64,000 nt of DNA from Sulfurimicrobium lacus (lineage in GTDB: Bacteria; Pseudomonadota; Gammaproteobacteria; Burkholderiales; Sulfuricellaceae): contig NZ_AP022853.1 of the NCBI RefSeq assembly GCF_011764585.1, positions 2,029,501-2,093,500 on the forward strand, read 5' to 3'. This document shows positions 1 to 64,000 of this stretch, piece after piece; the stretch's first letter is position 1, and each line of letters opens with the position of its first letter. Made by a program: the position numbers and the translations under genes. Below the pieces are notes generated by a model that was not told where the DNA came from, did no database searches, and worked only from the letters and a program-made list of their open reading frames with translations.

Positions 1-737
1 GGCGCGGCGATCTTAGCTTTGGAAGGTCGGTGGTAAAGCAGGAATACCGTAGGCCGCTTGTTGCAGTCCGGCTGGTTTTTCTTCCATTCGCCGATGCGTT
101 TCGTCATCACATATTCGGACGCCAGCGTCAGGTCCGAAGCCACGCATAGTTCCGTTTCCGCACCGCAGGTTTCCACCAGATCCTGAAGCAACTGGTTATT
201 GCGGTAGGGTGTCTCGATAAAAATCTGTGTCTGGTTCAGGCGTTGCGACGTCAACTCGATTTCGGCGATCTTTTTCACTCGCTCCGTTTTTTCTGCCGGC
301 AGATAGCCGAGAAACGCAAAGCTCTGGCCGTTGAGTCCCGATGCCATCAGGGAGAGGAGTATGGAAGAAGGTCCCACCAGGGGAACCACGCGGATATTGC
401 GGCTGTGTGCGAGGCGCACCAGGTTGGCGCCCGGATCGGCTACCGCCGGGCAGCCAGCTTCCGACAGCAGGCCGACATCTTCTCCGGCCAGCAATGGCTG
501 CAGCAGGGCCTCGAGTTCCTCATGATGGGTGTGCTCGTTCAACGTGAGCATGCGGATTTCCTGCAACGGGATGGCCGTGCCGGTTTGCTTGAGGAATTGG
601 CGTGCTGTTTTGGGGTGTTCCACTACAAAGGTATGCAGTGAGGCAGCCAAGCGTTTTGCCTGTTCAGGTATGACGGCGTTGAGATCGCCGCCTTCGCCGA
701 GTGGGACGGGGATGAGGTAGAGCGAACCGGTTCCCAT
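1..737 (-). CDS. SAM-dependent methyltransferase of the tetrapyrrole methylase/RsmI-like family (3' end cut by window edge)
   Basis: An open frame of about 245 codons runs from an ATG at 737 to the left edge with no stop. The protein begins MGTGSLYLIPVPLG and carries LLSEAGCPAVADPG and VPLVGPSSILLSLMASG, which match the SAM-binding glycine-rich stretches of the tetrapyrrole methylase family, as in RsmI (16S rRNA ribose methyltransferase). The N-terminal block differs from true RsmI (no VATPIGNLGD), so it is probably a paralogue of unknown substrate. It starts 3 nt after the maf stop, so the two are almost certainly co-transcribed and maf is upstream. Family proteins are about 240 residues, so little should be missing. 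Confidence 0.8.
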   Translation of the reverse strand, partial: MGTGSLYLIPVPLGEGGDLNAVIPEQAKRLAASLHTFVVEHPKTARQFLKQTGTAIPLQEIRMLTLNEHTHHEELEALLQPLLAGEDVGLLSEAGCPAVADPGANLVRLAHSRNIRVVPLVGPSSILLSLMASGLNGQSFAFLGYLPAEKTERVKKIAEIELTSQRLNQTQIFIETPYRNNQLLQDLVETCGAETELCVASDLTLASEYVMTKRIGEWKKNQPDCNKRPTVFLLYHRPSKAKIAA

Positions 738-740
738 GGG

Positions 741-1316
741 TTAGATGACCGCGAAGCCCTCGTTTTGCAGCATGTCGATCAGGGCGATCAGGGGCAGGCC
801 GATCAGGGCATTCGGATCGTCGCCTTCCATCCTGGCGATGAGCGCGATGCCGAGGCCCTCCGATTTGGCGCTGCCGGCACAGTTGTAAGGCTGTTCCTTG
901 AGCAGGTAATGCTCGATCTGCGCATCGCTAAGGTCGCGGAAGCTTACCGTGAACGGAATCAGACGGTTTTGCACGCAGCAGCTTTGACTGTTGTAAAGGC
1001 ACAAAGCGGTATTGAATACGACACTTTTGCCTCGCATCATGCGCAGTTGCCTGGTTGCATTTTCGTGGGTATGGGGCTTGCCGAGTTGCATGCCATCAAG
1101 CGTTGCCACTTGATCGGAGCCGATGATCAGGGCTTCCGGAAACCGTGCCGCACCGATGCGCGCCTTGGCTTCGGCCAGGCGTGTCGCGGTTTGTTCGGGC
1201 GATTCGTCGGGCAGCGGCGTTTCGTCCACTTCCGGTGCAAACACGGTAAACGGTATTTTCAGCCGCTCAAGCAGTTCACGCCGGTATGGGGATGTTGACG
1301 CTAGTATTAGTTGCAT
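741..1316 (-). CDS. Maf family nucleotide pyrophosphatase (YceF/m7GTP type)
   Basis: The 191-residue protein has the Maf signature [14 protein letters not shown] at the N-terminus, the VDETP motif and GSDQVA around residue 67, and [11 protein letters not shown] near the end. Maf proteins hydrolyse non-canonical or modified nucleoside triphosphates to monophosphates. The SDQV version of the catalytic loop is typical of the YceF (7-methyl-GTP) branch rather than the YhdE (dTTP/UTP) branch; the substrate is inferred from this only. It is the usual neighbour of the yceD-rpmF-plsX-fab cluster in proteobacteria, and the methyltransferase gene follows after 3 nt. Confidence 0.9.
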
Positions 1317-1321
1317 AGTGC

Positions 1322-1355
1322 GTAGGGTGGGGTAGGCGTAAGCCGTAACCCACCG
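1322..1355. repeat. REP-like palindromic repeat between pycB and maf
   Basis: A G-rich half (GGTGGG, 1326-1331) and its complement (CCCACC, 1349-1354) enclose a GGC-GTAA-GCC mini-hairpin (1335-1344), with one mismatch and one bulge. Sequences of this form (GTAGGGTGGG...CCCACC) occur as dispersed repeats in many proteobacterial genomes. It sits in the 51-bp gap between two genes on the minus strand and could slow or terminate transcription, although no T run follows it. Confidence 0.5.
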
Positions 1356-1367
1356 ACCTTTAATTTA

Positions 1368-3227
1368 TTATTCGGGCTGAATTTCGATCAGGGCCTCATC
1401 GGGCGTGACGGCATCGCCTTTGGCCACAAACACGCCAATAACCGTCCCGCTGATGGAGGCCTGCACTTCGTTTTCCATCTTCATTGCTTCAATCACCAGG
1501 ACGGCATCGCCGGCTTTGACCTTCTGCCCGGTCTTGGCCAGCACGTCGACGATGGTGCCGGGCATGGCGGTTGTGACGTGGCCCTGATGCGAGGGCCTTG
1601 GCCGTTTGCCGGCGGCAGATTTCTTGTCGCTACTCTTGACCTTGCCGCTGCCCGTGGCGACGCCACCGGGTCCACCGTAGACTTCGATTTCGGCCAGGGT
1701 TTCCACCAGCACTTCTTCCGGCACACCATCGACGGAAACGTAGAACGGCCGGGCGTCTTCGCCGGGCCGTCCGGAGCCGGTGACGTGAATGTGGTAGGTC
1801 TCGCCATGCAGCGTGACATTGAACTCGTTGGCGGCGTAAAACGGGCCGCAGGCTGTATTGGTGCCCATCGGCAACAACTGCTCCGGCTTGAGCGCATCGG
1901 CGGCGCGTTCCTGCAGAAAGTTGCGGCCCAGTTCCGGAAACATGGCGTAGGTCAGGACATCTTCCTCGCTTTTCGCAAGACTTTCGATTTCGCCGCGCAG
2001 CTTGTCCATCTCGTCTTCCAGCATGTCGGCCGGGCGGCAGGTGATGATTTCCTGATTGCCGATGGCGAGGCTGCGTACTTCTGAATTGACTGAGCCGGGA
2101 GCCTTGCCGTAGCGGCCCATGAAGTAGTTTTTTACCTCGGTGGTGACCGACTGGTAGCGTTCGCCGGTGAGCACGTTGAGTACGGCCTGGGTGCCGACGA
2201 TTTGCGAGGTCGGTGTGACCAGGGGAGGAAAGCCGAGGTCTTCGCGTACGCGCGGGATTTCCAGCAGCACCTCATCCATGCGGTTGAGCGCGCCTTGTTC
2301 CTTCAACTGGTTGGAGAGGTTGGAGATCATCCCGCCCGGGACCTGGTTGACCAGCACGCGTGTATCCACGCCGGTGAATGCGCTTTCGTACTGCCAGTAT
2401 TTTTTGCGCACTTCGCGGAAGTAAGCGGTGATTTCCTGCAGTGCCGCCAAGTCGAGGCCGGTATCGTATTCTGTGCCGGCCAGGGCGGCGACGATGCTCT
2501 CCGTCGATGAATGGCTGGCGCCTTCGCCGAAGGAAGAGTTGCAGGTGTCGAGTATGGTCGCGCCGTTTTCCACGCCCTTGAGGAAGCACATCGCGGAAAG
2601 TCCGGAGGTGGCATGGCTGTGCAGGTGGATCGGTATGCTGGTGGCGGATTTCAGCGCCTTGACCAGTTCGGCGGTGCTGTTGGGGGTCAACAAACCGGCC
2701 ATGTCCTTGATGGCCAGGGTGTCGCATCCCATGGCTTCGAATTCCCTGGCCATGGCGACGAAATAGGGGATGTCATGCACCGGGCTGGTGGTGTAGCTGA
2801 TGGCACCTTCGGCGACCTTGCCGGCCTTCTTTACCGCCTCGATGGAAACTTTCATGTTGCGCAGATCGTTCAGCGCATCGAACACGCGGAACACGTCGAC
2901 GCCGTTGTCGGCGGACTTCTGCACGAAGGCGCGCACCACGTCGTCGGAATAGTGGCGATAGCCGAGCAGGTTCTGGCCGCGCAGCAGCATCTGGATGCGC
3001 GAGTTGGGCAGCGCCTTGCGCAGCTTTTTAAGGCGATCCCATGGATCTTCGCGCAGGAATCGTACGCAGGCATCGAAAGTGGCCCCGCCCCAGGCTTCCA
3101 GTGACCAGAAACCGATATTGTCGAGTTTCGCGCAAATGGGCAGCATGTCCTCGGTGCGCATGCGGGTTGCGATCAAGGACTGGTGGCCGTCGCGTAAAAC
3201 CAGTTCGCTGATGAAAACTTTAGCCAT
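1368..3227 (-). CDS. pycB: Pyruvate carboxylase subunit B (carboxyltransferase plus biotinyl domain; oxaloacetate decarboxylase alpha-like)
   Basis: The 619-residue protein opens with the carboxyltransferase motif LRDGHQSLIATRMRTEDM, has the conserved barrel and PYC/OADA domain in the middle, a basic/Ala-rich linker near residues 530-550 and a C-terminal biotinyl domain with EAMKMEN, whose lysine is at about residue 583. It transfers carboxyl from biotin to pyruvate to give oxaloacetate. The biotin carboxylase subunit gene lies 35 bp upstream on the same strand and no membrane beta or gamma decarboxylase subunit is present, which favours an anaplerotic two-subunit pyruvate carboxylase over a sodium-pumping oxaloacetate decarboxylase. 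That direction is inference from context. Confidence 0.9.
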   Translation of the reverse strand: MAKVFISELVLRDGHQSLIATRMRTEDMLPICAKLDNIGFWSLEAWGGATFDACVRFLREDPWDRLKKLRKALPNSRIQMLLRGQNLLGYRHYSDDVVRAFVQKSADNGVDVFRVFDALNDLRNMKVSIEAVKKAGKVAEGAISYTTSPVHDIPYFVAMAREFEAMGCDTLAIKDMAGLLTPNSTAELVKALKSATSIPIHLHSHATSGLSAMCFLKGVENGATILDTCNSSFGEGASHSSTESIVAALAGTEYDTGLDLAALQEITAYFREVRKKYWQYESAFTGVDTRVLVNQVPGGMISNLSNQLKEQGALNRMDEVLLEIPRVREDLGFPPLVTPTSQIVGTQAVLNVLTGERYQSVTTEVKNYFMGRYGKAPGSVNSEVRSLAIGNQEIITCRPADMLEDEMDKLRGEIESLAKSEEDVLTYAMFPELGRNFLQERAADALKPEQLLPMGTNTACGPFYAANEFNVTLHGETYHIHVTGSGRPGEDARPFYVSVDGVPEEVLVETLAEIEVYGGPGGVATGSGKVKSSDKKSAAGKRPRPSHQGHVTTAMPGTIVDVLAKTGQKVKAGDAVLVIEAMKMENEVQASISGTVIGVFVAKGDAVTPDEALIEIQPE

Positions 3228-3262
3228 GCTCTCGTTCCTAAAATTGATGTTACAGGACTATT

Positions 3263-4681
<1,419 letters not shown>

Positions 4682-4800
4682 GTGAAAACCCGAATCTCAA
4701 TTATTTTTGGCTGGGGCAGGCTTTGGCGATGCATGAACCGCCCAACGTAAACCCCGATCCAGCAAAACGGCCGTTCGTGGGCGAAACTCTTAAAGGCTTT

Positions 4801-4829
4801 TTGACACAAAAGCCGAAAAATTATATCAT
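4801..4829 (+). promoter_or_regulatory. Strong sigma-70 promoter of the yceD-rpmF-fab operon
   Basis: A perfect -35 (TTGACA, 4801-4806) and a five-of-six -10 (TATCAT, 4824-4829) are separated by 17 bp. Transcription should begin around 4836-4839, at or immediately before the proposed ATG of yceD at 4839, so the first gene may have almost no 5' leader. Confidence 0.75.
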
Positions 4830-4838
4830 GTGCGGCTT

Positions 4839-5342
4839 ATGTCTGAACAGGCTGTGGTCGATAACCTAGAATTTGCGCGGCACGGAGCGGTGTTGCAGGG
4901 TGAGTTCGCCATCGCGGAGCTTGATCGGTTGCGGGAGCATCTGCTCTCGAATCAAGGTGTACTGAAGTATACCCTGTTGGGCAAAACCGGCGCAAAAGGC
5001 GAGAGCCTGCTGGAGTGCAGTATCGATGGTAAGCTGGTTTTGCAATGTCAGCGATGTCTTGAAGCGTTGGAGTATCCGCTGCATGTCATTTCCACCCTGA
5101 AAGTGGTAAAAGGCCTGACGCAGTTCGACGATATTGGTGATGAAGATGAAGCTGTAGATTCGATTCCTGCCAGTAAGGCAATGGACGTGTCGGCTTTGTT
5201 CGAGGAAGAAGTTTTATTGAATTTGCCGATTTCACCTCTGCACGCCCCCGGCGCTTGCCGGGAGCAGGATGAGGCAAAGCCGGTGAAAGATGAAAGAACG
5301 AATCCTTTCGGTGCCCTGGCGGCCCTGAAAGGGAAACTGTAA
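4839..5342 (+). CDS. yceD: YceD family protein (DUF177), ribosomal L32-linked
   Basis: The product is 167 residues from ATG 4839 (a GTG at 4830 would add three). It has the DUF177 hallmarks: CQRCLE near residue 70, an acidic middle region and a C-terminal NPFGALAALKGKL. YceD is the almost invariant upstream partner of rpmF and is required for normal 23S rRNA accumulation in plants and E. coli; its molecular action is not settled. It precedes rpmF by 15 bp. No Shine-Dalgarno sequence precedes the start, and the promoter -10 box ends 9 nt before it, suggesting leaderless or nearly leaderless translation. Confidence 0.9.
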   Translation: MSEQAVVDNLEFARHGAVLQGEFAIAELDRLREHLLSNQGVLKYTLLGKTGAKGESLLECSIDGKLVLQCQRCLEALEYPLHVISTLKVVKGLTQFDDIGDEDEAVDSIPASKAMDVSALFEEEVLLNLPISPLHAPGACREQDEAKPVKDERTNPFGALAALKGKL

Positions 5343-5357
5343 TTTAAGGAGTTTGAA

Positions 5358-5537
5358 ATGGCTGTCCAGCAAAACAAGAAATCCCCTTCCAAGCGTGGCA
5401 TGCACCGCGCACATGACTTTCTGACCAACCCGGCCCTGGCTGTTGAGCCGACCACCGGGGAAGCGCATTTGCGCCACCACGTAAGTCCGAGCGGCTTTTA
5501 CCGTGGCCGCAAAGTTACGCGCGCCAAAGGCGAGTAA
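5358..5537 (+). CDS. rpmF: 50S ribosomal protein L32
   Basis: This 59-residue protein begins [20 protein letters not shown] and continues with the typical [15 protein letters not shown]-terminus of L32. It is a structural protein of the large ribosomal subunit. An AAGGAG ribosome binding site lies 7 nt before the ATG. The arrangement yceD-rpmF-plsX couples ribosome production to lipid synthesis and is conserved across proteobacteria. The CxxC zinc ligands found in some L32 proteins are absent, which is normal for this group. Confidence 0.96.
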
Positions 5538-5578
5538 CAGAAGCGCACCTCTGCGGCCGGATTCCCGGTCGCTAACAA

Positions 5579-6601
5579 ATGGAAATTACTGTCGCGATTG
5601 ACGCTATGGGCGGTGACCATGGCGCACATGTCACCGTGCCCGCCGCTCTGGAGATCCTGCGCCGGGATCCAGACGTTAATATCGTTCTGGTGGGGCTCGT
5701 TGAAGTTATCGAGGCCGAGTTGCGCGCGCATCGCGCCGCGGTGAGCTCGCGTCTGCGTATTCACCCCGCGAGCGAGGTCGTGACCATGGACGATCAGCCG
5801 GCCCTGGCATTGCGCAGTAAAAAAGATTCTTCGATGCGCGTGGCCGTCAATCTTGTGAAGAGCGGCGAGGCCAATGCCTGCGTTTCCGCCGGTAATACTG
5901 GTGCGCTCATGGCGATTTCCCGTTTTGTCCTCAAGATGCTGCCCGGCATCGAACGCCCGGCCATCGCCTCCGTGCTACCCACCCTCAATGGCCATACCCA
6001 TGTGCTGGATCTTGGCGCCAACGTGGATTGCAGCGCCGAACATCTGCTGCAGTTTGGCATCATGGGCGCCATGCTGGTCGCGGCGGTGGACCATAAGGAG
6101 CGCCCGAGCGTCGGCCTGCTCAACATCGGCGAAGAGGACATCAAGGGCAACGAGGTAGTGAAACGTGCTGCCGAATTGCTGCGGGCAAGCGGTTTGAACT
6201 TCTATGGCAACGTGGAAGGCAATGATATTTACAAAGGAACCACGGATGTGGTGGTTTGCGATGGGTTCGTTGGCAACGTCGCGCTGAAGGCATCCGAGGG
6301 GCTTGCCAAGATGATCGGAGAATTGCTCAAGCAGGAATTCAAGCGCAACTTGCTGACCAAGCTCGCCGGGCTCATGGCGACGCCGGTCATGAATGCTTTC
6401 AAGAAGCGCGTCGATCCGCGCCGCTACAACGGCGCCAGTTTGCTCGGATTGCGCGGCATCGTGGTGAAAAGCCACGGTGGAGCGGACATATTCGCTTATG
6501 AACACGCCATCGAAACGGCAGTGGAAGAAGTGCGCAACGGTGTGCTGCGCCGTATTACCGAACAGATTTCGTTGTTGCACCCAGAACAAGGAGCAGCCTG
6601 A
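5579..6601 (+). CDS. plsX: Phosphate acyltransferase PlsX
   Basis: The 340-residue protein begins [17 protein letters not shown], the PlsX signature, and has [17 protein letters not shown] and [14 protein letters not shown]. PlsX makes acyl-phosphate from acyl-ACP, the substrate for PlsY in phosphatidic acid synthesis; it is a peripheral membrane protein. It is followed directly by fabH (stop TGA at 6599-6601, fabH ATG at 6602), so translation of the two is probably coupled. The length is normal. Confidence 0.96.
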
Positions 6602-7561
6602 ATGTACTCCCGGATCACCGGCACCGGCAGCTATTTACCTCAGAAAGTGCTGACCAATCACGATCTTGAGCGCATGGTGGATACCTCCCATGACTGGATC
6701 GTCAGTCGCACGGGTATCGAAGAGCGGCATATCGCGGCGGACGACGAGTCCACTAGCGACCTCGCACTGCACGCTAGCCGTCGTGCCATCGAGGCGGCCG
6801 GCATCGACCCGCAGCAGATCGATCTGATCATCGTTGGCACGACCACGCCCGACCGCATGTTTCCCAGTACCGCCTGCCTGTTGCAGGACAAGCTGGGCAT
6901 CAAGAGCGGCGGCCCGGCATTCGACATTCAGGCGGTGTGCAGCGGTTTCGTTTATGCGTTGTCCACAGCCGATCAATTCATTCGCGGCGGACAGAGCAAA
7001 TGCGCGCTGGTGGTCGGCGCGGAGACCATGTCACGCATCGTGGACTGGACCGATCGCAACACCTGCGTGCTGTTCGGCGATGGCGCCGGTGCTGTTATTT
7101 TGCAGGCCAGCGAAACCGAAGGCATCATTTCCACTCATCTCCACGCCGATGGCGGTTACAAGGATTTGCTGGCTGTGGAAGGTGGCGGCTGCGGCGTGAA
7201 CCGTGCCGGAACGCCGCACATGGTGATGGACGGTACGGCAGTATTCAAATTTGCCGTCGGCGTGCTGGATTCCATCGTGGAAGAAACACTCAGCGCCAAC
7301 GGCATGCAAAAATCCGACATCGACTGGCTGGTGCCCCATCAGGCCAATGTCCGTATTATTCAGGCTACTGCCAAGAAGCTCGGTCTGCCCATGGAGCGCG
7401 TGGTGCTGACGGTGAATGCGCATGGCAATACTTCTGCGGCTTCGATTCCCCTGGCCCTGGATACGGCGGTCCGTGAAGGCAAGATCAAGCGCGGCGAGAC
7501 GATTCTCATGGAAGGCGTAGGCGGCGGCTTTACCTGGGGTTCGGTGCTGCTGCGCTGGTAA
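6602..7561 (+). CDS. fabH: 3-oxoacyl-ACP synthase III (KAS III)
   Basis: The 319-residue protein begins [19 protein letters not shown] and holds the Cys-His-Asn triad: Cys in [13 protein letters not shown] (about residue 111), His in PHQANVRI (about 245) and Asn in [11 protein letters not shown] (about 275). It condenses acetyl-CoA with malonyl-ACP to start fatty acid synthesis. It lies in the standard plsX-fabH-fabD-fabG-acpP-fabF operon, touching plsX and 18 bp before fabD. Confidence 0.97.
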
Positions 7562-7579
7562 TCATAGCGAGGATAAATC

Positions 7580-8503
7580 ATGAAATTGGCATTCGTTTTT
7601 CCCGGCCAGGGTTCGCAATCGCTCGGGATGATGCAAGGTTTCGATGCTTTGCCAGTCGTGCGCGAAACTTTCGAAGAAGCAGGCACGGTACTCAAGCAGG
7701 ACCTGTGGCAACTGGTCGCGTCCGGCCCGCTGGAAGCGTTGAATCAGACCGTCAATACCCAGCCGGCCATGCTCGCGGCGGGCGTGGCGGTGTACCGCGC
7801 CTGGCAGCGGGTGGGCGGTAATCAGCCGGCATTCATGGCCGGCCACAGCCTGGGCGAATACAGCGCGCTGGTGGCCTCCGGCGCCCTGACTTTTGCCGAC
7901 GCGCTGCCGCTGGTGCGCTATCGCGCCGAGGTGATGCAGGAGGCGGTGGCCGAAGGCGTGGGCGGCATGGCGGCGATTCTCGGCCTGGACGATGATGCGG
8001 TGCGTGCCGTTTGCGCCGAGGCGGCGCAGGGTGAGGTATTGGAGGCAGTCAACTTCAACTCGCCCGGTCAGGTGGTGATCGCAGGGAACAAGGCCGCCGT
8101 CGAGCGCGGCATGGAACTGGCCAAGTCCAGAGGCGCGAAACGTGCGCTTCCGTTGCCGGTTTCGGTCCCTTCGCACTGCAGTCTGATGAAACCGGCCGCA
8201 GAGAAGCTTGCGCAATATTTGCAAACAGTGAAGCTGAACGCGCCGCAAGTGGCGGTTTTGCACAACGCGGATGTGAAAAGTTATAGCAGCGAGGCGGATA
8301 TCAAGGATGCGCTCGTGCGCCAGCTCTACCAGCCGGTACGCTGGGTCGAAACGATACAGGCCCTTGCCGCCGCCGGGGTGACGCATGTCGCCGAATGCGG
8401 TCCAGGCAAAGTGCTGGCCGGGCTGAACAAGCGCATCGTGGCGGAAATGCAGGGCCTGGCGCTGACCGACGCGGCTGCGCTGGAACAAGCCAAGTCAATC
8501 TAA
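7580..8503 (+). CDS. fabD: Malonyl-CoA:ACP transacylase
   Basis: The 307-residue protein begins MKLAFVFPGQGSQSLGMM and has the catalytic serine motif GHSLGEYSALVA near residue 92 and the histidine motif VPSHCSLMKP near residue 195. It loads malonyl groups on ACP. It lies 18 bp after fabH and 17 bp before fabG. Nothing unusual is seen. Confidence 0.97.
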   Translation: MKLAFVFPGQGSQSLGMMQGFDALPVVRETFEEAGTVLKQDLWQLVASGPLEALNQTVNTQPAMLAAGVAVYRAWQRVGGNQPAFMAGHSLGEYSALVASGALTFADALPLVRYRAEVMQEAVAEGVGGMAAILGLDDDAVRAVCAEAAQGEVLEAVNFNSPGQVVIAGNKAAVERGMELAKSRGAKRALPLPVSVPSHCSLMKPAAEKLAQYLQTVKLNAPQVAVLHNADVKSYSSEADIKDALVRQLYQPVRWVETIQALAAAGVTHVAECGPGKVLAGLNKRIVAEMQGLALTDAAALEQAKSI

Positions 8504-8520
8504 AAGTTAAGGGAGAAACG

Positions 8521-9261
8521 ATGCTGCAAGGACAAATTGCGCTGGTCACAGGCGCCAGCCGCGGGATTGGCCAGGCCGTGGCGCTGGATCTGGGCAAGAA
8601 TGGTGCGACCGTGATCGGAACCGCCACCAGCGAAAGCGGCGCGGAAAAAATCTCGGCATACCTGAAGGAGGCCGGCGTCAAAGGTGCGGGCTTTGCCCTG
8701 GACGTCAACGACAAGGCGCAAGTGAGCGCCGTGCTGGATGCCATTCAGAAACAGTTCGGCGACATAGCCATCCTGGTCAACAATGCCGGCATTACCCGTG
8801 ACAACCTCCTGATGCGCATGAAAGAGGAAGAGTGGGACGCGATCATGGAGACCAACCTCAAATCGGTATTCCGCATGAGCCAGGCCGTGCTGCGTGCGAT
8901 GATGAAGGCGCGTTATGGCCGTATCGTCAGCATCGCTTCGGTGGTCGGCACCATGGGCAACGCCGGGCAAACCAATTACGCCGCCGCCAAGGCGGGCATT
9001 ATCGGCTTTTCCAAATCGCTGGCACGCGAAGTGGGGAGCCGCAACATCACCGTCAACTGCGTTGCGCCCGGTTTTATCGATACCGACATGACGCGCGCGC
9101 TGTCGGATGATCAGCGCAACGGCCTGCTGACACACATTCCCCTGGCGCGTCTCGGGACCGTAGATGACATCGCCGCGAGCGTCACCTTCCTGGCTTCCCC
9201 GCGCGCGGGTTACATCACAGGCGCCACCATGCACGTCAATGGTGGCATGTATATGGATTAA
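8521..9261 (+). CDS. fabG: 3-oxoacyl-ACP reductase
   Basis: The 246-residue short-chain dehydrogenase begins MLQGQIALVTGASRGIGQ (NADPH-binding TGxxxGIG), has NNAGITRDNLLMRM and the catalytic Ser-Tyr-Lys with YAAAKAG near residue 150. It reduces 3-oxoacyl-ACP in the elongation cycle. The frame is open further upstream inside fabD, but the ATG at 8521 with a GGGAGAAAC ribosome binding site gives the standard length. Confidence 0.96.
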   Translation: MLQGQIALVTGASRGIGQAVALDLGKNGATVIGTATSESGAEKISAYLKEAGVKGAGFALDVNDKAQVSAVLDAIQKQFGDIAILVNNAGITRDNLLMRMKEEEWDAIMETNLKSVFRMSQAVLRAMMKARYGRIVSIASVVGTMGNAGQTNYAAAKAGIIGFSKSLAREVGSRNITVNCVAPGFIDTDMTRALSDDQRNGLLTHIPLARLGTVDDIAASVTFLASPRAGYITGATMHVNGGMYMD

Positions 9262-9271
9262 TGCGGTTCTT

Positions 9272-9291
9272 CCCGCCATTGGTGCGGCGGG
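9272..9291 (+). promoter_or_regulatory. Intergenic hairpin between fabG and acpP
   Basis: CCCGCC (9272-9277) and GGCGGG (9286-9291) can pair around an 8-nt loop in the 93-bp gap before acpP. There is no T run, so it looks like an mRNA-stabilising or attenuating structure that may help give acpP its much higher expression, rather than a full terminator. This role is inferred. Confidence 0.4.
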
Positions 9292-9354
9292 GAAACTCTG
9301 TTAAAATGCGGCGAATTTTTCGCATGTACTGTCAAACGAGAGGATAGAAATAAT

Positions 9355-9591
9355 ATGAGCGATATCGAACTGCGTGTTAAGAAAATTGTGGCCGAGCAGC
9401 TGGGCGTGAATGAAGCTGAAGTCAAAATCGAGTCCTCCTTCGTGGACGATCTCGGTGCGGACTCCCTCGACACCGTGGAACTGGTGATGGCGCTGGAAGA
9501 AGAATTCGACTGCGAAATCCCTGATGAAGAAGCCGAAAAGATCACCACCGTGAAACAGGCTGTTGATTACATCAACGCCCACCCCAAGTAA
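9355..9591 (+). CDS. acpP: Acyl carrier protein
   Basis: The 78-residue acidic protein has the phosphopantetheine attachment site [18 protein letters not shown] with the serine near residue 38. It carries growing acyl chains in fatty acid synthesis. It follows fabG after 93 bp, the longest gap in this operon, and precedes fabF by 30 bp. An AGAGGA ribosome binding site is present. Confidence 0.98.
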
Positions 9592-9621
9592 TTTCCAGTT
9601 TTAACCCGAAACGGAGTCACC

Positions 9622-10854
9622 TTGGCTAAACGCAGAGTTGTCATCACCGGCTTGGGAGCAGTATCCCCGGTCGGTATCGGCGTCGGCGAGACCTGGAGCA
9701 ACATCGTCGCTGGCAAATCCGGTATCACCAGGATTACCCGCTTCGACGCATCCGCCTTCGCTTCCCAGGTCGCTGGGGAAGTGAAGAATTTCGACGTCAC
9801 CCAGTTCCTTTCCGCCAAGGAAGCGCGCCGCATGGATATTTTCATCCATTACGGCATGGTGGCGGGCATGGAAGCCTTCAAGGATTCCGGCCTGGAAGTG
9901 ACGCCGGAAAATGCCGACCGTATCGGGGTCAATATCGGCTCTGGCATCGGCGGCCTGCCGATGATCGAGGAAACGCACACCACCTACCTGGAAAGCGGAC
10001 CGCGCAAAATTTCACCGTTCTTCATTCCGGGTACCATCATCAACATGATCTCCGGCAACCTGTCGATCATGTTCGGTCTGAAAGGCCCCAATTACGCTGT
10101 GGTGACGGCTTGTACCACCGGGCTGCACGCAATCGGCATCGGCGCACGAACCATTGCCTACGGCGATGCGGATGTGATGGTTTGCGGCGGCGCGGAATCG
10201 ACCGTATCTCCCCTTGCTGTCGGCGGGTTCGCCTCCGCCAAGGCGCTCTCCTCGCGCAACGACGATCCCGCGACCGCCAGTCGGCCTTGGGACAAGGGGC
10301 GTGATGGTTTCGTGCTGGGCGAGGGTGCCGGTGTGCTGGTGCTGGAAGAGTATGAACACGCCAAGGCCCGCGGCGCCAAGATTTACGCGGAACTTGCGGG
10401 GTTCGGCATGAGTGGCGATGCTTACCACATGACAGCGCCCGACACCGATGGTCCGAGACGTTCCATGGTCAAGGCCTTGCACGATGCCGGCGTCAACCCG
10501 GACGAGATTCAGTATATCAATGCCCACGGCACTTCCACGCCGCTGGGCGACAAGAACGAAACCGAGGCCATCAAGCTGGCCTTCGGTGATGCCGCCCACA
10601 AGCTGGTGGTCAATTCCACCAAATCCATGACCGGTCACCTGCTGGGTGGCGCCGGCGGTCTGGAGTCGGTGCTGACCGTTCTTGCCGTGCATAATCAGGT
10701 GTCGCCGCCCACCATCAACATCTTCGAGCAGGATCCGGAGTGCGATCTGGATTATTGCGCCAACACGGCGCGGGACATGAAGATCGACGTGGCGCTGAAG
10801 AACAACTTCGGCTTCGGCGGCACCAACGGTTCGCTGGTGTTCCGCCGCGTTTAA
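9622..10854 (+). CDS. fabF: 3-oxoacyl-ACP synthase II
   Basis: The 410-residue protein begins MAKRRVVITGLGAVSPVG from a TTG start at 9622 preceded by CGGAG. The KAS II triad is complete: Cys in VTACTTGLHA (about residue 162), His in NAHGTSTPLGD (about 302) and His in KSMTGHLLGGAGG (about 339). It elongates acyl-ACP. It ends the fab operon, with pabB 21 bp downstream. Confidence 0.96.
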   Translation: MAKRRVVITGLGAVSPVGIGVGETWSNIVAGKSGITRITRFDASAFASQVAGEVKNFDVTQFLSAKEARRMDIFIHYGMVAGMEAFKDSGLEVTPENADRIGVNIGSGIGGLPMIEETHTTYLESGPRKISPFFIPGTIINMISGNLSIMFGLKGPNYAVVTACTTGLHAIGIGARTIAYGDADVMVCGGAESTVSPLAVGGFASAKALSSRNDDPATASRPWDKGRDGFVLGEGAGVLVLEEYEHAKARGAKIYAELAGFGMSGDAYHMTAPDTDGPRRSMVKALHDAGVNPDEIQYINAHGTSTPLGDKNETEAIKLAFGDAAHKLVVNSTKSMTGHLLGGAGGLESVLTVLAVHNQVSPPTINIFEQDPECDLDYCANTARDMKIDVALKNNFGFGGTNGSLVFRRV

Positions 10855-10875
10855 AACTTTCCTGGAGGGCCAGGC

Positions 10876-12201
10876 GTGCCGGCCATTGCATTAACCGGCG
10901 CGCTGCCTGATCTGCTGGCGCTGCATGTCCTGAACCGGCAGCGCTATCCCTATCTGTTGCAAAGTCTCGGCGGCACCGGCCGCTGGGATATTCTCTTCGC
11001 TTTCCCGCAGCAACATTACCCGTTTTATGCATCCGGCTCCGCCCATGCCTTCCTTCCGTCTCTGGACAAGCTGTGGGGCGATGCGTCTCAGCAGGCAGAG
11101 ACCGACATCTCTGCTGCGCAATTGCCATTTCGCGGCGGCTGGTTCGTGTTTTGCGGCTATGAATTGCTGCACGAGATGGAACCGTCGGTCAGCGTCAGGC
11201 ATGCGAGCGACGGGTTTCCGCTGGCCTGGCTGACGCGCATCCCCGCCGCGATTCTGGTGGATCGGGAGAAAAACCAGTGCTGGTTGATGGCAGAAGCCGG
11301 TTGCGAGGATCTGTTGCCGCAACTGCATGATGACCTTTCCCGTGCCGACTCGTTTCAGCCCAGGCCGATCTCCGTTTCCGGGCTGGTCGAGGAAGAGCCG
11401 GCGCAGTTCCTGCAAGGGGTGGAGAGCATCAAGCGCTATATCAGGGACGGGGACGTGTTTCAGGTCAACCTGGCGCGGCGCTGGGAGGCGCGGCTTGCAA
11501 AGGGCGACAGCGCCGACCTGTATGCCATGCTGCGCGAACGCAACCCAGCGCCGTTTGCCGGGCTTGCCGATTTCGGAGACAGCAGGATTATCAGTTCCTC
11601 GCCGGAGCGCCTTGCATGCATTCACGACGGTGAAATCGAAACCCGTCCCATTGCGGGAACGCATCCCCGGGCCTCTTCTCCGCAAGAGGATGCCAAACTG
11701 CGCGAGGCGCTCATTTCCAGCACCAAGGAACGCGCCGAGCACATCATGCTGGTCGACCTGGAACGCAACGATCTGGGGCGCATTTGCCAGCCTGGCAGCG
11801 TGCAGGTGGACGAACTGATGGCGGTGCGCAGCTATTCCTACGTCCACCATATCGAATCCGGCGTGCGCGGGCGCCTGCGCGCGGGCATCACGCCGGGGCA
11901 GGTGCTGCGCGCATTGTTCCCGGGCGGCACTATTACCGGCTGTCCCAAGGTCCGGACCATGCAGATCATCGCCGAACTGGAAGCCAGTCCCCGGGCGGCC
12001 TACACCGGCAGCATGGGCTACATCAATCACGATGGCAGCATGGACCTGAATATCCTGATCCGCACTTTCATGCAGCAGGGGGAACAATTGAGCTTTAAGG
12101 CAGGCGCGGGTATCGTGGCAGATTCGGACCCCGAGCGCGAGCTGGCTGAAACTCGCGCCAAGGCCAAGGGTTTGCTGAGGGCGCTGGATGTGCCGCCGTG
12201 A
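10876..12201 (+). CDS. pabB: Aminodeoxychorismate synthase component I
   Basis: The 441-residue chorismate-binding enzyme has the C-terminal motifs VFQVNLARRW, PIAGTHPR, HIMLVDLERNDLGR and PGGTITGCPKVRTMQI of the PabB/TrpE family. With PabA it makes 4-amino-4-deoxychorismate for folate. The start is GTG at 10876, 21 bp after fabF and behind a CTGGAGG ribosome binding site. The N-terminal 130 residues are less conserved, as usual for PabB. An anthranilate synthase assignment is less likely because no trpG/trpD neighbours exist and the protein is short. Confidence 0.85.
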   Translation: MPAIALTGALPDLLALHVLNRQRYPYLLQSLGGTGRWDILFAFPQQHYPFYASGSAHAFLPSLDKLWGDASQQAETDISAAQLPFRGGWFVFCGYELLHEMEPSVSVRHASDGFPLAWLTRIPAAILVDREKNQCWLMAEAGCEDLLPQLHDDLSRADSFQPRPISVSGLVEEEPAQFLQGVESIKRYIRDGDVFQVNLARRWEARLAKGDSADLYAMLRERNPAPFAGLADFGDSRIISSSPERLACIHDGEIETRPIAGTHPRASSPQEDAKLREALISSTKERAEHIMLVDLERNDLGRICQPGSVQVDELMAVRSYSYVHHIESGVRGRLRAGITPGQVLRALFPGGTITGCPKVRTMQIIAELEASPRAAYTGSMGYINHDGSMDLNILIRTFMQQGEQLSFKAGAGIVADSDPERELAETRAKAKGLLRALDVPP

Positions 12202-12262
12202 CTGGTTGAACGCGGGGCGATTCGGTGCGGCGCAGGGCAGGAAAACAATAAGGAATAACAAC

Positions 12263-13369
12263 ATGGCAAATATTCAGCTACTGACCAATCCGACTGTTCA
12301 GGACCGCGAAGCGCTCGGCGAGTTTGCGGAATCCCTGCTGGATCGGGCACCCGAAATCGAGAAAGACATGGCCCGCCTGGGCAAAGCGCCCGCCGATCGG
12401 GTGGTGATTGCCGACCTGTTTCGCTCCCTGCACAACATCAAGGGTGACGCTGCGCTGTGCAAAGTCGAATTCGCGATCCAGATCGCTCACCCGATCGAAT
12501 CCCTGTTGACGCGCCTGCGTGCCGGAGAGTTGCGCTATTCACGGCTGATGGGGGAGGTCATCCTGCTGGCGGTTGACCGCCTGGAACTGGCGACCGAGGC
12601 GCTGGTTGCGGGCAGGGGCGTGAGCCATTTGAAACTGGTTGCCCTGGTGGAAGGGTTGGAACAGTTGAGCCAGTCATCGCAGGGCGATCTGGACCGTGTC
12701 GCGGCGCAAGTGATCAAGGCGGTGACGGGCTTCAACCCGGCGCCTGTGGCACCAGCTCCTGCGGCAAAACCACAGATGCAATTGAAAAACCAGGATCTTG
12801 TTTCTTCCGATCTGCAGTTTTTTCATTCTCTTGCCTTGCAGTTCGAGGCGCGTTCCCCTCTTTTTCAAGGGCGTACCGCGCGGATACTAGATCTGGCTCT
12901 TGAAACCAACCATGCTGCCGGCGCCCCGGTGGATCGCGTGCAATTGGAAGCGGCCGTTTACATGCACGATGTCGGGATGATGTTCCTGCCCGAATATCTG
13001 TGGTTGAAAGTCGGCAAAATCAGCGACGATGAGAGGCGCATTCTGCAGGGCCACAGCGCGTTCGGCGCGGGCATTCTGCAGCGCATGGACGGCTGGCAGC
13101 AGGCTGCGGAAATGGTCTCGCAGCACCACGAAATGCCCGATGGGGCGGGCTATCCGAACGGGATCGGCAACGCTAAAATCAGCGCAGGAGCAAAAATTCT
13201 CTCCATCGTGGACGCGTTCGAGGCAGTCACGCTCAAGCATCGCGCCCGTGGCGACAAACGCTCGATATTGCGGGCCATCGCAGAAGTGAATGCCTGTGAT
13301 AACCAGTTTGCCGCGGAATTCATCGAGCCCTTCAATACCGTGGTTCGGCACATGCTGGAACAGCAATAG
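12263..13369 (+). CDS. HPt domain plus degenerate HD-GYP domain protein
   Basis: From ATG 12263 (AAGGAA ribosome binding site) the product is 368 residues. Residues 20-135 resemble a histidine phosphotransfer helix bundle, with SLHNIKGDAALC holding a phospho-acceptor-like His near residue 59. An Ala/Pro linker follows near 165-180, then an HD-GYP domain with MHDVGM, GHSAFGAGIL and HHEMPDGAGYPNGIG. Several canonical positions differ: the first metal His (HxxRV) reads FQGRTARI, HDxGK has Met for Lys and DvfDA reads DAFEA. Cyclic-di-GMP phosphodiesterase activity is therefore doubtful and a sensor or adaptor role is possible. It lies between pabB and fumarase. Confidence 0.8.
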   Translation: MANIQLLTNPTVQDREALGEFAESLLDRAPEIEKDMARLGKAPADRVVIADLFRSLHNIKGDAALCKVEFAIQIAHPIESLLTRLRAGELRYSRLMGEVILLAVDRLELATEALVAGRGVSHLKLVALVEGLEQLSQSSQGDLDRVAAQVIKAVTGFNPAPVAPAPAAKPQMQLKNQDLVSSDLQFFHSLALQFEARSPLFQGRTARILDLALETNHAAGAPVDRVQLEAAVYMHDVGMMFLPEYLWLKVGKISDDERRILQGHSAFGAGILQRMDGWQQAAEMVSQHHEMPDGAGYPNGIGNAKISAGAKILSIVDAFEAVTLKHRARGDKRSILRAIAEVNACDNQFAAEFIEPFNTVVRHMLEQQ

Positions 13370-13373
13370 CAAA

Positions 13374-14897
13374 ATGACGATTATCAATCAAGAAGACTTC
13401 ATCTCCAGCATCGCCGATGCGCTGCAATATATTTCCTATTATCATCCGCTCGACTACATCCAGGCATTGGGCGAAGCCTACCAGCGGGAACAGTCCCCCG
13501 CAGCCAGGGACGCCATTGCCCAGATACTCACCAATTCGCGCATGAGCGCATTAGGCCATCGGCCCATTTGCCAGGATACCGGCATCGTGGTGGCGTTCGT
13601 CAAAGTCGGCATGGCGGTGCGCTGGGATGCAACGATAAGCGTGAGCGACATGGTGAACGAGGGCGTGCGTCGCGCCTACCTCAACCCGGACAACGTGTTG
13701 CGCGCCTCGGTGGTGGCCGATCCTGCAGGCGCGCGCCGGAACACCCGCGACAATACCCCGGCGGTAATCCATTACGAAATCGTTCCCGGCGACAAAGTCG
13801 ATATCACGCTCGCAGCCAAAGGCGGCGGCTCGGAAAATAAATCGAAATTCGCTATCCTCAACCCTTCCGACAGCATCGTCGATTGGGTGCTGAAAACTGT
13901 CCCTGACATGGGTGCCGGCTGGTGCCCGCCGGGGATACTGGGCATCGGTCTCGGCGGCACGGCGGAAAAGGCCATGCTGCTGGCCAAGGAAGCCCTGATG
14001 GAGCCGGTGGACATCCACGAGTTGCAGGCTCGCGGTCCGAACAGCCGGGTGGAAGAACTGCGCCTGGAATTGTTCGACAAGGTGAACGCGCTGGGCATCG
14101 GTGCGCAGGGTCTGGGTGGCCTGACCACCGTGCTGGACGTGAAAATCAGGGATTACCCCACGCATGCCGCCAGTCTGCCGGTGGCGATGATTCCCAATTG
14201 CGCGGCCACGCGCCACGTCCATTTCACCCTGGACGGCAGCGGCCCGGCGCTGCTGCCCCCGCCCTCCCTGGACGCGTGGCCAAAGGTGGAGTGGCAGCCC
14301 GCGGCGGACGTAAGACGCGTCGATCTCGACCGCGTGTCGCGGGAGGAAGTGGACAGCTGGAAACCGGGAGAAACGCTGCTGCTGAGCGGCAAGCTGCTGA
14401 CCGGGCGCGATGCCGCCCACAAGCGTATTGCGGATATGTTTGCCAGGGGGGAGGGGCTGCCGCCCGGCGTGGATTTTACCAACCGCTTCATTTACTACGT
14501 CGGCCCGGTCGAGCCGGTGCGCGACGAGGTGGTTGGTCCTGCGGGGCCGACGACTGCGACGCGCATGGACAAGTTCACCGACATGATGCTGGAAAAGACC
14601 GGCCTGATCGGCATGATCGGCAAGGCGGAACGCGGCGAGGCCGCGATAGAGAGTATCCGCCGCCACAAGGCGGTCTACCTCATGGCCGTCGGGGGGGCGG
14701 CTTACCTCGTGGCCAAGGCAGTCAAGTCGGCCAGAGTGATCGCCTTCGCGGACCTGGGCATGGAGGCGATCTACGAATTCGTGGTGCAGGACATGCCGGT
14801 AACGGTGGCGGTGGATTCCGGCGGGACTTCGGTGCACAACACCGGGCCGGCAGAGTGGCGCGGAAAAATAGGGAAGATACCGGTCTTGCGGGGTTAA
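13374..14897 (+). CDS. Class I (iron-sulfur) fumarate hydratase
   Basis: The 507-residue protein from ATG 13374 has the N-terminal GHRPICQDTGIVVAFVKVG, the KGGGSENKSKF motif and the C-terminal GGTSVHNTGPAEWR of class I fumarases, with conserved cysteines for a 4Fe-4S cluster (CQDTG near residue 63, MIPNCAATRH near 280). It interconverts fumarate and malate in the TCA cycle. It starts 4 nt after the previous gene stops, so the two are co-transcribed. An oxygen-labile fumarase is usual in microaerophilic lithotrophs. Confidence 0.93.
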   Translation: MTIINQEDFISSIADALQYISYYHPLDYIQALGEAYQREQSPAARDAIAQILTNSRMSALGHRPICQDTGIVVAFVKVGMAVRWDATISVSDMVNEGVRRAYLNPDNVLRASVVADPAGARRNTRDNTPAVIHYEIVPGDKVDITLAAKGGGSENKSKFAILNPSDSIVDWVLKTVPDMGAGWCPPGILGIGLGGTAEKAMLLAKEALMEPVDIHELQARGPNSRVEELRLELFDKVNALGIGAQGLGGLTTVLDVKIRDYPTHAASLPVAMIPNCAATRHVHFTLDGSGPALLPPPSLDAWPKVEWQPAADVRRVDLDRVSREEVDSWKPGETLLLSGKLLTGRDAAHKRIADMFARGEGLPPGVDFTNRFIYYVGPVEPVRDEVVGPAGPTTATRMDKFTDMMLEKTGLIGMIGKAERGEAAIESIRRHKAVYLMAVGGAAYLVAKAVKSARVIAFADLGMEAIYEFVVQDMPVTVAVDSGGTSVHNTGPAEWRGKIGKIPVLRG

Positions 14898-14949
14898 TGG
14901 CAGTCGTGTGAGCGGTGGATGAGTTGCGAAGCCGCTCGTGGAGGTAAAA

Positions 14950-17900
14950 ATGATGCGTATGAACCTGTTGTCAGCTATGGCGCTTTCCCGGTGGCAAAAA
15001 ATCCTGCTGCGCCTCGGCATCGGTGTGCTGGCTCTGCTGGCTTTCGGATTTCTCGCGCTGCCGCCGCTGGTGAAGTATTTTGCGACCCAGGCCCTGAGCG
15101 AGAAATTTCACCGCACGGTGGCGATTCGGGAGGTGAGCATCAACCCGCTCAAGCTGTCGTTGCGGGTCAAGGGTTTCTCCATGTCCGACAAGGGCAGCAG
15201 CACGCCTTTTTTTGCCATAGAGGAGCTGTACGCCAACCTGGAATCGGCGTCCCTGCTCAAGGGCGCACCGGTGCTGGATGCAATCCAGATCAATTCGCCT
15301 TTCCTCAGGATCGTGCGGCGCGAGAACGCGTCCTACAACGTGGATGACATCCTGGCCGAGTTGCTCAAGCCTTCTGAAGACCCGCCGGTAAGGTATTCGC
15401 TCAACAATATCCTGCTCCAGGGCGGTAAGATCGAGTTCGATGATCGGCCTAACAAGGCGCAGCACACGGTTTCGGATATGCGGCTCAGCATCCCGTTTGT
15501 ATCCAACCTGGTCTACCAGGCCAACATTTACGTACAGCCGGATTTTTCCGCCAAGGTCGATGGTTCGGCGCTGCATCTGGGCGGAAAATTGAAGCCCTTC
15601 AGCAAGAGTCGCGAGAGCGTCGTCGATCTGGAGCTCGCCGGACTCGACGTGGCCCGCTATTTCGAATATGTCCCGCTGACGCAGAAATTTAACGTCCCCT
15701 CCGCGCACCTCGACGCAAAGCTCAGCATCACTTTCGCGCAGCCGCCCGAGCAGCCGCCGGCCATCACCTTGTCCGGCACGGCTGCGCTGCGCGATGCCGT
15801 GATTACGCAAGGCAAAGAGCGCCCGCTGGCTCGTTTTTCCCTTTTGGCGGTGGATATTCAGAAGGCGGACTTGCTGCATAAAAGGCTGCAGCTCAAAAGC
15901 CTCAAGCTGCAGCAGCCGGAGCTGCAGCTGGCGCTCAACGAGGGGCATGAAGTCGCTGCAAGCGCCGGAGAAATCAGCCTGACCGGTGGCGAGCTGGACT
16001 ATGCGGGTAGCGCGCCCGCACTGCGGCAGCCGGCGCTGGACGTGACTGCCTTGCACATGCGGCGTACGGGCGAGAAAGAGCCTTTCCTCGATATTTCGGC
16101 GTTTGCGCTCAAGGATGTCGCTCTGGACCTGGGCAAGCGCAGCGTGACGCTGGGCGAGGCGTCGAGCCCGGGGGGTAATATTCAGCTCAGGCGCGGCAAG
16201 AACGGTGCAATCGACCTGGTCGAACTGTTCGGCGGCGAGTCGGGCAAGGCTGCGTCCCCGGCACAGACCCCGTTCCAGTACGAAGTGCGGAAACTCTCAC
16301 TGGCCGGGTATGGTGTCAAGTTTTCCGATGCTTCAAAGGATGCCCCGGTCAACCTGAACGCGGAAAATATCAGACTCGACGTGGAGAATCTCTCCAGCCA
16401 GAAAGATCGCCAGTGCAAGTTGATGCTGGCGCTGAACCTCGACAAAACCGGTGCGCTGTCTGCTGCGGGCGAACTGGGCATCAACCCGCTGGCCACGCGC
16501 CTGGCAGTGGATATCAAGGGTATCAAGCTGAGCCCGTTCCAGCCGTATTTTACCGACCAGCTCAATATCACCGTCACCGATGGTGCCGCGTCTGCCAAGG
16601 GCGAGCTCAAGGTGGCGAACGAGGGCAAGGATGGGCCAAGAGTTTCGTTTGTCGGCGATGCAAGCCTGGATCGTCTCGCCGCTATCGACAAGCTGGATGA
16701 AGAGGATTTTTTGAAGTGGAACCGTTTGAACTTCAAGCGCGTCAACGTTGCTACCCAGCCGTTGCGAGTCAATATAGCCGAGGTCGCGCTGGCAGATTTC
16801 TATTCGCTGTTGATCATCCATCCGGATGGCAGCCTGAATCTACAACACATCGTAAAAGAGCAAAAGTCCGGGACGCCAACAAAAGGCTCGGCAGCGCGTA
16901 CTGCCGGCGCGCCTCTCAAACAGGCCGTTGCAGCGGCAGACAAGCCGCGCATCACGATCTCGAAACTCACCCTGAAAGGCGGCCAGGTGGACTTTTTCGA
17001 CCACTTTATCCAGCCAAATTACTCGGCTCACCTGACCGGGGTGGGGGGCGATGTCAAGGGACTCTCGTCCGACGCCAGTACCCTCGCCGAAGTGGCGCTC
17101 AAGGGCAGGGTGGATAACCAGGGGCGGCTGGATATCACGGGCACGATCAACCCCCTGTCAGGCAATCTGGCGTTTGACCTGCTGGCCAATCTGAACGATT
17201 TCGAGCTTTCTTCCCTGACACCCTATTCCTCCAAGTACGCGGGCTATGGCATCCAGAAGGGCAAGCTGTCGTTCGACGTGAAATACAAGATCGAAAACCG
17301 CAAGCTGACTGCCGAGAATCACCTCTTCCTCAATCAGCTGACTTTCGGCGACAAGGTGGAGAGCCCGAGCGCGACCAAACTGCCGGTGATGCTGGCGGTG
17401 GCGCTGCTAAAGGACCGCAACGGCAACATCGATATCAGCTTGCCGATCTCGGGTTCGTTGGACGATCCTCAATTCAGCGTCGGCGGCATTATCATCAAGG
17501 TGATCGTGAATCTGATCGTGAAAGCAGTGACCGCTCCATTCGCCTTGATCGGCAGCCTGTTTGGCGGAGGCGAGGAACTGGCGTATCTGGAGTTTGATTA
17601 CGGCAAGGCCGAAATGCCCGCAGGTGGACAGAGCAAGCTTGAAAAGATTGCCAAAGCGCTGCGCGATCGCCCTGGCCTCAAGCTGGAGATAGCCGGTCAG
17701 GTGGATCCCGAGCTTGATCGCGAAGGACTGAAGCATGCCATGCTCGAACATAAAGTTAAGGCGCAAAAATTCAAAGACCTGCAGGGCAAAGCGAATGACG
17801 TTGCTGCGATCGATCAGGTCAAGGTCGAGCCGGCGGAATATGCAAAGTACCTGGCCAAGGCCTACAAGCAGGAAAAAATTCCCGATAAGCCGCGTAACTT

Positions 17901-18156
17901 GGTCGGATTTGCCAAGGATTTGCCGGTAGCTGACATGGAAAAATTGATGCTCGCTTATTTTCAGGTGGACGAAGATGATCTGCGTGACCTGGCCAATCAC
18001 CGTGCCCTGGAGGCCAAGGAATACCTGATCAACGAGGGCAAGGTGGAGCCGGAACGCATCTTTATCGTGACCAAGCTGGCGGCCAGGTCCGGGCAGGAAA
18101 AAGAAGCCGCCAAGGGCAAACGCAGCCGGGTTGATTTTTCGCTTGGAGCGCGCTAA
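14950..18156 (+). CDS. AsmA-like DUF748 envelope protein
   Basis: This 1068-residue protein starts at ATG 14950 behind a GGAGGT site. A signal anchor (residues 18-45) is followed by long beta-rich repeats of the AsmA/DUF748 type (for example REVSINPLKLSLRVKGFSM near residue 60). Near 760-850 there is a stretch typical of DUF748 (LPVMLAVALLKDRNGNIDISLPISG) and a C-terminal OmpA-like part ending RSRVDFSLGAR. AsmA-like proteins are thought to form periplasm-spanning hydrophobic grooves for lipid transport; the function of this member is not known. It lies 52 bp after fumarase. Confidence 0.85.
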   Translation: MMRMNLLSAMALSRWQKILLRLGIGVLALLAFGFLALPPLVKYFATQALSEKFHRTVAIREVSINPLKLSLRVKGFSMSDKGSSTPFFAIEELYANLESASLLKGAPVLDAIQINSPFLRIVRRENASYNVDDILAELLKPSEDPPVRYSLNNILLQGGKIEFDDRPNKAQHTVSDMRLSIPFVSNLVYQANIYVQPDFSAKVDGSALHLGGKLKPFSKSRESVVDLELAGLDVARYFEYVPLTQKFNVPSAHLDAKLSITFAQPPEQPPAITLSGTAALRDAVITQGKERPLARFSLLAVDIQKADLLHKRLQLKSLKLQQPELQLALNEGHEVAASAGEISLTGGELDYAGSAPALRQPALDVTALHMRRTGEKEPFLDISAFALKDVALDLGKRSVTLGEASSPGGNIQLRRGKNGAIDLVELFGGESGKAASPAQTPFQYEVRKLSLAGYGVKFSDASKDAPVNLNAENIRLDVENLSSQKDRQCKLMLALNLDKTGALSAAGELGINPLATRLAVDIKGIKLSPFQPYFTDQLNITVTDGAASAKGELKVANEGKDGPRVSFVGDASLDRLAAIDKLDEEDFLKWNRLNFKRVNVATQPLRVNIAEVALADFYSLLIIHPDGSLNLQHIVKEQKSGTPTKGSAARTAGAPLKQAVAAADKPRITISKLTLKGGQVDFFDHFIQPNYSAHLTGVGGDVKGLSSDASTLAEVALKGRVDNQGRLDITGTINPLSGNLAFDLLANLNDFELSSLTPYSSKYAGYGIQKGKLSFDVKYKIENRKLTAENHLFLNQLTFGDKVESPSATKLPVMLAVALLKDRNGNIDISLPISGSLDDPQFSVGGIIIKVIVNLIVKAVTAPFALIGSLFGGGEELAYLEFDYGKAEMPAGGQSKLEKIAKALRDRPGLKLEIAGQVDPELDREGLKHAMLEHKVKAQKFKDLQGKANDVAAIDQVKVEPAEYAKYLAKAYKQEKIPDKPRNLVGFAKDLPVADMEKLMLAYFQVDEDDLRDLANHRALEAKEYLINEGKVEPERIFIVTKLAARSGQEKEAAKGKRSRVDFSLGAR

Positions 18157-18289
18157 TCGATTGGCGGTGGCATGGCACGAGGGCTGGATAGTCAAATCTA
18201 CCTATTTATCTAGGTGAAGAGCCCAATAGATTCGATGCATCAATAAACTAGACTCCGTTTGTGAGAAACTAAACGTCATCCACCATTAT

Positions 18290-21200
18290 TTGGGCACTAA
18301 ATTGCAATCCAGGATTTCCGACTTTTTCTCACGAAAACATTTGCCCAAATACCTTTTATCACCCGTAACTGCCGTTTTGCTTGTCGCTTTCGTTATTGCC
18401 GACATTCTGGCGTTCTTGCGGAAACACCTGCGCAAATATTTTTTGTTGCCGCTCACGGTCGTTCTGGTCCTCGCTTTAGTTGTCACTGGAATCCTGGCGT
18501 ACCGGGAAGCGGAAACGTCCAGCTATCAGGCGCGCTACCTCAGCCACCTGGCTGGCAAGCTGCACTATGAACTGAAGAAGGGGCCCAATCCCGGACTGCG
18601 GATTCCCCAGGCGGGCCCCTATGATGTGCGACTCGGCTACAGTCGTCTTCCCTCCATGATCAAGCGGTTGCAGGAGAACGGGTTCGAGGTGGGGGCACAG
18701 GCGCGAATTTCTCCGCGCATGCAGGAACTCATCGACAAAGGCCTGTTTGCGCCTTACCGGGAGAAGACCCAGGCTGGGCTCAGAATTCTCGACGAGAAAG
18801 GCCAGGCACTTTACCAGGCCCGCTTCCCGACGCGAGTTTATGAGCGTTTCGAGACTGTCCCTCCCTTACTCGTGAACAGCCTGCTTTTCATCGAGAACCG
18901 CGACCTGCTCGATCCAGATCACCCCAAGAAGAATCCGGCCGTGGAGTGGATGCGGCTCGGTCAGGCGGTGATCGACAAGCTGATTCAGTCCGTCATGCCC
19001 GGTCATGACGTGCCGGGCGGCAGCACGCTGGCCACCCAGATCGAGAAATTCCGCCACTCGCCCGATGGCCTGACCTTGACTGTCGAGGACAAGATGCAGC
19101 AGATGGCCTCCGCCTCGGTGCGGGCTTACCTGGACGGGGAAAAAACGCTGCCCGCGCGTAGAGCCATCGTGGTGAGCTACCTCAACACGGTTCCGCTCGC
19201 GGCCGTGAACGGTTTCGGCGAGGTCAACGGGATTGGGGATGCGTTATGGGCCTGGTATGGACTGGACTTCGAACAGGTCAATCGTACCTTGCGTGCTTGG
19301 CCGGCAAACAAGTCCAACCTGGCCGAAGTCGCTAGCGCCTACAAGCATGCCTTGAGCCTCATGATTTCCCAGCGGCGTCCCTCGGATTATCTCTCCGGGG
19401 ATCATGTCGCTCTCGAGGCGCTCACGGACAGTCACCTGCGGGTGCTGGCCAGGGAGGGAGTCATTCCATCCGATCTCAGGGATGCCGCATTGAAGGTCAA
19501 GCTTCATTTCAGGCGCGGCGCGTTGATTGAAGAAAATGGTGCTTATGCGTACCGCAAGGCGGCCAATGCCGTGCGCGTGCGCCTGGCTTCCGAGCTGGGT
19601 TTGAGCCGTTTGTATGAACTGGACCGTATGGACCTGTCGGTGAACACCTCCCTCGACAAGGACCTGCAACAGAAGGTTACGGAAATCCTGCGCAAGCTCA
19701 AGGACCCGGCATATTCGCGCGCCGCCGGCCTGTATGGCGATCGCCTGCTCGGTGCCGCCGATCCCGGCAAGATCATTTACAGTTTCACGCTGCACGAACT
19801 AACCCCGGAAGGCGCCAAACTGCGCATTCAGGCCGATAATTATGACCAGCCCTTCGACATCAATCAGGGTACCAAGCTGGACCTGGGTTCCACGGCAAAA
19901 TTGAGAACCCTGGTGACCTACCTGGAAATCATCGAAAAACTGCACCAGCAATATGCCGACGCAACACCGGAAGCGTTGCGCGACGTCGCCGTCGCGCCCA
20001 ACGACCGCATCACCCGCTGGGCTATCGATTACCTGCTCCAGGACGGCGACAAGAGTCTCTCGGCCATGCTCGATGCGGCCCTGGATAGGCAATATTCGGC
20101 AGACCCGGGCGAACTGTTCTTCACTGGCGGCGGCGCGCAGTATTTCAAGAATTTCAAGCATGAGGAAGACGGCGAGGTGATGAACCTGCGCGATGCGACT
20201 CGCAACTCCGTCAACCTCGTGTTCATCAGGCTCATGCGGGATATCGAACGCTATTACATGTTCCAGATTCCCGGCTCGTCGGCAAACATCCTCAAGGATA
20301 TCAACGACCCGCAGCGTGAAAAATACCTCAAAAAATTCGCCGACAAGGAAGGCAAGGAGTTCATCGGACGCTTCTATCTCAAGTACAAGGGCAAGACAGC
20401 GCAGGAAATCAACGATCTTTTCTACGCCGGCCTGAGATCGACCCCACGCAGGCTCGCTGCGGCTTACCGTTACATCAATCCGAACAGCACGCCGACACAA
20501 TTCGCGGCTTTTATGGAAACACGCTTGCCGAGTTTCAGAAATTCCGGCGCACATGCCACGCAAACCCTCTACGACACGTATGCGCCGGGCAAATATTCCC
20601 TGGCGGACCAGGGTTATGTCGCCCATGTGCATCCGCTGGAGCTCTGGCTGGTCCAATACCTGACGGCGCATCCCGGCGCCCATTACAAGGACGTGATCCA
20701 GGCCAGCAGCGCAGAGCGCATCGCGGTATATAGCTGGCTGATCAATACCGGGCGGAAAAACGTGCAGGACACAAGGATTCGCGACCTGCTCGAAGTGGAG
20801 GCCTTCCTGGAAATCCACCGCAGCTGGCAGCGTTTGGGCTATCCCTTCGACTCCCTGGTGCCTTCGCTGGCCACCGCCATCGGCAGCTCGGCGGATCGCC
20901 CAGCCGCCTTGGCGGATCTGATGGGTATCATCCTGAACAATGGCGTCAAGGTGCCGACCGTGATGATCGAAGGGATGCACTTCGCCGCAGGTACACCCTT
21001 CGAAACCGTCATCCGCAAACCGGCCGTCAAGGGTCAGCGCATGTTTTCCCCCGAGCTGGCATCCGCGGTGCGCAGCGTCCTGATCGGCGTGGTGGAAAGG
21101 GGGACTGCAGCAAGGCTCGCGCATGCCATCGTGAAAGAGGATGGCACGCAGATTCAGATCGGCGGAAAGACCGGCACTGGCGACCATCGCTACGTCACGT

Positions 21201-21550
21201 TTTCCTCGGCCGGGGTAATCAAGGAATCGCGGGTGGTGAACCGCTCGGCTACCTTTGTATTTTTCATCGGAGACCGCTTTTTCGGCACGCTCACCGCCTT
21301 CGTCCCAGGTGCCAGCGCAGCCGATTACCGCTTTACCTCGGGACTATCGGCGCAAATCCTGAAGTTCCTCCTGCCGACGCTGAGGCCGCTTACCGATACG
21401 GCTCGCCCGGTACCGGAACAAGTCCAGCAGGAGCGCAAAATGAAAAAGAAGATTCCGTCGGAAGAGCCTTCAGGTGATGAAGAGATCGATGCCACGCCGC
21501 CACCTGAACCGGTCGGTGAAAAATCAGTAGAAATTCATGCTCCGCTTTAG
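18290..21550 (+). CDS. Large bifunctional penicillin-binding protein (GT51 transglycosylase plus transpeptidase)
   Basis: The frame gives up to 1086 residues. A membrane N-terminus is followed by a divergent GT51 domain (FIENRDLL near 200, GGSTLATQIEKF near 245, RRAIVVSYLNTVPLA near 290) and a transpeptidase domain with all three motifs: GSTAK (SxxK, about residue 535), NSVN (SxN, about 645) and GGKTGTG (about 960). The C-terminus is Pro/Glu-rich. It should polymerise and cross-link peptidoglycan. No ATG exists near the N-terminus; the start could be TTG 18290, TTG 18302 or a later TTG at 18416. The first 72 residues contain a duplicated membrane segment. Confidence 0.85.
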   Translation: MGTKLQSRISDFFSRKHLPKYLLSPVTAVLLVAFVIADILAFLRKHLRKYFLLPLTVVLVLALVVTGILAYREAETSSYQARYLSHLAGKLHYELKKGPNPGLRIPQAGPYDVRLGYSRLPSMIKRLQENGFEVGAQARISPRMQELIDKGLFAPYREKTQAGLRILDEKGQALYQARFPTRVYERFETVPPLLVNSLLFIENRDLLDPDHPKKNPAVEWMRLGQAVIDKLIQSVMPGHDVPGGSTLATQIEKFRHSPDGLTLTVEDKMQQMASASVRAYLDGEKTLPARRAIVVSYLNTVPLAAVNGFGEVNGIGDALWAWYGLDFEQVNRTLRAWPANKSNLAEVASAYKHALSLMISQRRPSDYLSGDHVALEALTDSHLRVLAREGVIPSDLRDAALKVKLHFRRGALIEENGAYAYRKAANAVRVRLASELGLSRLYELDRMDLSVNTSLDKDLQQKVTEILRKLKDPAYSRAAGLYGDRLLGAADPGKIIYSFTLHELTPEGAKLRIQADNYDQPFDINQGTKLDLGSTAKLRTLVTYLEIIEKLHQQYADATPEALRDVAVAPNDRITRWAIDYLLQDGDKSLSAMLDAALDRQYSADPGELFFTGGGAQYFKNFKHEEDGEVMNLRDATRNSVNLVFIRLMRDIERYYMFQIPGSSANILKDINDPQREKYLKKFADKEGKEFIGRFYLKYKGKTAQEINDLFYAGLRSTPRRLAAAYRYINPNSTPTQFAAFMETRLPSFRNSGAHATQTLYDTYAPGKYSLADQGYVAHVHPLELWLVQYLTAHPGAHYKDVIQASSAERIAVYSWLINTGRKNVQDTRIRDLLEVEAFLEIHRSWQRLGYPFDSLVPSLATAIGSSADRPAALADLMGIILNNGVKVPTVMIEGMHFAAGTPFETVIRKPAVKGQRMFSPELASAVRSVLIGVVERGTAARLAHAIVKEDGTQIQIGGKTGTGDHRYVTFSSAGVIKESRVVNRSATFVFFIGDRFFGTLTAFVPGASAADYRFTSGLSAQILKFLLPTLRPLTDTARPVPEQVQQERKMKKKIPSEEPSGDEEIDATPPPEPVGEKSVEIHAPL
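18332..18505 (+). repeat. In-frame tandem duplication of a 29-codon membrane segment
   Basis: Two consecutive 87-bp units (18332-18418 and 18419-18505) encode similar 29-residue segments, beginning RKHLPKYLLSP and RKHLRKYFLLP and ending ADILAF(L) and TGILAY(R). Protein identity is roughly half and the DNA is clearly alignable without gaps. Each unit has basic residues followed by a hydrophobic helix long enough to span the membrane. Confidence 0.8.
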
Positions 21551-21599
21551 GCGGATAAAGGTAACATTCCTCTTCCTCAAGCAAGCACGAGAACATTGA

Positions 21600-22037
21600 A
21601 TGGGTATTCTGGTAAATATCGTCAGCGCCGACGAGGAAGATGTCGAGGCCATCGGCGAGTCGCAGCATCCGGTCGTCGAGTGGAGCGGCATCGAGGCAAG
21701 AGACATCGACACGGCCAAGATCGTGACGCTGCACTGCCTCCTGACCGGCGAGGGACTGGAGGACGCTGTATATGCCTACGAGCCGGTGTACATTTCCGGC
21801 GACGACGGGCCAGTTGTGCTACGGATACCGGACGAAATCACGGAGAAGCTTGCCGGCCTCGAAGAAGAGGCCATCGAGCTGGTGGGCGAGGAACTGGCTG
21901 CCACCGAAGAATTCGAAATGAACGACTGGCCGGCCGAAGAGGTCCTGTCCCTGGTGGAAGAACTCGCGGCGCTGGCCCGGCTTGCAGATTCCCAGGGGCA
22001 GGCCATGTTCGTCTGGATGCACCCGCTGCTGACTTGA
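21600..22037 (+). CDS. Conserved acidic hypothetical protein
   Basis: The 145-residue protein is very acidic (runs of Glu/Asp throughout) and has no signal peptide or membrane segment, so it is probably cytoplasmic. It begins MGILVNIVSADEEDVEAIGES and ends in a helical region with FVWMHPLLT. I do not recognise a characterised family. It lies 49 bp after the penicillin-binding protein gene on the same strand and faces the SRPBCC gene tail to tail. The coding bias matches its neighbours. Confidence 0.65.
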   Translation: MGILVNIVSADEEDVEAIGESQHPVVEWSGIEARDIDTAKIVTLHCLLTGEGLEDAVYAYEPVYISGDDGPVVLRIPDEITEKLAGLEEEAIELVGEELAATEEFEMNDWPAEEVLSLVEELAALARLADSQGQAMFVWMHPLLT

Positions 22038-22050
22038 CCGAATTTGGCCT

Positions 22051-22668
22051 TTATGCGCGCCGCTGCCCTCTCTTGCGAACAGCCGCAATGTGAGGCTCGG
22101 ATTGTTTGGCGAGCTGTTCTCGTCGCATCATCTCTTCGCGCATGCCCTGAAACTGTTCGCGGACCTCGCTGCTGACCAGGCTTGGGCCGATCAGCGGCGG
22201 GATTGACAGCGTTGGTGTGAGCGTTGCGTTGTAGTTAACCCGCGTATTCTGGCCATCGGCTTCCAGGTAGGTCACGCTGTCCATGCTCTTCATGCTGCCG
22301 CCGGTGGCGTGAGACGTCACCTTGGAATACGGAAAGAGTTCCACGTCGCGCATGGATTCGAACGGGAAGCTCCACAGCCCCAGGGTGTAAGCGCCTTTCT
22401 GGGCCACCTTGAGAAGGTTGCCGTTGCGCGCCACGACTTTGCTGCTGGACAGATTGGGAATGAATCCCGCCATGCGGTCGAAGTCCGTCATGACTTCCCA
22501 GGCCCGTCTGGGTTTGACCGCCACCCGCATATCCACGGTGACGTGGAGGGTGTCGCCGTCCCGCTCAGTGTGGACGCTGATGTCCTGTTCGGGCGTGATG
22601 AAAACCTGTGCCAGACAAGCTTGCGACGCGACGAGCAGCAGGGCCAGGCAGGCGCGCATGACCCGCAT
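22051..22668 (-). CDS. Exported SRPBCC (START-like) domain protein
   Basis: The 205-residue protein has a signal peptide (cleavage probably after CLAQ near residue 21), then a START/polyketide-cyclase-like fold: RRAWEVMTDFDRMAGFIPNL near residue 60 and a long C-terminal helix with REQFQGMREEMMRRE. Such proteins bind hydrophobic ligands in a cavity; the ligand here is unknown. It starts 5 nt after the metG stop and is probably translated from the same message. The C-terminus is rich in Arg/Lys. Confidence 0.75.
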   Translation of the reverse strand: MRVMRACLALLLVASQACLAQVFITPEQDISVHTERDGDTLHVTVDMRVAVKPRRAWEVMTDFDRMAGFIPNLSSSKVVARNGNLLKVAQKGAYTLGLWSFPFESMRDVELFPYSKVTSHATGGSMKSMDSVTYLEADGQNTRVNYNATLTPTLSIPPLIGPSLVSSEVREQFQGMREEMMRREQLAKQSEPHIAAVRKRGQRRA

Positions 22669-22673
22669 GGCGC

Positions 22674-24737
22674 CTACTTGACCCGCATCCCGGGCTGAGC
22701 GCCGTCGTCCGGGCTGAGGATAAACAGCCCCGGCGCATCGCCCGAGGCGGCCAGCACCATGCCTTCCGACAGACCGAATTTCATCTTGCGCGGGGCGAGA
22801 TTGGCGACCATGACGGTCATGCGGCCGATCAGCTTCTCTGGTTCGTAGGCGGATTTGATGCCGGCGAATACGTTGCGGGTGTTCGCCTCACCGATATCCA
22901 GCGTCAGGCGCAACAGCTTTTCGGCGCCTTCGACGTGCTCGGCATTGACGATCCTGGCGACGCGCAGGTCGACTTTGCTGAAGTCGTCGATGGAGATGGT
23001 TTCGGCGATGGGGGCGGTAGCGTGTTGCTGATGCTCTGCGTGACGAGTTTCGGAATGTGATTCGGTCATGGGTTTCAGGCTTTCCTGATTAGCGGCGACC
23101 ATGCCTTCGATCAGTTTGGGATCGAGGCGGGTTGCCAGATGTTGGTAGGGATTGACGTGGGTCGGCAGAGTGGCGAGATCGGCCCAGCTGAAGTCCCGCT
23201 CCATGCCGAACAGCTCGCGCGCGACGCGCGAGGTCAGCGCCGGCAGCACCGGGCTCAGCAGGGTGGAGAGCACGTAGAAGCCGTGCAGCGCGCGCGAGCA
23301 GATGTCATGCAGTTCGGCACGCTTGGATTCATCCTTGGCCAGCGTCCACGGCGCGGCGGCGGCGATCTCGCCGTTGATGCGGTCGGCCAGCGCCATGATG
23401 TCGCGCAGTGCGCGGGCATAGTCGCGGGCCTCGAAAGATTCGGCGACAGTCTGGCCGCTGCCGATGGCGCCGTCGAGCAGTGGTTTGGAATCTGCGAAGG
23501 CCAGCTTGCCGTCAAAGAACTTGGTCAGGAACCCAGCGCAGCGGCTGGCGATGTTGATGTACTTCCCGATCAGATCGCTGTTCACCTTCGCCACGAAATC
23601 CTCAAGGTTCAGGTCGATGTCTTCCATCGTGCCGTTCAGCTTGGCAGCGTAGTAGTAGCGCAGGTATTCGGTGTTCCTGATGTGGTCGATGTAGCTGCGT
23701 GCGGTGATGAAGGTGCCGCGCGACTTGGACATTTTCTGCCCGTTGACGGTCAGGAACCCATGCGCAAACAGTTTGGTCGGGGTGCGGAATCCGGCGTGTT
23801 GCAGCATCGCGGGCCAGAACAAAGCGTGGAAATAGAGGATGTCCTTGCCGATGAAATGGTACAGCTCGGTTTCGGAGCCTTGCTTCCAGTATTCGTCGAA
23901 ATCGAGGCCGTTCTGCGCGCACAGTTGCTTGAAACTGCCCATATAGCCGACGGGCGCATCCAGCCAAACATAAAAGTATTTGCCTGGCGCATCGGGGATC
24001 TCGAAGCCGAAGTAAGGCGCATCGCGCGAAATGTCCCAGTCGCTCAGCTTGTTCTCGCCTTCGCCGCCCAGCCATTCCTGCATCTTGTTGGCGGCCTCGG
24101 CTTGCAGCGAACCGCTACGCGTCCATTCGCGCAGGAATTGCTGGCAGGAGTCGGCTGAGAGCTTGAAGAAATAATGGTCAGAGTTACGCAGTTCAGGCTT
24201 GGCACCGGACACGGCGGAAAAAGGTTCGATCAGGTCAGTGGGAGCATAGGCCGCGCCGCAGACTTCGCAATTGTCGCCATATTGGTCTTTGGCATGGCAC
24301 TTGGGGCATTCGCCCTTGATGAAGCGGTCGGGCAGGAACATGTTTTTGACCGGGTCGTAGAACTGCTCGATGGACCGCACCTCGATCAGGTCGTTCTTTT
24401 TAAGGGTGCGGTAGATGTCCTGCGCGCATGCCTTGTTCTCGTCCGAGTTGGTCGAGCCGTAGTTGTCGAAAGCTACATGGAACGCGGCGAAATCGTCGAA
24501 ATGCTCCTGCCATACCCGCGCAATCAGCTGTTCCGGCGTGACGCCTTCCTTTTCGGCGCGCAGCATGATGGGCGTGCCGTGGGTGTCGTCGGCGCAAACA
24601 TAGAAACACTGGGTGTCCGCTTGCATTTTGTGAAACCGTACCCAGATATCGGTCTGGATGTATTCCACCAGGTGCCCCAGGTGGATGCTGCCGTTAGCAT
24701 AGGGCAGGGCGGACGTGACCAGGATTTTGCGTGTCAT
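22674..24737 (-). CDS. metG: Methionyl-tRNA synthetase with C-terminal tRNA-binding domain
   Basis: The product is 687 residues from ATG 24737 (the open frame extends 16 codons further, but [16 protein letters not shown] is the standard start). It has the HLGH signature ([10 protein letters not shown]), a zinc knuckle [18 protein letters not shown] near residue 145, KMSKSRGTF near 335 and a C-terminal EMAP-type domain ([17 protein letters not shown]) for dimerisation and tRNA binding. It charges initiator and elongator tRNA-Met. A His/Thr-rich linker near residues 555-590 precedes the C-terminal domain. It diverges from apbC. Confidence 0.97.
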
Positions 24738-24860
24738 GGGAAACTCGGAACTGAAAAGCTGAAATTGTAACAAAGTCGGCCGCATGTAGTATGCGCGCTA
24801 CTTTTTATTGTTTAAACTCTGCTATTTTTCGCAATAGCCCGGATTTATTTAGGAGCAAGC

Positions 24861-25949
24861 ATGGCCGTTTCTGAACAGCAAGTGCAGGATGCACTCAAGG
24901 ATTTGATCGATCCGCATACCAAGAAGGATTACATGTCCAGCAAGTCCGCCAAGAACATCAAGGTGGACGGCGGCAAGGTTTCTGTGGACGTGGTGTTGGG
25001 CTATCCCGCCAAGAGCGTGATGGACGACATCAAGAAGCTGGTGACGGACAAGTTGAAAACGATCGCCGGCGTGAGCGACGTAACCGTCAACATGAGCCAG
25101 AAGATCGTCTCCCACGCGGTGCAGAAGGGCGTCAAGCTCATCCCCGGCGTGAAGAACGTGATCGCGGTGGCGTCCGGCAAGGGCGGTGTGGGCAAATCCA
25201 CCACCGCCGTGAATCTGGCGCTGGCGCTATTGGCTGAAGGCGCTTCTGTCGGCATCATGGACGCGGACATTTACGGTCCGTCCCAGCCCACCATGCTGGG
25301 CATCACCGGCCGCCCCGACTCCGCCGACGGCCAGAGCCTCGAACCCCTGATGGGCCACGGCCTGCAGGCCATGTCCATCGGCTTCCTGGTGGATGTGGAG
25401 CAGCCCATGGTATGGCGCGGCCCGATGGTCACCCAGGCGCTGGAACAACTGCTCAACGACACCAAGTGGAAAGACCTCGACTACCTGGTGGTCGACCTGC
25501 CGCCTGGTACCGGCGACATCCAGCTGACCCTGGCGCAGCGCGTGCCGGTCACCGGAGCGGTGATCGTCACCACGCCGCAGGACATCGCCCTGATCGACGC
25601 GCGCAAGGGGCTCAAGATGTTCGAAAAGGTGGGCATTCCCATCCTCGGTATCGTGGAGAACATGAGTCTGCATATCTGCTCCAACTGCGGCCACGAAGAA
25701 CGTATCTTCGGCACCGGTGGCGGCGAGAAGATGTGCCAGGACTATGACGTGGAATTCCTCGGCTCGCTGCCGCTGGACATTCGCATCCGCGAGGAAACCG
25801 ACTCGGGCAACCCGACCGTGGCGGCAGAACCGGATTCGCGCATTTCCCAGATCTACCGCGGTATCGCCCGCCGCGTGGCGATCCGGGTGGCGGAGCAGGC
25901 GCAGGACTTCAGCGCACGCTTCCCGAACATCGTGATCCAGAACACCTGA
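24861..25949 (+). CDS. apbC: Iron-sulfur cluster carrier protein, Mrp/ApbC family
   Basis: The 362-residue protein has an N-terminal DUF59 (MIP18-like) domain (residues 5-85) and a C-terminal P-loop ATPase with the deviant Walker A motif SGKGGVGKST near residue 107 and the CxxC cluster-binding pair HICSNCGHEE near residue 273. Mrp/ApbC proteins carry 4Fe-4S clusters to apoproteins in the cytoplasm. An AGGAGC ribosome binding site precedes ATG 24861. An intrinsic terminator follows the gene. Confidence 0.95.
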   Translation: MAVSEQQVQDALKDLIDPHTKKDYMSSKSAKNIKVDGGKVSVDVVLGYPAKSVMDDIKKLVTDKLKTIAGVSDVTVNMSQKIVSHAVQKGVKLIPGVKNVIAVASGKGGVGKSTTAVNLALALLAEGASVGIMDADIYGPSQPTMLGITGRPDSADGQSLEPLMGHGLQAMSIGFLVDVEQPMVWRGPMVTQALEQLLNDTKWKDLDYLVVDLPPGTGDIQLTLAQRVPVTGAVIVTTPQDIALIDARKGLKMFEKVGIPILGIVENMSLHICSNCGHEERIFGTGGGEKMCQDYDVEFLGSLPLDIRIREETDSGNPTVAAEPDSRISQIYRGIARRVAIRVAEQAQDFSARFPNIVIQNT

Positions 25950-25970
25950 TTCGCGGATTCAAGTAGAATG

Positions 25971-26001
25971 ACGGCCAGCCCAAAGCTGGCCGTTTTCTTT
26001 T
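25971..26001 (+). terminator. Intrinsic terminator after apbC
   Basis: ACGGCCAGC (25971-25979) pairs perfectly with GCTGGCCGT (25985-25993) around a 5-nt loop, followed by a T-rich tail TTTTCTTTT. It separates apbC from dcd. Confidence 0.85.
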
Positions 26002-26018
26002 CGGACAAAGGTTGAGAA

Positions 26019-26585
26019 ATGAGCATTAAATCAGACAAGTGGATCCGCCGCATGGCGGAGCAAACCGGCATGATCGAGCCGTTCGAGGCAGGCCAGGTGC
26101 GCGAGGTGGACGGGCGCAAGATCGTGTCCTACGGCACTTCGAGCTACGGCTACGACATCCGCTGCTCCAACGAATTCAAGCTCTTTACCAACATCAACAG
26201 CACCATCGTCGATCCCAAGAACTTCGATCCCAATTCCTTTGTCGAGGTGCATGCGGACTACTGCATCATCCCGCCCAATTCCTTTGCCCTGGCGCGCACC
26301 GTGGAGTACTTCCGCATCCCGCGCAACGTTCTCACCATTTGCCTGGGTAAATCCACCTACGCGCGCTGCGGCATCATCGTCAACGTCACCCCCTTCGAGC
26401 CGGAATGGGAAGGCTACGTGACGCTGGAATTTTCCAATACCACACCCTTGCCGGCAAAGATATACGCCAACGAAGGCGTGGCCCAAGTGCTGTTTTTCGA
26501 GTCCGACGAAGTGTGCGAAACCTCCTACAAGGACCGGGGCGGCAAGTATCAGGGGCAGGTCGGCGTGACCTTGCCGAAGATTTGA
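26019..26585 (+). CDS. dcd: dCTP deaminase
   Basis: The 188-residue protein begins [15 protein letters not shown] and has [23 protein letters not shown] and the catalytic-glutamate region [18 protein letters not shown], characteristic of Dcd. It deaminates dCTP to dUTP, feeding dTMP synthesis (thyA is also in this window). It is separated from apbC by a terminator and probably has its own promoter within the 69-bp gap. Confidence 0.96.
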
Positions 26586-26610
26586 GCGTCTTCGCCTGAG
26601 TTGATTTAGC

Positions 26611-26639
26611 TTGCGTTGAATTTAGACCAAGTTTAATAT
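26611..26639 (+). promoter_or_regulatory. Possible sigma-70 promoter of the czc-type operon
   Basis: TTGCGT (26611-26616) and TAATAT (26634-26639) are spaced by 17 bp. Each matches consensus at only about four of six positions. The predicted start of transcription falls at or next to the ATG at 26647, which has no Shine-Dalgarno sequence. Confidence 0.4.
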
Positions 26640-26646
26640 CGCCCCC

Positions 26647-27045
26647 ATGTCTACCAGCCGGAACAAATTTGTTCTCCTCCTTCTGCTGGCACTGCTACAG
26701 TGCTTTGCGCCCTTGCTGCACGCGCATACGCATGGCATTGGCGGTGCGAGTGGGGTGCACCTGGACGGGGTGGACGAACTTGTCGTCGCAGATTCCGGCA
26801 AGCCTGCTTTCATGGCGGATCGGAGCGATGCGCCGGCCATTGCCATGGTCCAGGAGTACCGTCAGAACAGGTCGATATCGTTGCATGCTGACGATCAACC
26901 CGCCCTGGCCGCATCAGCGTTATCTTTCTCCACCGTTTTCTTCCAGTTGCCTTTCCTGGCGCCTTCCGTTGTCACTACGCTCCCCGGCGGGCCGCTGATT
27001 TATTCCCGTCCGTTCTCGCAAGCTCCCCCTGCGGCCCTGATTTAG
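26647..27045 (+). CDS. Small exported protein heading a metal-efflux operon
   Basis: The 132-residue protein has a clear signal peptide (hydrophobic LLLLLALLQCFAPLLHA) followed by HAHTHGIGG, a His-rich mature N-terminus that could bind metal. The rest is not recognisable; it ends in a Pro-rich tail. Similar small His-containing exported proteins precede RND metal-efflux genes in other betaproteobacteria. It lies 97 bp upstream of the periplasmic adaptor gene. The function is unknown; metal sensing or chaperoning is inference from position and histidines. Confidence 0.6.
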   Translation: MSTSRNKFVLLLLLALLQCFAPLLHAHTHGIGGASGVHLDGVDELVVADSGKPAFMADRSDAPAIAMVQEYRQNRSISLHADDQPALAASALSFSTVFFQLPFLAPSVVTTLPGGPLIYSRPFSQAPPAALI

Positions 27046-27066
27046 TCTTTGTCGTCGTGCCGTGGT

Positions 27067-27129
27067 TTCGCATGCGAAGCCTCGGCAGTGGTAGTTCCAA
27101 ACAAAGCATTACCTCCATGTCCATGGAGG
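27067..27129 (+). promoter_or_regulatory. Two perfect palindromes in the leader of the efflux adaptor gene
   Basis: TTCGCATGCGAA (27067-27078) and CCTCCATG-TC-CATGGAGG (27112-27129) are both perfect inverted repeats. The second ends in the GGAGG that lies just upstream of the adaptor ATG at 27143 and could sequester that ribosome binding site in the mRNA or act as a DNA operator; a second AAGGGA lies between it and the ATG. Confidence 0.45.
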
Positions 27130-27142
27130 GAAGGGAATCAAT

Positions 27143-28240
27143 ATGCATTTAATCCGCGTTTTATCCGTCGTTATCATGTGCTGGACCGGGGTGGCGGCTG
27201 CCGCCAACGATATTCCGATGACGGCCAAGCAATCCCAGGCGCTGGGAATCGAAACAGTACCGCTGGCCGCACCTTCGAGTGCCGCCGGAAACGGCCTGCC
27301 GGCACAGGTGGTCATTCCCAACCAGCAGATCCGCATCGTCAGCGCGCCTCTGGCGGGCATGGTCGAGAGCATGGAGGTGGCGGTCAATCAGCCGGTGAAA
27401 AAAGGCCAGACGCTGGTGCGCCTGCAAAGCCCGATGCTGGCTGAATTACAGCGCGATTTTCTGCAGACGGCCCTGCAAGCGCAATTGGCGCAGAACACCT
27501 TGAGCCGCGACGAGAAACTGTTCAAGGACGGCATCGTGGCGGAAAGCCGCTATCTTGCGGCAAGGAACAACGCCGCGACGCAGGCGGCGGCGGCCAGCGA
27601 GAAGCGTCAGGCGTTGCGGCTGGCCGGCATGAGCAATGCCTCCATGTCGAAGCTGCAAGCCGGCCATACCATCGACAGTGCGCTCGAAGTAGCGACGCCC
27701 ATTGACGGCGTGGTGCTGGAGCAGATGGTCGCGCCGGGACAGCGTGTGGATGCCGCAGCTCCCTTGTTCAAGGTGGCCAGGCTGTCCCCCCTGTGGCTCG
27801 AAATACAGGTTCCCCTGGCACAGGCCGGCGGCCTTCAGGCGGGCGCGTCAGTGCGCGTGCCGGCGGCGACGGCCAGCGGCAAGGTGATTTCTGTCGGCCG
27901 TAGCGTCGCCGAAGCCAATCAGACCGTCATGGTGCGTGCCGAAATTACCGACGGCGCCGACAATCTTCGCCCCGGCCAGTTCGTCGAAGCCGTAGTGGGT
28001 ATGGCTGTCGGCCCCAAGCAGTGGAGTGTGCCAAACTCCGCTTTGGTGCGAGCGGAAAACCAGACCTACGTTTTTGTGCAGACAGCTGCCGGATATCGCC
28101 TGCAACCAGTCAGGATAATGGGGCAGACCACTGGCGCGGCGACCATCGGGGGCGAACTGCGCGGCAACGAGCGGGTGGTGGTGAAGGGCACCGTGGCGCT
28201 TAAAGCCGCGTGGCAGGGCGTCGGCAAGGGCGGGGAATAA
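27143..28240 (+). CDS. RND efflux periplasmic adaptor subunit (CzcB/CusB-like)
   Basis: The 365-residue membrane-fusion protein has a signal peptide (cleavage near AAA, residue 20), a barrel-sandwich/lipoyl half (SAPLAGMVESMEVAVNQPVKKGQ near residue 73), a helical hairpin (residues 95-165) and the second lipoyl half with TPIDGVVLEQMVAPGQRV. It links the inner-membrane pump to the TolC-like channel. It lacks the heavy-metal-binding HMBD segment that the second adaptor in this window (53033-54349) possesses. The pump gene follows after 2 nt. Confidence 0.88.
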   Translation: MHLIRVLSVVIMCWTGVAAAANDIPMTAKQSQALGIETVPLAAPSSAAGNGLPAQVVIPNQQIRIVSAPLAGMVESMEVAVNQPVKKGQTLVRLQSPMLAELQRDFLQTALQAQLAQNTLSRDEKLFKDGIVAESRYLAARNNAATQAAAASEKRQALRLAGMSNASMSKLQAGHTIDSALEVATPIDGVVLEQMVAPGQRVDAAAPLFKVARLSPLWLEIQVPLAQAGGLQAGASVRVPAATASGKVISVGRSVAEANQTVMVRAEITDGADNLRPGQFVEAVVGMAVGPKQWSVPNSALVRAENQTYVFVQTAAGYRLQPVRIMGQTTGAATIGGELRGNERVVVKGTVALKAAWQGVGKGGE

Positions 28241-28242
28241 CC

Positions 28243-31200
28243 ATGCTGGCCAGAGTCATAGAATTTGCGCTGACCCAGCGCCTGCTCATGGTATTGCTGA
28301 CCCTGCTGCTGATCGGCGGGGGCGGCTATGCTCTCAAGAACCTTCCTATCGACGCCTTTCCGGACGTTTCCTCGACCCAGGTAAAGATCATCATCAAGGC
28401 GCCGGGCATGACGCCGGAAGAAGTGGAAGCGCGCATTGCCGCGCCCATCGAGGTGGAGTTGCTCGGCATCCCGAACAAGAAAATGCTGCGTTCCGTTTCC
28501 AAATACGCCCTGACCGACATCACGCTGGACTTCGAGGACGGCACGGACATCTACTGGGCGCGCAACCAGGTGGGCGAACGGCTGGCCAACGTGATGAAGG
28601 ACCTGCCTCCCAATATCAGCGGCGGCATGGCGCCGATCACTACCCCGCTGGGCGAAATGCTGATGTTCACCATCGAAGGCGGTGACCTTTCCCTGGCCGA
28701 ACGGCGCAGCCTGCTCGACTGGGTGATCCGCCCCGCACTGCGGACTTTGCCCGGTGTGGCGGACGTGAATTCCCTCGGCGGCCTGGTGCGCAGCTTCGAA
28801 GTGGTGCCTGACAATGCCGCACTGCAGGCGCGCGGCATTTCCCAGGATCAGTTGCAGCGTGCGCTGGAGGCTAATAACCGCAACGACGGCGCCGGGCGTC
28901 TCGGCGATGGCGAAGAAGTGCTGCTCGTGCGTGCCGAAGGTGCGATCAAGACACTGGACGACGTGCGCGCCATCGTCATTTCCGCGAAAGACGGCATGAC
29001 GGTGCGGGTGGGCGATGTAGCCACCGTGCGTATCGGCGCCTTGACCCGCTATGGCACGGTCACCAAGGACGGCAAGGGCGAGGCGGTGGAAGGGTTGGTG
29101 CTGGGGCTACGCGGCGCCAATGCGCAGAAGGTGGTCGATGGCGTTCATGCCAAGCTCAAGGAGCTGGCGCCGATGCTGCCGAAGGGTGTCACCACCCAGA
29201 TATTCTACGACCGTGGAAACCTGGTCGAGCGTGCAGTTGGGACGGTCACCAAGGCGCTGATGGAAGCCATTGTGCTGGTGGTCATCCTGTTGCTGCTGTT
29301 TCTCGGCAACCTGCGCGCGGCCTTGGTCGTGGCTGCCGTGCTGCCGCTGGCGGCGCTGATCACTTTCATACTGATGAGCTGGTTCGGCCTGTCGGCCAAC
29401 CTGATGAGTCTGGGCGGGCTGGCGATCGCCATCGGCATGCTGGTGGATGCCGCGGTGGTGGTGGTGGAAAACATCGTCTCCCATCTTGCCCATGACAATA
29501 CCGTGAAGAAGCTGCCTTATCTGCACGTGGTATATCGGGCGGTGCGCGAGGTGGCTGCGCCGGTGCTGGCGGGTATCCTGGTGATCATCGTGGTATTCCT
29601 GCCGCTGCTCACGCTGCAGGGGCTGGAGGGCAAGTTGTTCATCCCGGTAGCGCTGACTATCGTGTTTGCCTTGGCGGGCTCGCTGCTGCTGTCATTGACC
29701 ATCATTCCGGTGCTGTCCTCGTTTTTCCTCAAACAGGCTAGCCATGACGATCCATGGTTAGTGCGCAAGTCCCTTCAGGTGTACGAGCCCTCCCTGCGCT
29801 GGGCGCTGGTCAACCAGCGCAAGGTGGTGGTTACTGCCCTGGTGGGGATCGTTCTGACCGGAGCGGTTTACACCCAGATCGGCAAATCCTTCATGCCGAC
29901 CATGGACGAGGGCGACCTCATCATCGGTGTTGAAAAGCTGCCGTCCATCAGTCTGCAAGATTCGGCTGCGCTCGATTTGCGCTTGCAGAAAGAAATCATG
30001 GCGCGTGTACCTGAAGTGAAGGGGGTGGTTGCGCGGGTCGGTTCCGACGAACTCGGTCTCGATCCCATGGGGCTCAATCAGACCGACACCTTCCTGATCC
30101 TCAAACCGCGAAACGAGTGGCGCAAGCCCGACAAGGAATGGCTCATGGACCAGTTGCGCGTGGTGCTCAAGGACTTCCCCGGCATCGCCTACAGCTTTAC
30201 CCAGCCGATCGACATGCGGGTGTCGGAAATGATCATCGGCGTGCGCGGCGACGTCGCGGTAAAGTTGTTCGGCACCGATCTGGACACCCTTAACAGCCTG
30301 TCTGCACGGATCGAAACCTTGCTCAAGGGGGTGAAGGGCAGCGAGGACGTGTACCGGGTCATGAACGACGGGGTGCAATACCTGAAAGTGGAAATCGACC
30401 GTCTCGCCGCCGGGCGCATGGGTCTCAGCGTCGACGAGATCGAAAATGCCCTGCGCGCCCAGCTCGAAGGGGTGACGGTGGGCACGGTGCTGGAAGGCAA
30501 CCGGCGCACGCCGGTGCTGCTGCGCGGTGCCGACGAATTGCGCCTGTCGCCGTCGCGTTTTGCCGAGATTCGCCTGACCATGGCCAATGGCCAGAGCGTC
30601 CCCTTGTCCGCCGTGGCGCAGTTGAAGCGGGTCGGCGGACCGGTCAAGATCGACCGCGAGAATGCCAGCCGCTACGTGGTGGTGCAGGCCAATGTGCGTG
30701 GCCGCGACCTGGTGGGCTTCGTCGAAGAAGCCAAGCAGGCAGTAGCCAAGCAGATTCCGATGCCGAGCGGCTACAGCACGGTGTGGGGCGGGCAGTTCGA
30801 GAACCAGCAACGTGCCGCGGCGCGCCTGGCGATCGTGGTGCCGGTGGCGCTGGGGCTGATTTACATGCTGCTGTTTTCCACCTTCGGTTCCTTGCGCCAG
30901 GCGGCGCTGGTGTTCGCCAATATCCCGTTTGCCCTGATCGGCGGCGTGTTCGCGCTATGGATATCGGGCGAATACCTGTCCGTTCCGGCCTCGGTAGGCT
31001 TCATCGCACTGCTGGGTATCGCCGTGCTCAACGGCGTGGTGATGGTGAGTTATTTCAATCAGCTGCGCGCCCAGGGCATGTCCCTGGCGGAGGTGGTGGT
31101 GGAGGGGGCCAAGCGGCGCTTGCGCCCGGTCATGATGACCGCCGGGATCACCGCCTTCGGCCTGGTGCCGCTGCTGTTCGCCAGCGGGCCGGGGTCGGAG

Positions 31201-31386
31201 ATTCAGAAGCCTTTGGCGATCGTGGTGATCGGCGGACTGGTGACATCCACCTTGCTGACCCTGATATTGTTGCCTATGTTTTACCAGCGCTTTGCTATTA
31301 ACGAAAGTCGCGTAGCGACACCCCGTCCCCCTCGCCCGCCTGTGGGAGAGGGCAGGGGTGAGGGCGAAATAAGGAATAAATCATGA
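28243..31386 (+). CDS. Heavy-metal RND efflux pump (CzcA family)
   Basis: The product is 1047 residues from ATG 28243. It begins with TM1 after MLARVIEFALTQR, has the porter domains and the TM4 signature GGLAIAIGMLVDAAVVVVEN near residue 395, and a second membrane half from about residue 860. This is the HME branch that exports metal cations by proton antiport; the TM4 motif differs from the CusA-type copper motif of the second pump here, so a divalent cation is more likely but unproven. The last 25 residues (after NESRVATPRPP) are encoded by a repeat element and are not part of the family. Confidence 0.9.
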   Translation: MLARVIEFALTQRLLMVLLTLLLIGGGGYALKNLPIDAFPDVSSTQVKIIIKAPGMTPEEVEARIAAPIEVELLGIPNKKMLRSVSKYALTDITLDFEDGTDIYWARNQVGERLANVMKDLPPNISGGMAPITTPLGEMLMFTIEGGDLSLAERRSLLDWVIRPALRTLPGVADVNSLGGLVRSFEVVPDNAALQARGISQDQLQRALEANNRNDGAGRLGDGEEVLLVRAEGAIKTLDDVRAIVISAKDGMTVRVGDVATVRIGALTRYGTVTKDGKGEAVEGLVLGLRGANAQKVVDGVHAKLKELAPMLPKGVTTQIFYDRGNLVERAVGTVTKALMEAIVLVVILLLLFLGNLRAALVVAAVLPLAALITFILMSWFGLSANLMSLGGLAIAIGMLVDAAVVVVENIVSHLAHDNTVKKLPYLHVVYRAVREVAAPVLAGILVIIVVFLPLLTLQGLEGKLFIPVALTIVFALAGSLLLSLTIIPVLSSFFLKQASHDDPWLVRKSLQVYEPSLRWALVNQRKVVVTALVGIVLTGAVYTQIGKSFMPTMDEGDLIIGVEKLPSISLQDSAALDLRLQKEIMARVPEVKGVVARVGSDELGLDPMGLNQTDTFLILKPRNEWRKPDKEWLMDQLRVVLKDFPGIAYSFTQPIDMRVSEMIIGVRGDVAVKLFGTDLDTLNSLSARIETLLKGVKGSEDVYRVMNDGVQYLKVEIDRLAAGRMGLSVDEIENALRAQLEGVTVGTVLEGNRRTPVLLRGADELRLSPSRFAEIRLTMANGQSVPLSAVAQLKRVGGPVKIDRENASRYVVVQANVRGRDLVGFVEEAKQAVAKQIPMPSGYSTVWGGQFENQQRAAARLAIVVPVALGLIYMLLFSTFGSLRQAALVFANIPFALIGGVFALWISGEYLSVPASVGFIALLGIAVLNGVVMVSYFNQLRAQGMSLAEVVVEGAKRRLRPVMMTAGITAFGLVPLLFASGPGSEIQKPLAIVVIGGLVTSTLLTLILLPMFYQRFAINESRVATPRPPRPPVGEGRGEGEIRNKS
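31318..31368. repeat. G/C-skewed palindromic repeat fused to the pump 3' end
   Basis: A C-rich half (CCCTCGCCC) and a G-rich half (GGGAGAGGG) flank GCCTGT, followed by CAGGGGTGAGGGCG. The architecture, a palindrome followed by a purine-rich tail, is like the repeats found in the cus operon of this window but the sequence class differs. It encodes the terminal PRPPRPPVGEGRGEGE of the CzcA-like protein. Confidence 0.65.
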
Positions 31387-31694
31387 AACAACTGGACTGC
31401 TGTCTGACTATCGTTTTTCCCCAGGCGCTTGAGGAAAACCTGGTCGATCATTTATTGAGCCACCCCGAGATGGCGAGTGGCTTTACCACCAGCGTCGTCG
31501 AGGGCCACGGCGCCGGTGCCGCCTTTCACAGCGCGGCTGAGCAGGTGCGCGGGCGCGCCAACCGGGTGCAGATGGAGATTGTCATGAACCGCGAAGACGC
31601 GGCCACGCTGATCGAGCATTTGAAACAGGATCTGCCGAACCGCGAGGTTGCTTACTGGATCTCGCCGGTGCTGGAATTCGGGAGATTCGCATGA
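31383..31694 (+). CDS. DUF3240 family protein
   Basis: The 103-residue protein begins MKQLDCCLTIVFPQALEENL and has the layout of the small DUF3240 family, a predicted ferredoxin-like alpha/beta fold often encoded with CzcA/CusA pumps. It has no signal peptide, so it should be cytoplasmic. It overlaps the pump stop by 4 nt and the next gene start by 4 nt, tying it to the efflux system, perhaps as a regulator of pump activity; that role is only inferred. Confidence 0.8.
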   Translation: MKQLDCCLTIVFPQALEENLVDHLLSHPEMASGFTTSVVEGHGAGAAFHSAAEQVRGRANRVQMEIVMNREDAATLIEHLKQDLPNREVAYWISPVLEFGRFA

Positions 31695-32956
31695 AACGGA
31701 TATGGATTGCCGCCCTCATGGCGGTTGCATTTTCAGGTTACACGCAAGCGGCCGAGTTCCGGGATTACCCCGACCTGCCCTCGCAGCAGGTGGTGCAACA
31801 GGTGTTGCAGAACTATCCTTCGGTGCTTGCCGCACAGTCAGGCATCAAGGCCGGCGAGGCGGTGCGCGACCGGCTCGAAGCGGGCAGCCACGAATTCAAT
31901 GTGACTGCCGGCACAGCGCGGCGGCGCGTCAGGGACACCGGGGAAAACCTGCGCGACTGGAATGTCGGGCTGGAGCGGGCGCTGCGTTTGCCGCGCAAGG
32001 CGGAGCTGGATTCCGCGCTGGGTAAGCAGAACGTAGTCCTGGCACAGAACGGCTATGGCGACGCCATGCACGAGGCGGGGCGGCGGCTGCTGTCCAGCTG
32101 GTTTGCCTGGTTGCGCGAGCGGAACAGCAGCGAGCAGTGGCAGCAGCAGGTGGAAGTGCTCAAGCAGCAGCTGGATGTGGTCACCCGCCGCGTCAAGGCG
32201 GGCGATGCCGCGCAACTGGAGGAGGAATTGGCGAGGGCTGCGGTGATGCAGGCGGAAATCGATCTGCAGCAGGCGAAACTGCGTGCCGATAATGCCACCG
32301 CCGTTCTGAAGCGACATTTTCCCGCTTTGCCGTTGCCGTCCTCGCCGGCGGTAGGCGCGCCCCAGCCCTTGACGCAGGACCTGGCCTATTGGCTCGATCT
32401 GGGGCTGGACCACAACCACGAGCTATTGCTTGCCCGCGCCGAATCGAGGATCGCCCAGCTCAGCGCTCAACGCGCCGACGCCGATCGCATTCCCGACCCC
32501 ACGGTGGGGCTGCACTACATCTCCGAGCGCAACGGCAGCGACAACATCACCGGGGTGTCCGTGACGATCCCCCTGCCGGGTGGCGCGCGCCGTGCCGCCA
32601 GCACTGAGGCTTCCGCCCAGGCCGACATGGCCACGCAACGGGAGGCTTTGGTGCTGCGTCGCCTGGAGGCTGACATCACCTCGGCCTACAACAGCGCCCG
32701 GGCGTCCTATGCCACCTGGCAAAGCGCCACGGCAGCGAGCGAGCTGATGCAGCGCAACGCGGACAAAATGGCCCGAGCCTATGCCCTTGGCGAATCCGGG
32801 CTGAACGACGTGCTGCTGGCGCGCCGTCAAGCCATGGGGGCGCGCCTGGCCGGCTCATTGGCGCAACTGGAATCTTCGGAGTCCTTCTACCGCCTGCTGC
32901 TGGACACGCACCAGTTATGGCCGCTGGGGAACGAAGAGGAAGAAGGGCACCATTAA
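31691..32956 (+). CDS. TolC-family outer-membrane channel (CzcC-like)
   Basis: The 421-residue protein has a signal peptide ending near TQAAEF and two long alpha-helical OEP repeats (for example VLKQQLDVVTRRVKAGDAAQLEEELARA near residue 155 and the matching NADKMARAYALGESGLNDVLLARR near 355). It forms the outer-membrane exit duct for the pump. The ATG overlaps the DUF3240 stop (ATGA). It completes an adaptor-pump-DUF3240-channel operon. Confidence 0.88.
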   Translation: MKRIWIAALMAVAFSGYTQAAEFRDYPDLPSQQVVQQVLQNYPSVLAAQSGIKAGEAVRDRLEAGSHEFNVTAGTARRRVRDTGENLRDWNVGLERALRLPRKAELDSALGKQNVVLAQNGYGDAMHEAGRRLLSSWFAWLRERNSSEQWQQQVEVLKQQLDVVTRRVKAGDAAQLEEELARAAVMQAEIDLQQAKLRADNATAVLKRHFPALPLPSSPAVGAPQPLTQDLAYWLDLGLDHNHELLLARAESRIAQLSAQRADADRIPDPTVGLHYISERNGSDNITGVSVTIPLPGGARRAASTEASAQADMATQREALVLRRLEADITSAYNSARASYATWQSATAASELMQRNADKMARAYALGESGLNDVLLARRQAMGARLAGSLAQLESSESFYRLLLDTHQLWPLGNEEEEGHH

Positions 32957-33050
32957 TTAGCCATGGAGCGAAGAGCGTCTCGTTGTCTGCCGTAAGGTTC
33001 TTGTAAGTACCGCCGGTTTAAAGTGTTTCCAGGTTACAAATTGTGTGCGA

Positions 33051-33084
33051 GCCAGCAGCAAGTCCTCGAGAGGGACAAGCTGGC
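33051..33084 (+). promoter_or_regulatory. Structured 5' leader of the Cyc2-like gene
   Basis: GCCAGC (33051-33056) pairs with GCTGGC (33079-33084), and inside it GTCC (33062-33065) pairs with GGAC (33073-33076). This two-tier hairpin lies 39 nt upstream of the start codon in the 166-bp gap after the efflux operon. The rest of the gap has no gene. A regulatory role in the leader is inferred. Confidence 0.4.
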
Positions 33085-33122
33085 GAGTACGCATGATGAG
33101 CACCTTACATACCGGGGGAACA

Positions 33123-34658
33123 ATGAGAATAACCATGAGAAGATTTACGGTGGGGGTGTCACGAGGCGCTTTGCGCAATGTGGCTCTGGTGTTCGGCGTG
33201 CTGGGAATATCCGCGTCGATGCTCCCCATCGATGCGCAGGCACTGCCGCTTTTTGCACGCCAAACCGGGCAAAACTGTGTGGCTTGCCACGCCGGCGGGC
33301 AGTTTCCAGAACTGACGCCCTACGGTCGCGCGTTCAAGTTGACCGGTTACACCATAGGCGACCGTGTCGCTGTGCCGTTGTCGGTTATGGGATACGCCTC
33401 TTACACCAAGGTCAGCGACACCTCGAAAAGCGACAATCCGGCAGCGGATTTCGCCAAAAACGGTAAGCCCGTTATCGGGGGCGGGAGCGTTTTCGCCGGC
33501 GGCAAAATCACCGATAATATCGGCGCGTTCATCCAGTGGACCTACGATAACTACGCGGCACAAGGCGTCAATGGGGAATGGCATGGCCATTCCTCGATGG
33601 ATAACGTCGATATCCGCTATGCCGACCGGTTCATCAGCCCGAAGCGGGATCTGATCTTCGGCGTCAGCCTGAACAACAATCCCTCGGTTTCCGATCCATG
33701 GAACACTGCCTCAGCCTGGATGCAATATGTTCCAGGGGCCGGTGTGCCCGCCAACCAGTTCAACGATGCGGCCACGCCGTATCCCGGCAACAGTTCCGGC
33801 GGTAATGTCGCGGGCCTTACCGCGTATATGTATCTGAACAAGCTGCTCTATGCGGAATTGGGCGAATATCGCACGGCCAACGGGGTTTTCTCCCCGTTTT
33901 CAATGGGAAGTGACAATGTGGGTACGACACACCTGCAGGGCAGTAACAACCCCTATTGGCGGCTGGCGCTAACGCACGAGTGGGGGCCGCATAACATCAT
34001 GGTAGGCACTTCCGGAAATATCGCGCACATCTACGATGACCCTACGGACACATCCGATCCGAACAGCGTTTCCAAAATATTGAGTACCGGTCTCGATGCT
34101 CAATACCAGTACATTCTCGATCCGCACACGATCACGGCACAGCTTGCCTACATGCGGCAAAGAACGAACTATTCGGCAAACACTGTCGCCGGCAATGCCG
34201 GGGCCGGGTCGCCTTTGGGGTTTGTTGCTGCAGACGGAGTTACTCCCCTGGCAGACCCCAATAATTCCGATACGACCAACACGTTCCGCGCCAAGTTGTC
34301 CTATGTCTACCAGGCCAAATACGGCGGCAGTTTGGCCTACTTCAACCTGACCGGCTCCACTAACACAGCGAACCAGACTTCCGGTTACGACCCAACAACC
34401 GGACTGATAACCAGCGATCCCAATGGCTTGCTTGGTGCGACGGCTTTGTCCACGCGCGTTAACGGCAACCTCTCAGGCAACCCGGCCACCCGCGGCTTTA
34501 CATACGAAGCCTTCTGGATGCCGGTGCAATATGCTCGCGTCGGTGTGCAATACACCGCTTACAGCAAGTACAACGGCGCAACCGACAACTACGATGGCTT
34601 GGGCCGAAACGCAAGCGACAACAACACGCTCTTCTTCTATGTGTGGGGTGCATATTGA
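33123..34658 (+). CDS. Cyc2-like fused monoheme cytochrome c-porin
   Basis: From ATG 33123 (GGGGGA ribosome binding site) the product is 511 residues. A signal peptide probably ends at DAQA (residue 41); the mature protein begins with a single heme site, CVACH at residues 52-56, inside the block FARQTGQNCVACHAGG, then PELTPYGRAFKLTGY, followed by about 430 residues of alternating beta strands, Gly/Asn/Thr-rich and ending in an aromatic residue (FFYVWGAY), as in outer-membrane barrels. This is the Cyc2 layout: a small cytochrome plugged in a porin. Cyc2 is an outer-membrane Fe(II) oxidase, but related cytochrome-porins of unknown donor exist, so iron oxidation is an inference. Confidence 0.75.
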   Translation: MRITMRRFTVGVSRGALRNVALVFGVLGISASMLPIDAQALPLFARQTGQNCVACHAGGQFPELTPYGRAFKLTGYTIGDRVAVPLSVMGYASYTKVSDTSKSDNPAADFAKNGKPVIGGGSVFAGGKITDNIGAFIQWTYDNYAAQGVNGEWHGHSSMDNVDIRYADRFISPKRDLIFGVSLNNNPSVSDPWNTASAWMQYVPGAGVPANQFNDAATPYPGNSSGGNVAGLTAYMYLNKLLYAELGEYRTANGVFSPFSMGSDNVGTTHLQGSNNPYWRLALTHEWGPHNIMVGTSGNIAHIYDDPTDTSDPNSVSKILSTGLDAQYQYILDPHTITAQLAYMRQRTNYSANTVAGNAGAGSPLGFVAADGVTPLADPNNSDTTNTFRAKLSYVYQAKYGGSLAYFNLTGSTNTANQTSGYDPTTGLITSDPNGLLGATALSTRVNGNLSGNPATRGFTYEAFWMPVQYARVGVQYTAYSKYNGATDNYDGLGRNASDNNTLFFYVWGAY

Positions 34659-34701
34659 GATATCTGTCGAAGTTCCTGCCCGAAATGCTTATGCCGCGTA
34701 C

Positions 34702-34717
34702 CCGACGCGAACGTCGG
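34702..34717 (+). promoter_or_regulatory. Intercistronic hairpin with CGAA loop
   Basis: CCGACG (34702-34707) and CGTCGG (34712-34717) form a perfect 6-bp stem closed by the tetranucleotide CGAA in the 77-bp gap between the Cyc2-like gene and the diheme cytochrome gene. With no T run it is more likely an mRNA processing or stability element than a terminator. Confidence 0.45.
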
Positions 34718-34735
34718 AATCTTCGGAGATTCGAG

Positions 34736-35377
34736 ATGAAGAAAATTTTATTAACGCTGGCTGTCGGACTGGCTGTTGGCAGTTCCGGCTGCTCCAACAT
34801 AGAACGCTCGCGCGACCTCGCCAACCCGAATGTCCCGGCATCGGTGACCGCCGTCCAGGTCTGCTCGAACTGCCATGGCATCGACGGCAATTCCGTATCA
34901 CCGAATTTTCCGCGACTCGCCGCCCAACAGCCCGCCTACATCGTCGAACAGCTGACGAATTTCAGAGGTCAGCACCGCGCCGATCCAGCCGGCTTCGAGT
35001 ACATGTGGGGCTTGAGCCACCACCTTACCGACGATCAGATCAAGGGGCTCGCCGACTATTTCTCGAAGCAGGTTGCGCAGCCCAATGCGCCGGTCGATGC
35101 GAAGCTGGCGGCCGCGGGCAAGGAAATTTACGAGAAAGGTTTGCCGGCCAAGGAAGCGCCTCCCTGCATCGCGTGCCACGGACCCAAAGGGGAAGGGCTT
35201 GCCAACTTCCCACGGCTTGCAGATCAGCACCAGGACTACATGATCAAGCAACTGCAAGTCTTCCAGAGAACCGATGAACGGCCGAATACGCCAATGACAC
35301 AGGTTGCGCATTTGCTTTCTCTCGAGGAGATGAAGGCGGTAACCGGCTATTTGCAGGCGTTTCCAAGCGACAAATGA
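34736..35377 (+). CDS. Diheme cytochrome c (c4-like)
   Basis: The 213-residue protein starts at ATG 34736. A signal peptide ends near SSGC (a weak lipoprotein box), and two class I cytochrome domains follow, with CSNCHG near residue 43 and CIACHG near residue 144, each with a later Met for the sixth heme ligand (for example EYMWGLSHH and TPMTQVAHLL). Cytochromes c4 shuttle electrons in the periplasm to terminal oxidases. Its place directly after the outer-membrane Cyc2-like protein suggests it accepts electrons from it. Confidence 0.85.
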   Translation: MKKILLTLAVGLAVGSSGCSNIERSRDLANPNVPASVTAVQVCSNCHGIDGNSVSPNFPRLAAQQPAYIVEQLTNFRGQHRADPAGFEYMWGLSHHLTDDQIKGLADYFSKQVAQPNAPVDAKLAAAGKEIYEKGLPAKEAPPCIACHGPKGEGLANFPRLADQHQDYMIKQLQVFQRTDERPNTPMTQVAHLLSLEEMKAVTGYLQAFPSDK

Positions 35378-35435
35378 CCTGACTCCGTCGCCGCTGGCGC
35401 CAGCCGGTTGCGATGGAGTTCCAACGGAGGATTTC

Positions 35436-36002
35436 ATGAAAAGATACTTAGCTGCTTTCGCTGTTATGGGTGCGCTGGCCACGCCTGCGCGCGCTGCCGA
35501 CAGCTACACCACCGATCCCGACTTTACCGCCCCGACTTTCGAGGTGACTCACCTGGGTTTCACGACACAACATGGCCGTTTCAACAAGTCGAGCGGCAAA
35601 GCCATGATCGATTTTGCGGCCAGGAAGGGCAGCGTCGACTTCACGGTCTACACCGAGTCGCTCGATATGGGTTCGGGCGCCTGGACGAAGCACTTGTTCG
35701 ACGAGGGCTTGTTCAATGTGAGGAAGTATCCGACCATGACTTTCAAATCGGACAAACTGATTTTCGATGGCAACAAAGTTGTTGCGGCGGAAGGTCAATT
35801 CACCATGATCGGCGTAACCAGACCACTCAAGGTTTCGGTGAACGGTTTCCAGTGCGGCAGCCATCCGGCGAACAAGAAGGCGATGTGCGCCGGCGATGTC
35901 ACTGCGACCATCAGGCGCTCTGATTTCGGGTTGACCAAGTACATACCGGCGGTGAGCGACGAAGTCCAAATCAGCGTTCCGGTCGAAGCCTACAAGAACT
36001 GA
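35436..36002 (+). CDS. YceI family periplasmic protein
   Basis: The 188-residue protein has a signal peptide (cleavage after ARA, about residue 20) and the YceI lipocalin-like barrel: FEVTHLGFTTQHGRFNKSSG, GSGAWTKHLFDEGLFNVRKYP and a C-terminal strand ending VPVEAYKN. YceI proteins bind isoprenoid or amphiphilic ligands, such as polyprenyl chains or quinones. Two cysteines (near residues 148 and 158) may form a disulfide. It lies 58 bp after the cytochrome gene, before a strong terminator, suggesting it closes this electron-transfer operon. Confidence 0.88.
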   Translation: MKRYLAAFAVMGALATPARAADSYTTDPDFTAPTFEVTHLGFTTQHGRFNKSSGKAMIDFAARKGSVDFTVYTESLDMGSGAWTKHLFDEGLFNVRKYPTMTFKSDKLIFDGNKVVAAEGQFTMIGVTRPLKVSVNGFQCGSHPANKKAMCAGDVTATIRRSDFGLTKYIPAVSDEVQISVPVEAYKN

Positions 36003-36030
36003 ATTCGGGTGGGCTGAGTCGACACCCGCT

Positions 36031-36064
36031 ACGCCCCTGCTCATTCCTGAGCAGGGGCGTTTTT
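36031..36064 (+). terminator. Strong intrinsic terminator after yceI
   Basis: A perfect 13-bp stem (36031-36043 with 36048-36060) with a TTCC loop is followed by TTTT. It ends the plus-strand cytochrome cluster; the aldolase gene converges from the other side. Confidence 0.9.
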
Positions 36065-36072
36065 CGTGACTG

Positions 36073-37122
36073 TTACGCCACCGTCACATTTTTTGCCAGA
36101 TACACGTCCTGAATCGCATTCAGCAGTTTCACGCCGTCCGCCATGGGTTTCTGGAACGCTTTGCGTCCGGAGATCAGCCCCATTCCGCCAGCGCGTTTGT
36201 TGATCACCGCAGTGCGTACCGCTTGAGCGAGGTCGTCCGCGCCGCCCGATGCGCCACCGGAATTGATCATGCCTGCGCGGCCCATGAAGCAATTCACCAC
36301 CTGGTAGCGGGTCAGGTCGATGGGGTGGTCGCTGGTGAGTTCGCTGTATACCTTGGGGTGAGTCTTGCCGAACTTGATGGCGGTGTAACCGCCGTTGTTC
36401 TCGGCCTGCTTCTGCTTGACGATGTCCGCCTCGATGGTGGCGGCGAGGTGGTTGGCCTGGCCGGTGAGGTCGGCGCTGGTGTGGTAGTCGATGCCGTCCT
36501 TCTTGAAGCCGGGATTGCGCAAATAGGCCCAGAGGATGGTGGCCATGCCCAGTTCGTGGGCGTGGGCGAAAGCTTCGCTGATTTCCTGGATCTGGCGCCG
36601 CGACTCCGGGGAGCCATAGTACACGGTGGCGCCGATGGCGACCGCGCCCATGTCGAATGCCTGGTCCACGCTGGCGAACAGGGTCTGGTCGTAGATTTCC
36701 GGCAGCGACAGTATCTCGTTGTGATTTATTTTCACGATGAAGGGAATCTTGTGCGCGTATTTGCGCGCCACCGAGCCGAGCACGCCGAGGGTCGAGGCTA
36801 CCGCGTTGCAGCCGCCCTCGATGGCGAGTTTGACGATGTTTTCCGGGTCGAAATAGATCGGGTTGGGGGCGAAGGAAGCGCCGCCGGAGTGTTCGATGCC
36901 CTGGTCCACCGGCAGGATGGAGAGGTAGCCGGAGCCCCCCATGCGCCCGTGGTCGAACAGGGTCTGCATGGCGCGCAGCACGCCGGGGCGCAGGTCTTTC
37001 TGGGACACGATGCGATCCACGTAATCCGGGCCGGGCAGGTGCAGCATGTCCTTGGATACTTTGCACTGGTGGGTTAGCAGACTCTCGGCTTCTCCGCCGA
37101 GCAATGCGGTGATATCGGTCAT
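36073..37122 (-). CDS. fbaB: Class I fructose-bisphosphate aldolase (FbaB type)
   Basis: The product is 349 residues from ATG 37122 (AAGGAG ribosome binding site); an upstream in-frame ATG would add 21 residues. It has the DhnA-type motifs [19 protein letters not shown] (Schiff-base lysine candidate near residue 230 in TAIKFGKT) and [12 protein letters not shown]. It cleaves fructose 1,6-bisphosphate in glycolysis or makes it in gluconeogenesis and the Calvin cycle. It stands alone between two converging or diverging units. Confidence 0.92.
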
Positions 37123-37156
37123 GGCAAACTCCTTATTCACGCAACGGGAAAGGGCC

Positions 37157-37185
37157 AATATATCCCTATGTCTGCTATGCTTCAA
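37157..37185 (-). promoter_or_regulatory. Sigma-70 promoter of fbaB, with adjacent palindrome
   Basis: Read on the minus strand, TTGAAG (37180-37185) and TATATT (37157-37162) are separated by 17 bp, 35 bp upstream of the start codon. Just upstream of the -35 box lies the palindrome CCGTCAT-TTT-ATGACGG (37186-37202), a candidate operator. Confidence 0.6.
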
Positions 37186-37323
37186 CCGTCATTTTATGAC
37201 GGATAAAACCTAAAAACCTCAGTTGACCGCTTTCTTAATGAGTACATCACGCAATGGATTTAACTGGTTTATCCGTGAATTATGGGTTCACCTGTTTAGC
37301 ATCATCGCTCCGCGGCGGATTAT

Positions 37324-37415
37324 GCGGTTTTTGCGGCGCATGGCGGCGTTGCATCTCCTTGGAATGGAATAGCCATTCCGCGTCGTTGCGCCTTGCCCTG
37401 CACCGTAAAAACCAC
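37324..37415. repeat. 92-bp imperfect palindromic element (MITE-like)
   Basis: The first 21 bp (starting GCGGTTTTTGCGG) and the reverse complement of the last 21 bp (GTGGTTTTTACGG) agree at 17 positions, and the centre is a perfect hairpin, GGAATGG (37361-37367) with CCATTCC (37373-37379). The whole element could fold into one long imperfect hairpin. It occupies the gap upstream of the MFS gene; no gene is seen in 37203-37458. Confidence 0.55.
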
Positions 37416-37458
37416 ATACTCCACCACGTCCAACCAAGGTTTCTAGGTTAATACTGGC

Positions 37459-38772
37459 ATGAGCGCAAAAATTCTGGCCGAAGGCGTGCGTCCGCGCGAG
37501 GTTTGGGCCTGGGCGATGTACGATTTCGCCAACTCGGGCTATACCACAGTGGTGATTACCGCTGTTTTCAATGCCTACTTCGTGTCCGTGGTGGCGCAGG
37601 GAAAGGACTGGGGCACATTCGCCTGGTCGGCAGCTCTTGCGCTGTCTTATTTTCTCGTCATGGTAACGGCGCCGGCCGTGGGCGCTTATGCTGACGCGTT
37701 CGGTGCCAAGAAGAGACTCCTGCTTGTCACTACCATCGGCTGCGTGGCTTTCACCGCCGCACTGGCGCTGGTAGGGAAGGGCGATCTGTACCTGGCGGTC
37801 GCGCTCGTGGTTCTCAGCAATTATTTTTTCGGCAGCGGCGAGAACCTGATCGCAGCCTTCCTGCCGGAACTGGCCAAGGGCGACGCCTTGGGCAAGGTCT
37901 CCGGGTGGGGGTGGAGCATCGGCTTTGTCGGCGGGCTGGTCAGCCTGGGTGCTGCGCTTGCCTATATCTCTTGGGCTCAAGGGCAGGGGCATGAGGCGGA
38001 CAGTTTTGTGCCCGTAACCATGCTGATCACAGCCGGACTGTTCGCGCTTTCTTCGCTGCCCACCTTTCTGATTCTCAAGGAGCGTGCCTTGCCGCAGCCA
38101 CACTTTGCGGGGCGCGGCATGGTCGCGGAGTCCCTGTCCCGTCTGGGCGACACGCTGCATCATGCGCGCCGCTATCGCGATCTGGCACGCTTTCTGTTGT
38201 GTCTGGTGTTCTACCAGGCGGGTATTCAGGCGGTCATTGCGCTGGCGGCCATTTATGCCCAGCAGGCTATGCATTTCGGCACGCAGGAAACCATCAGGAT
38301 GGTGTTGCTGGTCAATATCATGGCAGCGGCCGGGGCCTTTGTGTTCGGCCACTTTCAGGACCGTCTTGGCCACATCCGCACCATCGCGCTGACGCTGCTG
38401 GGCTGGATGGTGATGATCCTGGTCGCCTATGACGCCGATACGCCGGGTAAATTCTGGCTGGCCGCGAACATTGCCGGCCTCTGCCTGGGCTCATCCCAGT
38501 CGGCCGGGCGCGCGCTGGTCGGTTACCTCAGTCCGCGCGAGCGCAGCGCGGAATTCTTCGGCTTGTGGGGGCTGGCAGTGAAATTGTCATCCATTCTGGG
38601 GCCGCTCACTTACGGCCTGGTGAGCTGGATTTCCGGGGGCGACCATCGTCTTTCCATGCTGATCACCGGCAGTTATTTTCTCGCTGGGCTGCTGCTCTTG
38701 ATGGGCGTGAACGCAGAACGTGGCCGGCATGCAGCGCTGGCTGAGGACAACACCCCTAGTCGGGCTTCCTGA
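37459..38772 (+). CDS. MFS transporter, UMF1/Atg22-like family
   Basis: The 437-residue protein has about 12 hydrophobic segments. It begins [20 protein letters not shown], the signature of the UMF1 family, and contains [20 protein letters not shown] and [27 protein letters not shown]. Members resemble yeast Atg22, a vacuolar amino-acid exporter, but bacterial substrates are unknown. The 3' end overlaps the convergent sigma-54 regulator gene by 17 bp. Confidence 0.85.
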
Positions 38773-40093
38773 GCTTGCGGTACAAGGTGCGCTCGCTCAT
38801 GCCCAGGTGTTCGGCCAGGGTCTTTCGGTCTCCCGGGAAATTTTCTGCCGCCCAGGCGAGGTAACGTTTCTCCAGCTTTTCCAGCGGGAGTATTTCGTTG
38901 AATGGAGGGGCTTGGGGCGGAATAATTTCGGCCCCTTTTTCTGTTTTGTCTGTTTTGCTCGTGTCGGCAGGCAAATGCTGCGGCAGGATGGTATTGCCGT
39001 CGGCGAGGATCGACGCACGCTCCAGAATGTTGCGCAGTTCCCGCACATTGCCGGGAAAGTCGTGGTTCAACAGGCGGTTCATGGCTTCCTTGCTGATGGT
39101 GATTCTCCGGCCTGGATCGAGGCGTGCCAGCAGTCTTTCCGCCAGCATCGGCAGGTCTTCGGTCCGCTCGCGCAACGGCGGCAGCGGGATGGGGAATACG
39201 TTGATGCGGAAGTAAAGATCCTGCCGGAACGACCCGTCCCTGACCATTTGCGCCAGATCGCGGTGGGTGGCGGCGATCAGGCGGAAATCCGCGCGCAGCG
39301 GTTCCACGCCCCCGATGCGGCGGTAAGTTCCGGCCTCCATCAGTCGCAGCAACTTGACCTGGAGCGACAGGGGAATATCCCCGACCTCGTCGAGGAACAA
39401 GGTGCCTCCGCGCACTGCTTCAACCAGTCCGATCTTGCGTCCGATGGCGCCGGTGAAGGCGCCTTTCTCGTAACCGAACATCTCGCTCTCGAACAGGGTT
39501 TCGGTCAGACCGGAACATTCCACCGCCACGAAAGGCGATGCCGCGCGTGGGCTCATGTCGTGGATGGCGTGCGCCACCAGTTCCTTGCCGGTGCCTGATT
39601 CACCCAGCAGCAGCACCGAAGTTTCACGTGCTGCGACGCGCTTGGCGAGCTCGAGCATGCGATTGAACGAGCGGGAGTAGCCAACCATTTCGTGATCGCG
39701 GACGCCGCCATGAGCATGGCGCAGGAAGTGCATGGTTTCCATGAAGTAGGTCGTGTTTCCGGCCTCGTTCCTGACCGGAACCACTTCCACTTCAACGTGT
39801 TCTCTTCCTGCCGAAGTGTGATGGACGTGGAACACACGGTTGAGCTCGCCGTTTTCCATGGAATCTCGCAACGGGCAGTTCTCGCCGGCCTGGTCGCAGG
39901 GCTTGTCGTAATGATGGGACAGCTCATAGCAGTAACTCCCGACGATTTTCCGGTTGCTGCCGAATTCGCGCCGGTAGGCTGTATTGGCAGCAAGTATGCG
40001 GTAGTGCTCGTCAAGAAGAATCTTCGGTTCCGGGAAGCTATCCAGTAGCGAAATGAGTTCGGCAGGAATGTTTGTGTCAATGGTGGCTGTCAT
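38756..40093 (-). CDS. Sigma-54-dependent transcriptional activator with Cys-containing PAS domain
   Basis: The 445-residue protein has an N-terminal PAS domain (residues 10-130) with an unusual Cys/His group ([12 protein letters not shown] and ENCPL, residues 54-75), then an AAA+ domain with Walker A GESGTGKE near residue 165, GAFTGA near 215 (sigma-54 contact) and [13 protein letters not shown] near 230, and a C-terminal Fis-type helix-turn-helix ([21 protein letters not shown]). The Cys cluster suggests redox, metal or heme sensing. Sigma-54 promoter-like sites lie in the intergenic region upstream of its own divergent start, so a local target is likely. Confidence 0.9.
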
Positions 40094-40109
40094 GGGTGGC
40101 TTTGTATGT

Positions 40110-40152
40110 CATATATGGCGTAATTCAAGCATATTAACACCATATGTCCTTG
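40110..40152. promoter_or_regulatory. Possible enhancer sites for the sigma-54 activator
   Basis: GTCATATATGGCG (about 40109-40121) and, on the other strand, GGACATATGGTG (about 40140-40151) are similar half-sites just upstream of the activator gene and about 270-300 bp upstream of the strong sigma-54 promoter. This is a weak prediction from repetition and position. Confidence 0.25.
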
Positions 40153-40323
40153 TTTTATCAGGTTGATAAAAGTCATACCCTAATACCCGTCCCGGCACGG
40201 TGTTTTTTGCCCATCGCGCTGAAGATCATGCCCCTGGCGCATGGCCACTAAGTATTGTTGCGGCAGGCGCAAATAATCCGCTATGCCATTTTAGGATCAT
40301 CTATAACTTACAACCGCCATTTC

Positions 40324-40339
40324 TGGCATACAAATAGCC
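40324..40339 (+). promoter_or_regulatory. Weak sigma-54 promoter-like site
   Basis: TGGCATACAAATAGCC keeps the obligatory GG-N10-GC spacing (GG 40325-40326, GC 40337-40338) and TGGCA, but lacks the TTGC of the -12 element. It is 92 bp upstream of a much better site. Confidence 0.35.
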
Positions 40340-40415
40340 GAGTATATCTTTGCTATTTGCCAATGGATTTTTGTTACGCTTTGATTTTAAACATAATTGT
40401 TCAACCTGCATGGGG

Positions 40416-40431
40416 TGGTACGCCTATTGCT
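40416..40431 (+). promoter_or_regulatory. Near-consensus sigma-54 (-24/-12) promoter
   Basis: TGGTACGCCTATTGCT matches the consensus TGGCACG-N4-TTGCW at all but one position, with GG (40417-40418) and GC (40429-40430) separated by exactly 10 bp. Transcription should start near 40442, heading into a region with two terminators and no open reading frame. Confidence 0.75.
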
Positions 40432-40483
40432 TATGTTTAATCGGCGATTGATGCAACAGCTGCTAAGTGGTTGCAGTTTCACC

Positions 40484-40511
40484 CTGGCGGTCCCCCCACC
40501 GTCAGTTTTTT
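40484..40511 (+). terminator. Intrinsic terminator 1 of the putative small RNA
   Basis: CTGGCGGT (40484-40491) pairs with ACCGTCAG (40498-40505), including one G-U pair, around the loop CCCCCC; TTTTTT follows at 40506-40511. Confidence 0.75.
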
Positions 40512-40512
40512 C

Positions 40513-40544
40513 CCCCCGATGCGCCTAGCGCCTCGGGGGTTTTT
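40513..40544 (+). terminator. Intrinsic terminator 2
   Basis: CCCCCGA (40513-40519) pairs with TCGGGGG (40533-40539) with a further GCGC/GCGC pairing inside, followed by TTTTT (40540-40544). It backs up the first terminator and separates the putative small RNA from the NifX-like gene. Confidence 0.8.
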
Positions 40545-40627
40545 CTTGGCGGAGCAATTGGGGGCAGGACAGGAAGGTTGTCTGTAACACGCATCTTGAA
40601 AATTGAATCATGGGAAGGAAAGCCAAT

Positions 40628-41032
40628 ATGAAAGTCGCCGTAACCAGTCAGAACTTCAAGAGTATTACCGGGCATGCCGGCAAATCGCGCCGTTTTCTGA
40701 TTTTCGACGTTACTGTTCCCTGTGACCCGGAGGAGGTGGGGCGACTCGACCTGCCCATGGAAATGTCGTTTCATGAATTTGCCGGCGGTCCCCATCCTCT
40801 CGACGACATGGATGTCATACTCACAGCAAGCGCCGGTCAGGGTTTTATAAATAAACTGGCACAACGCGGCGTAAAGGTGGTCATCAGCGGAGAAAAAACC
40901 CCGCGCACTGCGGTACGGGATTTATTCATGGGGCTGGTCAAGCCTGCTGCGCCCCATGTTCATGAACATGAACTGGATATTCTCCAGGCTAAAGGCCATT
41001 CCTGTTGCAGCGGGCATGCTCAGAAATGCTGA
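40628..41032 (+). CDS. NifX/NifB-type dinitrogenase cofactor-like protein with Cys/His tail
   Basis: The product is 134 residues from ATG 40628 (AAGGAA ribosome binding site; an ATG at 40610 is the alternative). It has the fold region of the NifX/NafY/NifB C-terminal family (MKVAVTSQNFKSITGHAG, DVILTASAGQGFINKLAQRGVKVVISGE). The C-terminus is metal-ligand rich: PHVHEHELDIL then HSCCSGHAQKC. Such proteins bind iron-sulfur or Fe-Mo cofactor intermediates, but stand-alone versions occur without nitrogenase, and no nif genes are seen here. It may be expressed with the adjacent sigma-54 system. Confidence 0.75.
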   Translation: MKVAVTSQNFKSITGHAGKSRRFLIFDVTVPCDPEEVGRLDLPMEMSFHEFAGGPHPLDDMDVILTASAGQGFINKLAQRGVKVVISGEKTPRTAVRDLFMGLVKPAAPHVHEHELDILQAKGHSCCSGHAQKC

Positions 41033-41110
41033 CTCGATTGTTTTTTGCCCTTTAATATCTGCAAATGCTACATTTCGAGCAATTTCAGCATTTACCGTTC
41101 AAGAGGCAGC

Positions 41111-41218
41111 ATGAGAGAAAAACAATCGCACATCCGGTTTTCCGCGCATCACTTTCGCAATTCGACGGGCGCGGGCTGTCGCTGCGATTGCCAGGGCGGA
41201 ATCTGCGTAGAAGATTAG
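41111..41218 (+). CDS. Candidate 35-residue Cys-rich peptide upstream of aat
   Basis: ATG 41111 opens a frame of 35 codons ending in TAG at 41216-41218, 15 bp before aat. The product begins MREKQSHIRFSAHH and ends GCRCDCQGGICVED, with four cysteines spaced C-x-C-x-C-x4-C. A GAGGC purine stretch 5 nt upstream could be a ribosome binding site. I do not recognise the family. It could be metal binding, a redox-sensing leader peptide for aat, or spurious. Confidence 0.4.
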   Translation: MREKQSHIRFSAHHFRNSTGAGCRCDCQGGICVED

Positions 41219-41233
41219 GCGGGATTTCGTTTC

Positions 41234-41932
41234 ATGATTGCCTGGCTGCATCCCGGCGACGCTTTTCCGCACGTAACGCAGGCGTTGCACGACCCTAACG
41301 GACTGCTTGCCGCGGGCGGGGATCTGTCCGTACCGCGTTTGCTTGAGGCCTACCGGCACGGAATTTTTCCATGGTTCAATCCCGGCGACCCGATTCTGTG
41401 GTGGAGCCCCGATCCGCGCATGGTGCTCTTTCCCGCCGAACTCAAGGTTTCGCGCTCGTTGCGTAAGACACTCAAAAAACGTGATTACGAGATTCGTGTC
41501 GACAGCGCTTTTCGCGCCGTGATGCAAGCCTGCGGCGCGCCTCGGGCAGGAGCCGGCGGAACCTGGATCAGCGATGAGATGGTTGCAGCTTATAGCGCAT
41601 TGCATGGAAAGGGCCTCGCCCATTCGGTGGAAATCTGGCGCAACGGCGAATTGGTCGGCGGCCTGTATGGCGTGGCGCTAGGCCGCATGTTCTACGGTGA
41701 GTCCATGTTTTCCCGTGCCACGGACGCCTCCAAAATCGCCTTTGTCCACCTAGTGAAGCAACTGGAGCGCTGGGGCTTCGGCATGATCGACTGCCAGATG
41801 AAGACAGCCCATCTGGCCACGCTCGGGGCGCGAGAAATTCCCCGCGCCGCGTTTGTGCTGGGTCTGGCTCAGCTGATAGAATTGCCGCATCAACCCGGCC
41901 GCTGGCAGTTCGACCATGACCTCATTGAGTGA
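41234..41932 (+). CDS. aat: Leucyl/phenylalanyl-tRNA-protein transferase
   Basis: The 232-residue protein has the Aat motifs [51 protein letters not shown] and [21 protein letters not shown]. It adds Leu or Phe to proteins with N-terminal Arg or Lys, sending them to ClpS/ClpAP. Its last 17 bp overlap the next gene, bpt, so the two N-degron enzymes are made together. Confidence 0.95.
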
Positions 41933-42656
41933 TCTTCCTCCTCGCCAGATCCAGCTTTACCTCACGGCGCCTTACCAGTGCAGCTACCTGCCGGAACAGA
42001 GCGCCCGTTCCCAGGTTGTGACGCCCAATGAACTGGTGGACGATGCCGTCTACAGCCAGCTGATTCGCGCCGGTTTCCGCCGCAGCGGCCTGTATACCTA
42101 CCGCCCCCAGTGCGACCTTTGCCGCGCCTGCGTGCCGGTGCGTTTGCTGGTGGACGAATTCAAGCCTAATCGTTCCCAGCGCCGCACCTGGAAGCGCAAT
42201 CAGCAGCTTGAGGCAACGCTGCGCGAACTGGTGTTCGACGTCCGGCATTACGCGCTTTACCGCCGCTACCAGGCGAGCCGGCACGCGGGTGGAGGCATGG
42301 ACCAGGACAGCGAGGATCAATATCGCCAGTTTTTGCTCTTAAGTGGACTGAATACGCTGCTGCTGGAATTTCGTGATTGCGCCGGCCTGGGTGCGGCAGA
42401 CAGCCTGCACATGGTGAGCGTGGTGGATGTGGTCGAAGACGGCTTGTCGTCGGTTTATACCTTTTTTGACCCCGATATGCCGCAAGCCGGTTTCGGTACG
42501 TACAACATCCTGTGGCAGGCCGAGTTGTGCCGCCGCATGGGTTTGCCTTATCTATATCTCGGCTACTGGATCGCCGAAAGCGACAAAATGGCCTACAAAG
42601 CCAATTTTCAACCGTTGGAAGGATTGATCGATGGACAGTGGCAACGCCTCGGCTAG
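41916..42656 (+). CDS. bpt: Aspartate/glutamate leucyltransferase
   Basis: The 246-residue protein belongs to the Ate1/Bpt family: [17 protein letters not shown], the cysteine group [11 protein letters not shown] near residue 65 and the C-terminal [17 protein letters not shown] and [22 protein letters not shown]. The bacterial Bpt branch transfers Leu to N-terminal Asp or Glu. The ATG lies inside the end of aat and its own end overlaps the haemoglobin gene by 26 bp, a compact three-gene unit. Confidence 0.93.
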
Positions 42657-43050
42657 GAAGCCGTTATGCGCCATGATCGAGCGGGCGCGTGTCGATGTGG
42701 TGGTGCACGCCTTTTATGACAAGCTGCGGGCTCATCCCGAGATGAGCGGTTTTTTCTCGCACATCGAGGATTTCGCGCAACACGAACAGCATATCGCCGT
42801 GTTCTGGTGGTGGGCCATGGGCGGGCGGGCCGAGCGCCAGCGGCCGTTCGACATGAATGGCAGGCACCAGCCACTGGGCCTGAACGAACGGGCGTTCGAA
42901 CAATGGCTGGCGATTTTTTGTGAAACGCTGCATGAACAATTGCCGCGGGAACTGGCGGAGGCGTGGTTCGATCTGGCGCAAGGTATCGGCGCCAATCTGC
43001 AGCGCATGATGCTCGAGGGGAAACGGCCGTTCATATTGGATCGCCTGTAG
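42631..43050 (+). CDS. Group III truncated haemoglobin
   Basis: The 139-residue protein has the group III 2-on-2 globin layout: [20 protein letters not shown] (helices B-E), [12 protein letters not shown] with the WW pair, GRHQPLGL with the probable proximal His near residue 75 and a C-terminal helix region. These globins bind oxygen or NO, and their function is poorly known. The ATG at 42631 lies inside bpt. Co-expression with the N-degron transferases is unusual enough to note, since NO oxidises N-terminal cysteine in eukaryotic N-degron systems; any such link here is speculative. Confidence 0.85.
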
Positions 43051-43122
43051 TCGTACTGTTGCGCAACGCCGGGTGGACGCGAAAGAACGCCAGATCACCC
43101 CATTCGAAGGAAAGCATGTTCC

Positions 43123-43950
43123 ATGGATAAGTCATTACAGTCACTTGATCAGGTGAAGGCGTCCGTTCTGGATATGGCCATCAGGTTCGGGCCGAAGCTG
43201 ATGGTGGCGATCGTCATCCTCGTCGCCGGCTACATGGTCGGACGCTGGGTTGGCCGTCTCATCGAGGGCCTGCTCGTGCGGTTGAAGCTGGAATCTCAGG
43301 TTCGCGATCTGCTGGTGCGGGTCGCACGGGTACTGGTGCTGGGGCTGTTTGCGATAATGGCGCTGCAGAACCTCGGCATCGAGTTATTGCCGCTCATCGC
43401 CGGACTCGGCGTGGCCGGTGCGGGGGTCGCACTGGCGATGCAGGGCATCATCGGCAATGTCGCTGCGGGCCTGACCATCATCTTCACGCGTCCCTTCCAT
43501 GTCGGAGATTACATCTCGATTTCCAGGGAGGAAGGGGAGGTTCTCGATATCAGCCTTTTCAGCACAACTTTGGGGCATACGGACCGGTCGAAGGTTGTGA
43601 TTCCGAACCGCAAAATCGTCGGCGAGATTCTGCACAATTATGGCCGGATACGACAGCTCAACATCGAGGTGGGGATTGCTTACGGCACCGATGTCAATGT
43701 CGCCTTGCAACTGATCGAGAAGATACTGCGCGCGAGTTCCCGCGTGCTGCAGGATCCTGTGCCAGTATTCGGCGTTGCGCGGCTCGCCGAATCCAGCGTC
43801 ACGATCAGCGTCACCCCGTGGGTGACTGTGTCCGACTACGTTGTGGCTGTGAGCGAGGTCAACAAGGCAATATTGGAGACGTTTCGCGAGCAGAACATCA
43901 CCATGCCATTGCCGCAACGCGAAGTCAGAATGCTGGGAAGCGATGCGTGA
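43123..43950 (+). CDS. mscS: Small-conductance mechanosensitive channel (MscS)
   Basis: The 275-residue protein has three hydrophobic helices (residues 20-40, 62-82, 88-118), the pore helix LGVAGAGVALAMQGIIGNVAAGLTII with Gly/Ala packing, and the beta domain PFHVGDYISI followed by the C-terminal domain. It opens on membrane tension to release solutes. It is close in length to E. coli MscS (286). It has its own 72-bp upstream gap. Confidence 0.93.
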   Translation: MDKSLQSLDQVKASVLDMAIRFGPKLMVAIVILVAGYMVGRWVGRLIEGLLVRLKLESQVRDLLVRVARVLVLGLFAIMALQNLGIELLPLIAGLGVAGAGVALAMQGIIGNVAAGLTIIFTRPFHVGDYISISREEGEVLDISLFSTTLGHTDRSKVVIPNRKIVGEILHNYGRIRQLNIEVGIAYGTDVNVALQLIEKILRASSRVLQDPVPVFGVARLAESSVTISVTPWVTVSDYVVAVSEVNKAILETFREQNITMPLPQREVRMLGSDA

Positions 43951-44114
43951 AGTTTTAACGGATCCGAGATATCTCGAAGCCAGTCGCTGCATGGCGGCTT
44001 GGGGGAAAAGACGGAATCATGATTGTCGGCGCGTGTCAGTCCAAGTCCGGAATTCCGCAACTTTAGAAGTTATACTAGCGCGATAATTTTTACCGCACTA
44101 TTTTAAGGGTTCGT

Positions 44115-44909
44115 ATGCAGCAATATCTCGATCTGATGCGCCATGTGCTGAGCCACGGCGACAAGAAATCCGACCGGACGGGTACCGGCACGGTGAGCGT
44201 GTTCGGCCACCAGATGCGATTCGACCTCGCCCAAGGGTTCCCGCTGGTGACGACCAAGAAATGTCACCTCAAATCCATCATTCACGAACTGCTGTGGTTC
44301 CTGCAGGGCAGTACCAATATCAAATACCTCAAGGACAACGGCGTCAGCATCTGGGACGAATGGGCCGATGAAAACGGCAATCTCGGCCCGGTCTACGGCT
44401 ATCAGTGGCGCTCCTGGCCGACACCGGACGGGCGTCATATCGACCAGATCAGCCAGGTGATCGAGCAGATCAGGAATAATCCGGACTCCCGGCGCCTGAT
44501 CGTTTCCGCCTGGAACGTGGCAGACGTGGACAAGATGAAGCTGCCGCCATGCCACGCCTTTTTCCAGTTCTACGTCGCCGACGGCAAGCTGTCCTGCCAG
44601 CTTTACCAGCGCAGCGCCGATATCTTTCTCGGGGTGCCGTTCAACATCGCCAGCTACGCCTTGCTGACCATGATGGTGGCGCAAGTGTGCGGCCTGAAAC
44701 TCGGGGATTTCGTGCATACGCTGGGCGATGCGCACCTCTACCTCAATCACCTGGAGCAGACCAGTCTCCAGCTCTCCCGCGAGCCGCGTCCGTTGCCGGC
44801 GATGCGCATGAATCCCGATATCAAGGACATATTCGCGTTCAAATTCGAGGACTTCACCCTCGAAGGCTATGATCCCCATCCGGCGATCAAGGCGCCGGTG
44901 GCGGTATGA
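44115..44909 (+). CDS. thyA: Thymidylate synthase
   Basis: The 264-residue protein has the standard ThyA motifs: [23 protein letters not shown]-type [14 protein letters not shown], the catalytic Cys in [12 protein letters not shown] (about residue 146) and [18 protein letters not shown]. It methylates dUMP using methylene-tetrahydrofolate. A TATACT -10-like box lies at 44071-44076 without a convincing -35. It overlaps folA by 4 nt, the classic thyA-folA pair. Confidence 0.97.
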
Positions 44910-45412
44910 AGCCGCGTCTTTCGATCATCGCGGCAATAGACCGGAACCGCGTCATCGGCGTCGACAACAAGCTGCCCTGGCGCTTGCCGGCCGACCTCGC
45001 GCATTTCAAGGCGCTCACCATGGGGCATCACATGGTGATGGGGCGCAAGACCTATGAATCGCTGCCCGGCGGCAAACCTCTGCCGGGGCGGATTTCGGTG
45101 ATCGTCACGCGCGATGCCGCCTTCAGCGCGCCCGGTTGCGTCGTGGTGCACTCCCTGGAGGAGGCCGTGGCTGCCTGCGCGGGGGATGACGAAGCGTTTT
45201 TCATCGGCGGGGCGGACATGTATCGGCAGGCGCTGGATGTTGCGCAACGCATCTATCTCACCGAGGTGAAAACCGCCGTTGCCGGCGATGCCTGGTTTCC
45301 CGATTTCGACCGAAGCGTTTGGCGCGAGGTGTCGCGGACGAACTGCCTGGCCGATGAAAAGAATCCCCATGATTACGATTTCGTGGTTTTTGACCGTGTG
45401 ACAAGCGACTGA
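44906..45412 (+). CDS. folA: Dihydrofolate reductase
   Basis: The 168-residue protein has the DHFR motifs [38 protein letters not shown] and [12 protein letters not shown]. It regenerates tetrahydrofolate after thymidylate synthesis. Its ATG overlaps the thyA stop. The length is normal for the chromosomal enzyme. Confidence 0.96.
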
Positions 45413-45423
45413 CAGGAGGCCTT

Positions 45424-46239
45424 ATGCGCAAATTGAATTGGATTCTTGCCCTGGTTCTGATGGTTCCGGCCGTGGTGCTTGCGGCTGGCAAGACGGAGCT
45501 GACGTGGTACGGACACTCTGCCTTCAAATTGACGACCCCTTCCGGCAAGGTGTTGCTGATCGATCCCTGGATCACCAACCCCGCCAACAAGAACGGCAAG
45601 GAAGACCTCGCCAAGCTCGACAAGGCGGACCTGGTCCTTATCACCCACGGTCATTTCGACCATGTCGGCAATAGCGTGGAAATCGCCAAAAAAACCGGTG
45701 CGAAGCTGGTAAGTACGTTCGATCTGGGCAAGGCGCTGGCCACCTATGGAGGGTATCCGGAAAAACAGATGGGTTTCGATACGCAGGGTAATTTCGGCGG
45801 GGAGCTGAATCTGCTCGACGGGGAGGTGAAAATTACCTTCATTCCAGCCATCCACAGTTCCACCGTGGTGGCCCCGGAAGGAAGCGCGGACAAGGACATT
45901 CACGATGGCGGCAACCCCGGCGGGTTCGTCGTCTCGGTCAAGAACGGCCCGACCATTTATCACACCGGCGATACCGATGTTTTCAGCGATATGGCCTTGA
46001 TCGCCAAATTCGACAAGGTGGACGTGATGCTTGCCTGTATCGGCGGTCATTTCACCATGGGGCCGAAACGTGCGGCGGAAGCGGTACGGCTGGTTCACCC
46101 CGGTATGGTGGTGCCGATGCATTACGGCACCTTCCCGGTGCTGGATGGGACACCCGAAGCGTTCGGCACCGCGCTCAAGAAAGAGGGCGCGAAAGCCAGG
46201 CTGCGGGTGATGAAAATCGGCGAAACGCTGACTTTTTAA
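45424..46239 (+). CDS. Exported metal-dependent hydrolase (UPF0173/beta-lactamase fold)
   Basis: The 271-residue protein has a signal peptide (LALVLMVPAVVLAAG) then the metallo-beta-lactamase motif ITHGHFDHVG near residue 78, IPAIHSS, YHTGDTDVF and a C-terminal VVPMHYGTFPVLDG. The UPF0173 family has no agreed substrate. Most members are cytoplasmic; the signal peptide places this one in the periplasm. It lies 12 bp after folA and may be in the same transcript. Confidence 0.85.
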   Translation: MRKLNWILALVLMVPAVVLAAGKTELTWYGHSAFKLTTPSGKVLLIDPWITNPANKNGKEDLAKLDKADLVLITHGHFDHVGNSVEIAKKTGAKLVSTFDLGKALATYGGYPEKQMGFDTQGNFGGELNLLDGEVKITFIPAIHSSTVVAPEGSADKDIHDGGNPGGFVVSVKNGPTIYHTGDTDVFSDMALIAKFDKVDVMLACIGGHFTMGPKRAAEAVRLVHPGMVVPMHYGTFPVLDGTPEAFGTALKKEGAKARLRVMKIGETLTF

Positions 46240-46254
46240 AGCGTTAAAGCAGCG

Positions 46255-46289
46255 CGGCCCATGGGCGCCTTTAAGCCGCCCATGGGCCG
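46255..46289. terminator. Perfect 13-bp hairpin between convergent genes
   Basis: CGGCCCATGGGCG (46255-46267) and CGCCCATGGGCCG (46277-46289) are perfect reverse complements around a 9-nt loop. Each arm holds the palindrome GCCCATGGGC. It separates the hydrolase gene from the convergent monooxygenase gene. There is no T run on either side, so it may be Rho-assisted, a 3'-end stabiliser or a repeat. Confidence 0.55.
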
Positions 46290-46312
46290 AATGAGTCTGC
46301 CCCTACAGCGCG

Positions 46313-47563
46313 CTACTCCCCCGGCAAGGCGATCCGGTTGTCGGTGCTGAACTGATAATCGTGGAACACATGCTCGGCAGTGAGGATCTGGAATGAGCCA
46401 TCCTTCAACTGGCGTGTCGTGTCCTTGAGGCGATAGGTGTAGTGCCCGCAGGTCCAGCATTTGAAGTTGCGCATGTGGGTGCACAGGCAGGTCTTGTCCA
46501 TCACCTCTATTTTCTTGGCGTCCGGGTGTGCCGCGACCTCGCGGTTGTAGGCGTCGATGTAAGCGCAGTGGCCGTTGGCATCGAGCAGGTAGCCGTAGGA
46601 TTCGCAGCCCGGACGGATGCCGGAACCGATGGAAGGACTGTTTTTCAGCATGCGCATCGGGTAGCCGGTGGGGGAGGTGGTGTTGACCTCGATGTCGTTT
46701 TCCCCGGCCTTGAAATATTCCTGCATGACGTTTTTCGGCAGACCGCATTCGTCGGTCACCGTGAATCGTGTCGCCACTTGCACCGCCGCAGCACCCTCTT
46801 CGAGGAAGGACGTTGCATCGCTGCCGGTAAAAATTCCGCCTGCCGGTATGACCGGGATATCGAGTTTTTCATTGCGCAGGTACTGGTGGACTTCGTTCAC
46901 GATGGTGCGCAAATCGAATTTCATCCAGTCGTCCAGGCCGAAGCCCAGATGCCCGCCAGCCAGGGGACCTTCGACGACGATAAAATCGGGAAAGCGGTTG
47001 AGCTTGGCATTCTTGCGCAGGAACAACTGCAGTGCCCGGACCGATGAAACGATGATGCCGAGCTTGGCGTCGCGGAAGCGCGGATGGTCTTCCATCAGCG
47101 TGAACGAACCCAGGTGCAAGCCCGCGCTCAGGGTGATTCCGTCCACTCCGGCCGACAGTGCCTCGTGCAAACGCACGCGCAGCGTCTCGCGCGGCGCGTT
47201 CATGGTGAGCTTCTCCATGCAGTTGATGAAGATCATGCCCGACCCGCGTTTGGCTTCCATCGTCCTGCTCACGTGCAGACGGGTGGATTCGGCCACCTGG
47301 CCGAGGTCGAATTTCACGGCGGATTTGTCGGAATTGTCGAGGTTGTACGTGTACAGCTTCAGCTTTTCCTTGACGAAGTTGGTGTCGTAGCGACGATCGG
47401 AGACCGTAGGCAACATGGCATCGGAGATGTGCCCAACGCCGCCCAGTCGTGCTGCTTCCAGTGCCAGTTCAGCGGTGGAAATGTCCACGCCCATCCCGCC
47501 AATCATGATTGGTACCAATTCCTGCTTGCCAAAGCGCAGGCGAAAATCATCCACTCGTTTCAT
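46313..47563 (-). CDS. Nitronate monooxygenase-like flavoprotein with C-terminal Cys cluster
   Basis: The 416-residue protein is a TIM-barrel FMN protein of the nitronate monooxygenase/FabK-like group: VPIMIGGMGVDIS at the N-terminus, VEGPLAGGHLGFG near residue 200, IPAGGIFTGSDATSFLEEGAAAVQVATRF near 250. It probably oxidises nitronates or reduces an enoyl substrate; the real substrate is unknown. The C-terminal part adds cysteines in the pattern CLC-x7-CWTCGHYTYR near residues 362-378, which could hold zinc or an iron-sulfur cluster. Confidence 0.8.
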   Translation of the reverse strand: MKRVDDFRLRFGKQELVPIMIGGMGVDISTAELALEAARLGGVGHISDAMLPTVSDRRYDTNFVKEKLKLYTYNLDNSDKSAVKFDLGQVAESTRLHVSRTMEAKRGSGMIFINCMEKLTMNAPRETLRVRLHEALSAGVDGITLSAGLHLGSFTLMEDHPRFRDAKLGIIVSSVRALQLFLRKNAKLNRFPDFIVVEGPLAGGHLGFGLDDWMKFDLRTIVNEVHQYLRNEKLDIPVIPAGGIFTGSDATSFLEEGAAAVQVATRFTVTDECGLPKNVMQEYFKAGENDIEVNTTSPTGYPMRMLKNSPSIGSGIRPGCESYGYLLDANGHCAYIDAYNREVAAHPDAKKIEVMDKTCLCTHMRNFKCWTCGHYTYRLKDTTRQLKDGSFQILTAEHVFHDYQFSTDNRIALPGE

Positions 47564-47726
47564 TGCTATCCTTCAGTTTCGAATCAAGGAATTATTTTTC
47601 CTTGGGGCAAGGCGTATTTTCCCACTTTCTGCCGCTTAATAGCTACTACCTCTTCAATCTAGGCAAAATAATCGCATAATGAGACTTGTCAGGCTGTTCC
47701 AAAACTGCAAAAAGGAGTTGATGACC

Positions 47727-48197
47727 ATGTTGCTGCGCGATGTCCTTGCTGTGAAAGGGGGCGAGATTTTCAGTGTCGCTCCGGAGGCCCTGGTGACGGA
47801 GGCCATCGGCATGATGGTGAGTCGCAATATCGGCTCTCTGGTGGTGTTCGACGCGGGGCGGAAGGTGGCAGGCATCATCACCGAACGCGACGTAATGCGG
47901 GCTGCGCACAAACATGCCTGCGACCTGACCCGTCTGAAGGTGAGGGATCTCATGACCACGCGCCTCATCCAGGGCGGCCCGGAAGACACTGTCGACTATA
48001 CGCGGAGCATCATGACGGAAAACCGGATTCGTCATCTGCCGGTGATGCTGGGAGACGAACTGCTGGGCCTGGTCACTTTCCATGATGTGGCACGCGCCGT
48101 CCTGGAGCAGACCAACTTTGAAAATCAACTGCTGAAGAAATACATCAAGGACTGGCCGGAAGAGGAGTCGGAAACGTCCTCGGCGGCCAAAAGCTGA
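47727..48197 (+). CDS. CBS domain-pair protein
   Basis: From ATG 47727, 9 nt after AAGGAG, the product is 156 residues; earlier in-frame starts at 47679 and 47721 are possible. It is built of two CBS domains (residues 8-60 and 72-125), with ITERDVMR at the end of the first and RIRHLPVMLGDELLGLVTFHDVARAV in the second. CBS pairs bind adenosine ligands such as AMP or ATP and report energy state. The C-terminus is acidic. The partner protein is unknown. Confidence 0.85.
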   Translation: MLLRDVLAVKGGEIFSVAPEALVTEAIGMMVSRNIGSLVVFDAGRKVAGIITERDVMRAAHKHACDLTRLKVRDLMTTRLIQGGPEDTVDYTRSIMTENRIRHLPVMLGDELLGLVTFHDVARAVLEQTNFENQLLKKYIKDWPEEESETSSAAKS

Positions 48198-48250
48198 GGC
48201 GTTCCGATTCGGCCTCCCGCCCCATCTTCACGTTCGTTGTCGCAGTAAAA

Positions 48251-48275
48251 AAGGCCCGGCGCTGAGCCGGGCCTT
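48251..48275 (-). terminator. Intrinsic terminator for the DUF302/cus operon
   Basis: AAGGCCCGGC (48251-48260) and GCCGGGCCTT (48266-48275) form a perfect 10-bp stem with a 5-nt loop. The A run at 48247-48252 becomes a T run for transcripts on the minus strand, so it best ends the DUF302 gene; it may also stop the CBS gene. The rest of 48198-48333 holds nothing else recognisable. Confidence 0.8.
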
Positions 48276-48333
48276 GGTTGGTTCAATTCATAAGCTGTAG
48301 AGGCGCTGGATCAATTCAGTGCGCCTATCCGAC

Positions 48334-48723
48334 TCAGGCCTTGACCGCGTCCCGCACCCGCTCCAGGCGGCCGCGCACTTCATTTGCCAGTTGCTCGATG
48401 CCGGGCTTGTCCACCAGCTTCAACACGGCCGAGGGGTCCATGAATGCGACGATGATCTTGCCGTTATCGTCTTCGCGCACCACGACGTTGCAGGGCAGCA
48501 ACAGGCCGATGTCCGGGTCTGCCGTGATGGCCTGGTGCGCCAGCGGCGGGTTGCAGGCGCCGAGTATGCGGTAGGGCTTGCCGTCGATGTTGAGCTTGGC
48601 TTTCATGGTGGCTTTCACGTCGATGTCGGTAAGTACGCCGAAACCTTCTTTCTTGAGTTCTTCGGTCACTTTTGCTACGGCATCGTCGAAAGAGCCTTTT
48701 ACTTCGGTGCTGAATCCGTACAT
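48334..48723 (-). CDS. DUF302 family protein
   Basis: The product is 129 residues from ATG 48723 (AGGAGA ribosome binding site). It has the DUF302 layout: [31 protein letters not shown], then [30 protein letters not shown], typical of the family with its conserved cysteines. The fold is known but the function is not; members often sit with sulfur or metal genes. It has no signal peptide and lies 97 bp after the cytochrome gene, at the end of the copper-efflux operon. Confidence 0.85.
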
Positions 48724-48820
48724 GCGAATCTCCTGTTCAATGAGAGGACATCGGTTATAGAAGCGAAATTGGCGCGCCTGGTGTGCGCTTGTCTGAGGAA
48801 TTTGGGGCATTTGCCCTCAA

Positions 48821-49306
48821 TTACAAGTTCCCCTTTGCTGCATCCTGAGTAAGGCCCGTTGTGCCCATGTTTTGTTCCTGTGCCACGTCGCTTTGCCATT
48901 GCATATAAATTGCATCCGACCACAGCGAGGTAATCCAGGTCACCACGGCATCGAGTTCCTGCTCGCTCAGCTTGCCTTGCCAGGGCGGCATGTTGCCGCG
49001 TCCGGCGGGGCTGCCCTGGAGGATGAACTGTTTCATCTGGCGGCCGGTCAGGCGCCATGCGCGGCCGTTGTCATCCAGCGGCGGCGGCAGGAGCTTGCCG
49101 TCCGGCCCCGGATTCTGCCAGCCGGGCTTTGCTTCGCCGGTGTAGCCATGGCACACGGCGCAGTTTTTCTGGAACACCCTTTCGCCCAGCGCCAGCGCGT
49201 TCATGTCGTACTGACGCGATCCTTTGCGCTGATTCTGCGGTTTGTCGTCGCTGCAGCCCGCGAGTAGCGCGGCACACAGCAGCGCAGCGAAGATTTTTTC
49301 TTTCAT
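48821..49306 (-). CDS. Lipoprotein monoheme cytochrome c in the cus operon
   Basis: The product is 161 residues from ATG 49306, which overlaps the cusA stop by 4 nt. It has a lipobox (LLAGC, Cys near residue 18), one heme site CAVCHG near residue 50, and a Met in GRGNMPPWQGKLSEQE as the likely sixth ligand. It should be membrane-anchored in the periplasm. Translational coupling to a copper pump is notable: it may pass electrons to, or protect against, copper; that is inference. Confidence 0.85.
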   Translation of the reverse strand: MKEKIFAALLCAALLAGCSDDKPQNQRKGSRQYDMNALALGERVFQKNCAVCHGYTGEAKPGWQNPGPDGKLLPPPLDDNGRAWRLTGRQMKQFILQGSPAGRGNMPPWQGKLSEQELDAVVTWITSLWSDAIYMQWQSDVAQEQNMGTTGLTQDAAKGNL

Positions 49307-52300
49307 TTCATTTTCCTTTCGAACAGCGACCATTCCTTGACCAGCGCATAGAGCGCCGGAATCACGACCAAGGTCAGAAGCGTGGAAGACAGCATGCCGC
49401 CCACCATCGGCGCGGCGATGCGCCTCATCACCTCGGACCCGGTGCCGCTGCTCCACATGATCGGCAGCAGGCCGGCCATGATCGCCACCACGGTCATCAT
49501 CTTGGGACGTACTCGCTCGACCGCACCCTCCATCACCGCGGCGTAAAGGTCGGACGGCGCCAACTGCCTGCCCTCGGCGGCCCGTCTGGCCTTGATTTCG
49601 TCGAGTGCGCGGTCGAGGTAGATCAGCATCACCACGCCGGTCTCCGCCGCGACGCCGGCAAGCGCGATGAATCCGACCGCAACGGCAACGCTCAGGTTAT
49701 ATCCCAGCCACCACATCAGCCACACCCCGCCGACCAGCGCGAACGGCACCGACAGCATCACGATCAGGGTTTCGGTGAGACGCCGGAAATTGAGGTAAAG
49801 CAGCAGAAAAATGATCGCCATCGTCACCGGAATGACGATTTTCATTTTCTCCTTGGCCCGCTCCATGTACTCGAACTGGCCGCTCCAGGTGGCGTAGTAG
49901 CCGGGCGGGAACTTCACCTTGGCGCGCACCGCCTGCTGCGCGTCGTGCACGTAGCCGCCGATGTCACGGTCGCGGATGTCGACGTAGATGTAGGCCGAGA
50001 GCAGGGCGTTTTCGGTGCGGATGGCGGGGGCGCCGCGGGCGATTTCGATCCGGGCGAGCTGGCCCAGCGGCACCATCGCCGCTTGTCCGCCCATTTCGCT
50101 GTTCACCGGGACCAGTACCTGCGTGGCGATCATCTGCGGCGTGCTGCGCAGATCGCGCGGATACCGCACGCTGACGCCGAAACGCTCGCGCCCTTCCACC
50201 ATGGTGGTGACCATCTCGCCGCCGAGCGCCGTGGCGATCACGTCCTGCAGTTCGCCCACGGTCACGCCGTAGCGCGCCAGCTGCGTGCGTTCGGGTTCGA
50301 TGTTGAGATAGAAGCCGCCGGTGAGGCGTTCGGCGTAGGCGCTGCTGGTGCCTGGCACCCCCTTCACCGCCGCCTCGATTTCCTCGGCCAGTTTTTCCAT
50401 CTCTTCCAGGTTCTTGCCGAACACCTTGATGCCGACGGGGGTGCGGATGCCGGTGGAGAGCATGTCGATGCGCGCCTTGATCGGCATGGTCCAGGAGTTG
50501 GCGATGCCGGGCAGGCGCAACGCCTGGTCGAGTTCCGCGATCAGCTTGTCGGTGGTCATGCCCGGACGCCATTCGCTTTGCGGCTTGAGGTTGATGATGG
50601 TCTCGAACATTTCCAGCGGCGCCGGGTCGGTGGCGGTGTTGGCGCGGCCCGCCTTGCCATAGACCGATTCCACTTCCGGGAAACTCTTGATGATCTTGTC
50701 CTGGGTCTGCAAGGTCTCCGCCGCCTTGGTGACCGACATGCCGGGCAGCGCGGTGGGCATGTAGAATAGGGTGCCTTCGTTGAGCGTGGGCATGAATTCG
50801 CTGCCGAGCCGCAGCGCGGGGTACACGCTGAGTGCCATGACCACCAGCGCGATGAGAAGGGTCAGCTTTCTCCAGCGCATCACCCAGGCGATCACCGGGC
50901 GATAAACCCAGATAAGGAAACGGTTCAGCGGATTTTTCCCCTCGGGCAGGATACGGCCGCGCACGAACAGCATCATCAGCACCGGCACCAGGGTCACCGA
51001 CAATAACGCCGCACCGGCCATGGCGAAGGTCTTGGTGTAGGCCAGCGGCGAGAATAGCCGGCCCTCCTGCGCCTCCAGCGTGAACACCGGCAGGAACGAG
51101 ACGGTGATGATCAACAGCGAGAAGAACAGCGCCGGGCCGACTTCCTTGCAGGCGGCTATTATTGCTTGGGCTCGTGCACTAATAGTTCCCTCCCCTTCAA
51201 GGGGAGGGTTAGGGTGGGGATGGGTGTCCAGGTCTGCTTCCCCCATCCCCCTCCCAGCCTCCCCCTTGAAGGGGGAGGAGTGGGGTGATTGCAGGCGTTC
51301 CAGGTGTTTGTGCGCGTTCTCGATCATGACGATGGCCGCGTCCACCATCGCCCCGATGGCGATGGCGATGCCGCCCAGGCTCATGATGTTGGAGTTCATG
51401 CCCAGCAGGCGCATGGCGATGAAGGCGATCAGCACGCCGACCGGCAGCATGATGATGGCCACCAGGGCGCTCCTCACGTGCAGCAGGAACAGCACGCACA
51501 CCAGGGCGACGATGGCGCTTTCCTCCAGCAGCGTGGTCTTGAGGTTGGCGATGGCGCGCAGGATAAGCCCGGAACGGTCGTACACCGATTCGATCTTGAC
51601 CCCTTCCGGCAGACCGCTGGCAAGCTCGGCGATCTTCTCCTTGACGTTGGCGATGACCTCCAGCGCGTTCTGCCCGTAGCGCGCCATGACGATGCCCGAC
51701 ACCACTTCGCCCTCGCCGTTGAGCTCGGTCAGGCCGCGTCGCTCGTCCGGGCCGAGTTCCACACGCGCGATGTCGCGCAGCAGCACCGGCACGCCTTTTT
51801 CGCTCTTGATCACCAGTTGTTCCAGGTCTCCCTTGTTGCGCAGGTAGCCCTTGCCGCGCACCATGAATTCGGTTTCGGCCATTTCGATCACGCGCCCGCC
51901 GACATCTCGGTTGGAGTCGCGGATTACCTGCGAGACACGGGAAAGCGGCACGCCGTAGGCCTGCAGCTTGCGCGGGTCGACCACCACCTGGTATTGCTGC
52001 ACGAAGCCCCCGATGCTGGCGACTTCCGAGACGCCCGGCGCCTTGGTCAACTGGTAGCGCAGAAACCAGTCCTGGATGGTGCGCAACTCCGCCAGCGACT
52101 TGTTTTTCGCCACCACCGCGTACTGGTACACCCAGCCCACCCCGGTGGCATCCGGCCCGAGCTGGGGCGAGACGCCCCGCGGCAGGCGGCCCGAAATAGA
52201 GGACAGATATTCCAGCACCCGCGAACGCGCCCAGTAGATGTCCGTCCCGTCCTCGAAAATCACGTAGACGAAGGATGCGCCGAAGAAGGAGAAGCCGCGC

Positions 52301-52545
52301 ACCACCTTCGATTTCGGCACCGACAGCATGGCCGTGGTGAGCGGGTAGGTGACCTGGTCTTCCACCACCTGCGGCGCCTGGCCGGAGTACTCGGTGTAGA
52401 TGATAACCTGTGCGTCCGAGAGGTCGGGCAGGGCATCGAGCGGCGTTTTGACGATGGCGTAAATGCCGCCGGCGACGATCGCGAGCGTGGCCAGCAGCAC
52501 CAGGAAAACGTTGCGCGCGGACCACTCGATTATTTTGCTGAGCAT
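49303..52545 (-). CDS. cusA: Copper/silver RND efflux pump CusA, with an in-frame repeat insertion
   Basis: The product is 1080 residues from ATG 52545 (GGAGGT ribosome binding site). It has TM1 after MLSKIIEWSARN, ARSRVLEYLSSISGRLP, the TM4 motif AIAIGAMVDAAIVMIEN near residue 405 that marks the Cu(I)/Ag(I) branch, and TM10-12 from about residue 890. It exports Cu(I)/Ag(I) from the periplasm or cytoplasm by proton antiport. It is about 30 residues longer than usual because a repeat element (51188-51279) encodes a Pro/Gly-rich insert in the loop after TM4 (ENAHKHLERLQSPHSS to GTISARAQ). Confidence 0.92.
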   Translation of the reverse strand: MLSKIIEWSARNVFLVLLATLAIVAGGIYAIVKTPLDALPDLSDAQVIIYTEYSGQAPQVVEDQVTYPLTTAMLSVPKSKVVRGFSFFGASFVYVIFEDGTDIYWARSRVLEYLSSISGRLPRGVSPQLGPDATGVGWVYQYAVVAKNKSLAELRTIQDWFLRYQLTKAPGVSEVASIGGFVQQYQVVVDPRKLQAYGVPLSRVSQVIRDSNRDVGGRVIEMAETEFMVRGKGYLRNKGDLEQLVIKSEKGVPVLLRDIARVELGPDERRGLTELNGEGEVVSGIVMARYGQNALEVIANVKEKIAELASGLPEGVKIESVYDRSGLILRAIANLKTTLLEESAIVALVCVLFLLHVRSALVAIIMLPVGVLIAFIAMRLLGMNSNIMSLGGIAIAIGAMVDAAIVMIENAHKHLERLQSPHSSPFKGEAGRGMGEADLDTHPHPNPPLEGEGTISARAQAIIAACKEVGPALFFSLLIITVSFLPVFTLEAQEGRLFSPLAYTKTFAMAGAALLSVTLVPVLMMLFVRGRILPEGKNPLNRFLIWVYRPVIAWVMRWRKLTLLIALVVMALSVYPALRLGSEFMPTLNEGTLFYMPTALPGMSVTKAAETLQTQDKIIKSFPEVESVYGKAGRANTATDPAPLEMFETIINLKPQSEWRPGMTTDKLIAELDQALRLPGIANSWTMPIKARIDMLSTGIRTPVGIKVFGKNLEEMEKLAEEIEAAVKGVPGTSSAYAERLTGGFYLNIEPERTQLARYGVTVGELQDVIATALGGEMVTTMVEGRERFGVSVRYPRDLRSTPQMIATQVLVPVNSEMGGQAAMVPLGQLARIEIARGAPAIRTENALLSAYIYVDIRDRDIGGYVHDAQQAVRAKVKFPPGYYATWSGQFEYMERAKEKMKIVIPVTMAIIFLLLYLNFRRLTETLIVMLSVPFALVGGVWLMWWLGYNLSVAVAVGFIALAGVAAETGVVMLIYLDRALDEIKARRAAEGRQLAPSDLYAAVMEGAVERVRPKMMTVVAIMAGLLPIMWSSGTGSEVMRRIAAPMVGGMLSSTLLTLVVIPALYALVKEWSLFERKMK
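51188..51279. repeat. Inverted pair of palindromic repeats inside cusA
   Basis: The left unit is the palindrome CCCTCCCCTT-C-AAGGGGAGGG (51188-51208) with the tail TTAGGGTGGGGATGGG (51209-51224). The right unit is inverted: palindrome CCTCCCCCTT-G-AAGGGGGAGG (51259-51279) preceded by the complement of GGGAGGGGGATGGG. About 16 bp separate the two. The pair keeps the cusA frame open and encodes SPFKGEAGRGMGE and HPHPNPPLEGEGT. Confidence 0.85.
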
Positions 52546-52546
52546 A

Positions 52547-52951
52547 CTATTTACCTCCGCCAGTTCCTTCCCCTTCAAGGGGAAGGTCAGGATGGGGATG
52601 GGGTTTAAGCGCGTGCCATATGGCGTCCATGACGGAATCCAACTCATTAAAAACCTGGTTGTTCCAGGATCGCACAACTTGAAAACCTGACTGAACAAGC
52701 TTTTCATCGCGGGTACGATCGTGCTCCGAGTCCATGTGCTGCCCACCGTCAATTTCAATGACCAGTCTTGCTTCAAGACAAACGAAATCCAGAATGAAAT
52801 CGCCAAACGGATGTTGACGCCTGAATTTGTGGCCATTGAGCTGACGACCGCGCAGCCGTTGCCACAGCCGCTGTTCAGCATCGGTCAGGTTGCGGCGAAG
52901 AGTTCGCTGCAGCTTGTTATCGAGTACGAAAGAGTTCGTTTGGCCTTTCAT
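52547..52951 (-). CDS. DUF559 (Vsr-like) endonuclease inserted between cusB and cusA
   Basis: The 134-residue protein has the DUF559 core: LRRNLTDAEQRLWQRLRGRQLNGHKFRRQ, then DFILDFVCLEARLVIEIDGGQH (acidic catalytic core of the Vsr/PD-(D/E)XK fold) and DEKLVQSGFQVVRSWNNQV. An AAGGAT ribosome binding site precedes ATG 52951. The last 20 residues (PHPHPDLPLEGEGTGGGK) are encoded by a palindromic repeat and by the cusA ribosome binding site; its TAG stop is 1 nt from the cusA start. The gene plus flanking inverted repeats forms a cassette. It may be a mobility or homing endonuclease; function unproven. Confidence 0.85.
   Translation of the reverse strand: MKGQTNSFVLDNKLQRTLRRNLTDAEQRLWQRLRGRQLNGHKFRRQHPFGDFILDFVCLEARLVIEIDGGQHMDSEHDRTRDEKLVQSGFQVVRSWNNQVFNELDSVMDAIWHALKPHPHPDLPLEGEGTGGGK
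52566..52603. repeat. Palindromic repeat, cusA-side flank of duf559
   Basis: Palindrome CCTTCCCCTT-C-AAGGGGAAGG (52566-52586) followed by TCAGGATGGGGATGGGG (52587-52603). It is the same class as the units inside cusA and is inverted relative to the copy at 52968-53003. Confidence 0.85.
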
Positions 52952-52967
52952 TTTTATCCTTTTTAAC

Positions 52968-53003
52968 CCATCCCCATCCTAGCCTTCCCCTTGAAGGGGA
53001 AGG
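52968..53003. repeat. Palindromic repeat, cusB-side flank of duf559
   Basis: CCCATCCCCATCCTAG (52968-52982 region) followed by the palindrome CCTTCCCCTT-G-AAGGGGAAGG (52983-53003). It is the reverse complement of the 52566-52603 copy with the palindrome arms identical, so the two bracket the DUF559 gene as terminal inverted repeats about 440 bp apart overall. Confidence 0.85.
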
Positions 53004-53032
53004 GACGATCGCTCTTCCTCCTTCAAGGAGCG

Positions 53033-54349
53033 TCAGTGTCCATTATGTTCGGGTGGTGCTGCAGGTTTGGCCTGGCTGCCGCTCATGCCGCTGAACGCGG
53101 CCTTGAGATTGCTTTCCGAGTCGATCAGGAAGTTGGCGGAAACCACCACTTTCTCGCTTTCGGTCAGGCCTTCCAGCACTTCCACGTAGTCGCCGCCCTG
53201 CATGCCGAGCTTTACCGGGCGGGGTTCGAAGCGGCCTGGCGCGAGTTCGACCAGCACGGTCTGGTTCTTGCCGCTGTAAATCACCGCCGAAGCCGGGACA
53301 GTGAGAACCTTTCCCCCGGCTGGCGTGGACAGTTCCACGTCGGCATACATGCCGGGTTTGAGCAGACCTCCGGGGTTCGCCAGCTCCAGCCGTACCGGGA
53401 CGGTACGCGTCTGCGGGTTGAGCGTCGGGTAGACGTAGCTGACCCGGGCGGAGAACGCCTTGCCCGGATAGGCGTTGAGCATCGCGCGTGCATTCTCGCC
53501 GGGCCGCACCAGTGCCAGATCCTGTTCGAACACGTCGGCGACGATCCATACCGATGACAGGTCGGCGATCTGGTACAGCACGTCGCCCGGCATGAAGCGC
53601 ATGCCCTGGACGGCTTTTTTCTCGATCACGATGCCGTTGACCGGCGCGCGGAAGGTGAGGGTGCGCCGGGCGTTGCCGCTTTTGCTCAGGTCCTGCAATT
53701 GTCCGGCGGATATGTCCCAGTTGTTGAGCCTTGCGAGGCTGGCTTCGGCGAGCTGCTTCATGCTTTCCTGCGCCTCCGGGGTGGCGTGGCGCAGGCTTGT
53801 TTCGCCTTGGCGGGCGATGAAGTATTCGTTCTGCGCCGATACCAGGTCGGGGCTGTAGACGTCCATCAGCGGCTGGCCGCGTTTGACTTCCTGGCCGGTG
53901 GTGTTGACGTAGAGCTTGTCGATCCAGCCTTCGAATTTCGGAGCGACGGTATGGCTCAGGCGTTCGTCGATTTCGATCCGGCCCACGGCGTGGACGCTGC
54001 GGGAGAGGCTGCGCAGCGTGGCGGCTTCGCTGCGCACGCCGAGCTGCTGGATTTTTTCGCTGCTGATCCTGACTTGTCTTGCCTGGCCGGGCTCGTTTGC
54101 TTCTTCTCCTTCATAAACCGGGATGTAATCCATCCCCATCTGGTCCTTTTTCGGCACCGGCGAGGTGTCGGGCAGGCCCATCGGATTGCGGTAGAACAAA
54201 ATCTTGCGCTCCCTAGTGGCCGGCTTGGCCGCGGATGGCGTTTGCGCCGTCGTCACAACCTGTCCGGCCCGCTGGCCACCGAGCCAGTAACCAGCTCCCA
54301 GCGCGGCCACCACGGCGGCGGCCAGGGCGAGTGCCATTGTCTTGTTCAT
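53033..54349 (-). CDS. cusB: Copper/silver efflux periplasmic adaptor CusB
   Basis: The 438-residue protein has an N-terminal signal anchor (residues 5-22), a heavy-metal-binding segment (YRNPMGLPDTSPVPKKDQMGMDYIPVYEGE near residues 53-83) typical of CusB, the barrel-sandwich domain, an alpha hairpin and beta-barrel (TLTFRAPVNGIVIEKKAVQGMRFMPGD). It ends in GSQAKPAAPPEHNGH with metal-binding histidines. Methionines in the segment hand Cu(I) to the pump. It overlaps the channel gene by 4 nt. The normal cusB-cusA junction is broken by the DUF559 cassette. Confidence 0.92.
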   Translation of the reverse strand: MNKTMALALAAAVVAALGAGYWLGGQRAGQVVTTAQTPSAAKPATRERKILFYRNPMGLPDTSPVPKKDQMGMDYIPVYEGEEANEPGQARQVRISSEKIQQLGVRSEAATLRSLSRSVHAVGRIEIDERLSHTVAPKFEGWIDKLYVNTTGQEVKRGQPLMDVYSPDLVSAQNEYFIARQGETSLRHATPEAQESMKQLAEASLARLNNWDISAGQLQDLSKSGNARRTLTFRAPVNGIVIEKKAVQGMRFMPGDVLYQIADLSSVWIVADVFEQDLALVRPGENARAMLNAYPGKAFSARVSYVYPTLNPQTRTVPVRLELANPGGLLKPGMYADVELSTPAGGKVLTVPASAVIYSGKNQTVLVELAPGRFEPRPVKLGMQGGDYVEVLEGLTESEKVVVSANFLIDSESNLKAAFSGMSGSQAKPAAPPEHNGH

Positions 54350-55638
54350 AGGTCTTCTCCCAATAGGCGTTCCATTTCCGCCAGTCGCGTCTGTTCATCG
54401 GCCTGGGCCTTCAGCAGGTCCAGCTTGGCCTTGCGGATCTGGCGCTGCGCATCGAGCAGGGTGGCGAAATCGACCTTGCCGTTCTCGTAGCCGGCCAGCG
54501 CGGATTTGAAACTGAGCTCGGCTTGCGGCAGGAAACTGTCGCGCGTCAGGGTTTCCACCCGGCGAGCGGATTCGAGCGCCGACAGATTTTCCGCGAGTTC
54601 GGCGAGCAAGCGGTTCTGCGTCGACTCGCGGCGCGACTCTGCCGCGGCCAGCATGGACTGCGCCTCGCGCTCCTGGGAGCGGCGGCTTTTCTGCTGCAAC
54701 GGTATGTTGAGCTCGATCATCAATTCCCACTCATTGACCTTGCTGCCGACCTGGATGGGCGAAATGCCCAGGTTGAAATCGGGATAGCGGTTGCGGTAGG
54801 CCAGTTCGCGGCTTTTCGTCGCTGCCACGACGCGCTCTTCCGCGACGAACAGTTGCGGATTGTGGCTGCGCAGGCGGGCTTCCAGCGCGCCGTAGTCGAG
54901 CCTGGCGGGGGGCGGGAGAGGGCGCAATGCCAGCGGTTCCGCGAGCGGCGCCATGGCGGGTCGGTTCAGCAAGGCGTTGAGCTTGACCATGGAATGGTGA
55001 TGCTCGTTCTCGATGTTCACCAGTTCGGTACGCATGCCGGTCTGCTCGACCTGGGCGCGGATCACGTCCTGCTGTGGCACCAGACCGCTGGCGTAGCGCG
55101 CCCGGCTGATTTTTTCCAGGCTCCCGGCGAATTCGAGCAACTCGCGCGTCAGTTTCTCGGACCCGGCCAGCACGTAATATTGTGCGTAAAGCGTCTTGAT
55201 GCTCGCCGCCAGCTCATCCCAGCTCTGCGCGGCAAGGCCGCTGGCCTGGTGGGCCTCGGCTTCCGCCACGTCGCGTTTGAGGTCGCGCTTGCCCCAGAAT
55301 GGTACGGGCTGGATCAGGGTGTATTTGGTGCTGCCGATCCGGCTGGGAAGCAGGCTGGGCGCGGTGTCCGTGCCCTGGTTGGTGATGTCGCGCAATTCGG
55401 TGCGCAGCGTCGGGTCGGGCAATGACCCGGCGGGGTAGACGCGCTCCGCTGCAGCCTGAGCCTCATGGTTGGCCGCGGCGAAATCGGGGTTCCGGTTGCG
55501 CGCCAGTTCGAGCAGGCTTTCCACGTTGGCGCCGGGCAGCGGGCCGCCAGCGGCCAGCGCGGATGCGCTGAACAAGCCCAGCAGCAGGGCGATCAGGTGC
55601 GGCTTTCGCGGCACGAAGGCATTGCGATCGGGTTTCAT
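54346..55638 (-). CDS. cusC: Outer-membrane channel of the Cus system (TolC family)
   Basis: The product is 430 residues from ATG 55638. A signal peptide (LIALLLGLFSASALAAG) is followed by two OEP coiled-coil repeats (LELARNRNPDFAAANHEAQAAAERVYPAG and SARRVETLTRDSFLPQAELSFKSALAGYENGKVDF). It forms the exit duct for CusBA. The 3' end overlaps cusB by 4 nt. It lies 65 bp after cusF. The assignment as CusC rests on the operon. Confidence 0.88.
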   Translation of the reverse strand: MKPDRNAFVPRKPHLIALLLGLFSASALAAGGPLPGANVESLLELARNRNPDFAAANHEAQAAAERVYPAGSLPDPTLRTELRDITNQGTDTAPSLLPSRIGSTKYTLIQPVPFWGKRDLKRDVAEAEAHQASGLAAQSWDELAASIKTLYAQYYVLAGSEKLTRELLEFAGSLEKISRARYASGLVPQQDVIRAQVEQTGMRTELVNIENEHHHSMVKLNALLNRPAMAPLAEPLALRPLPPPARLDYGALEARLRSHNPQLFVAEERVVAATKSRELAYRNRYPDFNLGISPIQVGSKVNEWELMIELNIPLQQKSRRSQEREAQSMLAAAESRRESTQNRLLAELAENLSALESARRVETLTRDSFLPQAELSFKSALAGYENGKVDFATLLDAQRQIRKAKLDLLKAQADEQTRLAEMERLLGEDL

Positions 55639-55703
55639 GGACGTCGGTCCTCCAAAAAATGCAGCAACATCCCGAGGAAGCCATGTGGCTTCCTCGGGGG
55701 AGT

Positions 55704-56006
55704 TTATTTGGCGGATTCGATGTGCGAAATCACGTAGCCGTCCTTCGGGTCCTTGCTCAGGCCGAAGCTGACTGCCTGGCCGGTTTTGACTCGTGCCAGG
55801 CTTTTCTTGTCGGCGACCTTGAAGTCCATGGTCATGGCCGGCCACTTGAGCGCGGGGATGGCCTCGTGGCTAATGTTCACGATCCCGCCGGCAGCGTCGA
55901 CCTGGTTGACCATACCCTTGCCGCTCGCCACGTCGGCGGCATGAAGCGCCGAAACGGAGGTCAGCAGGGCGAATGCGGCGATGAAAGTGCTCAGGGTTTT
56001 TTTCAT
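55704..56006 (-). CDS. cusF: Periplasmic copper chaperone CusF
   Basis: The 100-residue protein has a signal peptide (cleavage after HAA, residue 24) and the CusF beta-barrel ligands: His in VNISHEAIP and Trp-Pro-x-Met-x-Met in LKWPAMTMDF. These His/Met/Met residues bind Cu(I) or Ag(I), with the Trp capping the site. It delivers metal to CusB. It is the second gene of the operon after the His-rich protein. Confidence 0.93.
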   Translation of the reverse strand: MKKTLSTFIAAFALLTSVSALHAADVASGKGMVNQVDAAGGIVNISHEAIPALKWPAMTMDFKVADKKSLARVKTGQAVSFGLSKDPKDGYVISHIESAK

Positions 56007-56089
56007 GATGTCATTCCTTGAATATCGTATACATAACCGAGCAATGGGCGTAGTTACCCATTCTCCGTTCTTGGGGCGATTTGGAAAAA

Positions 56090-56461
56090 TCAGGAGAAAA
56101 AAGCGAGAGGCGGATGTTGTGGCTGTTCGGGAAAGAACGGCAGGAAAGAATCGTTGGATATAGGTTGCGGTAATTTTACGGTATCGAAAATCAGCGCCAG
56201 TGGCGCAACAATCAAGGCGGGTTGAACGATCAGATGACACGAAGAGCAGTCGTCGCACGCCAGGTTCGCCTTGGCGATGGGGTGTGCATGGTGTGATGCC
56301 GCCATGTTTTGCCCATGGCATCCCTCATGCGGCGAACTCTCTGCGAGTTGCTCGTGTGCATGATGTTTCGGGCAGGCATGCATGGACTGCGCGGCGTAGC
56401 CCTGCAAGGGGAGCCACAGCAGCATGAAAGCGAGCATGAAACGGGCGAGGATCAATTTCAT
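56090..56461 (-). CDS. Exported His/Cys-rich small protein heading the cus operon
   Basis: The 123-residue protein has a signal peptide (FMLAFMLLWLPLQGYAA) then a segment very rich in His, Cys and Met: CPKHHAHEQ, CHGQNMAASHHAHP and CDDCSSCHL (residues 30-80), followed by a hydrophobic stretch and a Pro-rich tail. It resembles small proteins found at the head of copper operons and probably binds copper in the periplasm. Similar in layout to the small protein at 26647 before the other efflux operon. Function inferred. Confidence 0.65.
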   Translation of the reverse strand: MKLILARFMLAFMLLWLPLQGYAAQSMHACPKHHAHEQLAESSPHEGCHGQNMAASHHAHPIAKANLACDDCSSCHLIVQPALIVAPLALIFDTVKLPQPISNDSFLPFFPEQPQHPPLAFFS

Positions 56462-56562
56462 CGTGATCGGGTTTTGCGATTCGTGAGAACAGTTATCAAC
56501 ATAACCGAGACCCCGTGCGAGCGCAAGCGGTTTGGTGTCGTGCTCGACTCTTAACCCGCCGG

Positions 56563-56591
56563 TTTACCGCCTCGGACCAAACACGTATAAT
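56563..56591 (+). promoter_or_regulatory. Sigma-70 promoter of guaB
   Basis: TTTACC (56563-56568) and a perfect TATAAT (56586-56591) are spaced by 17 bp, with the start codon at 56623. The -35 box lies within the near-palindrome TTAACCCGCCGGTTTA (56551-56566), a possible operator. Confidence 0.7.
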
Positions 56592-56619
56592 CGCGCCTTT
56601 GTAATATTAAGGATAATAA

Positions 56620-58082
<1,463 letters not shown>

Positions 58083-58083
<1 letters not shown>

Positions 58084-58167
58084 TGAGGAGCTAGGGGTGA
58101 GGAGTGAGGAGTAAAAAAACTCTCTCCTCTCCCTTTAACTCTTCACTCCTTACTCTTCACTCCTCAC
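58083..58167. repeat. Heptameric repeats in inverted arms between guaB and guaA
   Basis: The left arm has heptamers GTGAGGA, GCTAGGG, GTGAGGA, GTGAGGA (58083-58110), then GTAAAAAAA. Read on the minus strand the right arm has GTGAGGA (58161-58167), GTGAAGA, GTAAGGA, GTGAAGA, GTTAAAG and two more degenerate units down to 58119. The two arms face each other and could form a long stem around the A run. The element begins at the last base of the guaB stop codon and leaves guaA (ATG 58184) without a purine-rich ribosome binding site. Confidence 0.8.
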
Positions 58168-58183
58168 TGCGAAGCGCCCGCCC

Positions 58184-59749
58184 ATGTCCCACCAGAAAAT
58201 CCTCATCCTCGACTTCGGTTCCCAATACACCCAGCTGATCGCCCGCCGCGTGCGCGAATCCAGCGTTTATTGCGAGCTGCATCCCTACGACGTCAGCCCC
58301 GAGTTCATCCGCGACTTCAAACCGCAGGGCATCATCCTTTCCGGCGGTCCTTCCTCGGTGTATGAGGAAGAAACGCCGCGTGCGCCGGATGTGGTATTCG
58401 ATCTCGGCGTGCCGGTGCTGGGTATCTGCTACGGCATGCAGACCATGGCTGCGCAATTGGGCGGCACGGTGGAAAACGCTTCGCATCGCGAATTCGGTTA
58501 TGCCGAGGTGCGTGCCCAGGGGCATTCCGCTTTGTTGCGCGACATTCAGGACCGCGGCAACGAGGAAGGCCACGGCTTGCTCGACGTGTGGATGAGCCAC
58601 GGAGACAAGGTGACTGCGCTGCCGGCCGGCTTCAAGGTGATCTGCTCCAATGCCGCCACCCCGATCGCCGGCATGGCGGACGAGGCGCGCCACTTCTACG
58701 GCGTGCAGTTCCACCCCGAAGTTACGCATACCCTGCAAGGCAAGGCCTTGTTCGAACGCTTCGTGCACGATATCTGCGGCTGCGGCTACGACTGGAACAT
58801 GCCGGATTATGTCGAGGAGGCCATCGGCAGGATTCGTTCCGAAGTGGGTTCCGACGAGGTTATTCTGGGCCTTTCCGGCGGCGTGGATTCGTCGGTGGTG
58901 GCAGCGCTGCTGCACCGCGCCATCGGCACGCAGCTCACCTGCGTGTTCGTGGATAACGGTCTGCTGCGCCTGAATGAAGCCGAGCAGGTCATGAAGACGT
59001 TTGCCGATAATCTCGGCGTCAAGGTCATTCATGTCGATGCCAGCGGCGAATTCATGAAGCACCTGACCGGGGTGATCGATCCGGAACAGAAACGCAAGAT
59101 CATCGGGCGCGAATTCGTCGAAGTATTTCAGCGCGAGTCGGCCAAGCTGCCGAATGCCAAATGGCTGGCGCAGGGCACTATCTACCCGGACGTGATCGAA
59201 TCGGCCGGCGCAAAGAACAACAAGGCACACGCGATCAAGTCGCACCACAATGTCGGCGGGCTGCCGGAAACCTTGCACCTGAAGCTGCTGGAACCCCTGC
59301 GCGAGCTGTTCAAGGACGAAGTGCGTGAACTGGGCATCGCGCTGGGACTGCCGCACGACATGGTGTACCGCCATCCCTTCCCGGGGCCAGGCCTTGGGGT
59401 GCGCATCCTGGGCGAGGTCAAGTTCGAATACGCCGAGTTGCTGCGCCGCGCCGATGCCATTTTCATCGAGGAATTGCGTGCTTCCGGCTGGTACGAGAAA
59501 ACCTCGCAGGCTTTTGCCGTGTTCCTGCCGGTCAAGTCGGTTGGGGTGATGGGCGACGGGCGCACGTACGACTACGTGGTGGCGCTGCGCGCCGTGCAGA
59601 CGCAGGACTTCATGACCGCGCACTGGGCCGAGTTGCCTTACACTTTGCTGGGCAAGGTCTCCAACCGCATCATCAACGAAGTGCGCGGGATCAATCGCGT
59701 GGTGTACGATATTTCCGGCAAGCCACCGGCAACCATCGAGTGGGAATGA
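58184..59749 (+). CDS. guaA: GMP synthase (glutamine-hydrolysing)
   Basis: The 521-residue protein has the class I amidotransferase domain ([15 protein letters not shown] with the catalytic Cys near residue 86; FHPEVTHT with the His-x-Glu), the ATP pyrophosphatase P-loop LSGGVDSSV near residue 235 and the C-terminal dimerisation domain ending KPPATIEWE. It converts XMP to GMP. No Shine-Dalgarno sequence precedes its ATG (GCGCCCGCCC); translation initiation may be inefficient or rely on features upstream. Confidence 0.96.
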
Positions 59750-59759
59750 GTAAGTAAGC

Positions 59760-60593
59760 ATGTCGGCGTTGAAAAGCAGCCTGATCGCCGTCCTGATAGC
59801 CTGCCTGCCGCTTGGCGCCGGTGCGGCGGCTAGGTATGGCGTAGCCGCGAAGCACGCTGCGGCAATGCCGGCCTCCGAGTCCGAGCAGCTCCAGGGCATA
59901 GTCAGCAATCTGCTGCAGGACAACGAGGATTTTGTCAAAAACCATAATGCCGCGTATTACAAGCCGCTCATCGCCGGCCAGACGCCGCGCGCCACCGTCG
60001 TGACCTGCTCCGATTCGCGGGTGCACACCCAGGCGTTCGACAAGACCCCCGACGGCGACCTGTTCATGGTGCGCAACATCGGCAACCAGCTGGTGACCGC
60101 CGAGGGCTCGGTCGAATACGGGGTGCATCATTTGCATACGCCGTTGCTGATTTTTGTCGGCCACTCTTCCTGCGGCGCGATCAATGCCGCTTCCGGCAAC
60201 TATGCCAAGGAATCCAGCGCTATCCGGCGCGAACTTAAAAGCATCAGGATAGCCAAGGGTGTAGCCAATGCAGATGGTGTGCGCACCAACGTGAACAATC
60301 AAGTGGCTGCTGCCTTGAAGAAATTCGCACATGAGGTGAAGCAGGGAGACCTGACCGTGATCGGTGCGGTATATGACTTTGCCAATGATTTCGGACAGGG
60401 CTTCGGAAAACTCAACGTGATCAATCTGAACGGCGAGACCGACAGAGCAAGAATCAAGGCCAGCAAACTAATTGCCGGCGCGGCCGTGCGGGAGAATCCT
60501 GCAGCAGGCAAACATTCAATCACAAGCGGTGGTGAGGCGCCCCGTCAGCCCAGGGCGGTCAATGCCGATTCGGCTGCGTATTCTTACCCCTAG
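59760..60593 (+). CDS. Exported beta-class carbonic anhydrase
   Basis: The 277-residue protein has a signal peptide (SLIAVLIACLPLGAGAAA) and the beta carbonic anhydrase zinc site: TCSDSRVHT (Cys, Asp, Arg) near residue 82 and GHSSCGA (His, Cys) near residue 137. It interconverts CO2 and bicarbonate, here in the periplasm, where it could supply inorganic carbon to uptake systems. A C-terminal tail of about 35 residues (ENPAAGKHSITSGGEAP onwards) is low complexity. It lies 10 bp after guaA and may be read through. Confidence 0.88.
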   Translation: MSALKSSLIAVLIACLPLGAGAAARYGVAAKHAAAMPASESEQLQGIVSNLLQDNEDFVKNHNAAYYKPLIAGQTPRATVVTCSDSRVHTQAFDKTPDGDLFMVRNIGNQLVTAEGSVEYGVHHLHTPLLIFVGHSSCGAINAASGNYAKESSAIRRELKSIRIAKGVANADGVRTNVNNQVAAALKKFAHEVKQGDLTVIGAVYDFANDFGQGFGKLNVINLNGETDRARIKASKLIAGAAVRENPAAGKHSITSGGEAPRQPRAVNADSAAYSYP

Positions 60594-60660
60594 GCGGCTG
60601 AAAGCGCCATAACGCACGACATAGCGAGTGAGGCAGAGCGGTTACGCCTTCGTCATATAA

Positions 60661-61194
60661 TTGCGCAAAATCAGAATCAATATAGAGAAGCAAACACTGG
60701 AACTCCTGGATGATGATTGTCCACTGAGGAGCTACTCGGTTTCAACCGCTAAAAATGGTGCGGGCGAACAATCCGGCAGTCTTCGTACTCCGCGAGGCAG
60801 GCACCAGATTCGCGCCAAGATCGGCGCAGGGCAGCCAGTTAACGCCGTCTTTTCTGGGCGGCGCCCCACGGGAGAAATTTATAATGCGGGGCTCGGGCAG
60901 TTGTTTCCCGAGCGGGACTGGATTCTTACTCGCATACTGTGGCTCTCGGGTTGCGAGCCCGGATTCAACCGGCTTGGGGAACTGGATACCATGCGCCGCT
61001 ATATTTACATTCACGGCACGGCTGACGAAAAGGCAATCGGCAGCCCTGTGTCTCATGGGTGCATACGCATGCGCAATCAGGACATCATCGAATTATTCGA
61101 CCTAGTGCCTGCCGGAACCCCAGTGGAAATCGTGTCCGGCGATATCGATCGAGAAAATGAGGGTGGCGAGCCTGACCCCCGGCACTTGCAATAA
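60661..61194 (+). CDS. L,D-transpeptidase (YkuD domain)
   Basis: The 177-residue protein has the YkuD active site: [20 protein letters not shown], with His and the nucleophile Cys near residues 119 and 136. L,D-transpeptidases cross-link peptidoglycan or attach proteins to it. No signal peptide is present from the TTG start at 60661, and no Shine-Dalgarno sequence is seen, so the start or export route is uncertain. The last 30 bp overlap the SRP RNA gene on the other strand. Confidence 0.85.
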
Positions 61195-61260
61195 ATAGCT
61201 GTGGCTGCTGGCTTCCGCCCCTGACCAGGTTCACTACCTTGCAATGCGGGGAGGCCCGCC
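61165..61260 (-). ncRNA. ffs: Signal recognition particle RNA (4.5S type)
   Basis: Read on the minus strand, the conserved apical part is present: GGTCAGG (61220-61226), a GGAA tetraloop (61213-61216) closed by GGC/GCC, and AGCAGCC (61203-61209). The 5' end (GGCGGGCCTCCCCGCA) pairs with the 3' end (TGCCGGGGGTCAGGCTCGCC), as in small bacterial SRP RNAs. With Ffh it targets membrane proteins. The ends (96 nt) are set by this pairing. The 3' third overlaps the end of the L,D-transpeptidase gene. Confidence 0.85.
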
Positions 61261-61274
61261 ATAAAACCGTGATT

Positions 61275-61301
61275 CTCGGAAATATTAGCAGCGTTTCCGA
61301 G
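61275..61301. promoter_or_regulatory. Perfect inverted repeat upstream of ffs
   Basis: CTCGGAAA (61275-61282) and TTTCCGAG (61294-61301) are perfect complements 11 bp apart. Between them, on the minus strand, lies TAATAT, a candidate -10 box for ffs. The repeat could be an operator or a hairpin in read-through RNA from the tRNA gene. Confidence 0.4.
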
Positions 61302-61311
61302 TGGAGAAACG

Positions 61312-61342
61312 AAAATGGGCTAGAGATATTACTCTAACCCAT
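61312..61342 (-). terminator. Intrinsic terminator of tRNA-Glu
   Basis: On the minus strand ATGGGTTAGAG (61332-61342) pairs with CTCTAGCCCAT (61315-61325) with one G-T wobble around a 6-nt loop, followed by TTTT (61312-61315). It lies 8 bp after the CCA end of the tRNA. The other strand is also T-rich, so it may work both ways. Confidence 0.8.
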
Positions 61343-61350
61343 TATTTATT

Positions 61351-61426
61351 TGGCGTCCCCAACGAGATTCGAACTCGTGTTACCGCCGTGAAAGGGCGGT
61401 GTCCTAGGCCTCTAGACGATAGGGAC
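61351..61426 (-). tRNA. tRNA-Glu (UUC anticodon)
   Basis: The 76-nt gene, read on the minus strand, starts GTCCCTATCGTCTAGAGGCC and ends in GACGCCA with the CCA encoded. The anticodon stem-loop is CCGCC-CTTTCAC-GGCGG with anticodon TTC. The T arm has GTTCGAATC. Acceptor GTCCC(TA) pairs with the 3' side GGGAC. It lies 8 nt downstream of a small membrane-protein gene and shares its promoter. Confidence 0.97.
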
Positions 61427-61434
61427 TGAAAACT

Positions 61435-61620
61435 TTACTTCTTTGTAAGCTGGGTTGTAGCCACGCCGACCAGTAACAAAACAAAACCGGCGGGTACCAA
61501 GCCTAACCAAAATCCTATTTTTTCGCCGTCACCGGTGGGCAGGTTATAAAAACCAACCACCAGGCCGATAACCGTAAGAATGAAACCAACATAAGATGAC
61601 ACAACACCCAGCCGGTTCAT
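61435..61620 (-). CDS. Small two-helix membrane protein co-transcribed with tRNA-Glu
   Basis: The 61-residue protein begins MNRLGVVSSYVGFILTVIGL and has two hydrophobic helices (residues 7-25 and 37-55) with a short polar turn (PTGDGEK) and a basic end (LTKK). It has no strong ribosome binding site. It lies between a strong promoter and tRNA-Glu on the same strand. I do not recognise a family; the clear membrane hairpin supports it being real. Confidence 0.6.
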   Translation of the reverse strand: MNRLGVVSSYVGFILTVIGLVVGFYNLPTGDGEKIGFWLGLVPAGFVLLLVGVATTQLTKK

Positions 61621-61655
61621 TTGATTTCGATTTCGTCTTGCAAAAAACTGTGCGA

Positions 61656-61684
61656 ATTATAGATATGCCTTGGCATGACGTCAA
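61656..61684 (-). promoter_or_regulatory. Strong sigma-70 promoter of the small membrane gene and tRNA-Glu
   Basis: Read on the minus strand, TTGACG (61679-61684) and a perfect TATAAT (61656-61661) are 17 bp apart. The spacer holds the palindrome ATGCC-AA-GGCAT, which could bind a regulator. This is the only good promoter upstream of the tRNA. Confidence 0.8.
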
Positions 61685-61726
61685 GCAAATAATGAGGCCA
61701 GTACTGTCTTTCCCGTATGTGGGCGA

Positions 61727-64000
61727 TCATGGTAAAAGTTCCTCGGCCTGTTGTGCCACGGCATCGAGGGCGGTTTCCATACGCTTCAAATTTAGTTCAA
61801 CACCCTCCCAATCTTCGACTTGAGCAGCGTGTTCCATGTTGCGGGCATTGAGTGCCATGTCGGTTGCAGCGATGTAACTGGATGCCCCCTTGATTTCGTG
61901 AGCAGCGCGCTGGCAGGATGTGGCATCCTTGTCGGCAAGGGCAGCGGCTATTCTTGCCAGCAATGGGCGGGTTGTTGTCAGGTAGAGCACGATCATCTCG
62001 CGTTGGAATGCCTGATCCATGCCCAGCGTTGAATTGAGGCGTGCCATATCGATAGCGGCATGCGTCGCTGATAATGGTGGCGCGAAACGTAACAGGATAT
62101 CTTCCAGAAATTCCGGCTTGAGCGGCTTAACCAGGTAGTCGTCCATGCCGCCGGCGAGGCAGCGCTCTTGATCGCCTGGCATGGCATTGGCGGTCATGGC
62201 GACAATAGGCTGGCGAGTGCCTTTGTGATGTTCCATACGGCGAATTTCTGCTGTGGCCTCGAAGCCATCAAGTTCCGGCATTTGGCAGTCCATCAGAATC
62301 AGGTCGAAGTGAGAACGGCTGGCCGCTTGCACCGCCTCATGCCCATTTACAGCGATTTCGGGCGATATGCCGAAACGCTCAAGCATGTGCTGGATCACTT
62401 TCCGATTGACACTGTTATCTTCCGCAACCAACACGTGTAAGGATTGGGGGACTGTGCCCTGCCTCGTCCGCGCGGGTGGTTCAGCAAGTCGTTCTGCGAT
62501 GTTGGCTGAGCAGTTTTGCTTTGCCAGTCGCACCGTGAACCAGAATCGACTGCCTTTCCCGGGCTCGCTTTCCATGCCGATTGCTCCGTCCATGAGTTCG
62601 ACCAGTTGTTTTGAAATGGCCAGGCCCAGCCCGGTGCCGCCATATTTGCGCGTAGTCGAGCCATCGGCTTGCGAGAAGGATTGGAACAGCCGGGAGGCAG
62701 TTTGCGGCGCAATGCCGATGCCTGTGTCGCGTACTTCGAGGCGCACGACGATGTCGCGCTGCGTCTCCTCTTGCAGGTGGGCGTCGATGACGATTTCCCC
62801 TTGATCGGTGAACTTGATTGCATTGTCTGTCAGATTCGCGAGAATCTGCCGTAGTCGGCCTGGGTCGCCGTGCAGCAGGGGAGGGAGCGCCGCTTCGATG
62901 TGGCAGGTTAACTGCAGGCCCTTGTGCTGTGTGCGAGGAGTAAAAAGCTTCCTGATCCCATCCACGGTTTCGCGGAGATCGAAGTCGATGAGGTCGAGTT
63001 CGAGCTTGCCCGCTTCGATTTTAGAGAAATCGAGAATGTCGTTGATGATGGTCAGAAGCGCTTCCGCGGACTGGCTGATGGTTTCGGCATAATCGCGTTG
63101 CTGAGGAGATAGCGGCGTATCGAGCAGGAGGCTGATCATGCCGGTGATGCCATTCATCGGTGTACGAATTTCGTGGCTGACGTTGGCGACGAATTCCGAT
63201 TTCAGCTTCGATGCGTCGAGGGCCGCGTCATAGGCTTTCTTAAGGGTTTCCTCCGCAAGTTTGCGTTCGGTAATGTCGCGGATAATTGCCTGGGTAATGA
63301 CCTGGTTGTCCAGCGTCATGGAGTGCAAGGCGATTTCGGCCGGGAAAATTGTCCCATCGGCTCTTTTTCCTCGCCACTCGAAATAACAGTGTCCCGCCTC
63401 CATTGCCTGACGGATATGGGTCTTGGCGTAGGAGCGGGTGTCCGTTCCGTCTGCTTGTTGCGGCGGCCCGAGGTCGGTTGGCGACATATGGGTGAATTGC
63501 TGGGGCGAAGCGACCTGGAACATGCGCAAAGCAGCAGGGTTGCAGTCGGCGAAATGATCCTGGTCCATCAACACAATCCCATCCGAGTTGGTGTCGAACA
63601 GCGTCTTGAACTTCAGTTGTCCCTTCTCAATCTCAAGCGCCTGCTGGGCTGCACGCCGGATGACCACGATGGCGATTATTATCCCCAGAAAGGCAGCAGA
63701 GGCGCCGAGCATAATCATGAGCAATTCGGTCTGGTCATACGATTGCGCGGCTTCTTCAGCAGCTTTGCGACTAGCATCGCGCTGGAGCTTGAGCAAATCA
63801 TCCAGTTCATGCAGCAGTTTTTTCTGAATCGGGATCGCCTGCGAGATCAGTAACTCCAGTGCTGATGCACTGTCGTGATCGGTTGCGCGCTCGATGGTTC
63901 GGATAACGATTGGCTGGGTGATCGAAGTAAGGTTGTCGATGCTGTCCAGCACGATTGCTTCGTCGTTATTGGATATCATGGTATGCAGTTTTTGCCGCGC
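61727..64000 (-). CDS. BarA/GacS-like hybrid sensor histidine kinase (5' end cut by window edge)
   Basis: At least 757 residues are visible and the frame is open to the right edge, so the N-terminus is missing. In order: part of a helical periplasmic sensor (like 4HB), one transmembrane helix ([18 protein letters not shown]), a PAS domain, HisKA with [10 protein letters not shown] (phospho-acceptor His), an HATPase with DNAIKF, DTGIGI and GGTGLGL, a receiver domain with [13 protein letters not shown] (phospho-acceptor Asp) and VKPL, and an HPt domain with [12 protein letters not shown]. This is a complete internal phosphorelay. The partner response regulator is not in the window. Confidence 0.93.

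Follow-up and report, generated by a model that had tools for sequence, protein, structure and literature searches.

DUF559 nuclease genes flanked by inverted triplex-type repeats, a putative mobile cassette

A DUF559 nuclease gene with an inverted pair of triplex-type repeats at its ends, noticed in a 64,000-nucleotide stretch of the Sulfurimicrobium lacus genome (the window, meaning that whole stretch), is a real and general arrangement and not one peculiar to the window. The reading favoured here, to which a probability of about 0.6 may be given, is that gene and repeats form a selfish cassette in which a nuclease gene is bounded by its cognate triplex-type repeats, an analogue of the REPIN/RAYT system built on an unrelated enzyme; binding, cleavage and spread by the nuclease are inferred. 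DUF559 seems a good candidate for the spreader of the repeats, because it is flanked by the inverted pair and because related enzymes tend to keep related repeats.

The cassette at the cusB-cusA junction

Features are given by position in the window:

31329..31364, plus strand: solo triplex-type repeat CCCTCGCCC..GGGAGAGGG..GGGTGAGGG of another stem class, the GGGAGAGGG class
49306..52545, minus strand: cusA (RND pump), start codon at 52545, host to a gene-less repeat pair
51188..51220, plus strand: left half of the gene-less pair in cusA, tail inward
51247..51279, minus strand: right half of the gene-less pair in cusA, tail inward
52547..52951, minus strand: DUF559 ORF of 134 aa, YcjD-like, predicted Vsr-fold nuclease
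52563..53006, no strand: whole cassette, bounded by the outer ends of the 40-nt inverted arms
52566..52598, plus strand: triplex-type repeat CCTTCCCCT-tca-AGGGGAAGG-tca-GGATGGGGA, tail facing the DUF559 gene
52971..53003, minus strand: triplex-type repeat CCTTCCCCT-tca-AGGGGAAGG-cta-GGATGGGGA, tail facing the DUF559 gene
53007..53032, no strand: bases between cassette and cusB, missing from the tight junctions of relatives
53033..54349, minus strand: cusB (membrane fusion protein), stop at 53033

The start of cusA and the stop of cusB lie 487 bp apart with the DUF559 ORF between them, and the C-terminal residues of that ORF are encoded by the adjoining repeat. Its product matches Pfam PF04480 at E 6.7e-36 and 122.9 bits, the curated cut-off being 20.6. 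The inverted arms (52563-52602 and 52967-53006) are 40 nt long, 93% complementary and carry the same 21-bp palindrome in inverted orientation, and bases 53007..53032 belong to a weak inverted repeat (75%). The gene-less pair at 51188-51279 is translated in frame within cusA. By-eye inspection of the junction in 16 family relatives with a cusA match found it to be no longer than about 15 bp in 13, among them G163, the cusA DNA of which is 95% identical to that of the window; elsewhere it holds DUF559 (G161), a gene-less repeat pair (G062) or a different insert (G157).

This anatomy is shown, and with it what the first-pass annotation had claimed of the locus has held, namely that the junction is split by about 490 bp, that the inserted gene is for a Vsr-like DUF559 nuclease (as to its Pfam match and predicted fold), that inverted palindrome-plus-tail copies with identical 21-bp palindromes stand at its ends, and that the pair inside cusA is of the same repeat class. 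The parallel it drew to REP and RAYT held in plan, in that there are dispersed inverted pairs and a gene flanked by a matching pair.

Within the genome of 3,826,324 bases the palindrome is found in 23 places at up to three mismatches, as against 1 for a reversed-pattern control. A motif scan gave six sites in the window, one of them marginal, and none in one shuffled window; Rfam gave no match above gathering score over 51000-53200. All three DUF559 genes of the genome have the order palindrome-tail, gene, tail-palindrome, each with its own stem class. The covariance model used for genome counts (R2) matched this genome 79 times. Among 59 of these matches there are six gene-less pairs spaced 59-85 bp and, below 1 kb, a single inverted pair set wider apart, at 405 bp, which encloses the DUF559 gene.

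A hairpin with a mirrored purine tail

The repeats run from a pyrimidine stem through a loop to a purine stem, a short loop and a purine tail, the tail mirroring the purine stem, with A faced by T or A. The window repeats meet this criterion (Y-stem, loop, R-stem, loop, mirrored purine tail) for the triplex-type motifs (TM) and PIT elements, and the first-pass annotation needs correction here since the build is that of an intrastrand-triplex motif already published. Each repeat can fold on paper as a hairpin plus third strand, a purine-motif intrastrand triplex, which is an inference from sequence alone; triplex formation in vitro has been reported for TM-ECO and not for the stem class of the window (PMC4666352). 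Holder et al. 2015 listed 23 TM in E. coli MG1655 with five inverted pairs, found them not to be associated with transposons, phages or plasmids, and described an increased TM variability the mechanism of which "remains unclear" (PMC4666352). No word starting 'endonuclease', 'DUF' or 'ycjD' occurs in the main text of that paper.

The mirror rule was examined on 200 hairpins selected blind to their tails. Their own tails agreed with the mirror at 0.724 of positions, 87 of the 200 perfectly, and exceeded all of 1000 shuffles of the tails (0.653, sd 0.006, maximum 0.669). The rule is still obeyed in several alphaproteobacterial loci where the second loop is itself a small hairpin, a class lost by an early scan restricted to short second loops and now superseded. 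A first covariance model, R1, was discarded for poor structure. The pairing of type A with type B in PMC4666352 gave rise to the idea of two ends distinguishable by their second-loop letters, which was rejected, identical loops being found in 4 of 51 mates against 7.4 expected, a difference that is not significant.

Flanking repeats at DUF559 loci

PF04480 is present in 69 of 150 genomes of the order. The DUF559 loci taken from the order number 62 (29, 20 and 10 new, with the three of the window genome), going down to about 8e-19 and leaving out one partial match; weaker PF04480 matches, many of them pieces of very long frames, were excluded. Other genomes contributed 80 named loci, the best 80 of at least 583 confirmed, for a total of 142, and 131 of these had full flanks once 11 close to contig ends were dropped.

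At a score of 15 an inward-facing TM stands on the left of 87 of the 131 loci, on the right of 90, on either side of 112 and on both sides of 65, as against outward-facing TM at 43 (left) and 46 (right), so that orientation toward the gene outnumbers that away from it by about 2:1. Sorted by DUF559 score, inward TM are found at 112 of 122 loci of at least 110 bits and at none of the nine below. Displaced flanks of the same loci hold a TM of any orientation in 5 of 123, and none of 20 Y1-transposase loci in 15 TM-bearing genomes has a TM within 900 bp. The association is shown with certain reservations as to how the counts were made: the Y1 loci were hand-picked from a list and not random, the cut-offs on DUF559 score, 98 bits with one model and 110 bits with another, were chosen once the lists had been seen, and the DUF559 loci are mutually related and so not independent in the counts. 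An outward-facing repeat lies within 350 bp at 68 of the 131 loci, and so many DUF559 genes sit beside or between doublets.

An inward TM at a score of 14 stands on one side or both at 73 of the 80 named loci: 54 of 57 in Pseudomonadota, 7/7 in Thermodesulfobacteriota, 4/5 in Chloroflexota, 3/3 in Myxococcota, 2/2 in Nitrospirota, and one each in Kapabacteria, Planctomycetota and Rokuibacteriota. None was found at that score in Melainabacteria (0/2) or at one unplaced locus (0/1). By eye, DUF559 copies on Picosynechococcus and Deinococcus plasmids have such repeats too. On phages no DUF559 match was found at 1e-8.

As a separate observation, three loci (L148, L153 and L093, two of them from Melainabacteria and one unplaced) have DUF559 in a long frame with no TM reaching score, and possibly represent a domesticated form.

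Repeat class and nuclease lineage

Of 74 left-right pairs of mates, 43 agree exactly in the purine stem, where 5000 shuffles gave a mean of 6.2 and a maximum of 15. There are several stem classes, which the first-pass annotation had not seen, and they go with DUF559 lineages. On a tree of 169 DUF559 domains, 139 of them class-labelled after four of class 'other' were dropped, the number of changes in stem class is 39, where 200 shuffles gave 69.7 (sd 3.1, minimum 60), and the nearest relative that is not near-identical shares the class in 90 of 139 cases against 40 by chance in shuffles. Nuclease and repeat class match above chance, and this is shown, although shared species ancestry could possibly have inflated the match. 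In eight genomes with more than one class, the nearest foreign relative had the gene's own class in 12 of 18 comparisons, the class of a genome-mate in none and a third class in six; L001 and L002, both from the window genome, are among these six, and the relative of L002 in G161 has one repeat from each of two classes. In a first flank comparison the mean score was 19.4 for own flanks and 10.9 for crossed ones, and at no more than 24 of the 62 loci did the own flank outscore every one of 20 crossed flanks, since the repeats resemble each other between loci.

TM-rich genomes, DUF559 and Y1 transposases

A genome was called TM-rich at 10 or more matches to R2, and 150 genomes were classed in this way. 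The R2 counts plateau near 46-50 per genome because 46 candidates were scored per genome, and R2 does not cover the AAAGGGGG class. TM-rich are 34 of 42 genomes with a high-scoring DUF559 (at least 98 bits) and 13 of 108 without (Fisher 1e-15); a low-scoring DUF559 has no effect (4/27 against 9/81). Conversely, a high-scoring DUF559 is missing from 13 of the 47 TM-rich genomes, and of the 42 genomes that have one, 8 are not TM-rich by R2. Y1 transposases also go with TM-rich status, at 40 of 95 genomes against 7 of 55 without them. The DUF559 effect is seen among Y1-bearing genomes (30/35 against 10/60) and Y1-free ones (4/7 against 3/48), and the Y1 effect given DUF559 is not significant (p 0.11 and 0.14). 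A Y1 or RAYT enzyme as the mover is therefore supported neither by genome association nor by flanks (0/20 loci).

The first-pass annotation had offered as its refutation DUF559 genes elsewhere lacking the repeats, or repeats equally abundant without the gene; the high-scoring loci are flanked and the low-scoring ones are not, and abundance is unequal. The mobilising role that it held plausible is supported and yet remains inferred.

One genome (G054, a single contig with 35 TM and no high-scoring DUF559) has among 18 full matches eight neighbouring, near-uniform gene-less pairs 66-78 bp apart, possibly through recent spread without a resident enzyme or through loss of the enzyme.

Insertions inside host proteins

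Some cassettes, and this is a further correction, sit in frame within host proteins. At 34 of 169 loci the open frame holding DUF559 is a long one, extending more than 200 aa ahead of it or 120 beyond it; some of these frames merely read a neighbour out of frame, as was judged by eye for L028 and L049. In ten chosen frames Pfam places DUF559 between or beside host domains, the hosts being YgiQ, AsnB, MetG (two), MnmG, HsdM, a class I tRNA synthetase, MetH, PriA and MmeI. These ten fused frames have no intein domain at 1e-6, only host domains, DUF559 and its relative PF18741. At the PriA locus (L148) Pfam places DUF559 inside PriA, with no TM reaching score.

The CusA linker that carries the gene-less pair of 51188-51279 in the window varies among 17 family genomes, being 57 nt in nine, 66-72 nt in three and longer by 81 to 120 nt, always a multiple of three, in five including that of the window; by eye, the longer linkers hold repeats of several classes. 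One YgiQ linker likewise, by eye, is occupied by DUF559 in two genomes and by gene-less inserts in others, while several have nothing there. On the DUF559 tree, copies sitting in the same host gene fall together, with support of 90-99 for ygiQ (three genomes, two families), asnB (two families) and hsdM and of only 14 for metG; the host of L112 was assigned by eye via its duplicate L044. One criterion for a homing element, patchy occupation of the same site by the same lineage, is met (for ygiQ in detail, and for asnB, hsdM and weakly metG by the tree); another, residence within an intron or intein, is not met, inteins having been sought in the ten fused frames and introns only by Rfam over 51000-53200. 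Patchy and in-frame sites are shown. TM-to-TM length over 65 cassettes falls 16, 29 and 20 modulo three, and because a multiple of three is not kept, the in-frame cases would reflect selection after insertion, which is an inference.

It may be added that in L054, L055 and L062, from three families, DUF559 lies between the catalytic part of MetG and its C-terminal tRNA-binding domain.

ycjD and its repeats in E. coli

In E. coli, tblastn detected DUF559 in two chromosomes, and the gene, which lies between sapF and fabI, is ycjD. It occurs in 3366 places in 3365 of 5426 complete E. coli genomes, MG1655 included, and the sapF-ycjD-fabI stretch is matched over at least 80% in one place in 3333 genomes. 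No fresh DUF559 insertion was caught in the E. coli genomes, where ycjD is stable, and a clean empty ycjD site was not obtained there; three genomes examined that lack ycjD (L207-L209, L211) carry efflux genes after sapF, as likewise reported for the ycjD position in PMC12817139.

On the right side of ycjD strain KE47 has an inward TM and an outer TM, and in H240 the inner TM has decayed while the outer is intact; MG1655 is in the same state as H240, as its records are 99.8% identical. Letter for letter the outer TM equals TM-ECO No. 9, and Nos. 16, 19 and 22 have that same sequence (PMC4666352). No such TM was seen by eye on the left side. Between hrpB and mrcB, MG1655 and an O157 strain have a full gene-less pair, two strains a collapsed single hairpin, and NU14 is repeat-free and 102 bp shorter, with no target duplication visible on comparing these forms.

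The enzyme

An AlphaFold2 model of the window DUF559 (mean pLDDT 80.4) has as structural matches NGO0050 (3hrl, E 7.1e-8) and the homing endonuclease I-Bth0305I (3r3p, 2.3e-4), with Vsr (1cw0) weaker at E 0.041 and PvuRts1I and Toxoplasma mitoribosome chains ranking between, and by this prediction it meets the criterion of a Vsr-like PD-(D/E)XK fold. Apart from 3hrl and 3r3p, PDB sequence matches began at E 0.12 and were no better than chance. YcjD had earlier been placed among PD-(D/E)XK nucleases and linked to Vsr (PMC1189080), and in Caulobacter the DNA damage response upon methyltransferase loss needs the DUF559 protein VsrA (PMC12907096). Seven DUF559 pairs have dN of 0.03-0.32 with synonymous sites far more changed, and dN/dS is 0.02-0.15 in the six with finite dS; the nuclease is under purifying selection.

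The open-licence PMC literature searched held no paper with both 'DUF559' and 'inverted repeat', and no link of DUF559, ycjD or Vsr-like nucleases to these repeats was found in it; absence elsewhere is not shown.

A possible mechanism and its rivals

In the favoured reading the DUF559 gene and its two repeats would be one selfish cassette of about 450 bp, palindrome-tail, nuclease, tail-palindrome, with the repeats as its ends. The nuclease would recognise the repeat class of its own cassette and cut or nick at the repeats or at the landing site, and host repair would then copy the cassette into the new place. Internal deletion would leave gene-less inverted pairs that may then travel in trans, in the way that RAYTs move REPINs. 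Copies would survive between genes or in frame in the linkers of host proteins, and within linkers one nuclease lineage would recur at the same site in distant species in the manner of homing nucleases. That the nuclease binds or cuts its own repeat, that spread results and that a repair-copy step occurs are inferred, there being no binding or cleavage data.

No target-site duplication is visible at the two sites, cusB-cusA and E. coli hrpB-mrcB. DDE-type transposition, as of an insertion sequence or MITE, was rejected on that ground, and a classical transposase is disfavoured by the absence both of target duplication and of a strand-transfer domain.

Against the favoured reading stands, first, that it asks a nuclease to act alone without strand-transfer activity. 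The want of a visible target duplication at those two sites, the 13 of 47 TM-rich genomes lacking a high-scoring DUF559, the 6 of 18 third-class comparisons and the failure to catch a fresh insertion also count against it. Quite what the moving unit is cannot be fixed, because gene-less pairs exist in both tails-inward and tails-outward forms and 68 of 131 loci have an outward motif.

An unlikely first rival is that another enzyme, RAYT/IS200-type or unknown, spreads the repeats and that DUF559 is a passenger caught between two copies. The same 13 of 47 genomes favour it, as does the excess of TM-rich genomes among those with Y1 (40/95 against 7/55). The Y1 effect is however not significant given DUF559 (p 0.11, 0.14), no Y1 locus of 20 has a TM within 900 bp, and repeat class tracks DUF559 lineage above chance.

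Similarly improbable is an immobile system in which DUF559 is a repair nuclease dealing with triplexes or hairpins that cause trouble at the repeats, and in which the copies on either side serve as its regulatory or control sites. The Vsr-like fold, purifying selection, the stability of ycjD in E. coli and the VsrA-dependent damage response in Caulobacter (PMC12907096) speak for it. Patchy distribution at the same site in close relatives, together with in-frame placement in unrelated hosts, suggests a mobile unit instead.

Pure homing, with one fixed empty site cut per lineage and repeats as by-products of repair, is very hard to sustain: same-host DUF559s do cluster and the nearest characterised fold is that of a homing endonuclease, but the repeats are dispersed within one genome (the 79 model matches of the window genome) and their classes go with DUF559 lineages. 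Chance or composition, with G-rich palindromes common near any intergenic gene, has in its favour that the repeats are G/C-rich and is all but ruled out by displaced flanks (5/123), Y1 loci (0/20), one shuffled window (0) and the roughly 2:1 orientation to the gene.

If the cassette reading holds, a non-HUH nuclease fold joins the enzymes that spread short palindromes. A candidate role is proposed for the widespread DUF559/ycjD family and, with it, a candidate enzyme for the bacterial triplex repeats; either proposal can be tested in E. coli K-12, which has ycjD and 23 listed repeats. There is also a warning for annotation, as repeat-encoded peptides and whole nuclease domains occur in frame within conserved proteins. 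A bolder reading, towards which the balance of doubt is slightly unfavourable, is of a new class of mobile element in several bacterial phyla, in which a Vsr-fold nuclease would act on its own intrastrand-triplex termini, spread gene-less triplex pairs in trans and home in frame into the linkers of conserved proteins without splicing; if true it would account for the triplex repeats in E. coli, where ycjD would be the enzyme, and in more than 260 genomes.

Comparison with known systems

Rickettsia palindromic elements are palindromic insertions translated in frame inside host proteins, and are not known to have a nuclease partner; their likeness to the cassettes, by analogy and without sequence comparison, is in such in-frame insertion. 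I-Bth0305I (3r3p) is alike in being the nearest characterised fold and in same-site recurrence in conserved genes, whereas the DUF559 cassettes have no intein domain in the ten fused frames, stay open in the host frame and end in dispersed repeats. The published YcjD/DUF559 proteins (PMC1189080; NGO0050, 3hrl; VsrA, PMC12907096) are of the same family as the window DUF559 and are described only as nuclease or repair enzyme, flanking repeats being undescribed in the sections bearing on it.

REP/REPIN-RAYT systems share short dispersed palindromes, inverted pairs of one class and a gene flanked by a matching pair, RAYT (TnpA-REP) genes being flanked by a matching REP pair. Of the criteria for such a system, dispersed inverted pairs are met and a Y1 gene beside the repeats is not, the gene being DUF559; in place of the HUH (Y1) transposase there is a Vsr-type PD-(D/E)XK nuclease, and here the tail mirrors the stem. 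Closest in the repeats themselves are TM/TM-ECO (PMC4666352) and the PIT elements of Hoyne and Maher, cited therein, with a like repeat architecture, inverted pairs and variable loci. PIT elements share the triplex-type architecture with TM. The repeats here differ from TM/TM-ECO in comprising several stem classes, some with a longer second loop, and whereas TM/TM-ECO was published as a motif of DNA structure, the sections bearing on it naming no enzyme, here the motif is tied to a nuclease family.
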